A stretch of DNA of 41,430 bases from a virus. Made by a program: the position numbers and the translations under genes. This document shows positions 1-41,430 of the stretch, one piece after another. The notes below the pieces were generated by a model. The model saw only the letters and a program-made list of their open reading frames with translations. It was not told the DNA's origin and ran no database searches. The stretch spans positions 1 to 41,430 of IMG/VR virus record IMGVR_UViG_3300024518_005412. One strand, written 5' to 3'. The stretch's first letter is position 1. Each line of letters opens with the position of its first letter.

Positions 1-153
1 GGCGTTGATACGGTTGCAGAAATACAATCAGACGTAGCAGGTGGAAACTTGGGGGCCTATTATCTGCACAGGGTAACGATGAAGCGAGACCCTGGCTCTG
101 CTGACACAACCTTTCTATCCCTGCTGGCCAGGGATCTGTGGAAGCTTAGTTGA
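1..153 (+). CDS. 3' end of an unidentified tail/baseplate-region protein
   Basis: An open frame enters the window at base 1 and stops with TGA at 151-153, giving the last 50 residues of a protein that ends ARDLWKLS. The next gene starts at ATG 153, sharing one base with this stop (TGATG), so the two are translationally coupled. Its place just before the baseplate spike suggests a hub or tail protein, but the fragment has no motif I recognise. Confidence 0.7.
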   Translation, partial: GVDTVAEIQSDVAGGNLGAYYLHRVTMKRDPGSADTTFLSLLARDLWKLS

Positions 154-935
154 TGGAAGGTCTAGGTTCACAAACGCATCTTGATTTTGTAATACAGTTT
201 GCAAAGGTGGTTAGCTCAGCGCTAATCAAAGAACCAAACAGCAGCGACAATCAGGCAGTTGCTTACAATGTCGCTGGCATCGGTGGGTTTGATGCTACTT
301 CTGATGAGCCCATACTAGACAACTCTGATGATTCAGGTGAGTACAACGAAAACACAGAAGTGTACGGTTCACTTGGTGTAATCGGTCGACCTCTACCACC
401 CGAGACAGTATCAGGACGGTCTGCCCATGCAGAGGTTGCCTGCCTGAAAACAGCTGACGGTTTGGTGCCCATTGCCACTAGAGACCTACGGCTAAAGATG
501 CCAGGTGAAGGGCCGGGTGAAGGTACGGTTGCCCTGATTGGCTATGGTGGTGGTTTCCACAGCCTAGACCCTGTGAACGATGGTGATGACGGTACAATCC
601 ATGTGTTGTATTGCCCTTATTCATTCACAGGTGGCGTTGCTACCAAGGCACACAGCATCATCCTTGACCCCACAGCAGGCAATGAAAGCATCATCCTGGT
701 TCACGGCGATGGGATGGCAATCACAATGGCCGATGATGCCTTGATTGGGAAACACTTGCTTCTAAAGAATGACTCCGGTGATGCGACAATCCGTTTAGAT
801 TCACAAGGGATTACCATGACGGCCAGTAAGATTGTGTTGAAGGGGGGGGTCATCATAGGAGACCCTGTAGCAGCCCAGCCCCTGTTGGCTGGTGTTGCTT
901 CTCAACCGTCAACAAAACTGTGGTTTAGCCCGTAA
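153..935 (+). CDS. Baseplate spike / assembly protein V-like
   Basis: A 260-residue protein that probably forms the trimeric spike under the baseplate of a contractile tail. The C-terminal third has the short alternating strands expected of a spike beta-helix (about residues 205-250, around DATIRLDSQGITMTASKIV and VIIGDP), as in Mu gp45 and P2 gpV. The middle is Gly- and Asp-rich, as in OB-fold spike domains. The start at ATG 153 overlaps the preceding stop. Gene order (spike, then a gp46/gp25-like, a gpJ-like and a gp48-like gene further on) supports the call. The cargo segment 1801-4791 separates this gene from the rest of the wedge. The assignment rests on fold-like pattern and gene order, not on a catalytic motif. 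Confidence 0.65.
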   Translation: MEGLGSQTHLDFVIQFAKVVSSALIKEPNSSDNQAVAYNVAGIGGFDATSDEPILDNSDDSGEYNENTEVYGSLGVIGRPLPPETVSGRSAHAEVACLKTADGLVPIATRDLRLKMPGEGPGEGTVALIGYGGGFHSLDPVNDGDDGTIHVLYCPYSFTGGVATKAHSIILDPTAGNESIILVHGDGMAITMADDALIGKHLLLKNDSGDATIRLDSQGITMTASKIVLKGGVIIGDPVAAQPLLAGVASQPSTKLWFSP

Positions 936-946
936 GGACAACCAAA

Positions 947-1474
947 ATGGCAATGACCAAAGGAACGGTAACGATTGATGGAGACGGGGTTCCTTCCGGC
1001 AGTGGTGCAGCCCGTGAAATGTTTGACGCCTACGATGCAACATTGGTGCAACAGCTTTTCACTGGTACACACACGGGTGCGAATGGCGCGACGGTTCTAG
1101 AGGATACTGGCCAAAGTTTCACCGTCGATGAATTGGTGGGAAAATTTATCAGCAACACCACTGATGGCAGCCTTGGGAATGCTACCGAGAACACATCCAC
1201 AACCGTCAACGTGGTTTTGGCTAGCGGGACCAATAACTTTTGGAACAATGGGGATTCATATTCCGTCGATACGCTGGCAGGTGCAGCCATGGTAGCAACA
1301 CGGAATTCCACCGCTGACCTTTGTAATTCGATTGCCGAGATGATCACCCACATCACAGACAATGCCGACGTGACAATCAAGACAACTGATTCAGCTTTGC
1401 AGCGCGACCCATCCAGCACGGATGACACCTTGGGCCCTGATTCAAACAAAACCCTATCGGGAGCCGTTAGCTGA
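947..1474 (+). CDS. Virion-associated protein with one shared beta module
   Basis: A 175-residue protein following the spike after 11 bases. Residues about 40-107 form a module that recurs in the proteins at 6898-7596 and 10018-11511: a DTGQSF-type strand, then LVG, TDGS, an N-T-S/A-T-T-V turn, GGT/SGT and a closing W...D.Y strand. The C-terminal part (110-175) is a separate, mostly polar region. The module looks like a small beta-sandwich used as a building block in tail or fibre proteins. Exact function is unknown; attachment to the spike or baseplate is inferred from position only. Confidence 0.6.
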   Translation: MAMTKGTVTIDGDGVPSGSGAAREMFDAYDATLVQQLFTGTHTGANGATVLEDTGQSFTVDELVGKFISNTTDGSLGNATENTSTTVNVVLASGTNNFWNNGDSYSVDTLAGAAMVATRNSTADLCNSIAEMITHITDNADVTIKTTDSALQRDPSSTDDTLGPDSNKTLSGAVS

Positions 1475-1785
1475 TGACCAATTGTGCATTTAATTTGCTT
1501 CCGCCGGTCCCGACAATTCCCCTTCCGCCCCTTCCTTTGCCTGTGTTTCTACCGGGCGTTCCAAGCATTAGCATTCCGCTCCCGGGGATTTCTCTCAACC
1601 CCCCGATCCCGACCATCCCCCTTCCACCTCTTCCCTTACCGGTATTCTTGCCGGGTGTTCCGTCAATCAGCATCCCCCTTCCTGGTTTGGTTTTGCTCCC
1701 GCCAATTCCGACCATCCCGATTCCGCCCCTTCCTTTACCTGTGTTTTTGCCAGGAATCCCTGCACCATTCTGTCCGCTCGATTAA
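1474..1785 (+). CDS. Proline-rich protein of three 33-residue repeats, possible spike tip
   Basis: A 103-residue protein, nearly all Pro, Leu, Ile and Val. It is built from almost three tandem 33-residue repeats beginning PP[VI]PTIP and containing LPLPVFLPG and, in the first two copies, PSISIPLPG. A Cys lies near each end (residue 4 in MTNCAF; another in PFCPLD). The ATG overlaps the stop of the preceding gene. The encoding DNA also repeats with a 99-base period. A three-fold internal repeat next to a gene for a trimeric spike suggests a pseudo-threefold cap comparable in role to PAAR tips, but it has no PAAR motif and this is inference. A purely structural polyproline filler is the alternative. 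The other frames here are also open because of the repeats but look non-coding. Confidence 0.6.
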   Translation: MTNCAFNLLPPVPTIPLPPLPLPVFLPGVPSISIPLPGISLNPPIPTIPLPPLPLPVFLPGVPSISIPLPGLVLLPPIPTIPIPPLPLPVFLPGIPAPFCPLD

Positions 1786-1800
1786 AAAATAAATCTGCGT

Positions 1801-1825
1801 TTTTTGAGACCCGCCGTTATAGGTA
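1801..1825 (+). promoter_or_regulatory. Putative promoter of the cargo operon (T6-N10-GTTAT type)
   Basis: TTTTTT at 1801-1806, ten bases, then GTTATAGGT at 1817-1825. The same spacing occurs upstream of genes at 22581, 32757 and 38899. It would drive 1901 onward through an ~75-base leader that contains a small GGCC...GGCC inverted repeat near 1855-1868. Confidence 0.45.
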
Positions 1826-1900
1826 GGTATAGGCGATTCGCAAACATGCCATGGCCAATGTCGGCCTAAGAGCACACAGCAATTGCCAGGGAGACGAGTC

Positions 1901-2464
1901 ATGATTGAGAAAGCAACGTACAAACTGGTAGGTCAGACACCCTTGTTGATGCACGCAGCGAACGCGTTGAATCCGTTCAACGAGTATCACAAGGCGATGA
2001 AGAAAATCACAGGCATCCGAAAGAAGCAGGAGGAAGACCATCTCAAACTCATGGAGTTGGAATTCCTTTCGGGCCTCTACCTGGATGACAAAAACAGGCC
2101 CATCATTCCTGGAAATGTTTTGATGGGCGGGATCAAGTCGGCCGCAAAAAAGTTCAGGCAGGGCAGGCAGGCAGATGAAGGTTTGTGGGTTGAGAATGAC
2201 GCTGTTCTCAAATTCGACGGTCCCAAGGATCTCCAGAAGAGATTCGACAAGGCTCAGTATCTGTACACGAAGGTGGTTTTGAGCGGGAAGTCTATTATGA
2301 GAACACGTCCCAAATTCTCAGGTTGGTCCGCCGAAATCGAGGTTTGTTTTCAAACGGACCTCATCAATCGCGAAGATGTAGACAAATGGATCAAGCGTCT
2401 CGAAACCATGGGCATCATGGATTACCGGCCCCAGTATGGCCGTTTCACTTCTGAGGCAGCGTAA
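1901..2464 (+). CDS. Cas7/RAMP-like protein (candidate RNA-binding subunit)
   Basis: A 187-residue protein. Three segments match, in order, the hallmarks of RAMP-fold proteins such as Cas7, Csm3 and Cmr4: a first strand ending TPLLMH (13-18); PIIPGNVLMGGIKSA (67-81), like the IPGSSLKGALR helix; and ETMGIMDYRPQYGRF (168-182), like the glycine-rich LGGxRSRGYGRV loop. Between them lies a Lys-rich helix (about 31-53). No catalytic Asp typical of Csm3 can be assigned. ATG 1901 is preferred over an upstream TTG (1883) because GGGAGA lies at the right distance. Its stop overlaps the next ATG (TAATG). The non-coding array starts 464 bases downstream. Family assignment is my motif reading and needs a profile search. 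Proteins of this look occur in other phages as conserved hypotheticals. Confidence 0.55.
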   Translation: MIEKATYKLVGQTPLLMHAANALNPFNEYHKAMKKITGIRKKQEEDHLKLMELEFLSGLYLDDKNRPIIPGNVLMGGIKSAAKKFRQGRQADEGLWVENDAVLKFDGPKDLQKRFDKAQYLYTKVVLSGKSIMRTRPKFSGWSAEIEVCFQTDLINREDVDKWIKRLETMGIMDYRPQYGRFTSEAA

Positions 2465-2922
2465 TGTCTTTGGCGATTGAAGGGGAATTGACCATCGACG
2501 TTAGGAGTCTCAACAAGGGAGACTTTCTGGACCCTGATACGATAGAAAAAGTTGTGGGGCACAAGGCCGATACCCCTCAATATGGGCTTAGTTGTATGGG
2601 CCTAAAAGTATCAATCGAGAGAGATTCCATAGGCATCGGTACTCCATTTATCGTCAAGCATGAAAAGGCTGGGTTGAGAATACTAACCGATGATGAAGCT
2701 GTTGATTATTTGGAGGGCCGTCACAATTCACACGTGATGGGAATAAAACGTGTGTATGCAAAGTTGAACCGCGTAGATGTTGGAAAGCTGACAGGCGAGC
2801 AAGAGAAAGCGTATGAGAGACGAATGCTCATACAGGGAAGGACAGTCCAGGCGATTGACAACGCATATCGGGGATTGGAATTTCCTGTTGTGGAAGAAAC
2901 CAACGGATTATTGGAGGATTAG
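2464..2922 (+). CDS. Unknown protein coupled to the RAMP-like gene
   Basis: A 152-residue protein whose ATG overlaps the stop of the RAMP-like gene, so both are made from one message. It begins with a strand-rich segment (IEGELTIDVRSL), has a Gly-rich middle (DSIGIGTPFIV, about residues 54-64) and a charged helical C-terminal part (about 105-135, rich in Arg, Glu and Lys). I recognise no family. It ends only six bases before the first hairpin of the array, so a role in making, binding or using that RNA is plausible but unproven. Confidence 0.65.
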   Translation: MSLAIEGELTIDVRSLNKGDFLDPDTIEKVVGHKADTPQYGLSCMGLKVSIERDSIGIGTPFIVKHEKAGLRILTDDEAVDYLEGRHNSHVMGIKRVYAKLNRVDVGKLTGEQEKAYERRMLIQGRTVQAIDNAYRGLEFPVVEETNGLLED

Positions 2923-2927
2923 AAATA

Positions 2928-3065
2928 GCCCCATGGTGAGATCGCTTCAATCCATGGGGCCCGTTCGGTTGAGGCAGGGTTGGGCTCGGAAAGGCCCGGT
3001 TTGGCAGGGCAGTGAGCGGTAGGGTCTGGCAGTGAACGGTGTGGCGAGGTCGGGCAATAAACCGT
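2928..3065 (+). repeat. Array unit 1
   Basis: Hairpin 2928-2960: stem GCCCCATGG / CCATGGGGC, loop 2937-2951 (TGAGATCGCTTCAAT). The tract has GG in phase from 2973 to 3054: 17 pentamers, 15 with GG, and TG at 3013 and 3033. It is the longest tract of the six. The triplets between GG pairs vary freely (CTC, AAA, CCC, TTT, CAG, AGC and others). Confidence 0.85.
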
Positions 3066-3162
3066 CCATCGCGGAGATCGCTTCAAAGCGGTGGGTCTAT
3101 TTGAGGTGCGGCACGGCACCGCGTGGTACGGAGCGGCATGGACTGGAACGGCGGGGCAACTT
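3066..3162 (+). repeat. Array unit 2
   Basis: Hairpin 3066-3094: CCATCGC / GCGGTGG with one G-T pair, loop 3073-3087 (GGAGATCGCTTCAAA). The tract has 11 pentamers from 3105 to 3156, 10 with GG and one CG at 3120. Confidence 0.8.
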
Positions 3163-3262
3163 TTCCACGAAGAGATAACTTCAAATCGTGGGATCCATTT
3201 TGGGGCCCGGTTCGGCAAGGATGGGCATGGTGGTGAAAGGTGGGGTCGGGTAAGGCAAGGAA
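3163..3262 (+). repeat. Array unit 3
   Basis: Hairpin 3163-3193: core CCACGA / TCGTGG, extended by G-T and T-A pairs, loop 3171-3185 (AGAGATAACTTCAAA). The tract has 12 pentamers from 3204 to 3260, 11 with GG and TG at 3234. Confidence 0.8.
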
Positions 3263-3346
3263 CCTCGCGAGGAGATCACGTTCAAATCGTGAGGTATACT
3301 CTCCTCGTGGCTTGGTTCGGCTAGGTAGGGAGAGACAGGGCAGGCA
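3263..3346 (+). repeat. Array unit 4
   Basis: Hairpin 3263-3294: CCTCGCGA / TCGTGAGG, loop 3271-3286 (GGAGATCACGTTCAAA, one base longer). The tract is the shortest: 7 in-phase pentamers from 3309 to 3340, then a one-base phase slip (GG at 3343-3344) just before the next stem. Confidence 0.8.
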
Positions 3347-3455
3347 TCCCCAGTGGCGATCACGTTCAAAACTGGGGAACTGTTTGGGGCTAGGTAAGTC
3401 ATGGAAAGGACGGGCGAGGAGCGGCTAGGAACGGTCGGGAGGGGTAAGGCAACCA
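3347..3455 (+). repeat. Array unit 5
   Basis: Hairpin 3347-3378: perfect TCCCCAGT / ACTGGGGA, loop 3355-3370 (GGCGATCACGTTCAAA). The tract has 13 pentamers from 3388 to 3449, 12 with GG and GT at 3398. Confidence 0.8.
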
Positions 3456-3565
3456 TTCCATGGTGAGATCGTTTCAATCCATGGGATCTAGTTATGGCGG
3501 GGAGTAGTGTGGAGGGCAGAGGAGCGGAACGGCAAGGTTAGGCAGGGGCCCACACGGGCATGTGG
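3456..3565 (+). repeat. Array unit 6 and terminal hairpin
   Basis: Hairpin 3456-3486: TTCCATGG / CCATGGGA with one G-T pair, loop 3464-3478 (TGAGATCGTTTCAAT), closest to unit 1. The tract has 11 pentamers from 3496 to 3547, 9 with GG, then a small stem CCACA / TGTGG at 3550-3565 that closes the array. Confidence 0.8.
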
Positions 3566-3620
3566 TATGATGACGGAAAGGGAATAAAGACAAATGAAAA
3601 CCGACAAACCATCCCCCTTT

Positions 3621-3629
3621 GTTATATTT
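3621..3629 (+). promoter_or_regulatory. Putative extended -10 promoter (GTTATATTT)
   Basis: TTTGTTATATTT fits an extended -10 element (TGT-TATATT) 18 bases before ATG 3647. No good -35 is visible. The A-tract spacing seen at related sites is imperfect here. Confidence 0.35.
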
Positions 3630-3646
3630 GGTTTGAGGTGTTGAAA

Positions 3647-3949
3647 ATGGCTAGTGTGTTTCAAGCGAGGATGGCCCTAAAAATATTAGCCCGTAATCTG
3701 ACCCATGTGGAATGGGAACGGCATGATGACCGGGTGGTTTGTCGGGTTACGTTCAATGATAGAAAGCACTGGTTGTCTGCAATGCTTGGGATTACGAAAC
3801 ATCAGATTCCAGTTTGTTATCAGGGGATGGCAACGATTGAGCAAAAAGAAGCTCATAGCATTTCAATCATCATGGATGTTGCTGAGATGGTAGACGACCC
3901 AATTTTGTGCCCGCTGATTCCGTCTGAGAACAAGGGTGGCAAACAGTGA
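3647..3949 (+). CDS. Small unknown protein downstream of the array
   Basis: A 100-residue protein starting MASVFQARMAL. ATG 3647 has GAGGTG at a good distance. An in-frame ATG at 3560 lies inside the array's terminal hairpin and is less likely. The N-terminal half is basic with a helix-strand look (ARNLTHVEWERHDDRVVCRV), the C-terminal half mixed. No family recognised. Its stop overlaps the GTG of the lipoprotein gene. Position right after the array makes it a third candidate component of that system. Confidence 0.6.
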   Translation: MASVFQARMALKILARNLTHVEWERHDDRVVCRVTFNDRKHWLSAMLGITKHQIPVCYQGMATIEQKEAHSISIIMDVAEMVDDPILCPLIPSENKGGKQ

Positions 3950-4791
3950 GGTGTTTTGTCCCATTGCTGGCCTGCCTTGTCGCTGCATGTGGGGCAGAAG
4001 TTGAACCCAACTTTGTCTATGGTGGGGATGATGACCCCAGCCCGGATGGTGGTAAACGTAGGGGCAAGATTGATGACGATACTGGTTCAGGCGATATTGA
4101 TACAGAATCAGACAGTCAGGTGGACACTGGCAAAGGGTGGGATACAGACACACACCAGATTGATACCGGTTCAGATGAACCAGACAGTGATACCCAGATA
4201 GATTATCAGGACAGTGAGACAGCATCTGGCCCGGATACTGCCACAGACCAAGACACTGAGATGTTCGACACAGACACAGGCTCAGACATCGATACAGGCC
4301 CCCCTGTGGATGATGGTTGTGAACCACCTATTGAGGATGGTTTGAATCTGAGTTGTTCTGATGTCTGCCACCCTCAATGGCCCGTTGCCCAATATGGTGC
4401 CGATGCCCTTTGCAGCACTTTGACTGATTTTAAATGTAGCTACAACACCATGTATCTTGCTGACAATATGAAGATGAATCTCCTTTTGCCTTCAACGGAT
4501 TCAGACCAATCCCAGAATTGTGACTGCCATGATGGTGGGATTATCAAACAGCGGTGGCAATCAACCTTGTCCCCTGGCCATTGCTACAAGGTCGAAACAT
4601 CAGGCAGCCGGAAGGCTACAACCATCGGTGATAGTTGCTCAGAAGACATCGAAGATTTGCCCAATTGCACCATAATCAAGGCATGGGGCAACACAGTACT
4701 GACCATCCTAGCAGGTGAATCAGAGCCCTATGGATGGGTGAAAATCAGCCCTGCTGACCTCGACGGTGAAGCCTGCCCCCTATCGTGTTGA
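3946..4791 (+). CDS. Secreted lipoprotein with Asp/Thr-rich stalk and Cys-rich C-terminal domain
   Basis: A 281-residue protein starting at GTG 3946, overlapping the previous stop. Residues 1-15 form a lipoprotein signal ending LVAAC, with Cys15 as the probable lipidated residue. About 40-120 is a disordered stalk of DTD, DTG and DSD repeats. About 125-281 is a compact domain with many Cys residues, likely disulfide-bonded outside the cytoplasm. Such stalks are common in lipoproteins of Myxococcota and relatives, so the gene may come from the host. In phages, lipoproteins often block superinfection at the cell surface; that role is inferred here. It ends the cargo segment before the baseplate genes resume. 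Confidence 0.7.
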   Translation: MRCFVPLLACLVAACGAEVEPNFVYGGDDDPSPDGGKRRGKIDDDTGSGDIDTESDSQVDTGKGWDTDTHQIDTGSDEPDSDTQIDYQDSETASGPDTATDQDTEMFDTDTGSDIDTGPPVDDGCEPPIEDGLNLSCSDVCHPQWPVAQYGADALCSTLTDFKCSYNTMYLADNMKMNLLLPSTDSDQSQNCDCHDGGIIKQRWQSTLSPGHCYKVETSGSRKATTIGDSCSEDIEDLPNCTIIKAWGNTVLTILAGESEPYGWVKISPADLDGEACPLSC

Positions 4792-4800
4792 TAAATACCG

Positions 4801-4829
4801 TTTAGACATAGATATTTTGGTGTTAGTAT
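4801..4829 (+). promoter_or_regulatory. Putative promoter for the baseplate wedge operon
   Basis: TTTAGA at 4801-4806, 17 bases, then TAGTAT at 4824-4829, preceded by TG (4821-4822; extended -10). It ends six bases before ATG 4836, so the leader would be very short or the site may serve otherwise. Confidence 0.35.
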
Positions 4830-4835
4830 TGCCCC

Positions 4836-5279
4836 ATGATTATCGTGGGATTACCGTCGACTCTCAGCCCGCTTGGCCAATCCTTCACATCCCCGTCTGC
4901 TTTGGGGCCACCCTCTACACTGTTAGCAGATAATATTGACCCTGAAACACATGACTATAATAGTCTGACCACAGGGATTGACCCAATAGATTCACAGGTT
5001 TTGACAGCGTTGTCTGTAATCAGGGGGTCTGGTGCAGCCGTTGAGGATACTGGAAACAAGTTTGCAGACATTCGAAAAATCACCAAATCCGTTAGGACTG
5101 AAATAGACACAGAAGTGAGAACAACACTTGGCCGTTTAATCAGCGCTGGTGACATTCGTTTTGATGGAACAATCTTTGATTTTATCGATGATGGTAATCA
5201 GGCAGTGAATATCAGAATCCAGTGGGTTAATCTTCGCTCAGGAACCGGTGCTGTAACTGGCGTTAACGGGATAATATAG
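4836..5279 (+). CDS. Baseplate wedge protein, gp46/gp25-like
   Basis: A 147-residue protein at the position of Mu gp46 / T4 gp25-like wedge proteins, directly before the gpJ-like gene. It has the family's arrangement: an acidic start-of-domain segment DPETHDYNSL (about residues 36-45), a central helix with VLTALSVIRGS (about 54-64), GN and FADI, and a C-terminal strand pair (VNIRIQWVNLRSG). The N-terminal 30 residues are Pro/Ser-rich. The protein should connect the hub to the wedge. Assignment is by length, order and pattern. Confidence 0.6.
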   Translation: MIIVGLPSTLSPLGQSFTSPSALGPPSTLLADNIDPETHDYNSLTTGIDPIDSQVLTALSVIRGSGAAVEDTGNKFADIRKITKSVRTEIDTEVRTTLGRLISAGDIRFDGTIFDFIDDGNQAVNIRIQWVNLRSGTGAVTGVNGII

Positions 5280-5286
5280 GAATACA

Positions 5287-6885
5287 ATGGTCACAACACC
5301 AGACGAACGAAAATTTGTTGTCTTCCAACGGGGTGAAGTCCGAGATGACATTATCCTTTTGTATTTCAGGAATGCACTTCGGAGTCTGATTAATCCAGAA
5401 ACAAAGATTGGATTCACCGAAGATGAAATCTTTTTAGCAACCCAGCCCGGTTCTAGGTTCTACATTGAGGCAGATGCAATTGATTTGTATGGTCAGGCCA
5501 TGCAATCACGTGGTTTGTTTTTCGTATCACAAACCAGACCCACCACATCCAGCACTTCATTTTTGGAAGGCCAACACGGGCCACTTTGGTTGGGCGATGA
5601 TAGCCGGTTGGGTGCAGTTGGGGCCAGTGGGACAGTTGATGCACCTGCAACGGCTGGGTCTATCTTTGTGGGCTCTACAACCATACCCAGTGCAACGGCT
5701 GCAATTGCAACTGACCCCAATGGGCTACGTTATCAAGTGCTGCAAACGGTGGCCACACCTGCCAGTGGTACAGCTGCATTGACCATGAAGGGAATTGATA
5801 CAGGTACTGTGACCAATGTAGACAGTGGAACGATTCTCACTTGGAGCGCAAACTTCCCCTTGGGGGCTGACCCAGAAGCATCAACCAGCGCTGTCTTTGA
5901 TGGTGGTTTCGACAAAGAGACGGATCAAGAATGGTCTGAGCGCATTGAAGACAGAATGCGAAATAGGCCAGCATCTGGAAACAATGCACACTTTGAGGCA
6001 TGGGCTAGGCAGGCATCAGTTGCTGTTGAGTCTGCTTTTGTTTATGCAACAGGCTTGAACGCTGGCAGTGTGGTTGTGGCAATCTTGGAAAAAAGGGGGC
6101 TGGCAGAAACAGGGCCTATATCACGTCAAGATGTATCTGTTGGAACCTTGACCGATGTGACCACATTCTTGACCCCACCAGCATCACCAGTTGTTCCAGA
6201 GCATGTTTTTGTGATTGTGGTGAAAGCCAATTCTCAGCCTTCCGATTTGGCCATTAGGGTTGCGATGAATAAAGGCACATCAGGCGGTTGGGCAGATTCC
6301 ACACCATGGCCTGGGTACACTGTGCTTTTCCCAGAAGCCAAGGTCACAAGTGTCACCAGTACAACGCTATTTGATGTGACAACTGATGATGATTTGCCAG
6401 GTGGTGCTTCTCTCTTGACTGGTGTTGATGCCCCATCGTTGATGGTTTGGAACGATGTAACATCCAGATTCATTGAATTAGATGTCAATCAGATCTCAAA
6501 GACTGGCAACGTTGCAACGGTCACTTTGAATACTGCACCATCTGTAGCAATCGCAGTAGACGACAGAATCTCACCATACACTGACCAAAATCTTTTGATT
6601 GCTGAGACGGTTGCTGATTATTTCGATGAATTGGGGCCAGGTGAAGTTGTAGATTTGGACACAGACCACAGGGCAGTCAGGGCTTTCAGGTTCCCAACCC
6701 CGTCTGTCAAATACCCCAGCCGTGCTGGGCAGGTGGTTGTGACTCGATTGATTGATGCCTTGGGCGGTATCAGTACAGATGCAACGTTGGAACGGATTTC
6801 AAGAAACAGTCCTGATTTGCCAACTGATATAACCGATGGGCCAAACATTGTGACCCTTGGTGAACTAAATATTTTCTCGCTGTAA
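5287..6885 (+). CDS. Baseplate J-like protein (Mu gp47 family)
   Basis: A 532-residue protein. The hallmark gpJ segment is present: GGFDKETDQEWSERIEDRM (about residues 205-223), followed by a Gly-turn, an EAWARQ helix and FVYATGLNAGSVVVAIL. The N-terminal 100 residues hold the usual helical region, and the C-terminal part is beta-rich. GpJ proteins form the outer wedge of contractile-tail baseplates and contact the fibres. It is longer than P2 gpJ and closer to Mu gp47-type proteins, with extra C-terminal sequence. A clear start at ATG 5287 follows the previous gene by seven bases. Confidence 0.85.
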   Translation: MVTTPDERKFVVFQRGEVRDDIILLYFRNALRSLINPETKIGFTEDEIFLATQPGSRFYIEADAIDLYGQAMQSRGLFFVSQTRPTTSSTSFLEGQHGPLWLGDDSRLGAVGASGTVDAPATAGSIFVGSTTIPSATAAIATDPNGLRYQVLQTVATPASGTAALTMKGIDTGTVTNVDSGTILTWSANFPLGADPEASTSAVFDGGFDKETDQEWSERIEDRMRNRPASGNNAHFEAWARQASVAVESAFVYATGLNAGSVVVAILEKRGLAETGPISRQDVSVGTLTDVTTFLTPPASPVVPEHVFVIVVKANSQPSDLAIRVAMNKGTSGGWADSTPWPGYTVLFPEAKVTSVTSTTLFDVTTDDDLPGGASLLTGVDAPSLMVWNDVTSRFIELDVNQISKTGNVATVTLNTAPSVAIAVDDRISPYTDQNLLIAETVADYFDELGPGEVVDLDTDHRAVRAFRFPTPSVKYPSRAGQVVVTRLIDALGGISTDATLERISRNSPDLPTDITDGPNIVTLGELNIFSL

Positions 6886-6897
6886 GGAGCACTAATT

Positions 6898-7596
6898 ATG
6901 GGTGGTTTCCCAACACGAACAAACAGAGCTGGATTCGGTCCATCGATGGAAAATGAAAGCCCGGTGAACAACCCCAAACGTGAGTTGTCAGGGCCACAAA
7001 TGAATATCAACTTTTGGAATCTGGCCGGTTGTGGGCTGGTGATTCCCAAGGCTGTTTTTCGCTGTACCATTTCAGCTACGACAATCACCACGGCTAACCA
7101 GTTGTGGGCGTTTGACCCAGACAGTTCACAGTCTACTTTGACAATGACCTATCAACAGGCTGGGCATTACAACTTTGTGTTTGCTTCTCAGTATCCAGAT
7201 GAGATGGCAACTGACATCAATCTCAGCCTGATTGGTGGGATGGCTTCACACTCCAACCTTGTGACGTATTCCAGCACCCATGACGGTGGCAACAATGTTG
7301 CTGTACTTACTGACAGCACACAGGCATGGACAGTCAACGCGTTGGTGGGTCAGATTGTATATAACGTTACAGATGGCAGTTCATCGACAATCACAGCCAA
7401 TACTGCAACCACTGTGACTGGTGTGCTCAGCGGTGGAACTGATGACGATTGGGATACTAGTGATGAATACAGAATTGGACATCTGCCAGCCAGGGGTTAT
7501 GCGAGCATGACTAGCGGTTTTGTTGGTGATGTAATGTTTTTTAATACTTCAAACGCTCTAATTGATGTGCATGAATTCATGCTTTTTCTGTGGTGA
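6898..7596 (+). CDS. Tail/baseplate protein carrying the shared beta module
   Basis: A 232-residue protein with AAGGAG just upstream of ATG 6898. Residues 1-115 are an unrecognised domain. Residues 127-194 are the module found also at 947-1474 and twice at 10018-11511 (LTDSTQAW, LVGQIVYN, TDGS, TATTVTG, GGTDDDWD, DEYRIG). A short C-terminal segment follows. Its place between gpJ-like and gp48-like genes suggests a virion protein at the baseplate periphery. Function is otherwise unknown. Confidence 0.6.
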   Translation: MGGFPTRTNRAGFGPSMENESPVNNPKRELSGPQMNINFWNLAGCGLVIPKAVFRCTISATTITTANQLWAFDPDSSQSTLTMTYQQAGHYNFVFASQYPDEMATDINLSLIGGMASHSNLVTYSSTHDGGNNVAVLTDSTQAWTVNALVGQIVYNVTDGSSSTITANTATTVTGVLSGGTDDDWDTSDEYRIGHLPARGYASMTSGFVGDVMFFNTSNALIDVHEFMLFLW

Positions 7597-7601
7597 GTTA
7601 A

Positions 7602-8318
7602 ATGGGCTTAGGTGGTGGTAATCCTTTTCCGTTTGTATTGGGTGGTGGCAAGTCTCCAACCCAGCAGGCCCATGATGCTCTGAAATCAGCCGTTGGCGAT
7701 GGTGGCAGCGCTGCTGATGGAACCATTGAAGCAGAATGGCGTGTTGCTAGATCCCGTGGTTTGGCTGCATCCATGGCAGATGATAGGGCTGCTGCACAGG
7801 CTTTCCCTGATACTGCAACGGATTACATCCCTGTATTCGAGGATATTCTTGGGTTGCTGGCTGTCACTGGTTTAAGTGAGCAAGAGAGACGGGATAACAT
7901 CACAAGCCGGTGGGCTAGTGCTGTCGATGCAACCGGTGATTCAATTGAAGATGAGTTGCAAGAGATAGACCCACGGTTTAGCGTTCTATCCTTTGGAGAT
8001 ACCACCACTGCTGTCACTGCCTACGGTAGAGCCTTTGAGGATTTTGACACAACTAGTTCATCTGCATCTGGCCCTGCTTTTGACATAGGTTTCAAGCATA
8101 CAAATCTGCCCAACTTCTCACATCGTTACACTGTGCTGGTTGAGTTTGCCATCACCGCTGGTGTTATCAGCGAGAATGAAAAACGGCTGCTAAATGAAGC
8201 AAAGGATTTGCTCAATCGGGCGTTGCCTGCCTGGGTTGGATTCATGATTGTTACTGACACGGCTGGTGGTTTCATTCTGGACACCAGCCTTTTGGATATA
8301 GGAGCGTTCAACCCATGA
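7602..8318 (+). CDS. Mu gp48-like / P2 gpI-like wedge protein
   Basis: A 238-residue protein. After a Gly/Ser linker, residues about 65-110 contain the family pattern FPDTATDYIPVFEDILGL, then LSEQERRDNITSRW, as in phage tail proteins of the Mu gp48 (DUF2313-like) group. The C-terminus ends with a strand-rich FILDTSLLDIGAFNP. In Mu-like phages this protein links the gpJ wedge tip to the tail fibres, and fibre genes do follow here. The stop overlaps ATG 8315. Confidence 0.65.
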   Translation: MGLGGGNPFPFVLGGGKSPTQQAHDALKSAVGDGGSAADGTIEAEWRVARSRGLAASMADDRAAAQAFPDTATDYIPVFEDILGLLAVTGLSEQERRDNITSRWASAVDATGDSIEDELQEIDPRFSVLSFGDTTTAVTAYGRAFEDFDTTSSSASGPAFDIGFKHTNLPNFSHRYTVLVEFAITAGVISENEKRLLNEAKDLLNRALPAWVGFMIVTDTAGGFILDTSLLDIGAFNP

Positions 8319-8665
8319 CAGAATCATGTGCAACTTCAACAATCGCAATGTCTGCCTATAACGTTATGGCTGTGACCGGTGGTGATGGTGTGGACAAGGT
8401 TGATTTGTTGCAACGTCTCATCACCTTGCAGCATCCAGATTTGGGACTTGAGCAATTAGAAAATGCTTTGGATTCACTGACAGAGCGCAATCTGATTAAA
8501 GAAGCTGACAGCAGGTTCAAAGTGAAGGATGCCAAGAGACGGGTGATTGTGAACAGAAGCTTGAAAGACGTTGAAGTTGATGAGGATGGGAATGTTTCAG
8601 GGGGTTGGACCGGTTGGAAAATTAAGGATCATGCTTTGGGATTGATTCCCATTGAATCGAGGTAA
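8315..8665 (+). CDS. Unknown small protein, winged-helix-like N-terminus
   Basis: A 116-residue protein overlapping the previous stop. Residues about 12-70 read as three helices plus a basic wing (VDLLQRLITLQ, LENALDSLTERNLI, RFKVKDAKRRVIV), similar in outline to small winged-helix domains. The C-terminal part is Gly/Trp-containing (GGWTGWKIK). Set within structural genes, so a fibre-assembly or connector role is as likely as regulation. Confidence 0.55.
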   Translation: MTESCATSTIAMSAYNVMAVTGGDGVDKVDLLQRLITLQHPDLGLEQLENALDSLTERNLIKEADSRFKVKDAKRRVIVNRSLKDVEVDEDGNVSGGWTGWKIKDHALGLIPIESR

Positions 8666-8671
8666 TCAGAA

Positions 8672-10018
8672 ATGACATTTGCAAGAGTCAACCCGGCTGG
8701 ATGGGCATTGTTCGAAGTTTTGACATCGGCCCAAATGAATTCATTAGACATCAACATGACACAGGCAGTTGATGGTGAGGGTGGTGGGACGTATACGCCA
8801 GCAACACAAATTCACTTGGATGGAAGTGCAACGGCTGGATTGGATACAGTCAAAGTCACAGGCGGCGACCATACCAGCAGCGATGGCGGTGCTGGTATCA
8901 GTGTTGATGGTGGTGACACCACTGGTGCAGGTGACCAAGGTGGGTTTGGAATAGCTGCAACCGGTGGTGATTCTGCAACTGGTGTTGGTGGATGGGGGAT
9001 GAATTCTATTGGTGGTGCTGTTACGGGTGCTGGCGATCAAGGTGGGGTTGGGCTTGATACAAAGGGTGGAGATGCTGCTAGCGGCGCCACCAAGGGCGGC
9101 GAAGGCATCATCTCCCAGGGTGGTGATTCTGTATCTGATGACGGTGGCCATGGTATTGATTCAACCGGTGGTGACACAGCAGATGCTGCTGGTGTTCCTG
9201 GCACGGGTGGCGATTTTACAGGTGGCGCGAATACCAACACCAATATTGGCTGGTTTGGCGTAGTAGCAACGGGTGGTGCTGGTAGTTCAATTGCAGGAAC
9301 TGGCGCTAGTTTGAATGGTGCCGTTGGTACCATTTGCGGTGCTGGTGGTCAAGGTAGAGGTGGTGATGCAACAGGGGCCAACACTGGTGGGTCTGGTTTG
9401 GCCGGTGTTGGTGGCGACTCAGTAAGCGGTTCTGCTGGTGATGCTTTTTTTGGAACTGGTGGTGATACGTCTGGCGCTGCTGGGGATGGTGTTCAGGTTA
9501 CCGGTGGTGTCAGTAGCGCTGGCCAATGTGGGCATGGTGCAAGGGCAACCGGTGGAACTGCATCTTCTGGTTCTGCAACAAACGGTTCTGGTGGTGTTCT
9601 CAACGGTGGTGGTGGTGCTTTTTCAACCGGTGGCTCAGGTGTCATTGCAACCGGTGGATATTCTACAGGAACCACCAACAATGGTGGAACCGGTGCAACC
9701 ATAACCGGTGGTGATTCTAGCAATGCAGGAGGTAGTGCAACCGGCGGAACTGGCATTAGTGTATTCGGTGGGAATGCAGACGGTTCTGGTGATGGTGGAA
9801 TTGCAATCATTGCAACGGGTGGTGCTGGTTCTGGTTCTGGTGTTGACGTAGTAGCGGCTAGGTTTACAGGTGGTTCCGATGCAGCAACAATCAGACTTTT
9901 TCCAAGGGCTGGAAACCCATCTGGTGTGCTCAATAATGGTGACATGTGGGTCAATTCGGTCACAAATAAATTGATGGTTTATCTCAATGGTGGGATTGAA
10001 ACGGTAACATCAACCTAA
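8672..10018 (+). CDS. Glycine-rich repeat tail fibre protein
   Basis: A 448-residue protein. Residues about 60-385 are dominated by Gly, Ser, Thr, Ala and Asp in imperfect repeats of roughly 10-16 residues around TGGDS.GA.G.G, with few large residues. Two outcomes are plausible: a triple-stranded beta-helix, or a packed polyglycine-II bundle as in T4-like S16 gp38 adhesins. The C-terminal 50 residues form a typical fibre end domain (LFPRAGNPSGVLNNGDMWV, then NKLMVYLNGG). The GGTGG-rich DNA leaves long open frames on both strands that are not genes. The stop overlaps the next ATG. Confidence 0.7.
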   Translation: MTFARVNPAGWALFEVLTSAQMNSLDINMTQAVDGEGGGTYTPATQIHLDGSATAGLDTVKVTGGDHTSSDGGAGISVDGGDTTGAGDQGGFGIAATGGDSATGVGGWGMNSIGGAVTGAGDQGGVGLDTKGGDAASGATKGGEGIISQGGDSVSDDGGHGIDSTGGDTADAAGVPGTGGDFTGGANTNTNIGWFGVVATGGAGSSIAGTGASLNGAVGTICGAGGQGRGGDATGANTGGSGLAGVGGDSVSGSAGDAFFGTGGDTSGAAGDGVQVTGGVSSAGQCGHGARATGGTASSGSATNGSGGVLNGGGGAFSTGGSGVIATGGYSTGTTNNGGTGATITGGDSSNAGGSATGGTGISVFGGNADGSGDGGIAIIATGGAGSGSGVDVVAARFTGGSDAATIRLFPRAGNPSGVLNNGDMWVNSVTNKLMVYLNGGIETVTST

Positions 10019-11511
10019 TGCCCAACTTTGATGCCAAAGTCAGAATTGATTACCAAGACATCCAGGGCCTTGCTCTGGATTGTCGCCAGGGTGATATTCC
10101 AAAGATTTCAGGAACACATGACGGGATTGGTGGGGTTGCTATCTTGTCTGATTCAACGGCTGCATTCACAACCGGTGAATTGATTGGGCAACTGGTATTC
10201 AATGACACTGATGGTTCATCTGGTACGGTTACGGCCAACACCCCCACAACTGTCACAGCAACCCTTTCAGGTGGTACCAATAACTATTGGAGCGTTGCAG
10301 ATGCCTATCACATCACAGTGCCCAACTGGGAATGGATAAATAGAGCACCTGCAAACAAGCCTCAGACTGCATTGACCCAAGGGTCACACAATGGACCGGC
10401 CAATAACGCTGTGTTGATTGATACAGGCCAATCCTGGATTGTGAATCAGTGGGTTAACGAGGTTGTCTATAACGATACAGATGGCAGCCTTGGTGTCATC
10501 ACCGCAAACAGTGCAACGTCTGTCACTGCAACGCTGTTGGGTGGTGCTGAGAATGATTGGGATGTGAGCGATGAATACCACATTGCAACCCCCCGGTTTG
10601 GCAATCCTTTCCAATCTACCCCGTCCAAGGTGCCAGAAAGTGTGATTGTGTCTGGGTTGAACGCTCTACGGTTTACGATAGCAGACCAAAGTCACTTGGT
10701 AATTCCGTTGGATGATTCCTCTATTGATTACAAGGGTTGGAACTTTGCTGTTGATTATGCAACGGTTGGTTCTGCTGCAAGTGACCAAACCCTGCTTGGT
10801 TTTCCGAATCTTGAACTGATGGCCGAAGATTCATCTGGTGACAAAGCTTATCGTCATGGTGGAACCACCCAAAGTGATGCAGGTGCAATGACTGCTGGTG
10901 AATGGCTGTTTCTATTAGATGGTGGGGATGTCTATCAGAACGGTGTATCGATTTACAGCGGTACTGATTCAAACCAATCAATTGATTCATCTGCCACGGC
11001 TGGATACATCGGAAGTTCAGACGGTGCTTCTGATTTCTTAGGTGGTGATATTCGAGCGGTCCAGATTTGGGGGCGTGCTGTTTCGCCCTTAGAGATTGAT
11101 TTTGCTTTCAAGACTTTGAGCGAGGAAACAGATCATTCTGTAAACGGTCAGGCCACGATGTCAGTTCAGAACTGGACTGATGACACATCTTCAACGTTTG
11201 GCCCTAGAATCAATCCAACTGGCAACGCTCAGCACAAGTTCATCATGGTCAAATTCCCAGCGGGAACACAGAAAAGAGTACAGATTGCAGCTACCGTTGA
11301 TAACTTTGTTGTGCCTGATACTGCTTTGGGTGGCGATCTGTTTACGTTGATACCGATTGAATCACCCACTGCAACACCACACGTGGTTTCAGCTGCTGGT
11401 TGGAGCGCTGTTCAGGATGTCTTTATCAAGCAAGAGGGACACTACACTTTGTTGCTGTCTCGGACTGATGGTGGGTCTATTGTGATTCACATCGATGCAC
11501 AGGAATTGTAG
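10018..11511 (+). CDS. Tail fibre with two shared modules and a lectin-like domain
   Basis: A 497-residue protein. Residues 32-99 and 121-189 are two copies of the module shared with 947-1474 and 6898-7596. Residues about 215-370 look like a concanavalin/LamG-type jelly roll: LRFTIADQSHLVIPL, a WNFAVDYA strand, GEWLFLLDGGDVYQNGV and a late DIRAVQIWGRAVSPLEID, the usual LamG ending. About 385-497 is a further beta domain. Domain order suggests a baseplate-attached stalk plus a sugar-binding head. Host receptor recognition is inferred. Confidence 0.65.
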   Translation: MPNFDAKVRIDYQDIQGLALDCRQGDIPKISGTHDGIGGVAILSDSTAAFTTGELIGQLVFNDTDGSSGTVTANTPTTVTATLSGGTNNYWSVADAYHITVPNWEWINRAPANKPQTALTQGSHNGPANNAVLIDTGQSWIVNQWVNEVVYNDTDGSLGVITANSATSVTATLLGGAENDWDVSDEYHIATPRFGNPFQSTPSKVPESVIVSGLNALRFTIADQSHLVIPLDDSSIDYKGWNFAVDYATVGSAASDQTLLGFPNLELMAEDSSGDKAYRHGGTTQSDAGAMTAGEWLFLLDGGDVYQNGVSIYSGTDSNQSIDSSATAGYIGSSDGASDFLGGDIRAVQIWGRAVSPLEIDFAFKTLSEETDHSVNGQATMSVQNWTDDTSSTFGPRINPTGNAQHKFIMVKFPAGTQKRVQIAATVDNFVVPDTALGGDLFTLIPIESPTATPHVVSAAGWSAVQDVFIKQEGHYTLLLSRTDGGSIVIHIDAQEL

Positions 11512-11514
11512 CCA

Positions 11515-11898
11515 ATGGCCACTACTACAATAGACAAGATTTCACCATTCGATTTGGGAGAAGACAAGTTTGATTTGGAATTGAATTCCAGCAGTCAGAC
11601 GTTGGCTGGCCTGCCTGTGTGGATTGACATTGGATACACTCAGGTTCCCCAAAGCGGTTTGGTTTTTCCTTTGGAATTGATTGTGCAGCCTGCCTTTGGT
11701 GATGGTGGTGTTGAAGGTGGATATATCAGGGAAAAATACACCAGAACTGCCCCCAGTTCATACATGTTCATTCCCCCAAGTGCTGGCCGGTATCTCATAG
11801 TTCTCAAAGAACTTTTTCATAATCGTTGGCAGGGTAGGTTGGTGGTAACGGTATCGGGAGACGAATTCAGCCGAGTAGACACACTGGCGAGGACATAA
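11515..11898 (+). CDS. Unknown fibre-operon protein
   Basis: A 127-residue protein between two fibre genes. It reads as a single beta-sandwich (DKFDLELNSSSQTL, VWIDIGYTQV, LELIVQPAF, AGRYLIVLKEL, GRLVVTVSG), similar in outline to the C-terminal domain of the preceding protein. A fibre-tip, chaperone or capping role is possible. It starts three bases after the previous stop, and its own stop overlaps ATG 11898. Confidence 0.5.
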   Translation: MATTTIDKISPFDLGEDKFDLELNSSSQTLAGLPVWIDIGYTQVPQSGLVFPLELIVQPAFGDGGVEGGYIREKYTRTAPSSYMFIPPSAGRYLIVLKELFHNRWQGRLVVTVSGDEFSRVDTLART

Positions 11899-14297
11899 TG
11901 GCAACAGTAAATACAGCAAAATTCACGATCAATGCTACCGCTAGTGAGGATGGAGACGGCAACAGGCAGTTTGAGGGAACCAACAGCCAGACCTTGACGC
12001 TGACTCTTGAAGTGGACCCGGCTCCCGTTCTGTCGGTTACATATTCTGTCTATGATTCGACCATCTCAACGTCTCCATTGGCCAGCAAGGATGCGCCTTT
12101 GCTCACCTTTGATGGGTCCAGTGCGTCCAGTGAGACGCCAGGCGGTGTCAATGATGACGTGACGATTGATTTGCCTGCAACGGGTGCACATTCGTATCTG
12201 ATTGAATGTCAGACTTCGACCCCCGAGGGGTCACACACTTTCATTCGTGGCGTGTTTGTTCCTGAAACCACCACCACACCAGACACTAGAAAAACGGTTC
12301 CCGGTGAGACGAGTGAATTCCTGGCCCGTGGTTTTTCAGATGTTTTGAATGACATGGTTGGGGCTGCACAGGGTTCTGGTTCAAGGCGTAGAGCGGTAAT
12401 TGATTTTGTTGTTAATACGTCTGCACCACCCACTGAGGTTTTGGGTGATAGGTATATGCTAGATAATACCGGGGCATCCCATGCTGACTGGGACGGTGCA
12501 TCTGGTAATGACTTGGTTGAATTCAACGGAACCACTTGGGATGCTGAGACACCCGAGGAAGGCTGGGTTGCGTTTGTCGATACTGATCCGGTTGCATCCG
12601 GTGGTGGTGCTGGTAGCAAGGATTATCAATTTGTAGATGACGGGACTCCCGTTTGGCAGGTTGCATCATCGTCCGCACCCGTTGATAGCGTGTTTAGTCG
12701 GACTGGCGTTGTGGTCGCTGCGACCAATGACTACACCTGGGCACAGGTGAACAAGGCAACGTCTGACATTGCTGACATCACCACCAAATCACACACAGAT
12801 TTGACTGACATTGGCAGCAATGCACACTCTGTCATTGATACACACCTTGGCAGCAGTTCAAACCCACACACCACCACGTTGGATTTGGCCTATGATGGTG
12901 GGGCATCTGTCACTGTCGACGCAGCCGAAATTGATTTAACAGTTCCTGCTGCATCTGGTAACAGCGCTCTCAATATCGTCAACAGTGATGTGACTTCATT
13001 CTTGCCAGCGGTGAAGATTAAGCAGAACGAATCAAACATTGGATCTGGACCATTCACAATTGCATGGGCTCAAGAATTTGTAACTCCCACAGGGACACCA
13101 TTTTCATTTTTCGGTGGTGCTGATCACAACGTCAACTTTATGATCACCAATTCCACGTCCACCGATTTGAGCGCGGCGGGGATGCAGGCATTTTCCAGCG
13201 GAACCGGGAACATTACACTGCTGCACCATTCCGAGGCCTCGAACATCAGCGCAGTCGCAAAAGTGCAGATCTCGGCAAATCATACCGGCGATGGTGATGC
13301 AGAGACAAACATATATTCTCTCTCAACCGAGGCCACAAAAGCAAATGACGACTCAATAACCCGGGTTGACTCATCAAAGGAAATCGGGATCGGAACCAGA
13401 TCGACTGGGTTATGGAATCGGGCCAACGTCAACATTGCAACTGCTGGATCGTCTAGGGTTGTTTTAATCGGTTCTACTGCCAGTGGGGTTGTCGCATCGT
13501 TAGATCTGAAATCAGACGGCGATATGAAAATCGACACAAACACAGGTGAGATTGGCATCGGTACCAACGCCAGTTTTAATTCTGACATCTCGATTGGTAC
13601 CGCTGGCGCTGGTGGTGGGCGAGCGATCGCGATCGGAACGTCTGGCGCTGGCGTGGTTACATCGGTCGACATCGATGCGGACGGGGATGTCACGCTGTCA
13701 TCGACCACCGGAAACGCCACAAACGTCAACGGCGGAACGGACCTGAACCTGGGCTCCGGTGCGGGTTCGATTTTCCTGACCCCTTCGATCGTCACCCGTC
13801 AATCGGTATCGGCTCCTGGCTTGATCGGTGGGTCGACCCCCCCGAGCCTCTTGTATATCGATCAATTTGCCGGGTTTGAATTCGACGCCGATGCCGAAAG
13901 CGCACACGGAAGTTTCAGGATCCCCGAATCATACGACGGCACAACGGATCTTGCCCTTGAGATGGAGTGGATGGCGGATCCAGGTACAGCACTGGCCGAC
14001 ACCGAAACGGTAAAATGGGATGTCTCCTACCGTTCGGTCGCCGATGGCGAAGCTGCAGACGCTGGAACCGTGGCCACGGCCACGGCCACCACCACCCAGA
14101 CGGGCGCCGGCACCGACAAGGAACGATATACCACCAGCATCACAGTCCCCGCGACCACGGGAAACCAGCCAGTGGTCGCGGCTGATTTGCTGGGGTTCGA
14201 ATTCGATCGCGATGTCACCGGGGACACATACGGCGCTGGGGCTGTTCTTATCCGGATCAATTTGGTCCACACTTGCAACCGGATTCCAACCCACTGA
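11898..14297 (+). CDS. Large tail fibre / tailspike protein
   Basis: A 799-residue protein. N-terminal about 1-130: an Ig-like beta domain. About 170-235: a DUF2793-like insert (GDRYMLDNTGASHADWDG, then VEFNGTTWD). About 265-320: the fibre linker common in phages (PVDSVFSRTGVVVAATNDYT followed by WAQVNKATSDIADI). About 330-640: a repetitive beta region. About 660-799: a C-terminal domain of the trimerising type (FEFDADAESAHGSFRIPES, VKWDVSYRSVADGEA, GAVLIRINLVHTC). From about 13480 the DNA is visibly richer in GC, CGATCG and ACC codons than before, so the distal half was probably exchanged with another phage. Receptor binding is the likely role. Confidence 0.75.
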   Translation: MATVNTAKFTINATASEDGDGNRQFEGTNSQTLTLTLEVDPAPVLSVTYSVYDSTISTSPLASKDAPLLTFDGSSASSETPGGVNDDVTIDLPATGAHSYLIECQTSTPEGSHTFIRGVFVPETTTTPDTRKTVPGETSEFLARGFSDVLNDMVGAAQGSGSRRRAVIDFVVNTSAPPTEVLGDRYMLDNTGASHADWDGASGNDLVEFNGTTWDAETPEEGWVAFVDTDPVASGGGAGSKDYQFVDDGTPVWQVASSSAPVDSVFSRTGVVVAATNDYTWAQVNKATSDIADITTKSHTDLTDIGSNAHSVIDTHLGSSSNPHTTTLDLAYDGGASVTVDAAEIDLTVPAASGNSALNIVNSDVTSFLPAVKIKQNESNIGSGPFTIAWAQEFVTPTGTPFSFFGGADHNVNFMITNSTSTDLSAAGMQAFSSGTGNITLLHHSEASNISAVAKVQISANHTGDGDAETNIYSLSTEATKANDDSITRVDSSKEIGIGTRSTGLWNRANVNIATAGSSRVVLIGSTASGVVASLDLKSDGDMKIDTNTGEIGIGTNASFNSDISIGTAGAGGGRAIAIGTSGAGVVTSVDIDADGDVTLSSTTGNATNVNGGTDLNLGSGAGSIFLTPSIVTRQSVSAPGLIGGSTPPSLLYIDQFAGFEFDADAESAHGSFRIPESYDGTTDLALEMEWMADPGTALADTETVKWDVSYRSVADGEAADAGTVATATATTTQTGAGTDKERYTTSITVPATTGNQPVVAADLLGFEFDRDVTGDTYGAGAVLIRINLVHTCNRIPTH

Positions 14298-14343
14298 TAG
14301 TCTCATCATTGTTGCTGCATTACAGTCTCACTGTTCAATCCAT

Positions 14344-14373
14344 TTGCACAACCATTTCAAAGACAGATATAAT
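14344..14373 (+). promoter_or_regulatory. Sigma70-type promoter of the lysis block
   Basis: TTGCAC at 14344-14349, 18 bases, then a perfect TATAAT at 14368-14373. It lies 51 bases upstream of ATG 14425, in the gap after the fibre gene. Confidence 0.65.
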
Positions 14374-14424
14374 GCAGGTATTAGATGTGGGGACCACACC
14401 CATATCAACAAAGGAGATTTGAAA

Positions 14425-14703
14425 ATGCGAGTTGCTATTATCCTTTTGATTGTTTCGCTCAGCGTATCCAGTTGCGCTGGATTCAAGAATGTAGTCAGGA
14501 ACATCAATGATGCAGCTGTTGTTCTTTGCAATCTGTTTGCAGCTGAGCAAAGCGAGAAATCATTGCAGGGGCTGAGCCCGAAAGACTTCTGTGCAATTCC
14601 CGAAAATATCGCGCCATTTCTCAGGCAGGCACAAGCGATGGAAACCAGCCAGGAAACTTTGGGTGCATTCAATGGAGACGGAACGGATAACGGTACAGAA
14701 TAA
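14425..14703 (+). CDS. Small phage lipoprotein
   Basis: A 92-residue protein with AAAGGAG upstream of ATG 14425. Residues 1-17 form a lipoprotein signal ending SVSSC (Cys17). The mature part is short, helical and has two further Cys residues. First gene of the lysis/envelope block behind a strong promoter. It could be an outer-membrane spanin-like subunit or a surface-exclusion lipoprotein. The coiled-coil membrane protein at 16697 would be the matching inner subunit if this is a spanin pair. A longer in-frame extension upstream is not supported by any ribosome site. Confidence 0.6.
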   Translation: MRVAIILLIVSLSVSSCAGFKNVVRNINDAAVVLCNLFAAEQSEKSLQGLSPKDFCAIPENIAPFLRQAQAMETSQETLGAFNGDGTDNGTE

Positions 14704-15506
14704 TGGCTGGTTATTTTGCTAGACGGAATCGCCGCAAATCAGGATGGAAAAAGAATCCGATTGATGGACGTGACTTGTCATTTTTGCAGATGGGGCTTGG
14801 TGATAGTTCTTTGCCATCAATTCGGACTTTGCATGATGAATGTAAGGTGATGACCCAGCGTTCCACATCTTCATGTGTGGCTCATTCGGTGGCATCCTCA
14901 ATCTACATTAGAGAAGTTCTGGCAGGCCTTGATCCAATCAATGTCAGTCGGTTGTTCATCTATTACAATGCCAGGCGGTTTTCTAATCGCTTTGTGTTCG
15001 ATACGGGGACACACATCCGTGATGCAGTCAAAGGTGTGGTCAAGTTTGGTGTTCCTGATGAAAAGCATTGGAGGTTTTCCACCAATCCAGGACGGGTGAA
15101 TCTCAGGCCTGGATGGAAGCCTTACATGATGGGCAACCCAAGAAAGCATGGGAAATATTATCGTATATTTGAGACGGGTGATGAGCGCTGTGAAGCTATC
15201 AAGCGGGCCATCTGTGATGGACATCCTGTGATATTTGGAACGCCCATTGATAAGGATTTCATCCGAAACGGTGGCCCGTCTGTTATTGAGAAGCCAGCCA
15301 CTGGTTCCAAGATAGTTGGTGGGCATGCCATGACCATCATTGGATACAAAGAGACAAAGGATGGTTTGTTGTTTGAAATCCTCAACTCTTGGGGTGCTGA
15401 CTGGCGAGATGGTGGCTTTGCCTTTCTGACAGATGACTTTATCAAGTGGTACAATTGCGTGGATTTCACCATCATGGATGGCTGGGACAGGATTGCATCG
15501 GTATGA
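14703..15506 (+). CDS. Papain-like (C1-type) cysteine peptidase
   Basis: A 267-residue protein with the catalytic layout of papain-family peptidases: Gln52 and Cys58 in QRSTSSCVAHS, His208 in VGGHAMTIIGY, and Asn228 in ILNSWGADW followed by RDGGFAFL. No signal peptide, but the N-terminus is very basic (RRNRRKSGWKK). It sits between two lipoprotein genes and before an amidase, so it may cut envelope or host proteins during lysis or infection. C1 peptidases are uncommon in phage lysis loci. ATG 14703 overlaps the preceding stop; the stop overlaps ATG 15503. Confidence 0.8.
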   Translation: MAGYFARRNRRKSGWKKNPIDGRDLSFLQMGLGDSSLPSIRTLHDECKVMTQRSTSSCVAHSVASSIYIREVLAGLDPINVSRLFIYYNARRFSNRFVFDTGTHIRDAVKGVVKFGVPDEKHWRFSTNPGRVNLRPGWKPYMMGNPRKHGKYYRIFETGDERCEAIKRAICDGHPVIFGTPIDKDFIRNGGPSVIEKPATGSKIVGGHAMTIIGYKETKDGLLFEILNSWGADWRDGGFAFLTDDFIKWYNCVDFTIMDGWDRIASV

Positions 15507-15880
15507 CTAGAGAAAATATTTTCATGGTGTTGCTGTCTGTTGCTGCTGTTCTTTTTGCAATTGTCATTTTTCTAACTGCTACAGGTTGCGCTGGTGCTCT
15601 TGACCCATATGAGCCAGGCCCCCCAAGGGTTAGGGATGCTGGCGGTGCTGACCTTTGCCAAGCTGCTTGCGATAGTTTGGCGCGGTTGAAATGTGATGGT
15701 TGGGATGGTTCACCTGGCAAAGATGAAGTGTTTGGAACCAAAGATGATGTGTCTTGTACTTTTGTTTGTGTGGACATCATGGATGAATCGACGGCAAACT
15801 TATACACCGCTTGCACGGCTCAGGCTGAATCGTGTGATGAGATTGACGACTGCTTTGATGAATCATTAGGTTATAACTGA
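15503..15880 (+). CDS. Cys-rich phage lipoprotein
   Basis: A 125-residue protein starting at ATG 15503 inside the previous stop (ATGA). Residues 9-29 are a hydrophobic signal ending FLTATGC, with Cys29 as the likely lipidation site. After a Pro-rich linker come about eight Cys (QAACDS, VSCTFVCVD, YTACTAQAESC, DDCFDE), suggesting a disulfide-stabilised domain on the cell surface or in the periplasm. The composition resembles eukaryote-like or myxobacterial Cys-rich lipoproteins. Role unknown; superinfection exclusion is possible. Confidence 0.6.
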   Translation: MTRENIFMVLLSVAAVLFAIVIFLTATGCAGALDPYEPGPPRVRDAGGADLCQAACDSLARLKCDGWDGSPGKDEVFGTKDDVSCTFVCVDIMDESTANLYTACTAQAESCDEIDDCFDESLGYN

Positions 15881-15881
15881 G

Positions 15882-16694
15882 ATGGCTATTATCCCCAACG
15901 GCAATCCCGATGAATGGCGCAAGATATTAAGACATGGAAACATGGGGGCAGATGTTGCTGGTTGGCAAACAGTGCTCATTGATGACAAGTGCAAGCTAGA
16001 TGACATCGTTGGTGCCTTTGGTGATTCAACCCACAATGCAACCCTAGACTATCAACGGGCTAGGGACTTAGATGCTGATGGGCTGGTGGGGCCAGGTACC
16101 CGTGGGTCGATTGGTACCAATAGAATAGTCAGAACAGAGCCACTGTTTGATCTAAGCAATATCCCATTTGTTCAGGCTGAGAATTACACAAAGCACGTAA
16201 CGAGAGAAACGGTTGATTGGATTGTGATTCATTGCATGCAGGGGCCTGAAACATCCACAAGGGCTGAGAAGTGTGCAGCCTATTTTGCTGGGCAACGGGG
16301 CAAAGCTCCAAAAGCCAGCGCTCATTATTGTGTTGATGTGGATTCAATCGTTCAGTGTGTGAGAGAAGACAAAGTGGCTTGGCATGCACCCAAGGCCAAC
16401 CGCTATGGAATCGGAATTGAACACGGTGGATTTGCCAGGCAAACCAAAGACCAATGGCTTGATGAATATGGTGTTGCAATGCTGACACTGAGCGCCAAAT
16501 TGGTTGCAAAGATTTGCAGAACTTGGGCAATCCCCCCTGAATTTGTCGATGCTGGTGGGTTGCGTGCTGGCATCCGAGGTGTCACCACCCATGCAGCTGT
16601 AACAGAAGCTTTTGAAGTTGGAACACATTGGGATCCCGGTAAGGGTTTTCCAATGGATTGGTATCTTGAACAGGTTAGAGAGAGGATGGTTTAG
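15882..16694 (+). CDS. Endolysin: peptidoglycan-binding domain plus N-acetylmuramoyl-L-alanine amidase
   Basis: A 270-residue enzyme. Residues about 18-80 are a PG_binding_1 domain (GADVAGWQTVL, then FGDSTHNATLDYQRARDLD and DGLVGPGTRG). About 110-265 are an amidase_2/PGRP-type domain: His117 in WIVIHCMQG, Glu180 in GIGIEHGG, His237 in VTTHAAV and Asp251 in THWDPGKGFPMDW match the zinc-binding and catalytic pattern. It cleaves the bond between muramic acid and L-Ala in the wall. No signal peptide, so it needs a holin or other export. Main lysis enzyme of the block. Confidence 0.85.
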   Translation: MAIIPNGNPDEWRKILRHGNMGADVAGWQTVLIDDKCKLDDIVGAFGDSTHNATLDYQRARDLDADGLVGPGTRGSIGTNRIVRTEPLFDLSNIPFVQAENYTKHVTRETVDWIVIHCMQGPETSTRAEKCAAYFAGQRGKAPKASAHYCVDVDSIVQCVREDKVAWHAPKANRYGIGIEHGGFARQTKDQWLDEYGVAMLTLSAKLVAKICRTWAIPPEFVDAGGLRAGIRGVTTHAAVTEAFEVGTHWDPGKGFPMDWYLEQVRERMV

Positions 16695-16696
16695 CT

Positions 16697-17191
16697 ATGT
16701 CTGAGACGGTGAATGAAGACAAGGGATCAAAGAGACCTTCAAACGCTCCGATTATCACCTTTGGAAGCAAAGGCGTTGAATTAAATTGGCGCACAATTTT
16801 AATCATTCTTGCTGTCTTGGGTGTTGGTTCTGCTGGTGGTAACTCGCTGCTGAATAATGGGCTTGGCTTGGGTGGTACCGCTGACCTATCTGAGAGTTTA
16901 GAGACCCATGTTGAAGCGCAAAAAGAGACCAATGAGATATTTGAGAAGTCCATTGGTGCGAATTCATCCACGATTGAGACCACACAGAAGAATCTGAAAA
17001 AGATTGGCAAATCCATCCAGGACTTGCAGGTTGTGCAGTTCAAGACAGACGCCAGAAATGAAGCCAGGCGAATTACCAAAGAGATTCCCAACAGGAAAGC
17101 CAGGGAAGTTAAATATGACACCATCTATGATTTGAATATGCGCCGATTGAAAAACGGTGAAGAGCCTTGTCTGACCATTAGGTGTGAATAG
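16697..17191 (+). CDS. Membrane-anchored coiled-coil protein of the lysis block
   Basis: A 164-residue protein two bases after the amidase stop. One membrane segment at about 31-49 (WRTILIILAVLGVGSAG), then a long helical region (about 65-150) rich in Glu, Lys and Thr. The layout (short cytoplasmic tail, one helix, periplasmic coiled coil) fits an inner-membrane spanin or a membrane-anchored structural protein. A holin is less likely with one segment and a long tail. The final residues hold two Cys. Confidence 0.55.
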   Translation: MSETVNEDKGSKRPSNAPIITFGSKGVELNWRTILIILAVLGVGSAGGNSLLNNGLGLGGTADLSESLETHVEAQKETNEIFEKSIGANSSTIETTQKNLKKIGKSIQDLQVVQFKTDARNEARRITKEIPNRKAREVKYDTIYDLNMRRLKNGEEPCLTIRCE

Positions 17192-17449
17192 TTGTCAGGC
17201 AACCCAACCCAAAATAACTGTGTCACTCTGTCAGATGACCCCAGAAACCTACTGATTGAGATGCTGACACTGGCTGATGGAAACATCCTGAAAACGTCAT
17301 GTTTGATGGGTGTAGCCAGATGGTCTGTGCAAAGGTGGGTCAAAAAATATAAACTTTGGCCCGTTGTCACACAGATAAGAGAAGATGCGAGAAACAGACG
17401 GATGCTCAGAAAGAAACTCGAACACAGGCGAGACCGTGAATATAACTAG
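17192..17449 (+). CDS. Small Fis-type helix-turn-helix protein
   Basis: An 85-residue protein starting at TTG directly after the previous stop TAG. Residues about 23-58 (LTLADGNILKTSCLMGVAR, then SVQRWVKKYKL) resemble the Fis-type HTH seen at the end of sigma54 activators, where a GN-K-A-LG-R-L-KYL pattern is typical. The tail is very basic. Probably DNA-binding; target unknown. It overlaps the start of the next gene by 14 bases. An internal ATG at 17261 is an alternative start. Confidence 0.5.
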   Translation: MSGNPTQNNCVTLSDDPRNLLIEMLTLADGNILKTSCLMGVARWSVQRWVKKYKLWPVVTQIREDARNRRMLRKKLEHRRDREYN

Positions 17450-18002
17450 ATTACTTTTGTTGGCTGCTTTTTTTGTGGCTGTATCAGCCCATGGTTCCCC
17501 CCCTTATCCCCCACTGCCCCCGAAACAGTTCACCCCAGAAGCAAAGGTTCTGCTGGCTCAAAGTTGCGTTGGTGAGGCTGGCTGGAATTCCTATCAGGGG
17601 GAATGTGGGGCCATCGCTTGGATCTATGCAAAACGGGCTAAGAGGTTGAACAGAAGCCTTGCCTGGGTCATTCGTCACTATTCGGCAGCAGTGAAGCCAC
17701 ACAAGGGCCACAAAAGGCCTTGGCTGTTTGAACTGGATGAATCCCTCAAACGCCCCAAAAGCTGGCCTAGAGACGATTCTGGACACCTTGCTATCAAGTG
17801 GAAGGGCAGACATCGTGAGTTGTGGGCAAAGACACTGCATTTTGTTGATTCTTGGACACGTGGAATGGTTCCCGATGTAGTACCAAGGGCGGTCCATTAC
17901 GGGGGAAAGATGGACACACAGCGGGCAACATCGATGGACTGCAAAAAACTCATAATTCCGGCTGGTTTCCGCAATTTCTATTGCTCGATTGCTAAGCGCT
18001 AA
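17436..18002 (+). CDS. Secreted SleB-like cell-wall hydrolase
   Basis: A 188-residue protein from GTG 17436. Residues 1-20 are a signal peptide (VNITRLLLLAAFFVAVSAHG). The mature part has LLAQSCVGEAGWNSYQGECG and AIAWIYAKRAKR, the GEA...Y-GE-AIAWV pattern of SleB-type muramidase/transglycosylase domains, with Glu in VGEAG as candidate catalytic residue. It probably degrades peptidoglycan from the periplasm and complements the amidase. Starting at the upstream ATG (17385) would bury the signal peptide, so GTG is preferred. Confidence 0.65.
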   Translation: MNITRLLLLAAFFVAVSAHGSPPYPPLPPKQFTPEAKVLLAQSCVGEAGWNSYQGECGAIAWIYAKRAKRLNRSLAWVIRHYSAAVKPHKGHKRPWLFELDESLKRPKSWPRDDSGHLAIKWKGRHRELWAKTLHFVDSWTRGMVPDVVPRAVHYGGKMDTQRATSMDCKKLIIPAGFRNFYCSIAKR

Positions 18003-18024
18003 CCCTCCTTTTTTGTTGCACCGC

Positions 18025-18053
18025 TTGACATTTTTCTATCCCAACGCTACAAC
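18025..18053 (+). promoter_or_regulatory. Near-consensus sigma70 promoter
   Basis: TTGACA at 18025-18030, 17 bases, TACAAC at 18048-18053. Predicted transcription start near 18060, only about six bases before ATG 18066, so the first message may be almost leaderless or use a later start. Confidence 0.7.
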
Positions 18054-18065
18054 TGCAATCAGGGG

Positions 18066-18389
18066 ATGCAGCAAGCGCACAATATTGGGAGACAAACATT
18101 GGGCGAACCGAGATATGAAACTGACCCACAATTCAGACATTGGGTTGCGATATTCTATGGGGCAACCGGTGCTCTAGATGTAGATACAACGGACTTTTTA
18201 CGCAGCCAGATTCTCGAAGTAGCCCACAAAATCGACAAACCGACCATCAAAGCCATAGCCATTGAGCTTGGGGTTGGACGTGTCCGATTATCCAGGATGA
18301 TTGAATCCTTGGGAATCGCTCAAAACATTCATGATGCCAAGATAGCAGCCAGGAAAAAGTTGGTTCTGGCCAGAAAGATGGTCAAGTGA
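18066..18389 (+). CDS. Fis-type HTH regulator
   Basis: A 107-residue protein. Residues about 58-82 (TIKAIAIELGVGRVRLSRM, then IESLGI) form a helix-turn-helix close to the Fis type, followed by a basic tail (KIAARKKLVLARKMVK). It is the first gene behind a strong promoter and heads the operon that includes the sigma-like factor, so a transcription switch is plausible. The ribosome site is weak; a TTG at codon 12 is the alternative start. It resembles 17192-17449 in its basic tail only. Confidence 0.55.
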   Translation: MQQAHNIGRQTLGEPRYETDPQFRHWVAIFYGATGALDVDTTDFLRSQILEVAHKIDKPTIKAIAIELGVGRVRLSRMIESLGIAQNIHDAKIAARKKLVLARKMVK

Positions 18390-18523
18390 CTGCGTTTATC
18401 ATTATCGGTGGGGCCTTTGTAGTCTTCATCGTGACAGTAGGGATAGCATTTTATGACCTTGCAAAGGGGCAGGGTCAAAGCAAAGGGGTTTACCATGACA
18501 GCAATCGCACATCACTTTGGTGA
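18386..18523 (+). CDS. Tiny single-pass membrane protein
   Basis: A 45-residue open frame starting at GTG 18386, overlapping the previous stop (GTGA). Residues 3-23 (AFIIIGGAFVVFIVTVGIA) are a clear membrane helix, followed by a short polar tail. It overlaps the start of the sigma-like gene by 29 bases in another frame. Tight coupling and the hydrophobic segment support a real gene, possibly a holin-like or regulatory mini-protein. Confidence 0.45.
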   Translation: MTAFIIIGGAFVVFIVTVGIAFYDLAKGQGQSKGVYHDSNRTSLW

Positions 18524-19043
18524 TCTTCTCTCTCAGAAGATTGATTTTAGCCAATTCTTCCACAGAACCAATGGGTATTGGCGAAGAATGGCAGACAATC
18601 TAATCAAATACATGGGCGTTCCATTGGGCGTGGATTTGGAAGATGTTGAACAGGAAATCAAACTCAACGTTGCCCGGTTCATTCCCAAGTGGGACAGCAC
18701 AAGGGGCATGGCTCTGGATGTGTTTGTTACGCGATACGCCAACCAATACACAAAGCGCTGGTATCGTTCACAGTTCTCCAACAAAAAAGGGGTGGAAGTT
18801 ATCCAGACGGTTGAAGATGAGTCACTGTTTGAACTGATGTCCAATCTGAATAAAGAGGATGAACCGTTCCAAGAAAGGGTGATTGGTATCATGCAAATTG
18901 TGGGCAAAACCAAAACGAATCGCAAGATGCTTGAACAACTAGTCAAGGGGGCAACGGTCAAGGAAATCAGCGATGATGCTGGTTGCCATCCCCAGACAAC
19001 CAGAAACAAACTGGTTGCCATGGCTGGCAGGTTTTCAGCATGA
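18495..19043 (+). CDS. Phage sigma70-like factor
   Basis: A 182-residue protein. ATG 18495 has AAAGGGG at the correct spacing. Residues about 46-92 read like sigma region 2 (VDLEDVEQEIKLNVARFI, then DVFVTRYANQYTKRWYRSQF). About 145-180 form a region-4-like HTH (LVKGATVKEISDDAGCHPQT). A reduced sigma factor or DNA-binding relative would redirect host RNA polymerase. The repeated A/T6-N10-GTTAT elements in this window are candidate targets, by inference only. The stop overlaps the next ATG (ATGA). Confidence 0.6.
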   Translation: MTAIAHHFGDLLSQKIDFSQFFHRTNGYWRRMADNLIKYMGVPLGVDLEDVEQEIKLNVARFIPKWDSTRGMALDVFVTRYANQYTKRWYRSQFSNKKGVEVIQTVEDESLFELMSNLNKEDEPFQERVIGIMQIVGKTKTNRKMLEQLVKGATVKEISDDAGCHPQTTRNKLVAMAGRFSA

Positions 19044-20260
19044 GCTTCACAGATGAAATGGTTTGTGGAATCAAGTTGGTGGAAGTCAAAGAGGATGTTT
19101 TGCGAGACCATATGCGGTCCAAGGGGATACCCACTGAGGATAAGCTGCCTGCCTTGGTACGGATGCTCCATGAATATTATGATTCGTTAGATACGCCAGA
19201 ATTGGACCTAGCCCAGTGTGATGTTTGCAACGGTATCTCAGACGCAATTCTTGATTGTTGCCCTTTCTGTGGTGACAACGATGGGGTGTTTTATGGGGCT
19301 ATTCTTTCTGGCGATGAATCCACAGATTCTGAGATACCAGACCCAGATGATTCAAAGATGGAAATCTTCAAACAACCGCTCAAAGAGGTGTTGGATCCAA
19401 CCGATGATGATGCTGATTCTGAGGCGGGTGAACCTGATGAGGCCATGGGTGCTCTGGTGGGTTTGCAACTCTATAAAGAAGCTGACCTAGACAAAGCTTT
19501 GGAAGCCATAGGAAGGGACGGCAAACGGCTTGCTGAGTCGCTGAGACTGTCAGGGGTGCATACCTATCATGTGGCAGAAGAGTTGGACAACATAGCAAAC
19601 AAAAAACTGTGGAAGCTGAGAACAAAGGACGGCAAACAGGCCTATGAAACCATCCAGGATTTCTGTGTTGAAGAGTTGAAAATATCATATGGTCACATGA
19701 CCAAACTTCGGCAAATCGTGCAGAATTTCAAGTTGGAGGAATTCACCGAATATGGAATCACCCGTCTGGGCTACGCTCTAAAGGTACCAGCACCCAACCG
19801 GACTTTGTTTCTCCAAGAGACCAAAGAATTGCCCACCACATCAGCCAGTCAAAAGGGCGGTGGTCAAATGTCAGAAGCGGTGAAAAGCTGGCGAGCAAGG
19901 GTGGGTCATGACCCCCCCAGAGCGGTTACGCCCAAGGGTGAAATCTTCACAACCAATCTGCCCCCGGTTGTTCCCCCGGAAGGCAGAACCAGACAGTTGC
20001 CACCAAGAAAAGGCAAAGACCCCAAGGTGGTAGCAATCATCCCAGGGCTTAGGACGGTTGGAATGTGGAAAAGACCCAAGGTGCTCGATGTTCACGCACA
20101 AGAGGAAACCATCCCTGCCCAAAGTCTGAGAGATGACCCTTGGTGCAAGTTGGAACTGGCCCAAGATATGGATATGAGAATCAACATCACACACAATCCA
20201 GAGGGCGAATTAGTTTGTGTGGTTGACCTCAGACCGAAAAAACCACAAAATGGTGTTTGA
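19040..20260 (+). CDS. Zinc-ribbon protein of unknown function
   Basis: A 406-residue protein beginning at ATG 19040. Cys60, Cys63, Cys74 and Cys77 (CDVC...CCPFC) make a zinc ribbon. About 85-130 is an acidic linker. About 140-260 is helical with FCVEELKISYGHMTKLRQI and YGITRLGYALKVP, similar to DNA-binding helical domains in plasmid and phage proteins. The C-terminal part (290-406) is Pro/Lys-rich. Coupled to the sigma-like gene, so it may be a transcription or DNA-transaction partner. Not a ParB: no ParB-type motif is visible. Confidence 0.55.
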   Translation: MSFTDEMVCGIKLVEVKEDVLRDHMRSKGIPTEDKLPALVRMLHEYYDSLDTPELDLAQCDVCNGISDAILDCCPFCGDNDGVFYGAILSGDESTDSEIPDPDDSKMEIFKQPLKEVLDPTDDDADSEAGEPDEAMGALVGLQLYKEADLDKALEAIGRDGKRLAESLRLSGVHTYHVAEELDNIANKKLWKLRTKDGKQAYETIQDFCVEELKISYGHMTKLRQIVQNFKLEEFTEYGITRLGYALKVPAPNRTLFLQETKELPTTSASQKGGGQMSEAVKSWRARVGHDPPRAVTPKGEIFTTNLPPVVPPEGRTRQLPPRKGKDPKVVAIIPGLRTVGMWKRPKVLDVHAQEETIPAQSLRDDPWCKLELAQDMDMRINITHNPEGELVCVVDLRPKKPQNGV

Positions 20261-20383
20261 TTCTAATCGCTTGGCTGGGGGGCTGGCGCGACATTGGCCA
20301 ACATTCTTACCGGCCATTCAACATCTTATCTGCTACGAATCTAGTCACGCGGTTAGGGTTTCCCACGGTTTTGGGGATTGTTT

Positions 20384-20392
20384 GTTATGGTT
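20384..20392 (+). promoter_or_regulatory. Putative promoter element GTTATGGTT
   Basis: TTTGTTATGGTT, extended -10-like, in the 167-base gap 20261-20427 before ATG 20428. A TTTT tract lies 11 bases upstream of it (20369-20372). The gap holds no other convincing feature. Confidence 0.35.
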
Positions 20393-20427
20393 GTAGTGTG
20401 GAAATTGTATCAACAAAAGGGGAAGTC

Positions 20428-20646
20428 ATGAGCGAAAGACAGTGTCCGATTTGTTTGGGGTGGAAAAATGTGCAGGGCGAGGGCTGCGTCGATTGTCGGG
20501 GGGCGCTATCGTTTGAATTGCGAAATTTTCTTGCACATCTACGGGTCGACAAAAGCTGCTGGATTTTCGACCATTGCGGTCATTGGGCGAAGTGGACATA
20601 TAAGACGGAGATAGTGAAGCGAGAGTATGAAGAGGAAGACGAATGA
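20428..20646 (+). CDS. Small zinc-ribbon protein
   Basis: A 72-residue protein with AAAGGGG before ATG 20428. It starts MSERQCPICLGW and continues GEGCVDCRGA, a CxxC...CxxC ribbon in the first 30 residues, followed by a Trp/His-containing region (CWIFDHCGHWAKW) and an acidic tail. The upstream in-frame extension lacks a ribosome site. The stop overlaps the next ATG. Confidence 0.6.
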   Translation: MSERQCPICLGWKNVQGEGCVDCRGALSFELRNFLAHLRVDKSCWIFDHCGHWAKWTYKTEIVKREYEEEDE

Positions 20647-20996
20647 CTGCAACTGTGTTCGAACGTTCTTCGATGATGCTTCTTGGGATAATTGTTGGGA
20701 TGGGCATAGGAGTAGGTATCGGTATTGCCATTGGCAGACAAATGGGGGTCGAGGCATCTTTTGACACCAAGATCGAGCTGAAGGAGTGTACGGAGAAACT
20801 CCAAGAGTGTGAACCTAAGATCGAGATATGCCTGGCGCAGGAAAGGCGACTGCACGCGTGCAACGATGTGTATTTACCTCGATGCAAGGAGGCATTGGGA
20901 AACTGCTCACGTCTTTCCGGCCATCTGGATGAATTGAAGAAGATACTTGAGGAAGCTCGCTTCCAGAGCGCAGAACAGAAGAGGAAGAATAAATGA
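20643..20996 (+). CDS. Membrane-anchored Cys-rich coiled-coil protein
   Basis: A 117-residue protein. A membrane helix of GxxxG type at about 12-32 (LLGIIVGMGIGVGIGIAIG), then a charged helical region with six Cys spaced along it (KECTEKLQECEPKIEIC and further on). It resembles an inner-membrane spanin in layout, but it lies outside the lysis block. A Cys-linked membrane oligomer is possible. Overlaps both neighbours by four bases. Confidence 0.5.
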   Translation: MTATVFERSSMMLLGIIVGMGIGVGIGIAIGRQMGVEASFDTKIELKECTEKLQECEPKIEICLAQERRLHACNDVYLPRCKEALGNCSRLSGHLDELKKILEEARFQSAEQKRKNK

Positions 20997-21625
20997 GTGA
21001 TATAGTAGGCAAAGTCGAAGATGGCAAAGTGAAAAAGCCGGATAGGTGGAACGAACGGGCACACTCTGATCATATCGCATATTTTAGAATGACGGCAACC
21101 AAAGTCACTGATGGAGAACTTGAAAGGATTTTACAATCCAGTGTTAGAAATAGTCCAGAAAAGCAAGCCGCCGCCGGTGAAGTGCTGGCCGAGCGGTATG
21201 CTGAGACGGTGGAGGTGTTCCACGCGGAAGACCACGAAGATTTCTTGCGGCTTTTTCGCATAAATTCTGTCCTATATGATGATGCTTACCTGGAAGGGGT
21301 AAGCCAGCGGGTTATAAACCCCGCATCGACCCTCGCCGCCAAAATCGTGCGCAACGAACGCCGCGCGCTGGGAGTGTGGACGTTGGATGGTGTCCCTGTT
21401 GAGGAATACGGTACCAACATTCCAGGCTTCATCGAGGCAACCCCGGGCCATGTTCCGTTTGATGATAGGAGTGGTACGTGTCTACCAATAATCGCTGAGC
21501 AATCGATGGACGAAAAGGTTGCTGCCACCCGTCAAAAGATGAAGCTGGCTAAAGAAAAAGCTGACTACGACAAAAAACCAGAGTCAGTCAAAGATGCTCT
21601 TTGGAAATACCCCCCTATAAAGTAA
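20993..21625 (+). CDS. Unknown protein
   Basis: A 210-residue protein in the operon before the small-terminase-like gene. The N-terminal 45 residues are basic and polar. About 45-120 is helical (LAERYAETVEVFHAEDHEDF). The C-terminal segment is Lys-rich (MKLAKEKADYDKKPESVKDA). Codon choice is richer in GCC, CGC and GCG in the middle than in neighbours. No family recognised. Confidence 0.55.
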   Translation: MSDIVGKVEDGKVKKPDRWNERAHSDHIAYFRMTATKVTDGELERILQSSVRNSPEKQAAAGEVLAERYAETVEVFHAEDHEDFLRLFRINSVLYDDAYLEGVSQRVINPASTLAAKIVRNERRALGVWTLDGVPVEEYGTNIPGFIEATPGHVPFDDRSGTCLPIIAEQSMDEKVAATRQKMKLAKEKADYDKKPESVKDALWKYPPIK

Positions 21626-21927
21626 TGACGGAAATTCCCCCACCCACAAAGGCCCAAAATGCACGGCTCAAAAGGGCCATGGACAAGGCCCAAGATGCCC
21701 TTGGTGGGCAGTATAGCGAGTTGGAAAAGGTGGTGAAGTGGGGCGTGGATGCAATTGATTTGAATGAGCGCAAGCTTGGCCGGTTTTTTCACTACATAGA
21801 AAAAAGGTGGATTATCTCCTTTGTGTTACGCAACCAGGATTACCCAGATGGGCTGGCTGACAAGATCCTAGAACTGATTGAAGCGAATGAAGATATTCTG
21901 TGTCTGAGAAAAAACAAAACACTGTAG
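21625..21927 (+). CDS. Unknown small helical protein
   Basis: A 100-residue protein whose ATG overlaps the previous stop (TAATG). Mostly helical and charged, starting MTEIPPPTKAQNARLKRAM, with an aromatic middle (LGRFFHYIEKRWII). It overlaps the start of the small-terminase-like gene by 28 bases. No family recognised. Confidence 0.5.
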   Translation: MTEIPPPTKAQNARLKRAMDKAQDALGGQYSELEKVVKWGVDAIDLNERKLGRFFHYIEKRWIISFVLRNQDYPDGLADKILELIEANEDILCLRKNKTL

Positions 21928-22523
21928 AGCCAACCACAGAGTTGGCAAAGGATGATGAGACGGACAAGCCGAATGTTCCCGCCCGTCCCAGACCCCCAAC
22001 TATCCCAGCCCATGAATCAAGGCGTAGGCGTTCAGTGATGGAATCCCTACTGGCCAACGGGGTTTCCCATGACAAGGTGATTGAGATCTTCACCAGCGGT
22101 GAGAATCTGCCAGATGGAACACCTGGCTTTGGGATGAAAGAAAGGGGGGTGCAGCAGCTTATCCAAGAGGTTTATGAGGTGTGGCAAGAGGAAGCCACCA
22201 GCCGTGCAAAGTATGACGGGCATGCAGCCCAGAAGCGACTGTTCAGGCACATTGAAGATGCCAAGGATGCCAGGGGTTGGAACGCCGTTGCAAAGTTCGA
22301 AGAATTGTTGATGAAAATTCAAGGTACAGAGGTACCAGCTGAAACACGGGTCAACATCTCAGTGGCTCTAGATGAAAATGTCATGATGGTGTTGGGCGGT
22401 CTGGATCAAGCCCACATCGTTGAACTGATTCAGTCTGAGAGAACACGTGAGTTGGCTTCCAAATCATCAATTGATGCTGAATATGAAGCACTTCCACCAC
22501 ACGAAGAAAAAGAATCAGAGTAG
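21900..22523 (+). CDS. Probable terminase small subunit
   Basis: A 207-residue protein from GTG 21900. After a disordered start comes an HTH-like segment RRRRSVMESLLANGVSHDKV, then VQQLIQEVYEVWQEEA and a long helical part ending EELLMKIQGTEVP. This layout (N-terminal DNA-binding domain, helical oligomer core, MKIQG-type strand, acidic tail) matches several small terminase families. It would recognise the packaging site and load the large subunit, which is not in this window. Moderate certainty, as the family is diverse. Confidence 0.5.
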   Translation: MSEKKQNTVEPTTELAKDDETDKPNVPARPRPPTIPAHESRRRRSVMESLLANGVSHDKVIEIFTSGENLPDGTPGFGMKERGVQQLIQEVYEVWQEEATSRAKYDGHAAQKRLFRHIEDAKDARGWNAVAKFEELLMKIQGTEVPAETRVNISVALDENVMMVLGGLDQAHIVELIQSERTRELASKSSIDAEYEALPPHEEKESE

Positions 22524-22538
22524 TCATTTTTTTGTGAG

Positions 22539-22563
22539 TTTTTTGGGGTTGGCCGTTATTGTT
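22539..22563 (+). promoter_or_regulatory. Putative T6-N10-GTTATTGTT promoter
   Basis: TTTTTT 22539-22544, ten bases, GTTATTGTT 22555-22563, in the short gap before the gene at 22581. Same architecture as 1801, 32703 and 38857. Confidence 0.45.
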
Positions 22564-22580
22564 GTGGGTAGAGGTTGGGG

Positions 22581-22799
22581 ATGAAAGGGGATTGTTTTTT
22601 GGAAAAAAGAGTGAAGGAATTAGTTGATGAGATGATTTCAGACATGGAGTCCAGAAGAAATCCATTCATTGATTCCATCCCTGCAATCGCAATGGCCGAC
22701 ATTTCCTATCTGGTCAAATGCATCGCAATAGAAAGAGCAGCGACTGAGAAATACGGACAGCTTCTCAAAAGAATAGTGACAATTCTAGAATCAAAATGA
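22581..22799 (+). CDS. Small unknown helical protein
   Basis: A 72-residue protein from ATG 22581. A TTG at 22599 is also possible because GAAAGGGG, the phage's common ribosome site, lies at 22583-22590. Helical, acidic, with a long leucine-rich end (YGQLLKRIVTILESK). First gene of the recombination operon; its stop overlaps ATG 22796. No family recognised. Confidence 0.5.
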   Translation: MKGDCFLEKRVKELVDEMISDMESRRNPFIDSIPAIAMADISYLVKCIAIERAATEKYGQLLKRIVTILESK

Positions 22800-23608
22800 C
22801 AGACCTAACCCACATCTCAATCAGCCAGTATGGGACTTGGACACGTTGCAGACAGCAATGGTTCAACCGTTATGTGTTGGGTGAAAAACTACCCCCTGGG
22901 ATTGCAGCCCACATTGGCTCTGGCGTGCATGGTGGCGTTGAGTTTGATTTGAAAGATAAAGTGTTTTCTGGTGTTGATAAACCATTGGAAGATGTATTGG
23001 ATGCAGCCTCAACTTCATATGATGAGCGATTGAAAAAGGGCGGTGTTTTCTTCAATCGTGAAGATGCAACCAAGGCCCAAAAGATAATGGGGGCAGGTAA
23101 AGACCAAACCATTGCATTGACCAAAGCTTGGCATGCTGACTTGGCCCCAACGATTCAGCCGGTATTGGTTGAAAAGAAGATTGATTTTCTGCCAGATGGG
23201 TTGGATGTTCCATTGCTTGGAATCATTGATTGCCTAGATGCCAATCACGTCATTCGAGACACCAAAACAAGCAAATCGAAATGGAACCAAGCCAAGGCTG
23301 ACAAGGAATTGCAGCCCCCCCTATATCGCGAGCTTGTTAAAATGGAGACGGGAAAATATCCAGACAAATTCGTGTATGATGTATTGGTCAAAACCAAAGA
23401 CCCATACTGTCAGCAAATCGAGACCACCAGGGATGATGATGATTTTCGGATCTTGATTATGAAACTGAATCTGATGATTAAAGAAATCGATTCTGGCAAC
23501 ATTGGACCGGCTGCATCCGATGCATGGAATTGTTCCCCCAATTGGTGTGGATGGTGGGGCAGTTGTGAATGGATACCGGACAGGCTTAGGAGGTTGCCGA
23601 ATGTCTAA
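22796..23608 (+). CDS. RecB-like PD-(D/E)XK exonuclease
   Basis: A 270-residue nuclease of the Cas4/RecB group. N-terminal SISQYGTWTRCRQQWFNRYV and GSGVHGGVEF (His45 region) match the family's first motifs. GIIDCLD (Asp145), RDTKTSK (Asp155, Lys157) and LQPPLYREL (Gln173) are motifs II, III and QhXXY. Cys18 plus the C-terminal cluster NCSPNWCGWWGSC could bind an iron-sulfur cluster as in Cas4 and AddB. Likely digests DNA ends for phage recombination together with the gene at 24551. Confidence 0.8.
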   Translation: MTDLTHISISQYGTWTRCRQQWFNRYVLGEKLPPGIAAHIGSGVHGGVEFDLKDKVFSGVDKPLEDVLDAASTSYDERLKKGGVFFNREDATKAQKIMGAGKDQTIALTKAWHADLAPTIQPVLVEKKIDFLPDGLDVPLLGIIDCLDANHVIRDTKTSKSKWNQAKADKELQPPLYRELVKMETGKYPDKFVYDVLVKTKDPYCQQIETTRDDDDFRILIMKLNLMIKEIDSGNIGPAASDAWNCSPNWCGWWGSCEWIPDRLRRLPNV

Positions 23609-23810
23609 AGAATTGAAATGGTATATTCTGGGGGTAATAGTTGGGATCGCTTCTTGCTGTATAACCTATTTCACATCAACCAGACCAGATTGGAATGAAC
23701 GCCTACTAGACGTTCAACAGGAACTCTGCGTTGAGAAACGGCCAGATGGTGAAACCGAGAAGCATACAAAGATGAGGTGTGAACTTTTGCGATTGAGGCA
23801 AGACAGATGA
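23601..23810 (+). CDS. Small membrane protein, paralogue 1
   Basis: A 69-residue protein with AGGAGG before ATG 23601. A membrane helix at about 8-24 (ILGVIVGIASCCITYF), then a soluble tail with ELCVEKRPDGETEKHTKMRC. The tail matches that of the next protein, so the two arose by tandem duplication. Topology suggests an inner-membrane anchor with a conserved LC-x4-RPD-x-ET-x7-RCEL motif. Function unknown. Confidence 0.6.
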   Translation: MSKELKWYILGVIVGIASCCITYFTSTRPDWNERLLDVQQELCVEKRPDGETEKHTKMRCELLRLRQDR

Positions 23811-24046
23811 AGAAACTCATTCGTGAAAACTGGTTACCTATTTTTTCTGTATCTATGATGATTTTGATGTTTGGTTTGTTTGCCGCCTTTGTAATAGACA
23901 CCACCATCGTAGCAAAAGAAGCGAGTGACAAATTTAGAATAGAGATGGCAGAACAAAAGCTCTGCATTGCAGAACGTCCAGATACAGAAACCAAAGAACA
24001 CGCCGAAGCTCGATGTGAGTTGGAGCGATTGAGGAAGGGGGAGTGA
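23807..24046 (+). CDS. Small membrane protein, paralogue 2
   Basis: A 79-residue protein overlapping paralogue 1 by four bases. Membrane helix about 11-31 (IFSVSMMILMFGLFAAFVI), then KLCIAERPDTETKEHAEARC, aligned with the first paralogue. The helices themselves differ, so selection has kept the tail. Possibly they form a heteromer. Function unknown. Confidence 0.6.
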   Translation: MKKLIRENWLPIFSVSMMILMFGLFAAFVIDTTIVAKEASDKFRIEMAEQKLCIAERPDTETKEHAEARCELERLRKGE

Positions 24047-24267
24047 TGAAAACCTACACGGACATTCCAGGAACGAAGTTGACTGTCGAGGTTGACGAGT
24101 ATGAGGACAACCGAGCCAGGGTAAAACTTTTCACTTCCGACGAGTGTGTTTTGAATATCTGCCGTATGGGGTCGTTCTCTGCGTTGAATGCTGCCGCCGC
24201 CAGTCTTTGTCGAATGGTTGAGCACCTAGAAGACATGGCTAGGGATGTCGCTGAGAAGGGGGAGTGA
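24046..24267 (+). CDS. Unknown small protein
   Basis: A 73-residue protein from ATG 24046, overlapping the previous stop (TGATG). Beta-rich first half (LTVEVDEYEDNRARVKLFT), helical second half. No family recognised. Confidence 0.5.
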   Translation: MKTYTDIPGTKLTVEVDEYEDNRARVKLFTSDECVLNICRMGSFSALNAAAASLCRMVEHLEDMARDVAEKGE

Positions 24268-24554
24268 TGAAGATTGAACCAAGGATTGAAGGCGGTCTTG
24301 CGTGTTGTAGACTTGATTGTGAATCGAGCACAAAAAATGAGTGGGGTTATGGATGCTCACACGATGCGCACAACCTGTGCGCCCAGTGGTACAAATCAGA
24401 ACTGCACAAGATGAGAATCAAAGCAGACGAGGCTGCGACTCTGTTGTCTACTGAATGTGATGATTGCAGAAGCGGAATAGAGTCAGAACAACTAGCCGCT
24501 GAGATAAAAGAACTCAAAAAAGAAGTCGAGAGACTAAGAAAGGGTAGCAAATGA
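24267..24554 (+). CDS. Cys-rich small protein with C-terminal coiled coil
   Basis: A 95-residue protein, overlapping the previous stop. The N-terminal half has Cys residues and His (ACCRLDCESS, YGCSHDAHNLCAQWY), probably metal-binding, with another CDDC further on. The C-terminus is a short coiled coil ending KEVERLRKGSK, like the ends of the paralogues upstream. Unknown function. Confidence 0.5.
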   Translation: MKIEPRIEGGLACCRLDCESSTKNEWGYGCSHDAHNLCAQWYKSELHKMRIKADEAATLLSTECDDCRSGIESEQLAAEIKELKKEVERLRKGSK

Positions 24555-25498
24555 ACGACTACAAAAACATTGAGGTGGCCACCACTGACAGCCTGGCAAA
24601 GAACAAACAGGAAATGTCTATGTCCACCCCCGGTGGTTCTGGCTCTGCAATGGAAAACGTATCAGTGGCCCGTGAAGTGAGCGAAGTGCAAGCAGCGCTT
24701 GTGGTTGCTCAGCATCGACCCAGAAACGAATTGAAAGCCATTGCTTCAATCGCTAAGACTTGCGCCAGAGTTGGGTTTGCTGAAAATGCAGAGTTTGCAT
24801 ATAGACGTGGTGGAAACATGATCATTGGCCCAACCATCAGACTCTTGGAAGCCATTGCTACCAAATGGGGCAACCTTGATTTTGGATTCAAGGTAGTGCG
24901 ACAGACCGCAACTGAGACGGAAGTTGAAGCCTATGCTTGGGACTTGGAGAACAACACAAAGGTCAGAAAGTGCTTTGCCGTTCAACACGTGAGAGAGAAG
25001 CGCGGTGGTAACGTTGCACTGACCTCAGACCGGGATAAGTATGAATTGATTGCGAACATGTCTCAGCGTAGGGTCAGGGCCTGCCTGGAGTCAATCATTC
25101 CAAGGGATGTCATTGATGAAGCACGCGAGCAATGCAAAAAAACGATGGAAAGTGGTGAAGTTCCTTTTGAGGATACAGTGAGAGATCTCACGATTGCATT
25201 TGAAAAGGTTGGTGTCACCATCGACATGTTAGAGCAAAGGTTGCAACACCCACTGTCTGCAATGGTACCGCAACAGCTGCCTGACTTGCGTTCAATATAC
25301 AACTCTCTCAAAACTGGCATGGGCAAACGTGAAGACTATTTTGAGTTTTCACAGTTCTCAACTGAGGTTGCATCGGAAGAGACCAAAGGTGAACCCACAA
25401 AGGCTGAGAAGCCAAGCAAGAAAGCCAGCACCCCAAAGGAAAAGAAAAAGGATGCAGGCGGGCCGGGTGAACAAAAGGGGTTGGATTACAATGACTGA
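24551..25498 (+). CDS. Phage recombination protein, single-strand-annealing-like
   Basis: A 315-residue protein of a type common in phage genomes: REVSEVQAALVVAQHRPR (about 38-55), YRRGGNMIIGPTIRLLEAIA (about 83-102), EVEAYAWDLENNT and QHVREKRGG, then a Lys/Pro-rich tail. From memory these are annotated as RecT- or Sak-like or as conserved hypotheticals. Position just after a RecB-like exonuclease fits an exonuclease plus annealing-protein pair. The tail may recruit single-strand-binding protein. The assignment to a named annealing family is inference. Confidence 0.55.
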   Translation: MNDYKNIEVATTDSLAKNKQEMSMSTPGGSGSAMENVSVAREVSEVQAALVVAQHRPRNELKAIASIAKTCARVGFAENAEFAYRRGGNMIIGPTIRLLEAIATKWGNLDFGFKVVRQTATETEVEAYAWDLENNTKVRKCFAVQHVREKRGGNVALTSDRDKYELIANMSQRRVRACLESIIPRDVIDEAREQCKKTMESGEVPFEDTVRDLTIAFEKVGVTIDMLEQRLQHPLSAMVPQQLPDLRSIYNSLKTGMGKREDYFEFSQFSTEVASEETKGEPTKAEKPSKKASTPKEKKKDAGGPGEQKGLDYND

Positions 25499-25706
25499 CC
25501 AAGAAACACAGCACGCAATTGAATCACTGGAAAATCTATTGGACTACATGCAATGTGAGGCTGAGAAGTTCAGTGGGCAACCAGAAGCTTTTGCAAAGGC
25601 GTTAACTTCCGTGCTGGCCAAGTTTGTTGCAAAGAACATGGTTGGCATTGAAGAGAATGCGAAGCGGATTCAACAACTAGAAAAAGGAGCAAACAATGGG
25701 AAGTAA
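25491..25706 (+). CDS. Small helical protein
   Basis: A 71-residue acidic, helical protein overlapping the previous stop by eight bases. Starts MTDQETQHAIESLENLLDYM and ends in a coiled coil (IEENAKRIQQLEKG). No family recognised. Confidence 0.5.
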   Translation: MTDQETQHAIESLENLLDYMQCEAEKFSGQPEAFAKALTSVLAKFVAKNMVGIEENAKRIQQLEKGANNGK

Positions 25707-25842
25707 TCAAATAGAAAAACTGGCAGAATTCATCATGTCGGAGGTCGATGGTGAGCCTTCTAAAAGCGAGGGGGCTGGTGATTGCGCGATAAGAATCATT
25801 AAAGATTTGACTGAGCGCATTGAAGAGTTGGAGAAGAAATAG
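25696..25842 (+). CDS. Very small acidic protein
   Basis: A 48-residue protein from ATG 25696, with AAAAGGAG at good spacing and an 11-base overlap with the gene before. MGSNQIEKLAEFIMSEV and a helical end ERIEELEKK. Its stop TAG overlaps GTG 25842, supporting translation. Unknown function. Confidence 0.5.
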   Translation: MGSNQIEKLAEFIMSEVDGEPSKSEGAGDCAIRIIKDLTERIEELEKK

Positions 25843-26384
25843 TGTCAACTTTTTTCACAGCTGATTTACATTTGTTCCATAGGAACATATTGGATTATTG
25901 TTCCCGCACTAGACCATTTGAGAACATCGACAAAATGCACGATGCCATCAAGGATGGGTGGAATAGATATGTTGGCAAACATGATGAGGTGTGGATTCTA
26001 GGTGATTTGACGCTACTGGGTAGCGAACATCTTCAAAAGGTCGGAAACGTTGTTCAGCAATTGAATGGGAAGAAACATTTTGTAATGGGAAATCACGACC
26101 GGATGCGACCCGAACACTACAAGGATATAGGATTTGAAACGGTCCACTATCCTTATGTAACCAGTGACTACCCACATTGTAATTTGGCGCACGACCCAGC
26201 CGTTGCATCAAACATGGTGTGGAACCCAGTTTTGCTGTGTGGCCACGTCCATGACCTTTGGAAAGAAATGAAAACCGAACGCGGTCATACTATCATCAAT
26301 GTTGGACTGGATGCGCGGGACTTCGAACCAGTTAGAGATGAGGACATCTATAAGATAATAGAGATGAATACTCTAAAGAAATAA
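25842..26384 (+). CDS. Calcineurin-type metallophosphoesterase
   Basis: A 180-residue enzyme starting at GTG 25842. It has the dimetal motifs: Asp8 and His10 in FTADLHLFH, Asp55 in ILGDLT, Asn84-His85-Asp86 in MGNHDR, and late His residues in LAHDP and LCGHVHD. Such phage enzymes act as phosphodiesterases or nucleotide phosphatases; the substrate cannot be told. Last gene before a strong terminator. Confidence 0.8.
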   Translation: MSTFFTADLHLFHRNILDYCSRTRPFENIDKMHDAIKDGWNRYVGKHDEVWILGDLTLLGSEHLQKVGNVVQQLNGKKHFVMGNHDRMRPEHYKDIGFETVHYPYVTSDYPHCNLAHDPAVASNMVWNPVLLCGHVHDLWKEMKTERGHTIINVGLDARDFEPVRDEDIYKIIEMNTLKK

Positions 26385-26389
26385 CCCTT

Positions 26390-26442
26390 GGGCGGGCCGG
26401 GTTTTTTGATTGGTCTCATCTTCCCCTGGCCCGCCCTTTTTT
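26390..26442 (+). terminator. Rho-independent terminator
   Basis: Stem GGGCGGGCC (26390-26398) with GGCCCGCCC (26428-26436), a 29-base loop, then six T (26437-26442). Ends the recombination operon. Confidence 0.75.
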
Positions 26443-26453
26443 GAAAGGAAAGA

Positions 26454-26795
26454 ATGATGGGAAAATCAGAAACAATGGGTCCGTATTACAGATTGCCTTT
26501 TGACTACTATCAAAAAGAGAATGTGATGAAGGCCGGTGCATTGGCTGCAATGTGCAACGAGTATTTGATGGCGGTAACTCAAGTATCCGGTGGTGGAGAA
26601 GGTTGGATTCCTAGAGGAATATGGAACGCGCCAGACATTTGGTGCTGGCTGGGGGCTGCAAGAGACCTTTTCGAAAGGGATAGATTGGAGGAATCCATGG
26701 ATGCAGCAATTGAGCACAGGTTAGTAGAGATGAAAAAACATTATGGGTTCCCCATGATCCGATCAGTCACTTTCAATCTCAAGGATGATGATTAG
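26454..26795 (+). CDS. Unknown protein
   Basis: A 113-residue protein with AAAGGAAAG before ATG 26454 (ATG 26457 also possible). Aromatic N-terminal half (GPYYRLPFDYYQKE), Gly-rich centre (VSGGGEGWIPRGIWN), helical C-terminal half. It lies alone between two terminators. No family recognised. Confidence 0.5.
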   Translation: MMGKSETMGPYYRLPFDYYQKENVMKAGALAAMCNEYLMAVTQVSGGGEGWIPRGIWNAPDIWCWLGAARDLFERDRLEESMDAAIEHRLVEMKKHYGFPMIRSVTFNLKDDD

Positions 26796-26804
26796 ACCTT
26801 GTGT

Positions 26805-26838
26805 GGGCGTGCCTGGGAGGGCAAGCCTGGGTGCGCCT
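26805..26838 (+). terminator. Hairpin after the 26454 gene
   Basis: GGGCGTGCC (26805-26813) pairs with GGTGCGCCT (26830-26838) using G-T pairs, followed by CTCTTTTATTT. A probable weaker terminator. The rest of the gap to 27018 holds a small palindrome CACCAT-CCA-ATGGTG and the terminator at 26953. Confidence 0.5.
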
Positions 26839-26952
26839 ACTCTTTTATTTGATTCACCATCCAATGGTGTTAGTGTGATTCTGGTTGGACACAGAAGATA
26901 AGGCTGTGTTGATGATTCAAAAAACAAACTTCCAAAATTCAAATCAAATTGT

Positions 26953-27001
26953 GGGTGCACCTGGGGTCTCTTATCTAGGCCCTGGGTGCACCCTCTTTTT
27001 T
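26953..27001 (+). terminator. Strong hairpin directly before the replisome organiser gene
   Basis: GGGTGCACC (26953-26961) with GGTGCACCC (26985-26993), an extra GGG/CCC pairing inside, then T6 at 26996-27001. It sits 18 bases before ATG 27019, so it may act as an attenuator of that gene rather than only as an end. Confidence 0.65.
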
Positions 27002-27018
27002 GGAGAAAGGGCTTGCCC

Positions 27019-28362
27019 ATGCCTTGGTTGAAACTAGATACAGGTGTGTTCCGAAACCCAGACATTATGGATCTGATTGATGAGACGGGGGGGGTTGGCC
27101 CTTGTGTCTGGATGTTTGCATTGTGCAGCGCAAAAGAGCGGGCCAAGGGTGGTGAACTGAGTGATAAATTCTGGGATGCCAAACACATATCAAGGAATAT
27201 TGCCTTCAACATCGATGAAATCAAAAAGGCAATGAAAGCATGTGAAAGGCTTGGGCTGGTTCAAATTGTCGACGGCCAGCCGTTCATTCCCAACTATGAA
27301 AAACACCAGATTGACCCAACCTCAAACGAGAGAAAACGCCGTTGGAGAGATAAGCAAAAGTCCAAAACAGCCGAAACGGACAAAAAAGAACCAAAGCCGA
27401 TTGAACAGAAAGAATCGGAAAACGAAATCAAACAAAAACAAGGTGTTAGCGAGAAAGGAACTGGGACGGAACTGGGACGGAACGTCTCGTCACAGAACGG
27501 AACGGTAGAGAGTAGAAGAGACTTAAGGAGAAGAGAAGAGAGAGATCCGAAGCGCGCACATGCACCCGCGCACGAGGTAGAAGCACAACATCAAAAACAG
27601 GTACCAGAGCCCACACCCTCAAAGTCTGGAAATCTCAAACCCGAATCAGAAGAAACCAGGGATGCGATACTCAAACACTGGCCCGATGTATCCGAGGAAG
27701 ACGCTAGGGTCTGGGCTGTGAGACTCAGGGCCAATCACAAGCATGTCACCAACCCAGCACCGTTGATTGCCAAGGCAGCCCAACGAAACGATATGGCCAC
27801 GGCTGGCCAGCGCAAGAGACCACACCAGATTGGCCAGTATCTCGATAGTTGGTTTGGCAACGCCAAAGACAAGCCTGACAGCCATGAGGGTTTGACTGAG
27901 GGGCAGATTCACGACCGCAACATGCTCAAAGCCCGCACCGAGGAAGCCAGGGTCAATCTAAAGGGTTTTATCAACAGGCTGAAAGCCCCACTTCTCCCAG
28001 ATGTCTACGGTGAAGAATTGGATAGGATTTACAACGCAGCCCATAATTTCAAGGTTGAGTTTGATGGACGGTTCCGCCGATTCATCGACAAGGCCATTGA
28101 GTTGGGCAACATCCATGTCAGCCAAACTGGGACTATCCAGTGTCAATTTGAGCGTTGCCACAAAAGCGATTTGGATAAAAAGGTTGTGGTTCCTGATGGC
28201 TTTGAGCATCCGTCCATCGAGCGAAACAAAGCAATCCGAAAAGAACAGGCCGAAAGGGAAGCCAGGGATTCAGGGATTGCAGCCCAGCCTGATGACCCAG
28301 ACTTGGCCCAAAAGGTTCAGGATGCTTTGAACGAATACATCGATGCAAAGACGTTGGCCTGA
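27019..28362 (+). CDS. Phage replisome organiser / replication initiator-like
   Basis: A 447-residue protein starting at ATG 27019 with GGAGAAAGG upstream. The N-terminus MPWLKLDTGVFRNPDIMDLI followed by a winged-helix stretch to about residue 95 matches phage replisome-organiser N-domains. About 100-200 is a disordered Lys/Glu/Gln linker. About 200-290 may be a DnaD-like or helicase-loading domain, and the C-terminal part is helical. It should bind the origin and load the DnaB helicase encoded at 31047. The origin may lie within or near this gene. Confidence 0.65.
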   Translation: MPWLKLDTGVFRNPDIMDLIDETGGVGPCVWMFALCSAKERAKGGELSDKFWDAKHISRNIAFNIDEIKKAMKACERLGLVQIVDGQPFIPNYEKHQIDPTSNERKRRWRDKQKSKTAETDKKEPKPIEQKESENEIKQKQGVSEKGTGTELGRNVSSQNGTVESRRDLRRREERDPKRAHAPAHEVEAQHQKQVPEPTPSKSGNLKPESEETRDAILKHWPDVSEEDARVWAVRLRANHKHVTNPAPLIAKAAQRNDMATAGQRKRPHQIGQYLDSWFGNAKDKPDSHEGLTEGQIHDRNMLKARTEEARVNLKGFINRLKAPLLPDVYGEELDRIYNAAHNFKVEFDGRFRRFIDKAIELGNIHVSQTGTIQCQFERCHKSDLDKKVVVPDGFEHPSIERNKAIRKEQAEREARDSGIAAQPDDPDLAQKVQDALNEYIDAKTLA

Positions 28363-28368
28363 ACAATT

Positions 28369-28524
28369 ATGCAATTCCGCACCAAAAGCACCCAAGAATT
28401 GGAATTCATGAGAGACCAAGCCCAGGATAAAAAACGCCAGCTGCAAAGCGACATGGACCGTTTGAAGGCCCTGACTGAGCAACTAGAGGCTGAGTTGGAG
28501 AGACGGAAAAAGGAGACACCATGA
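28369..28524 (+). CDS. Tiny coiled-coil protein
   Basis: A 51-residue protein from ATG 28369, nearly all one helix: MRDQAQDKKRQLQSDMDRLK, then a LEAELERRKKE end. Its stop overlaps ATG 28521, and GGAGA before that ATG lies inside it. Likely a real gene of the operon; function unknown. Confidence 0.5.
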   Translation: MQFRTKSTQELEFMRDQAQDKKRQLQSDMDRLKALTEQLEAELERRKKETP

Positions 28525-28733
28525 GCACGCCACACAAATGCCCGGTATGCGATGGAATGACCACGGTCAAAGGAGATGACGTTTTCACTGGTGGCCCAAT
28601 CGAACAACCCTGTCCGGCCTGCAAGGGGACTGGGGTTGTGTGGGAACCAGTTATTCAATGGGAATTTGAATCAGAGCAACGAGAGGCTGAGGGGCTGGAA
28701 ACACGGTTGGATGGGACAGGGATGGGGAAGTGA
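28521..28733 (+). CDS. DnaJ-like zinc-finger mini-protein
   Basis: A 70-residue protein with two CxxC motifs of the DnaJ central type: CPVCDGMTTV and CPACKGTGVV. Found in many phage early regions; may act as an RNA- or protein-binding zinc ribbon. Overlaps both neighbours. Confidence 0.6.
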   Translation: MSTPHKCPVCDGMTTVKGDDVFTGGPIEQPCPACKGTGVVWEPVIQWEFESEQREAEGLETRLDGTGMGK

Positions 28734-28909
28734 TGTTTGATGTAGCACTGCTTTCGATTGCTATCCTTGCCTGTATTTGTTCGACGGTATTCTTCATCGG
28801 GGCGTATAGGAAAACAACAAAGACTTTCGAAATGTGGGACGAGTTGGACAGGTTGGAGCGCGAGAGAACCGGGAAGCTTGGCCCACCACCATTGTGGACA
28901 TCGCTGTGA
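28733..28909 (+). CDS. Tiny membrane protein
   Basis: A 58-residue protein whose ATG overlaps the previous stop (TGATG). Membrane helix at about 3-23 (DVALLSIAILACICSTVFFI), then a charged tail (WDELDRLERERTGKLG). The overlap with the next start (GTGA) supports it. Confidence 0.5.
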   Translation: MFDVALLSIAILACICSTVFFIGAYRKTTKTFEMWDELDRLERERTGKLGPPPLWTSL

Positions 28910-29169
28910 TAACCCCCAGAAAATGGTGGTTGGTTGGAAAGCACAGGCTGTCCAACGCTGAATTAGAGGCTGAATTTCTAAAGGACCACTATCGCGAAAC
29001 AGGGGCAGTGCCCCACATCCAATCGTCGGAAGAACGAACGGCTGAGATTGAACGCCTTTGGTCCGAGGATAACTATCGCGATCCATTGGTGGACATCGAG
29101 GCAGCGCTTAACATGGGGCCAGCCCCACCCGATTGGGATTACTGGATGGAAAGGTTGAGGTGGAAGTGA
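28906..29169 (+). CDS. Unknown small protein
   Basis: An 87-residue protein from GTG 28906. Basic start (ITPRKWWLVGKHRLSNAEL), then acidic helical sequence and a WDYWMERLRWK end. An upstream extension in the same frame would overlap the membrane protein for long and lacks a ribosome site. No family recognised. Confidence 0.45.
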   Translation: MITPRKWWLVGKHRLSNAELEAEFLKDHYRETGAVPHIQSSEERTAEIERLWSEDNYRDPLVDIEAALNMGPAPPDWDYWMERLRWK

Positions 29170-29387
29170 TGCGCTGGCCCAATATCGCCAAATCGATACA
29201 GGATGGTCAACAGGCGCTCTATTTGGCTGAGAAGTTTCACAGTGAAGCCCCTCAAAAGTTTGGGCAGTGGTTGCACCGAGAACAGCCCAACCTGGATGGT
29301 ATGTCCCCGTGGCAGATGCTGAGACTATCGAGGGGTGAGAAGCTTCTGAGAGTGGTGGAGCGGCAACTGGATGAGGGTTCGTTGTGA
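29169..29387 (+). CDS. MbcA/ParS/Xre-type C-terminal-like mini-protein
   Basis: A 72-residue protein from ATG 29169 overlapping the stop before. QALYLAEKFHSEAPQKFGQW, then NLDGMSPWQMLRLSRGEKLL and a final RQLDEG resemble the toxin-binding domain of MbcA/ParS/Xre antitoxins (DUF2384), where a WL...PN..L.G.SP.ELL....G pattern is typical. No RES-type toxin gene is nearby, so it is either an orphan antitoxin-like phage inhibitor or a look-alike. Confidence 0.4.
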   Translation: MRWPNIAKSIQDGQQALYLAEKFHSEAPQKFGQWLHREQPNLDGMSPWQMLRLSRGEKLLRVVERQLDEGSL

Positions 29388-29812
29388 ACGAACATGAACA
29401 CCAAAAGGCTGTGTTTGAATGGGCTGGCTACATGCTTGGGCGATTTCCCGAGTTGCACACCATGCACGCAATCCCCAACGGTGGTCACAGGGATGTCAGG
29501 GTTGCCCGCAAACTCAAAGCCGAAGGGGTGAAACCAGGTGTCTCAGACATCTGCTGGCCATGCCCTAGGGGTGGATACCATGGGCTCTACCTCGAAATGA
29601 AAAAGGTGGGGGGATACCTCGACAAGGCCGGAACCCAGACCGCCTGGCTGGAATCCATGGCGGCGATGAATTACCGGGCTGTGTGTGCATGGGGTTTTGA
29701 ATCTGCAATCAAGGCTTTGCAGGATTATCTGTTTTTGCCCATGTCCACAGATAAACCCATCGATGAAACTTTTTTAAAATACAAACGCAAAAAAAAGGGT
29801 GGCCCGTTATAG
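29384..29812 (+). CDS. VRR-NUC nuclease
   Basis: A 142-residue protein of the VRR-NUC family: GTG 29384, QKAVFEWAGYML, MHAIPNGGHRD, LKAEGVKPGVSDI with Asp55, LYLEMKK with Glu71 and Lys73, and QTAWLE with Gln85. These give the PD-(D/E)XK core. Phage VRR-NUC proteins are thought to resolve or trim branched DNA in replication and recombination. The tail is Lys-rich. Confidence 0.8.
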   Translation: MNEHEHQKAVFEWAGYMLGRFPELHTMHAIPNGGHRDVRVARKLKAEGVKPGVSDICWPCPRGGYHGLYLEMKKVGGYLDKAGTQTAWLESMAAMNYRAVCAWGFESAIKALQDYLFLPMSTDKPIDETFLKYKRKKKGGPL

Positions 29813-29814
29813 TT
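29789..29814 (+). promoter_or_regulatory. Putative A8-N9-GTTATAGTT promoter
   Basis: A8 at 29789-29796, nine bases, GTTATAGTT at 29806-29814, overlapping the end of the VRR-NUC gene. Directly upstream of the terminator hairpin at 29822. Confidence 0.4.
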
Positions 29815-29821
29815 CTTTCAG

Positions 29822-29877
29822 CCTGCTACGGTCAATCCACTGCCCCCCACAGTCTGACCGTAGCAGGTTGTTTTTAA
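29822..29877 (+). terminator. Long perfect hairpin with T-tract
   Basis: CCTGCTACGGTCA (29822-29834) pairs perfectly with TGACCGTAGCAGG (29855-29867) over 13 bp; the 20-base loop is C-rich. TTGTTTTTAA follows. A clear terminator. Since a promoter-like site ends eight bases before it, the hairpin could also be a ~55-base RNA of its own. Confidence 0.7.
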
Positions 29878-29902
29878 CCTTGGGGGATGAAAGGGGTTGT
29901 CA

Positions 29903-30121
29903 GTGGAAAAACCAGATAAAAACGCCAGTGATGAGCGCGAGGCGATTGTGGCGTATTTGCGTAGGCAGTCACTCAACACAAGAATAGCCAATGAATCCAT
30001 TCGCGAAGATACCACCAATGGGCGTTTGCGAATTACCCACAATGAGACAGCATCGAAAATTTATGATTTTGCTGCAAACGCCGTTGAGAGAGGATTTCAC
30101 TGGGACTTTCCCACTGATTGA
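29903..30121 (+). CDS. Unknown small protein
   Basis: A 72-residue protein from GTG 29903, seven bases after GAAAGGGG (TTG 29897 also possible). Polar, starting VEKPDKNASDEREAIVAYL. A helix pair, then VERGFHWDFPTD. No family recognised. The gap 30122-30180 holds only the next ribosome site. Confidence 0.5.
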   Translation: MEKPDKNASDEREAIVAYLRRQSLNTRIANESIREDTTNGRLRITHNETASKIYDFAANAVERGFHWDFPTD

Positions 30122-30180
30122 TGTGACTAGTTCCGATGTAAATAGTTAGTAAATCGGGGGTTGATTGAAAGGGGTTCCAA

Positions 30181-30576
30181 GTGTGTGAGTTTTCAAGTCT
30201 CAAAGGTAAGATTCTGACCAAAATTGATTTGGCGGTTGGTGATGGTCAAGGGGCCTTCACTTCGGCAGACGGTACTGTGTACTCGATGTGGTACGAACAA
30301 GATTGATGTGCAAACGCTGATGTTGAAGACATCTGCGGGGATCTGGATGATCTCATAGGTTCACCGATACTGTTGGCCGAAGAAGTAAGCAATTCAGACG
30401 AGAATCCAAAGGGGGTTCCCGAGAAAGAATGGCAGGATTCATGGACTTGGACGTTCTACAAGCTGTCAACCGTCAAGGGCAGTGTGACAATTCGATGGTA
30501 TGGAGAGTCAAACGGTTACTATTCGGAATCTGTTTCGTTTTGCAAGGATGGATCCCCGTGGGGGTGCAATGGCTGA
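30181..30576 (+). CDS. Phage protein with in-frame TGA (candidate selenoprotein or broken gene)
   Basis: One reading frame of 132 codons broken only by TGA at 30304-30306 (codon 42). GTG 30181 sits six bases after GAAAGGGG. Before the stop: [12 protein letters not shown]; after it: [47 protein letters not shown] and [13 protein letters not shown]. From memory this is a common small phage family (DUF7448-like) in which the segment reads HEQDCCE.V.IEDICGDL, so TGA stands exactly where the first Cys of a CC pair is expected. A hairpin fitting bacterial SECIS rules follows (30315-30337). Alternatives are a recent nonsense mutation, plain readthrough or a sequencing error. Function of the family is unknown to me. 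Confidence 0.6.
30315..30337 (+). promoter_or_regulatory. SECIS-like hairpin after the in-frame TGA
   Basis: CGC, a T-T mismatch, then GATGT; loop TGAAG (30324-30328); ACATC, T, GCG. The loop starts 17 bases after the TGA and has G as its second base, both within the reported bacterial SECIS pattern. Eight pairs in total. Confidence 0.4.
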
Positions 30577-30763
30577 ATCCAGAAAGATGACCTTTGAGAC
30601 GTTCCGGGGGTGGTGCGGGATGGTGCGAGCCCGCCAACATCCTTGCGGCCGGGAATGGTGGTCATGTGACCAATACGCACGGCTAGCGGTGCCCTTGCGT
30701 TTTGTGAGATGTACCCAATCCAAATGCCCAGCCTGGAAAAACTTCCGAAAAGTAAAACCATGA
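30569..30763 (+). CDS. Small Cys/Trp-rich protein
   Basis: A 64-residue protein from ATG 30569, overlapping the previous gene by eight bases. Cys in [31 protein letters not shown] suggest metal binding. Very basic. Ends just before the folded RNA at 30776. Confidence 0.5.
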
Positions 30764-30775
30764 TTCAAAAACCTT

Positions 30776-30870
30776 GTGCAGTGCAAAGTGTCCGAAGCGC
30801 TACCCCAGATGATAACCGGTGGGCATGGTGTCCATCGGGGCAATTCTCCAACTTTGCACTGCATGTTTTT
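30776..30870 (+). ncRNA. Folded RNA element / attenuator upstream of dnaB
   Basis: A 14-bp outer stem GTGCAGTGCAAAGT (30776-30789) with ACTTTGCACTGCAT (30851-30864) encloses about 60 bases. Inside, CCCC-A-GATG (30803-30811) pairs with CATC-GGGG (30833-30840) around a small ACC/GGT hairpin. T5 follows at 30866-30870. The nested layout plus T-tract fits a structured small RNA or a riboswitch-like terminator; I match it to no known class. The stretch 30764-31046 has no convincing gene. Confidence 0.5.
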
Positions 30871-30961
30871 AAACCACATCGATTGGTGTTAGGCCGTTGT
30901 GTGAGCGTTTGGCCGTGGGTTGGTTCCCTCAACCCCCTTTTCCAATCCATGGTCAACCCCA

Positions 30962-31021
30962 GCCCCCTGGTTTTCAAGCAGCGCACCCCCTTTCGCGTTG
31001 CCCCCGTGAAAGCCAGGGGGC
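30962..31021 (+). promoter_or_regulatory. Second large hairpin in the dnaB leader
   Basis: GCCCCCTGGTTTTCA (30962-30976) pairs over 15 bp (one G-T) with TGAAAGCCAGGGGGC (31007-31021); an inner GCAGCG/CGTTGC stem is possible. It ends 26 bases before ATG 31047 and could control dnaB expression. TCTTTCCCCTTTC follows, a poor terminator tail. Confidence 0.5.
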
Positions 31022-31046
31022 GTCTTTCCCCTTTCACCAGCCTCTA

Positions 31047-32438
31047 ATGCACGCACAAGAGCCCAGAACGCCCCCTTACAGCCCAGAAGCGGAAAAAGCC
31101 ACACTGGGGGCTGTCTTTGTGGATAACGCCGTTCTAGGGGCCTTGTTGGACCTCTTAGAGCCTATGGACTTTTACGTCACTGCACACAGGCTGATGTTTG
31201 AATCCATGGTCAGAGTCTCATCACAAGGGCTGCCAACTGACCCAGTAACCGTTGGAAATGACCTCAAAGATAACGGCAATCTTGAAAAAGCCGGTGGTGT
31301 CATGGCCATCTCAGAATTGATGGATGCAGTGGCAGTGACTGCAAACGTTGAGCATTATGCTGCAATCGTGCGAGAAAAGGCTGCAATCAGGCGAGTAATA
31401 TCAACCAGCCAATCCCTGGCAGCCGAGGGTCTAGCTGGGGTTGATGATGTTACAGATTATTTGGATGCAGCAGAACGGGCGATCCATGATGCCACCAACA
31501 CCAAGCAATCAACGGATTATGTCAGCTTTGCACAATCTGCCCCCGATGTATTCAAGTCTGTAGAACAGGCCTGCCAACGTGGGGATAGGATGTCTGGCCA
31601 CACTTCTGGATTTGATGAAATCGACAAGATGACAAACGGATTCAGAAAAGGGGAACTGATTATCGTTGCTGGCCGTCCTGCCATGGGCAAAACCACCCTT
31701 GGGGTCAACATTGCAACTAATCTCACTCAGCAGACAGGGAAAGCATCCATTGTTTTCAGTCTGGAAATGGGACGTGAAGAGCTAGTTAAAAGGGTCATGT
31801 GCTCTGAGGGGGGAATAAACGCCCAAAACATGAGATCAAATAATCTCAGCCCAGACGACATGAGAAAAATGGTCAAAGTCACAGCAGAAGTCTCACAACA
31901 CCCAATATACTTTTTCGATAAATCCCCAATGACCCCATATGACATCCGCTCAAAATCTCGAAGATTGGCCAAGGATCATGATTTGGGGGTGATTGTGGTG
32001 GATTATCTCCAACTGATGAGTAGCAGGCAAACCAAGGGTGGGGGGCGTCAAATCAGCAACCGTGAACAAGAGATTGCAGACATTTCCCGTTCAATGAAAT
32101 CCCTGGCCAAAGAGTTAGAAGTCCCAGTCATTGCCCTATCTCAACTCAATCGGGGCCTCGAAAGCAGACCCGACAAACGCCCCAAGATGTCAGATTTGAG
32201 AGAATCAGGGGCAATTGAACAAGATGCTGACCTAATCATGTTTGTGTATCGTGATGAGGTATACCATCCAGACACTGACAGTGAAGGGATTGCAGAAATC
32301 ATCATTGCAAAACAGCGCTCTGGCCCCATTGGGACGGTCAAACTCAAATTTTGGGGTCAATACAACCGGTTTGATAATCTGGCAGAGCAACCAAGCCAGC
32401 CGAATTACCCCCCGGAAAATCCAAGGGATGGATACTAG
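31047..32438 (+). CDS. dnaB: DnaB-type replicative helicase
   Basis: A 463-residue helicase. N-terminal DnaB domain about 10-115 (SPEAEKATLGAVFVDN, FYVTAHRLMFESM). RecA-like core: Walker A GRPAMGKTT at 209-217, FSLEMGREEL, Walker B VIVVDYLQLM at 315-324, LSQLNRGLE and LRESGAIEQDADLIMFVYR near the end with the arginine finger region. It unwinds DNA at the phage fork and would be loaded by the 27019 product. ATG 31047 gives the family's usual N-terminus; the upstream in-frame Pro-rich extension is leader sequence with hairpins. Confidence 0.92.
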   Translation: MHAQEPRTPPYSPEAEKATLGAVFVDNAVLGALLDLLEPMDFYVTAHRLMFESMVRVSSQGLPTDPVTVGNDLKDNGNLEKAGGVMAISELMDAVAVTANVEHYAAIVREKAAIRRVISTSQSLAAEGLAGVDDVTDYLDAAERAIHDATNTKQSTDYVSFAQSAPDVFKSVEQACQRGDRMSGHTSGFDEIDKMTNGFRKGELIIVAGRPAMGKTTLGVNIATNLTQQTGKASIVFSLEMGREELVKRVMCSEGGINAQNMRSNNLSPDDMRKMVKVTAEVSQHPIYFFDKSPMTPYDIRSKSRRLAKDHDLGVIVVDYLQLMSSRQTKGGGRQISNREQEIADISRSMKSLAKELEVPVIALSQLNRGLESRPDKRPKMSDLRESGAIEQDADLIMFVYRDEVYHPDTDSEGIAEIIIAKQRSGPIGTVKLKFWGQYNRFDNLAEQPSQPNYPPENPRDGY

Positions 32439-32452
32439 GAAAGAATTCAACA

Positions 32453-32680
32453 ATGAGCGATTCAATCACAAATTCATGGATGCAAAGAGCCCTGGCAGCA
32501 GAACGCGAAATCGAACGGATGGATTATGATTACGTTCGATTGAAAAATGAGAATGATGCTGTGCTGGCTGAAATGACCCTTCGATGTTTCCAGTTGGATG
32601 AACTGAGAACCAGGCTGGAAGATTGTGAAAAGGATGCTGCTAGGTTCAGGGAAACCATCAAGTCTCTCAAAAAGAGATGA
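32453..32680 (+). CDS. Small coiled-coil protein
   Basis: A 75-residue protein after the helicase gene, helical throughout (RALAAEREIERMDYDYVRLK, LRTRLEDCEKDAARFRETIK). Probably an accessory early protein. No family recognised. Confidence 0.5.
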   Translation: MSDSITNSWMQRALAAEREIERMDYDYVRLKNENDAVLAEMTLRCFQLDELRTRLEDCEKDAARFRETIKSLKKR

Positions 32681-32702
32681 CTTTTTTGTTCAGGGATGCA
32701 AC

Positions 32703-32727
32703 AAAAAACGGACGGGTTGTTATAGTT
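32703..32727 (+). promoter_or_regulatory. Putative A6-N10-GTTATAGTT promoter
   Basis: AAAAAA 32703-32708, ten bases, GTTATAGTT 32719-32727, 30 bases before GTG 32757. Also fits an extended -10 (TGT-TATAGT). Confidence 0.45.
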
Positions 32728-32756
32728 GGTTTAGGGTAGATGATGAAAGGGAACCT

Positions 32757-32984
32757 GTGAGCAAATCAAAACTCGATGATGTTATTCAGGTATCAATTCC
32801 AACCAGAACGAAACCGATGAGGTTCGACAACGAACAATACAACGAGGCCTACGGTTTCTACAAAACTGCGAATATGCCTCATCGGATTCTGGATTACCTG
32901 TCCAAGAGTCGCGACAACGTAGAGTGGGCAGCAGCGGCTTACGACGTCCTGATGGGTTTGAAACCGAGAACAGGCGATGAATAA
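32757..32984 (+). CDS. Unknown small protein
   Basis: A 75-residue protein from GTG 32757 after GAAAGGG. Starts VSKSKLDDVIQVSIPTRTK, and continues YNEAYGFYKTANMPHRILDY. First of a run of very small genes behind its own promoter. No family recognised. Confidence 0.5.
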   Translation: MSKSKLDDVIQVSIPTRTKPMRFDNEQYNEAYGFYKTANMPHRILDYLSKSRDNVEWAAAAYDVLMGLKPRTGDE

Positions 32985-33330
32985 CGGTCACAAAATACGG
33001 TTGGTGGGGGTTAGGCCGGGGCCCATGTTTACCTTTGAAAACAGTTGGGATCCAAAAAAACAGGCAGAAAATCGGAAACTATTTCGAGAATGGATGGATG
33101 AAATGGGCGAAGAAGTGTTGGATGGAAAATATGTGACGATTGAAAAATCGGCAGTAGAACGACTTTTCGGTGAATGGAAGGATGACAATCTCCCAGAGGG
33201 GGTGATTGCTGTTCTGGTGGTGGGTGGTTCCCTTCGAGGCCCCATTGCAAAACTGCTGTTCAAGTTGGCCATGGTGTTACTCAAACGGGCTGCCAAGAAA
33301 TCAGGCAGTGGCGTGGATATTTTCGAATAA
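32977..33330 (+). CDS. Unknown protein
   Basis: A 117-residue protein overlapping the previous gene by eight bases. Beta start (HKIRLVGVRPGPMFTF), charged helices (about 26-60) and a hydrophobic/basic C-terminal segment (IAKLLFKLAMVLLKRAAKKS) that could be amphipathic or membrane-touching. No family recognised. Confidence 0.5.
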   Translation: MNNGHKIRLVGVRPGPMFTFENSWDPKKQAENRKLFREWMDEMGEEVLDGKYVTIEKSAVERLFGEWKDDNLPEGVIAVLVVGGSLRGPIAKLLFKLAMVLLKRAAKKSGSGVDIFE

Positions 33331-33590
33331 TGGCTTTTGCAATTCTCCCCAGATTGATTTTGCATTGTGGGGTGGAATCGTGCGGAATGTGCGATTTCCT
33401 AGGGGTTTTAGAACCTCGATGCTATCTGTTTGGTGAAGAATTAAAGTCAAAAGATTCTCGAACACCGCTCAGAAGCTCTGCATGCATCCAGGCTCAGAAC
33501 GACGAGAGAAAGAGACAGGGGCGATTGGCCGACACGGTTCTGCGAAAAGTCGGCGTGGTACACAAAATAGAAACGTTCGAAGACGAATAA
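33330..33590 (+). CDS. Small Cys-containing protein
   Basis: An 86-residue protein, ATG overlapping the previous stop. Cys in LHCGVESCGMCDF and EPRCY suggest a metal site in the first 35 residues; a basic helical middle and an acidic tail follow. No family recognised. Confidence 0.5.
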   Translation: MAFAILPRLILHCGVESCGMCDFLGVLEPRCYLFGEELKSKDSRTPLRSSACIQAQNDERKRQGRLADTVLRKVGVVHKIETFEDE

Positions 33591-33613
33591 TCCGACATTG
33601 AAAGGGGTTTCAG

Positions 33614-34294
33614 ATGTCAAAAATCATCGGGTATATCAGGGTCAGCACTTCAAAACAGGCAGATGAGGGCCACAGCCTGGATGCACAAAGAGCGAAGTTG
33701 CAAGCCTATGCAAATCTGTATGAACTAGATCTGGTGGGAATCCACGTGGATGCTGGGTTGTCTGGCAAATCCCTAGATAGGCCAGCGTTACAGCAGGCCC
33801 TGGCAGACCTCAAATCAGGCAAAGCAACCGGGTTACTCACCATGAAGTTGGATCGGCTGAGTCGTTCAGTGGCCGATATGGGGCGTCTGATGGCGGAATA
33901 TTTCAACCCCCGGTCTGGATACCAGCTGATTGCAGTGAATGATTCCATCGATACCAGCACGGCATCAGGCCGGTTGGTGGTCAACATCCTGGCATCGGTG
34001 GCCCAATGGGAACGGGAAGCCACGGGTGAACGCGTAAGCTCAACCATGGCCCATATGAGGGAATCAGGCCAGTACACAGGTGGACAGCCCAGATACGGTT
34101 ACAAGGTCTCCAAGGATGGCAGCCAGTTGGAAAAGCACGAAGCTGAGCAAAGGGTTATTCGTTCCGCCCAAGCAATGCATTTGGAAGGCAGAACGCTATC
34201 CAGTATTGCAAAGGCTCTGAATGTCACCAAGTTCAGAACACGTGGGGGTGGGCTGTTTCAAGTCAATCAAATCAAGGGGATGCTGGCGCAATAA
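33614..34294 (+). CDS. Serine recombinase / resolvase
   Basis: A 226-residue protein with GAAAGGGG seven bases before ATG 33614. Catalytic domain about 1-140: Ser11 in GYIRVSTSKQ, GLSGKSLDRPAL, LDRLSRSVADM and ASVAQWEREATGERV. The C-terminal part has a GGQPRYGYKV recombinase segment and a short HTH (TLSSIAKALNV). Length is that of resolvases/invertases or short integrases, not large integrases. It may integrate the phage, resolve dimers, or invert a segment. A perfect parS lies seven bases after its stop, favouring a plasmid-like maintenance role. Confidence 0.85.
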   Translation: MSKIIGYIRVSTSKQADEGHSLDAQRAKLQAYANLYELDLVGIHVDAGLSGKSLDRPALQQALADLKSGKATGLLTMKLDRLSRSVADMGRLMAEYFNPRSGYQLIAVNDSIDTSTASGRLVVNILASVAQWEREATGERVSSTMAHMRESGQYTGGQPRYGYKVSKDGSQLEKHEAEQRVIRSAQAMHLEGRTLSSIAKALNVTKFRTRGGGLFQVNQIKGMLAQ

Positions 34295-34300
34295 TCAGAT

Positions 34301-34316
34301 TGTTTCACGTGAAACA
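34301..34316. promoter_or_regulatory. parS: Perfect parS centromere site
   Basis: The 16-base palindrome TGTTTCACGTGAAACA equals the conserved chromosomal parS consensus bound by bacterial ParB (Spo0J). It lies between the serine recombinase and the next small gene. I saw no second copy and no ParA or ParB gene in the window, so the host ParB would be the binder. Confidence 0.85.
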
Positions 34317-34336
34317 TTCAAAGAGAGGGGTTTGGG

Positions 34337-34537
34337 ATGGGAAATTGGACAAGGGAACCGCCAGGGTCGGACGGAATTTACTGGTGGATAAGCAGATCTT
34401 TTTGGATGGACGAATGGAATCGTCCAATTGCGGTTCGATTTGCGAAGGGTGAAGAATTAGAGGGTTTAAAGGAATACCGCTGGTCTCAATCCATTGAGCA
34501 ACCAGAACCGCCCAAACCACCAGAAAAGGACGAATAA
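34337..34537 (+). CDS. Unknown small protein
   Basis: A 66-residue protein with GAGAGGGG upstream. Trp-rich (GIYWWISRSFWMDEWNRPI), then a Pro/Glu tail. Stop overlaps the next ATG. Confidence 0.5.
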   Translation: MGNWTREPPGSDGIYWWISRSFWMDEWNRPIAVRFAKGEELEGLKEYRWSQSIEQPEPPKPPEKDE

Positions 34538-34749
34538 TGGCAGACACGAAAATTCAGCGAATCAAGGCAGGTGAATCAACCGCATTGCAAGTGAAGGGTG
34601 GTGGTTGGGCCTGGAGAGAATCCCAGTATTCAGGGATTCTGGTTACATCCAAAGAAGCACAATCCAGCGCGGTATTCCTACCAGACCCAATTTTGCAGGC
34701 CATGGGATACACATACAAAACCGTAAAGGGTGAAGATGAACGCCGATAA
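34537..34749 (+). CDS. Unknown small protein
   Basis: A 70-residue protein, beta-rich (STALQVKGGGWAWRESQYSG, then ILVTS and AVFLPD). Overlaps both neighbours. No family recognised. Confidence 0.5.
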   Translation: MADTKIQRIKAGESTALQVKGGGWAWRESQYSGILVTSKEAQSSAVFLPDPILQAMGYTYKTVKGEDERR

Positions 34750-34915
34750 AACCCCAGTTTATGAGGTGCTGAGGCAGACGGTCGAACATGAGGAAGAGTT
34801 GGGAAAATTCTACACGCTGGCCGATGCTGAGCAATTCATCAGGGAAAATGGAGATTTGGAAGATTTCGACCACCACCTAGTAATTCATCTGTGCAGCGAG
34901 GATGAAGATGGGTAG
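34736..34915 (+). CDS. Unknown small acidic protein
   Basis: A 59-residue protein from ATG 34736 (GTG 34730 possible). Sequence MNADKTPVYEVLRQTVEHEE, then ADAEQFIRENGD and HHLVIHLCSED. No family recognised. Confidence 0.5.
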   Translation: MNADKTPVYEVLRQTVEHEEELGKFYTLADAEQFIRENGDLEDFDHHLVIHLCSEDEDG

Positions 34916-35177
34916 CCAAGACTACAAAGACATCAAACGTTGGGAAAGCCACCAGCGAATGAGAGATGCCATGATTTCTGTGAAATCGGAGGACGTGAAA
35001 ATGGACGAACCCCAAGACGGTGGTGATTGGAAGGAATACAAGGCGTTTGAGACAGCAGTGAAGAAAATCTGTGAAAAGCATGGATTCAAATGCTGGATAT
35101 ACAACCACACCACAGACATGGTGAAGGTTCAACTTTCTGAGCTTTCAAGGGTTTTGGAGGGTGAAAAAGATGACTGA
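34908..35177 (+). CDS. Unknown small protein
   Basis: An 89-residue protein from ATG 34908. Charged helical first half, then a small alpha-beta end (CEKHGFKCWIYNHTTDMVKV). No family recognised. Confidence 0.5.
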   Translation: MGSQDYKDIKRWESHQRMRDAMISVKSEDVKMDEPQDGGDWKEYKAFETAVKKICEKHGFKCWIYNHTTDMVKVQLSELSRVLEGEKDD

Positions 35178-35379
35178 TGACACAGAACTAGAGGAATCCA
35201 TCCTTTGGCCGGTCAGGGAAGAGATTGAGATTCTGAACAAGATTATTGCTGTTCATGCACTATCTGAGGTTGATGAACCAATCAGGTGTTTGGGTGATGT
35301 GATTGATGCAGCCCAGGCCATCGCCAGAATCAAGCTGGATGCATGGCGTGATTATCACGATAGAACCGAAAAGGAGTGA
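35170..35379 (+). CDS. Unknown small acidic helical protein
   Basis: A 69-residue protein from ATG 35170 after GGAGGG. ELEESILWPVREEIEILNKI and a second helix AAQAIARIKLDAW. No family recognised. Confidence 0.5.
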   Translation: MTDDTELEESILWPVREEIEILNKIIAVHALSEVDEPIRCLGDVIDAAQAIARIKLDAWRDYHDRTEKE

Positions 35380-35381
35380 AA

Positions 35382-35576
35382 ATGTCAGACAACGAAACAA
35401 AATCAACTGAACTGCCCAATAATATTCTGCCAGCTGATTATCTGATTGGGGCAATCAGTGGGGGAATCAAGGCAGGATTCAACGATTTCATAGCCAAGCT
35501 GGTTATCGGAATCACCAATGATGTCCTGGCCAGGGTTGAGGAAAGGCTGGGGGAAAAGGGGAAATCTGATGGGTAA
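35382..35576 (+). CDS. Unknown small protein
   Basis: A 64-residue protein. YLIGAISGGIKAGFNDFIAK in the middle looks amphipathic or weakly membrane-active. The end is basic. No family recognised. Confidence 0.45.
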   Translation: MSDNETKSTELPNNILPADYLIGAISGGIKAGFNDFIAKLVIGITNDVLARVEERLGEKGKSDG

Positions 35577-35766
35577 CTTTTACGCAGATCGAGACCGAGA
35601 ACAAAGGCGCGAAGAGATGTGGTGGGATACGTTCAATGCTGCTTTGCAAGGGCTGGCGTCTGTTTCAGGTGATACTTGGGAGAGTGATGTTGGCTCTGCA
35701 TGCATTTGTGCAACCATGGCCCATGGATTCACCCCAGATTCCTATGTTGGAGTTGATGACAAGTAG
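35569..35766 (+). CDS. Unknown small protein
   Basis: A 65-residue protein from ATG 35569, overlapping the gene before. MGNFYADRDREQRREEMWW followed by FNAALQGLASVSG and two Cys. No family recognised. Confidence 0.45.
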   Translation: MGNFYADRDREQRREEMWWDTFNAALQGLASVSGDTWESDVGSACICATMAHGFTPDSYVGVDDK

Positions 35767-35787
35767 GCGACCATGAAAGGGGTTGGG

Positions 35788-36024
35788 ATGATGATTGAAA
35801 CTGAGATATTAGCGATAATTGCGGCAATCGGTGGTTTCATTGTCGGTTACATCGTAGGGGCCAGCACAACCAAGATGGGGAGGGTTGTCTACGTCGAAAA
35901 GGGCGAAACTAGACCATCAATGAGAACTGACCGGGATATTGGGATCTCTATCTTCGGTGGTGGTCGAGGCGTAGGCATTGGGGCACCACCACCCAGACCA
36001 CCCCAAAGGAGGGATGATGACTGA
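35788..36024 (+). CDS. Small membrane protein with Gly/Pro/Arg tail
   Basis: A 78-residue protein; GAAAGGGG (35775-35782) points to ATG 35788. Membrane helix about 4-26 (ILAIIAAIGGFIVGYIVGAS). The tail is Gly-rich, then Pro-rich (GGGRGVGIGAPPPRPPQRR). Orientation probably C-terminus inside. Confidence 0.5.
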   Translation: MMIETEILAIIAAIGGFIVGYIVGASTTKMGRVVYVEKGETRPSMRTDRDIGISIFGGGRGVGIGAPPPRPPQRRDDD

Positions 36025-36460
36025 AACTGAAAAAATGCTGTATGAAAACGGCCAAGGAATGAGCAAGGGTGGTGTGAATGACCCCCCGAAGACATCCAGA
36101 CCGGAAACAAGGCCACAAGCCGATGAAAAAAAGCAACTGACAGATGCAGTGGATTCACTTCTGAGCGTATACAGACAGATTCGTGAAGCAATGGGTCTGC
36201 ATCATGAGACACCGATGCATGATGTGATTTCAAAGCTCAGGGAAGATTACCAGGGGGTTGAGTCTGATAGACCGTTGGCCCCAAGTGATGAGCGGGTGTT
36301 GATTGTGGGTTTTTTGAGAGAAGACGCCAAAGGTTGCAGATTTTATGCATCCAAGATGGATGGGAACACCAACGGTCTTTACAATTTGGCGCTGGCAACC
36401 GAAGTCCTGGCTGACAAGATTGAAAAGGGCCTGCATCTCAGCCCCAAAGACAAATCCTGA
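36017..36460 (+). CDS. Unknown protein
   Basis: A 147-residue protein with AAAGGAGGG directly upstream of ATG 36017. Disordered first 35 residues, then helical (LTDAVDSLLSVYRQIREAMG) and a typical small-phage-protein end with LATEVLADKIEKGLHL. The central part (DERVLIVGFLREDAKGCRFY) may be a short alpha-beta unit. No family recognised. Confidence 0.5.
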   Translation: MTETEKMLYENGQGMSKGGVNDPPKTSRPETRPQADEKKQLTDAVDSLLSVYRQIREAMGLHHETPMHDVISKLREDYQGVESDRPLAPSDERVLIVGFLREDAKGCRFYASKMDGNTNGLYNLALATEVLADKIEKGLHLSPKDKS

Positions 36461-36669
36461 TGGTTGAAGAATACCGCTATGGTTTTGAAATCGAGATGTT
36501 CAACGGTCCCAAGGGAACGGGAAAGCCACGGTTTGACGGTGATGACTGTGAACCATCGTGCCCCTACATGGTGAGAGATGAGTTTTGTGAGAAGTATGGG
36601 GAACACATCTGTCAGTGCAGACGGTTGGAGGAATGCAGGGCTGACCATTGCAAAGGAGATTCGGAATGA
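36460..36669 (+). CDS. Small Cys-rich protein
   Basis: A 69-residue protein with eight Cys in the last 45 residues (DDCEPSCPYM, FCEKYG, ICQCRRLEEC, DHC), probably zinc-binding. It overlaps the previous gene's stop. Confidence 0.5.
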   Translation: MVEEYRYGFEIEMFNGPKGTGKPRFDGDDCEPSCPYMVRDEFCEKYGEHICQCRRLEECRADHCKGDSE

Positions 36670-36914
36670 CTGAGAAAGAACGTAGACCTTGTGGGGATTG
36701 TAAGTGGTGTGAGTTCGACAAGAGCCTAGACGAACATGCCCCCGGAAGGCTTTTGCCACGGTACTGCTACCACGAAGATGCAAAATGGTGGGATGCCATT
36801 GATGGGTGGGTGACCGCACTAGACACAGGGTTGGAAGGGTTTGTCTGCAAGATGGTAAACCCCCAAGGCTACTGTGAACATTGGGAATCCAAGGCTGAGA
36901 CAGATTCTGAATAG
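36666..36914 (+). CDS. Small Cys-rich protein
   Basis: An 82-residue protein: PCGDCKWCEFD at the start, then RYCYHEDAKWWD, VCKMVNP and GYCEHWE. The ends pair in the way of phage proteins that bind zinc through a CxxC...C-x-W layout (CxxCxWC start, CEHWE end). Function unknown. Confidence 0.55.
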   Translation: MTEKERRPCGDCKWCEFDKSLDEHAPGRLLPRYCYHEDAKWWDAIDGWVTALDTGLEGFVCKMVNPQGYCEHWESKAETDSE

Positions 36915-36964
36915 CAACTGTGTTGGATGCTCTGAGGGTTGGATTTTTACGAAAGGGGATGGAA

Positions 36965-37327
36965 ATGGGAAATCCCAAGACAGACGAAAAGTGCTCCAAA
37001 TGTGGGGCTGAGATTGCAACCGGCTGGTTAGAACTTCCTGGTAGTGGAATCATCGGGCTTTGTGATGGTTGCCAATTCAAGTTTTCAAACTTCCTGGATG
37101 AAATCAATTCGTCACCAGATAGGAAGACCAAAGCCATGAAAGCCCGCAAAAGCTGCAAGGAATGCCGTGGTAGGGGTTGGGATACACGGTGGGTTGCTGA
37201 CAAGATGGAATTTCGGTTGTGTGACCAATGCTGGCCCAAGATGAACCGGAAGGAACGGGAGAGGGCAAAGGATGCTTTGCAGGAACATATCAGGGGGGCT
37301 AGGAATCCAAAGGAAGGGGAAAAGTGA
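36965..37327 (+). CDS. Double zinc-ribbon protein
   Basis: A 120-residue protein; GAAAGGGG at 36951-36958 selects ATG 36965. First ribbon CSKCGAEI and LCDGCQF, second CKECRGRGWD and LCDQCWP, the latter DnaJ-like. A basic helical tail follows. Probably nucleic-acid or protein binding. Confidence 0.6.
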   Translation: MGNPKTDEKCSKCGAEIATGWLELPGSGIIGLCDGCQFKFSNFLDEINSSPDRKTKAMKARKSCKECRGRGWDTRWVADKMEFRLCDQCWPKMNRKERERAKDALQEHIRGARNPKEGEK

Positions 37328-37581
37328 TGAAACGACTAACCATAATGGGTGCTGAGATGGGCTACTCTTCCAAGACGGTCCTTCGTTGTCCGAAGTGTGG
37401 ATTTGAGGGTAGTGACAGCGATACTGGCCTGAATTCCCTGGCTGGTTTACGTCTCCATTTCGCAGTGGGTGGGGCCTGGGAAATCCTACTGGACAGGGGT
37501 TGCCCCGTCTGTATCCAGAAATTGATTGAGAAGCACATTCCGGAGATGGTTCCGGTGAAGAAAGGGGCTGACAATGGCTGA
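37327..37581 (+). CDS. Zinc-finger-like small protein
   Basis: An 84-residue protein, ATG overlapping the previous stop. RCPKCGFEGSDSDTGLNS, then LHFAVGG, and CPVCIQKLIEKH give a CxxC...H...CxxC pattern. Unknown target. Confidence 0.5.
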   Translation: MKRLTIMGAEMGYSSKTVLRCPKCGFEGSDSDTGLNSLAGLRLHFAVGGAWEILLDRGCPVCIQKLIEKHIPEMVPVKKGADNG

Positions 37582-37618
37582 GATGCAAAAACCGGTTGAG
37601 AAACCAAAGGAGAACTGA
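37574..37618 (+). CDS. Possible 14-residue leader peptide
   Basis: ATG 37574 six bases after AAAGGGG encodes MAEMQKPVEKPKEN and stops just before the next start. It may be a leader peptide that couples translation, or chance. Confidence 0.25.
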   Translation: MAEMQKPVEKPKEN

Positions 37619-37619
37619 G

Positions 37620-37816
37620 ATGAGAAAAGTAGACATATTGAGGGCTGGTTCCATGGATGGTTCAACGAATCTGCATCCATGTACGAAGGGGATGGTGGAG
37701 AACAATACATCGTTGGTCTGGTTGAAAACAAAGATGGGTACATAGATACCTATTCCAAGTCCCGGTTGAAGTTTCAGGAAGGCCCAGACTGTGTTTTGGA
37801 ACCAGGGGAGAAGTGA
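37620..37816 (+). pseudogene. Frameshifted small phage gene
   Basis: AGGAG lies seven bases before ATG 37620, which encodes MRKVDI and then goes out of frame near 37635. From there another frame reads IEGWFHGWFNES, YIVGLVENKDGYIDTYSKS and RLKFQEGPD, a typical small phage protein, to TGA 37814-37816. ATAT in the DNA where AT would restore MRKVDIEGWFHG suggests insertion of one AT unit. It is a broken gene, a sequencing error, or a programmed shift. Confidence 0.55.
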
Positions 37817-37817
37817 G

Positions 37818-38108
37818 ATGGGAGACTCAAAAACCAAGGATGAAGATGAATACAGGGCGAGGTTGAACGAAATCACAGTCATGCTGGCGAGCAAGTTACA
37901 GTCTTGGTTGAATGCAGCCAAAGATGACCCAGAACTCAACGATATGGGGCCGGTTGAGGCTGAGAATGCAATGCTCAAAGCAGCGCTGGTGTCTTTCATT
38001 GCCGAGAATCGTCTTGAATTAGAGAACCAAAAGGCTCATTTCATCGAGATTATGGAGGAATTCTCCAAGGAACAGGCCAGACTTCGAAAGGAGCTAACTG
38101 ATGGTTAA
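37818..38108 (+). CDS. Unknown helical protein
   Basis: A 96-residue protein from ATG 37818, two bases after the frameshifted gene. Acidic, helical (LNEITVMLASKLQSWLNAAK; a coiled-coil end FSKEQARLRKELTDG). No family recognised. Confidence 0.5.
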   Translation: MGDSKTKDEDEYRARLNEITVMLASKLQSWLNAAKDDPELNDMGPVEAENAMLKAALVSFIAENRLELENQKAHFIEIMEEFSKEQARLRKELTDG

Positions 38109-38181
38109 TATGATTACCTATTTGGATTGCCCTTGCTGTGGAGACGACGGTGCAGCCACGGTAGAGGACTTGCAAACTTGA
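38101..38181 (+). CDS. Tiny CxCC protein
   Basis: A 26-residue open frame overlapping the previous gene by eight bases: MVNMITYLDCPCCGDDGAAT and a short tail. The zinc-ribbon-like start resembles other phage mini-proteins, but it may be a remnant. Confidence 0.3.
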   Translation: MVNMITYLDCPCCGDDGAATVEDLQT

Positions 38182-38191
38182 GGCAGTAATA

Positions 38192-38307
38192 ATAGGATGT
38201 CTTTGCGGTTGACGTCCTATCTTAGGCCGGAAAGTCGACAAGCCGGTTTGTTTACCGGCCAGACGCCCTTTGGCATTAGTGGTGCTGCGGGGCGTTCTGC
38301 TTTTCTG
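38192..38307 (+). terminator. Three-hairpin structured end of the rightward operon
   Basis: Hairpin 1: 10-bp stem 38192-38201 with 38211-38220. Hairpin 2: GCCGGT/ACCGGC 38242-38259, with an upstream GGCCGG competing for the same strand. Hairpin 3: ACGCCC/GGGCGT 38263-38295, followed by a T-rich CTGCTTTTCTGG. It lies between convergent genes and probably ends transcription. Switching between the two GGCCGG pairings could give control. Confidence 0.5.
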
Positions 38308-38324
38308 GGCTATGAGTAGTTAAC

Positions 38325-38756
38325 CTACACGATAGCGTCATCCATCATTGTCCCAGCGCTCCAACAGAACAGAAATTTGTTTTTGTGCTGTTTCATATAG
38401 AGCCTGACGGGCCTATTGACCCTGTATTTCTTCATGGCCGTTGTGATCTTTGAGGCTAAGGCTTTCTTGGGTCCGTCTCGCCAGCCGAATGACAGCAAAA
38501 GGTCCGCGATTTGGCCACTTGTAAACCAGTGGCTGTCATTCGCACGCAGCGCCTTCAAACACAGGTCCGGCAACATCTCCTTTTTGGGCGCTTTGGCGGA
38601 TGGGGTGCTTTGTACCTTGGGAGATGGGGCATCGTCGTCAGTCAGATACTTTCTAATAGTCTCTAACTCTTTGAGTTCAATGTCCATTTGGGCGGAGATT
38701 GCTCTACGGTCTGCAATCATTTGCTCCAACTTAGCAAGGTCTAGATGATTCGGCAT
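38325..38756 (-). CDS. Leftward coiled-coil / winged-helix-like regulator
   Basis: A 143-residue protein with GGAGG before its ATG. Residues 5-37 are a leucine-zipper-like helix (LAKLEQMIADRRAISAQMDI). About 60-140 is basic and helical with a wing (SGQIADLLLSFGWRDGP, KITTAMKKYRVNRPVRLYM), like small winged-helix domains. It is the only leftward gene among the rightward ones and diverges from 38899 across a palindrome-containing gap. A repressor of its own region is plausible. Confidence 0.6.
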   Translation of the reverse strand: MPNHLDLAKLEQMIADRRAISAQMDIELKELETIRKYLTDDDAPSPKVQSTPSAKAPKKEMLPDLCLKALRANDSHWFTSGQIADLLLSFGWRDGPKKALASKITTAMKKYRVNRPVRLYMKQHKNKFLFCWSAGTMMDDAIV

Positions 38757-38814
38757 TAGTTCCTCCGTAGCCTGATCTAATGCTCACCTTAGTTCTTGCG
38801 GGATACGATATCAA

Positions 38815-38841
38815 TCTTTTTTTGACCCTTTCAAAAAAAGA
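38815..38841. promoter_or_regulatory. Perfect palindrome in the divergent gap
   Basis: TCTTTTTTTGA (38815-38825), CCCTT, TCAAAAAAAGA (38831-38841). TTTTTTGACCC recurs at 38857-38867. Likely an operator for the leftward regulator and/or part of the divergent promoters. Confidence 0.5.
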
Positions 38842-38856
38842 CCCAAAACCTTCATC

Positions 38857-38881
38857 TTTTTTGACCCATCTTGTTATTATT
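38857..38881 (+). promoter_or_regulatory. Putative T6-N10-GTTATTATT promoter
   Basis: TTTTTT 38857-38862, ten bases, GTTATTATT 38873-38881, 18 bases before ATG 38899. TGT-TATTAT also fits an extended -10. Confidence 0.5.
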
Positions 38882-38898
38882 AGGGTGGAGGTAATGAG

Positions 38899-39153
38899 AT
38901 GAAAATCAAATTTGATACAACCCAGGGCTTCGAGATTGCATTTGATTCAGACAGCGAGACCCTAAACGGGATTTTGGACTTTATGAGAGAGAACCGGATT
39001 ACTCCAATCACGTTCAAGTTTGGCCCTTACGAGGTCGAGGGTGAAGCTGCGATGATTGGATATGAGGCGCATTCTGTCGACCCAAGAAATTACGGCGGAA
39101 TGTCGCTGCCCAAGATGAAATTCCAGCCAATTGGGAATAAAAACGCACAATGA
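38899..39153 (+). CDS. Unknown small protein
   Basis: An 84-residue protein with GGAGG before ATG 38899. Beta-rich (KIKFDTTQGFEIAFDS, ITFKFGPYEVEGEAAMIG). First gene of a three- or four-gene operon. No family recognised. Confidence 0.55.
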   Translation: MKIKFDTTQGFEIAFDSDSETLNGILDFMRENRITPITFKFGPYEVEGEAAMIGYEAHSVDPRNYGGMSLPKMKFQPIGNKNAQ

Positions 39154-39479
39154 ACATTTTGCCCTTACTCTTTCTATACCTCGCTTATCAGGCGGAAAAA
39201 GATTTCAGTGATGATTACTCTTGTGTTCCGGTTCGAATGTGGGGGAAAGGTTATTCTCCCACATTCATTTTCACTGTGGTTAAGGTTTTTTTTCTAACTC
39301 TGTTGTCTATAGCAGTTCTGTTCTCGGTTATTACTTTTGTAGTTGGGTGGAATGTGGCGAAGCCTATGTGGCTGGTAGCTCTATTTATGTCACCTGCAAC
39401 ACTCGCCTTTGTCGCATGCGGGGTGTTGTCAGGTGGTCCGCCCGATAGGAGCTTTCAGACTACCCAGCGTGGACAGTAG
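39150..39479 (+). CDS. Multi-pass small membrane protein
   Basis: A 109-residue protein overlapping the gene before. Hydrophobic segments at about 2-14, 39-66 (FIFTVVKVFFLTLLSIAVLF) and 72-92 (MWLVALFMSPATLAFVA). A phage membrane protein such as a superinfection or inhibitor protein is possible; a holin is possible but the locus is far from the lysins. Confidence 0.5.
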   Translation: MNILPLLFLYLAYQAEKDFSDDYSCVPVRMWGKGYSPTFIFTVVKVFFLTLLSIAVLFSVITFVVGWNVAKPMWLVALFMSPATLAFVACGVLSGGPPDRSFQTTQRGQ

Positions 39480-39500
39480 ATAAAAAGAGGATGTGATGAG

Positions 39501-39872
39501 ATGCCAAAAGCTAAATGGAAATACGATTCTGGACGCCGAGGGTCCTGCCCAGCCTGTGAAGGGATCGACCGTGATTCTCCCATAGAATGGCATGTATCGT
39601 GTTTCGACAACCGGAGAAGACATATTAACTGGAGCAGGATCCGAAAAGCGCGCGCTGCATTCGACGCCATTGAGTCTACTTGTTACGAAGTATCGGAAGA
39701 CCAGGTTGTGATTGTCTTAAAGTGTCCACCGGGTGATGTGACATTTACGGACATTTTAGAGGTGATGAAGAAACCTTTTCAGGATGCGAGCAAGTACGGT
39801 CAATGTCGGATGTTGATATGGCTGAGTACTTCGGCCACCTGTACGATACACTCGCGGAACTCATCATCATAG
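39501..39872 (+). CDS. Unknown protein with CxxC
   Basis: A 123-residue protein. The first half is basic with CPACEG and HVSCFDNRRRH, probably a zinc site. Then a small alpha-beta unit (VVIVLKCPPGDVTFTDILEV). The Ser/Thr-rich last 15 residues look unnatural and lie where a small gene starts in another frame, so the true end may have shifted. Confidence 0.45.
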   Translation: MPKAKWKYDSGRRGSCPACEGIDRDSPIEWHVSCFDNRRRHINWSRIRKARAAFDAIESTCYEVSEDQVVIVLKCPPGDVTFTDILEVMKKPFQDASKYGQCRMLIWLSTSATCTIHSRNSSS

Positions 39873-39892
39873 ACCCCCACAACGCCCCCTAG
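39803..39892 (+). CDS. Possible 29-residue protein
   Basis: Open frame overlapping the previous gene: MSDVDMAEYFGHLYDTLAEL and an acidic, helical rest. Reads like the start of a natural helix. No ribosome site seen. It may instead be the original C-terminus of the gene upstream, joined by a lost frameshift. Confidence 0.25.
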   Translation: MSDVDMAEYFGHLYDTLAELIIIDPHNAP

Positions 39893-39941
39893 CCCCTGCT
39901 GAGCCCCAACCTACCCCCTAACACCCAATCCCATCCCAAAT

Positions 39942-39968
39942 CCCCCACAGAGCCGTGCAGGGGGGTTT
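39942..39968. terminator. Hairpin between convergent operons
   Basis: CCCCC (39942-39946) and GGGGGG (39960-39965) with an inner CAC/GTG, followed by TTTAG on the plus strand. Possible bidirectional terminator. The adjoining 39893-39941 is C-rich without a gene. Confidence 0.35.
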
Positions 39969-40329
39969 AGCAGTCCAAATGCAGCGCTTTGAACAATCTA
40001 ATCAGTTCCCCAGGGGGATTGGAGAGTTTTTCGTCTTCTGAACCACGTGATTGTTTGGTGTGATTATCTTGGCAGAACCATTCAAAGATCCCATCTTCCC
40101 CCACATCGATGTCCAGATAGAAATCTTTCGTATGCCAAGACAGTTGAAAACCCAACTCACCACCCGATCCAGCCGTTGGATGTTGGAGGTGCCCACCAAC
40201 TGCATTTTCAAGATTCCACCACAAATCCCTAACCGCATTGGCCAGCTTGTGATGCACAGGGTTGGGCTCATATTCCAGGTGAACTAGGAATGTCTCCCAT
40301 CTGGCGTCTGTGTTCATGTAGGATTTCAT
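39967..40329 (-). CDS. Unknown protein, leftward
   Basis: A 120-residue protein from ATG 40329 (an upstream TTG at 40347 would overlap the neighbour). Begins MKSYMNTDARWETFLVHLEY; continues WWNLENAVGGHLQHPTAGSG and DFYLDIDVGEDGIFEWF. The order helix, P-x-x-G-G-x-L-x-F, then a strand pair with LDIDV...DG..EWF resembles small phage and bacterial proteins that handle a beta-sheet platform. Function unknown. Confidence 0.5.
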   Translation of the reverse strand: MKSYMNTDARWETFLVHLEYEPNPVHHKLANAVRDLWWNLENAVGGHLQHPTAGSGGELGFQLSWHTKDFYLDIDVGEDGIFEWFCQDNHTKQSRGSEDEKLSNPPGELIRLFKALHLDC

Positions 40330-40331
40330 AC

Positions 40332-40511
40332 CTAGACAGTTTCCCAAGGGAAAGGCTGCCCCTCATAGGCCTCTAGTAGGGCAGATAGGAGTTCACATAG
40401 CGCTTGTTTCTCTGGAAAGTCTACATCCCCAGGCCGAATGGACCATAGTTCGTCAAGTCTCCAAATGCACCGCCTGAAATCAGCACACGATTCTATTTTG
40501 GTTAAGACCAT
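40332..40511 (-). CDS. HigA-like N-terminal fragment without HTH
   Basis: A 59-residue protein from ATG 40511 (GTG 40544 possible): KIESCADFRRCIWRLDELW, PGDVDFPEKQALCELLSALL, EAYEGQPFPW. This matches the N-terminal helical region of HigA-type antitoxins (D..AL.RI..L...PG....E...L..L..AYE...FP), but the usual helix-turn-helix that follows is absent. No HigB-like toxin is seen. It may be a phage-encoded antitoxin mimic or a truncated gene. It precedes 39967-40329 in one leftward operon. Confidence 0.4.
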   Translation of the reverse strand: MVLTKIESCADFRRCIWRLDELWSIRPGDVDFPEKQALCELLSALLEAYEGQPFPWETV

Positions 40512-40516
40512 ACCCC

Positions 40517-40525
40517 AACCATAAC
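40517..40525 (-). promoter_or_regulatory. Putative leftward GTTATGGTT element
   Basis: AACCATAAC on the plus strand, i.e. GTTATGGTT leftward, extended -10-like. It lies only six bases before ATG 40511, so if used the message is near-leaderless. The A/T6 tract of the other sites is missing. Confidence 0.25.
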
Positions 40526-41194
40526 AACCCAACCCTAATCCCACACAAATAACGTCCCTTTCCCATCCCCTTTGAATCGTCTCCCAATCTTTTCAACCCC
40601 CCGTTCACATTCCCCTTTCACGTTTCCCCTTGACACGATCCCCCAAATTAGTAAAATCGGTACCTCCCCTACTAAGGTAGGTTTACGGTAGCCAAATCCC
40701 CGAGCCTCTTGGAAGCACCCGAAAAGTCCCAACGTTCCCACTTTGAGGGGCGACAAGGCCCATGCGAGGGTTTAAGCAGGCTTTAGGATGTCCTTTCTGA
40801 ATCCCAAATGAAACCGCTCGGTTGAGATAAAAACGCTAGTAACAAAAAACTCCCAGACCCCAAATCCCCCCATCCCAAGTCTGAATCCCAAGCCCAAATC
40901 CCAAAAGAGCAAAGCGATACTCTCAGCCCCCCAGAGCGGTCAGCGGTCCTAATCCCGAATCCATCCCAGCCCGAACGATAGACCCATACTCACAAGACCC
41001 AAATCCAAAAGCATCGAACGCAAGAGGGAAAGAATCCCAATCCGAAGGAATCCTAGACCCAGAGCGAAGCAACTCACATTCTCAGCTGTTAGGAATTCCC
41101 GAACGACTCACCAAGCCAAGACCCAACCATTCCACCAACGAATCAATCGGGCCTGTATCTATTCCAAATGGGAATGAGTCACTGATGACCAAAG

Positions 41195-41212
41195 TGTCCG
41201 ATAAATCGAACA
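41195..41212. promoter_or_regulatory. Operator-like half-perfect palindrome
   Basis: TGTCCGA-TAAA-TCGAACA, an imperfect copy of the site at 41241. Centres are 46 bases apart. Confidence 0.5.
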
Positions 41213-41240
41213 CATCCCAAATCCACGCTAAACCTCAATG

Positions 41241-41258
41241 TGTCCGAAATATCGGACA
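41241..41258. promoter_or_regulatory. Operator-like perfect palindrome
   Basis: TGTCCGA-AATA-TCGGACA, arms of seven bases. Likely binding site for a dimeric repressor, paired with the site at 41195. Confidence 0.55.
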
Positions 41259-41364
41259 GTCTGCAACCATTCCCACAGCGAATGAATCAGCCCATATTTG
41301 AGCCAATCTATGCCCTTCATCTATATACGCGCGCGATATAATAATGATTCCAGTAATTTAGACC

Positions 41365-41383
41365 GTGGCACAACTTGTGCCAC
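41365..41383. promoter_or_regulatory. 19-base perfect inverted repeat
   Basis: GTGGCACAA-C-TTGTGCCAC, nine-base arms around one base. TATAAT lies about 25 bases upstream (41337-41342). Probable operator or a short hairpin. Confidence 0.5.
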
Positions 41384-41430
41384 TCTGACACACTTTGAGC
41401 CATTCCAACATTGGAGGACAGGGGCCGTAG

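What the first reader, a model, noticed from the sequence alone, without database searches (positions are those of the whole stretch)
2960..3549. Non-coding tracts with strict five-base HNNGG periodicity
Between the six hairpins, GG recurs every five bases with the phase held through whole tracts (17, 11, 12, 7, 13 and 11 pentamers). By hand count 63 of 71 in-phase positions are GG, the other eight keep one G, and G never occurs at position 1. The other bases vary freely. Five-base periodicity excludes coding and simple repeats cannot explain the varied triplets. Established precedents for such periods are TRAP (NAG triplets every five bases around an 11-subunit ring) and Cas7 filaments (six-base steps). 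The usual tract length of 11-13 pentamers fits one turn of a ring or a filament of that many subunits. That a protein reads this RNA is inference.
Basis: partly seen in the sequence, partly recalled or inferred. Interest (0 to 1): 0.95.

Follow-up and report, generated by a model that had tools for sequence, protein, structure and literature searches.

The report
Phage VIPR guide-RNA array with hairpins
The strange five-base pattern is the guide-RNA array of a VIPR system, a recently described phage weapon in which a CRISPR-like protein reads two letters in every five of an RNA to find enemy DNA; this copy is a divergent one, and its guides are separated by hairpins of an unusual kind.

Summary
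The reading "RNA tracts bound by a Cas7-like filament" was close. The 1901-2464 product is a homolog of the SUSP1 Vipr protein (PDB 36pp, E 2.9e-19), and its model matches Csm3/Cas7 structures. It belongs to VIPR (Viral Interference Programmable Repeat; PMC13142463, 2026): a RAMP protein, a vap gene and vrRNAs of YNNGG repeats, whose NN pairs read DNA with one skipped base. The tract lengths are guide lengths, not turns of a ring. The window holds vipr, vap (2464-2922) and six vrRNAs. It is divergent (at most 41% identity to any Vipr found), uses HNNGG, and separates its guides by 8-bp hairpins with a nearly invariant loop (48/48 pairs formed, six of eight covary), found nowhere else searched. 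Several relatives, including the nearest, carry tRNA-like minihelices there, which the preprint's main text does not mention. No target of the window's guides was found. In 196 related guides, matches favour the one-base-skip rule.

The parts
1901..2464 (+). vipr gene: 187-aa RAMP (Cas7-like) protein expected to coat the vrRNA
   Evidence: phmmer to PDB 36pp_D 'SUSP1 Vipr protein' E 2.9e-19 over residues 7-185; AlphaFold model pLDDT 94.9; Foldseek to Csm3/Cas7 chains E about 1e-6; PHROG 4652 of unknown function E 1.3e-39
2464..2922 (+). vap gene: 152-aa accessory protein, overlapping the vipr stop codon
   Evidence: homologs beside vipr in 11 other VIPR loci; profile-profile match to the gene next to vipr in SUSP1-like, Pseudomonas and actinobacterial phages, probability 93.5%, E 2.3e-7
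2929..2959 (+). hairpin 1, before guide tract 1
   Evidence: 8-bp stem, loop TGAGATCGCTTCAAT; covariation over the six hairpins
2970..3054 (+). vrRNA 1 guide tract, 17 pentamers; NN code GA AG TG TC AA CC TT AG AG GC AG CT AG AC GT GA CG
3065..3095 (+). hairpin 2
   Evidence: also contains a possible T-arm atcgc-TTCAAA-gcggt
3102..3156 (+). vrRNA 2 guide tract, 11 pentamers; NN code GA GC AC AC GT AC GC AT CT AC GG
3163..3193 (+). hairpin 3
3201..3260 (+). vrRNA 3 guide tract, 12 pentamers; NN code GG CC TC AA TG AT GG AA GG CG AA AA
3263..3294 (+). hairpin 4
   Evidence: also contains a possible T-arm tcacg-TTCAAAT-cgtga
3306..3340 (+). vrRNA 4 guide tract, 7 pentamers; the shortest, possibly degenerate
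3347..3378 (+). hairpin 5
3385..3449 (+). vrRNA 5 guide tract, 13 pentamers; NN code GG TA AA AT AA CG GA GC TA AC CG GG AA
3456..3486 (+). hairpin 6
3493..3547 (+). vrRNA 6 guide tract, 11 pentamers; NN code AT GG GT GT GG GA GC AC AA TA AG
3548..3559 (+). possible 3' tail hairpin of the last vrRNA, GCCC-ACAC-GGGC
   Evidence: RNA fold; resembles by eye the short hairpins after the tracts in L091 (GCTCC-ACG-GGAGC, GCCAC-ACG-GTGGC; sequence); weak evidence

Best explanation
The locus is a VIPR system of a tailed phage. The region 2929-3559 is transcribed as an array of six guide RNAs (vrRNAs). Vipr subunits bind each tract, one per five bases, and hold the conserved GG plus the following base away from pairing. 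The two variable bases of each pentamer pair with target DNA at every first and second of three positions (NNx), so each tract of n pentamers specifies 2n bases over 3n bases of DNA. The bound complex represses the genes of a competing phage or satellite; the vap protein helps. The hairpins separate the guides: they are most likely the processing signals or handles by which single vrRNAs are released and capped. Shown here: the homology of Vipr and vap, the fold, the tracts, the covarying hairpins, and the preference of related guides for the one-base-skip rule. Taken from the preprint for SUSP1 and P. fulva VIPR: RNA binding, DNA recognition, repression, the role of vap. Inferred for the window: transcription, the target, and the role of the hairpins.
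For: Vipr homology to PDB 36pp and RAMP fold. vap homologs beside vipr. Period-5 tracts on the sense strand directly beside nearly all Vipr homologs examined, from phages, IMG/VR and genomes, and in loci without GG a period of five with another fixed triplet: GCA, GTC, AGC. In 196 guides tested against the other VIPR loci, 11 had a match at E<0.05 under the one-base skip, against 1, 0, 2, 0 and 0 for skips of 0, 2, 4, 5 and 6; the best is 28 of 32 positions in a phage tape-measure gene, with the skipped base at the codon third position. VIPR described in PMC13142463.
Against: No DNA target was found for five guides scanned in IMG/VR; all matches were of chance quality. Position 1 is A in 27% of pentamers, whereas the published consensus is a pyrimidine. 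Tract 4 has only 7 pentamers, below the published 9-16. No separate 3' tail like that of SUSP1 was recognised for guides 1-5. The skip-rule matches include near-duplicate guides and two matches inside the guide's own locus.
Confidence: 0.93

Rival explanations
1. A TRAP-like regulatory leader: a ring protein wraps the RNA at fixed steps and controls expression of the neighbouring genes, with no guide function.
For: Fixed five-base step and tracts of 11-13 units.
Against: The neighbouring protein is a RAMP with Csm3/Cas7 fold. The fixed bases are GG, not NAG. Six tracts of different length and content would be redundant in a leader. Related tracts find matches in other phages under the skip rule.
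Confidence: 0.02
2. A G-quadruplex array: GG-N3-GG-N3 is a two-tier quadruplex motif, and the tracts act through RNA or DNA structure.
For: Every tract fits (GG N3)n.
Against: Relatives keep the five-base step with GCA, GTC or AGC in place of GG, which cannot form quadruplexes; the tracts sit beside Vipr homologs only.
Confidence: 0.01
3. VIPR system as in the best explanation, but this array is decayed or inactive in this phage (vrRNA 4 short, eight imperfect GG, consensus relaxed).
For: 8 of 71 GG positions imperfect; tract 4 has 7 pentamers; no targets found.
Against: Both protein genes are intact; the hairpin stems are fully paired with compensatory changes, which points to selection; GG and position-1 purity are similar to relatives.
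Confidence: 0.1
4. A CRISPR array with unusual spacers.
For: Repeated hairpins with a conserved loop between variable segments, next to a RAMP gene.
Against: Stems differ between units, the spacers are five-periodic, no cas1, cas2 or other cas gene was recognised among the proteins examined.
Confidence: 0.01

Closest known systems
VIPR (Viral Interference Programmable Repeat), type II of Escherichia phage SUSP1 and Pseudomonas fulva prophage (PMC13142463; PDB 36pp)
   Same: Vipr homolog over its whole length, an overlapping vap gene that is a remote relative of SUSP1's, arrayed vrRNAs with NNGG pentamers, phage genome.
   Different: 28% identity to the Vipr of a SUSP1-like phage (L009) and at most 41% to any found; position 1 is H rather than Y; the guides are separated by variable-stem hairpins with a conserved loop instead of the SUSP1 tail with pseudoknot.
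VIPR arrays interspersed with hammerhead ribozymes (PMC13142463)
   Same: Guides separated by a structured RNA element.
   Different: No hammerhead or other Rfam family is found in the window array; the loop sequence is different.
Class 1 CRISPR Cas7/Csm3 backbone proteins
   Same: RAMP fold; a filament on guide RNA with periodic interruption of pairing (six-base step in Cas7).
   Different: Step of five, three of every five RNA bases not read, no identical repeats, no adaptation genes recognised.
TRAP (trp RNA-binding attenuation protein)
   Same: Protein-RNA contact at a fixed five-base step.
   Different: Different protein fold, NAG triplets, ring, regulation of one operon (from established knowledge).

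Membership tests
VIPR | Vipr protein: small RAMP homolog with RRM core | tested here: met
   phmmer to PDB 36pp_D E 2.9e-19; model pLDDT 94.9; Csm3/Cas7 Foldseek matches
VIPR | Minimal locus: vipr plus a vap gene | tested here: met
   2464-2922 overlaps the vipr stop; homologs beside vipr in 11 loci; profile match to SUSP1-type vap set, E 2.3e-7
VIPR | Adjacent vrRNAs made of tandem pentamers with a fixed trinucleotide and a hypervariable NN | tested here: met
   71 pentamers in six tracts
VIPR | Strict GGY (YNNGG) consensus and 9-16 repeats, or a related consensus | tested here: inconclusive
   Position 1 is C/T 73%, A 27%, G 0%; lengths 7-17. The preprint allows 'a related consensus'; other loci here use GGA, GCA, GTC or AGC
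VIPR | Structured 3' tail on each vrRNA | tested here: inconclusive
   A conserved hairpin lies 2-10 nt after tracts 1-5 and 6-11 nt before every tract, so it could be tail, leader or spacer
VIPR | NN pairs match a DNA target with a one-base skip | tested here: inconclusive
   No target of the window's guides found in IMG/VR; rule favoured in related guides
VIPR | vrRNAs expressed and bound by Vipr | not testable with these tools
   needs small-RNA sequencing and pull-down
VIPR, hammerhead-interspersed arrays | Hammerhead ribozymes between guides | tested here: not met
   no Rfam match at all in 1750-4000
TRAP-regulated leader | NAG triplets every five bases and a TRAP protein | tested here: not met
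   fixed bases are GG with any base before them; the partner is a RAMP
CRISPR array | Near-identical direct repeats | tested here: not met
   stems differ in all but one near-pair of the six units; only the loop is conserved

The most novel reading that the evidence does not exclude
Many VIPR arrays are cut by the host's own tRNA-processing enzymes. In several phage lineages the guides are separated by acceptor/T-arm minihelices (about 12 bp of stacked stem, TTCGANT loop, 10-11 nt in place of the rest of the tRNA) that RNase P and RNase Z could recognise, releasing the guides on both sides. The hairpins of the window, which keep TTCAA in the loop and in two cases a possible T-arm, are a shortened descendant of such elements.
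Probability: 0.35. Interest if true: 0.68.

Novelty: new variant of a known kind. Interest (0 to 1): 0.52.

Why it matters
VIPR was first described in 2026 and is proposed as a forerunner of CRISPR. This window is an independent example, spotted from sequence alone, in a phage whose Vipr is at most 41% identical to any found here. It extends the range of guide consensus (HNNGG) and of the elements that separate guides. The survey made to place it gives two testable points for the family: the five-base step is kept while the fixed triplet changes (GGY, GGA, GCA, GTC, AGC), and tRNA-like minihelices recur between guides in several lineages, which offers a simple route by which guide arrays could be processed without a dedicated enzyme.

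Tried and rejected
Targets of the window's guides: seeds of eight consecutive NN units from guides 1, 2, 3, 5 and 6 were scanned in IMG/VR; extended matches were at most 21/24, 21/24, 22/36, 18/28 and 20/22, in unrelated proteins, as chance would give. No self-target in the window. Scan for the conserved hairpin loop in IMG/VR: six matches, none near tracts, all chance. Close relatives of the Vipr with the single sequence: none. Rfam: nothing in the array, and the tRNA-like elements of relatives are not found as tRNA. Pfam, NCBIfam and PADLOC have no model of either protein. Fold search of vap: no convincing match. Hairpin as tRNA-like minihelix in all six: rejected, only hairpins 2 and 4 can form a T-arm and it competes with the covarying 8-bp stem. 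Coding explanation rejected by the step of five. Supplementary files of the preprint could not be read, so its types I-VII could not be assigned.

Full report
What was claimed and whether it is there. A recount gives exactly the stated numbers: 71 pentamers in tracts of 17, 11, 12, 7, 13 and 11; 63 GG; eight with one G; no G at position 1. GG pairs at distance 5 number 53 against 19.5 +/- 4.1 in 5000 dinucleotide-preserving shuffles (z 8.2), and the excess continues at 10, 15, 20 and 25. Nothing else in the window comes near this on either strand.

What it is. The product of 1901-2464 matches one solved structure by sequence: PDB 36pp, 'SUSP1 Vipr protein', E 2.9e-19 over residues 7-185. That led to PMC13142463, which describes VIPR: a phage-encoded RAMP protein (Vipr), an accessory gene (vap), and vrRNAs of 9-16 YNNGG repeats. 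In that work vrRNAs were seen in infected cells, co-purified with Vipr, and recognised double-stranded DNA through the NN pairs with one skipped base per unit; targeted genes were repressed. An AlphaFold model of the window protein, made from 75 sequences, has pLDDT 94.9, and its best structural matches are Csm3 and other Cas7 chains of type III and type VII CRISPR complexes, E about 1e-6.

The second gene, 2464-2922, overlaps the vipr stop codon. Homologs lie beside vipr in 11 other loci. Profile-profile comparison links it to the genes next to vipr in SUSP1-like, Pseudomonas and actinobacterial phages (probability 93.5%, E 2.3e-7). It is therefore a vap of the same broad family. No function can be read from its fold.

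Related loci. Homologs of Vipr were collected from annotated phages, IMG/VR and species genomes. Period-5 tracts lie next to nearly all of them, on the same strand as vipr. Over 3098 pentamers from relatives, G is found at 96.5% and 90.8% of the two fixed positions, and position 1 is C 59%, T 25%, A 14%, G 2%. In some loci the fixed triplet differs but the step of five stays: GGA in L018, L021, L054 and L101, GCA in phiHSIC and a Vibrio phage, GTC in L080, AGC in L103, a mixture of GGY and GTY in L011-L016 and L091. Periods 4 and 6 give nothing comparable. This speaks against G-quadruplex or TRAP explanations and for a reading frame of five in the protein filament.

The code. For 196 guides of nine or more units from these loci, the best match in the other VIPR loci was found for several skip lengths, with the tracts themselves masked. 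At E < 0.05 the one-base skip gave 11 matches; skips of 0, 2, 4, 5 and 6 gave 1, 0, 2, 0 and 0. Skip 3 was left out because each tract matches itself there. The best case is a guide of L075 matching 28 of 32 positions in the tape-measure gene of L035 (E 2e-6); a guide of L037 matches the same stretch of the tape-measure gene of L088; guides of L049, L063 and L068 match the same stretch of a tail-tip gene. In these the skipped base is the third base of the codon, as the preprint reports for SUSP1. The sample is small and includes near-duplicates and two matches within a guide's own locus, so this is support, not proof.

Targets of the window's guides. Five guides were decoded and scanned in IMG/VR with seeds of eight NN units. 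No match extended beyond chance. The rival element is probably not in the collection, or the guides have drifted. The host is unknown.

The hairpins. Each tract is preceded by a hairpin (2929-2959, 3065-3095, 3163-3193, 3263-3294, 3347-3378, 3456-3486), usually six bases from the tract on either side. The stems have eight pairs; all 48 are standard, six of the eight positions show changes on both sides, and the covariation score is 0.94 against 0.33 in shuffles. The loop is nearly fixed: N-GAGAT-(2-4)-TTCAA-A/T, with GCGAT in hairpin 5. Six copies within one array may share ancestry by duplication, but the compensatory changes show that pairing is kept. No Rfam family matches, so these are not the hammerhead elements of the preprint. 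A scan for the loop in IMG/VR found nothing related.

What relatives have at that place. In Gordonia phages Trine and MakoManhole, mycobacterial phages LittleE and prophiBWHA-1, L060, L091 (an Armatimonadetes contig) and, with an extra arm, L011-L017, the guides are separated or preceded by a tRNA-like minihelix: an acceptor stem of 5-8 pairs stacked directly on a T-stem of 5-7 pairs with TTCGANT-type loop, 10-11 bases in place of the rest of the tRNA (13-16 in L011-L017); the two stems together have 11-13 pairs, close to the 12 of a real tRNA. They occur on several branches of the Vipr tree, and L091 is the nearest row to the window (support 88/75, not strong). RNase P and RNase Z are known to act on such acceptor/T-arm helices (established knowledge), so the obvious reading is that host enzymes cut the array. 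The main text of the preprint does not contain the words tRNA or RNase; its supplement could not be read. The window's hairpins keep TTCAA, and hairpins 2 and 4 can form a T-arm instead of the long stem, but the covarying structure is the simple 8-bp stem. That they descend from tRNA-like elements is a guess.

Most likely mechanism. Vipr coats each vrRNA, the NN pairs scan DNA, and the bound complex blocks transcription of a competitor's genes, helped by vap. The hairpins most likely mark where the array is cut or cap the guides. The first sentence is established for two relatives and inferred here; the second is inferred.

Verdict. The finding is real and important as biology, but the kind of system is already described. 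What is new here is a divergent member with relaxed first position and a hairpin type not found elsewhere in the searches made, plus the observation of tRNA-like elements in relatives.

Noticed in passing
L004:3567-3607, L004:3688-3728, L006:2753-2794, L006:4209-4250, L007:1651-1691, L010:2876-2915, L060:3642-3684, L060:3766-3808, L091:203-241, L017:3666-3710, L011:3703-3748: tRNA-like acceptor/T-arm minihelices next to VIPR guide tracts in several phage lineages; possible RNase P / RNase Z processing sites.
   Followed up: partly
L075:4228 onwards (guide) and L035:5230 (target); L037:4080 and L088:5746; L063:4073 and L003:6253: Guides of Pseudomonas-type VIPR loci match tape-measure and tail-tip genes of related phages under the one-base-skip rule.
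   Followed up: partly
L005:3810, L008:3745, L080:4349, L103:5055: VIPR-type tracts whose fixed triplet is GCA, GTC or AGC instead of GGY, still with a step of five.
   Followed up: partly
L021:2763-2947, L021:3575-3739, L021:4669-4823: Guide tracts of 37, 33 and 31 pentamers, far longer than the published 9-16.
   Followed up: no
L023:3622-3996 and L082:3599-3752: Guide tracts separated by only four bases (ACTT, AAAT), so guides of these arrays have no room for a structured spacer.
   Followed up: no
window 1474-1785: ORF for a proline-rich repeat protein (repeated PIPLPPLPLPVFLPG-like units), no family match.
   Followed up: no
window 3946-4791: Secreted or lipoprotein-like ORF with a long acidic D/T-rich stretch and many cysteines; such stretches recall Myxococcota-type surface proteins, a weak hint at the host (from memory, not tested).
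   Followed up: no
window 33614-34294: Serine recombinase (Pfam Resolvase E 3.5e-36), which suggests a temperate phage; a DnaB-like helicase lies at 30897-32438.
   Followed up: no
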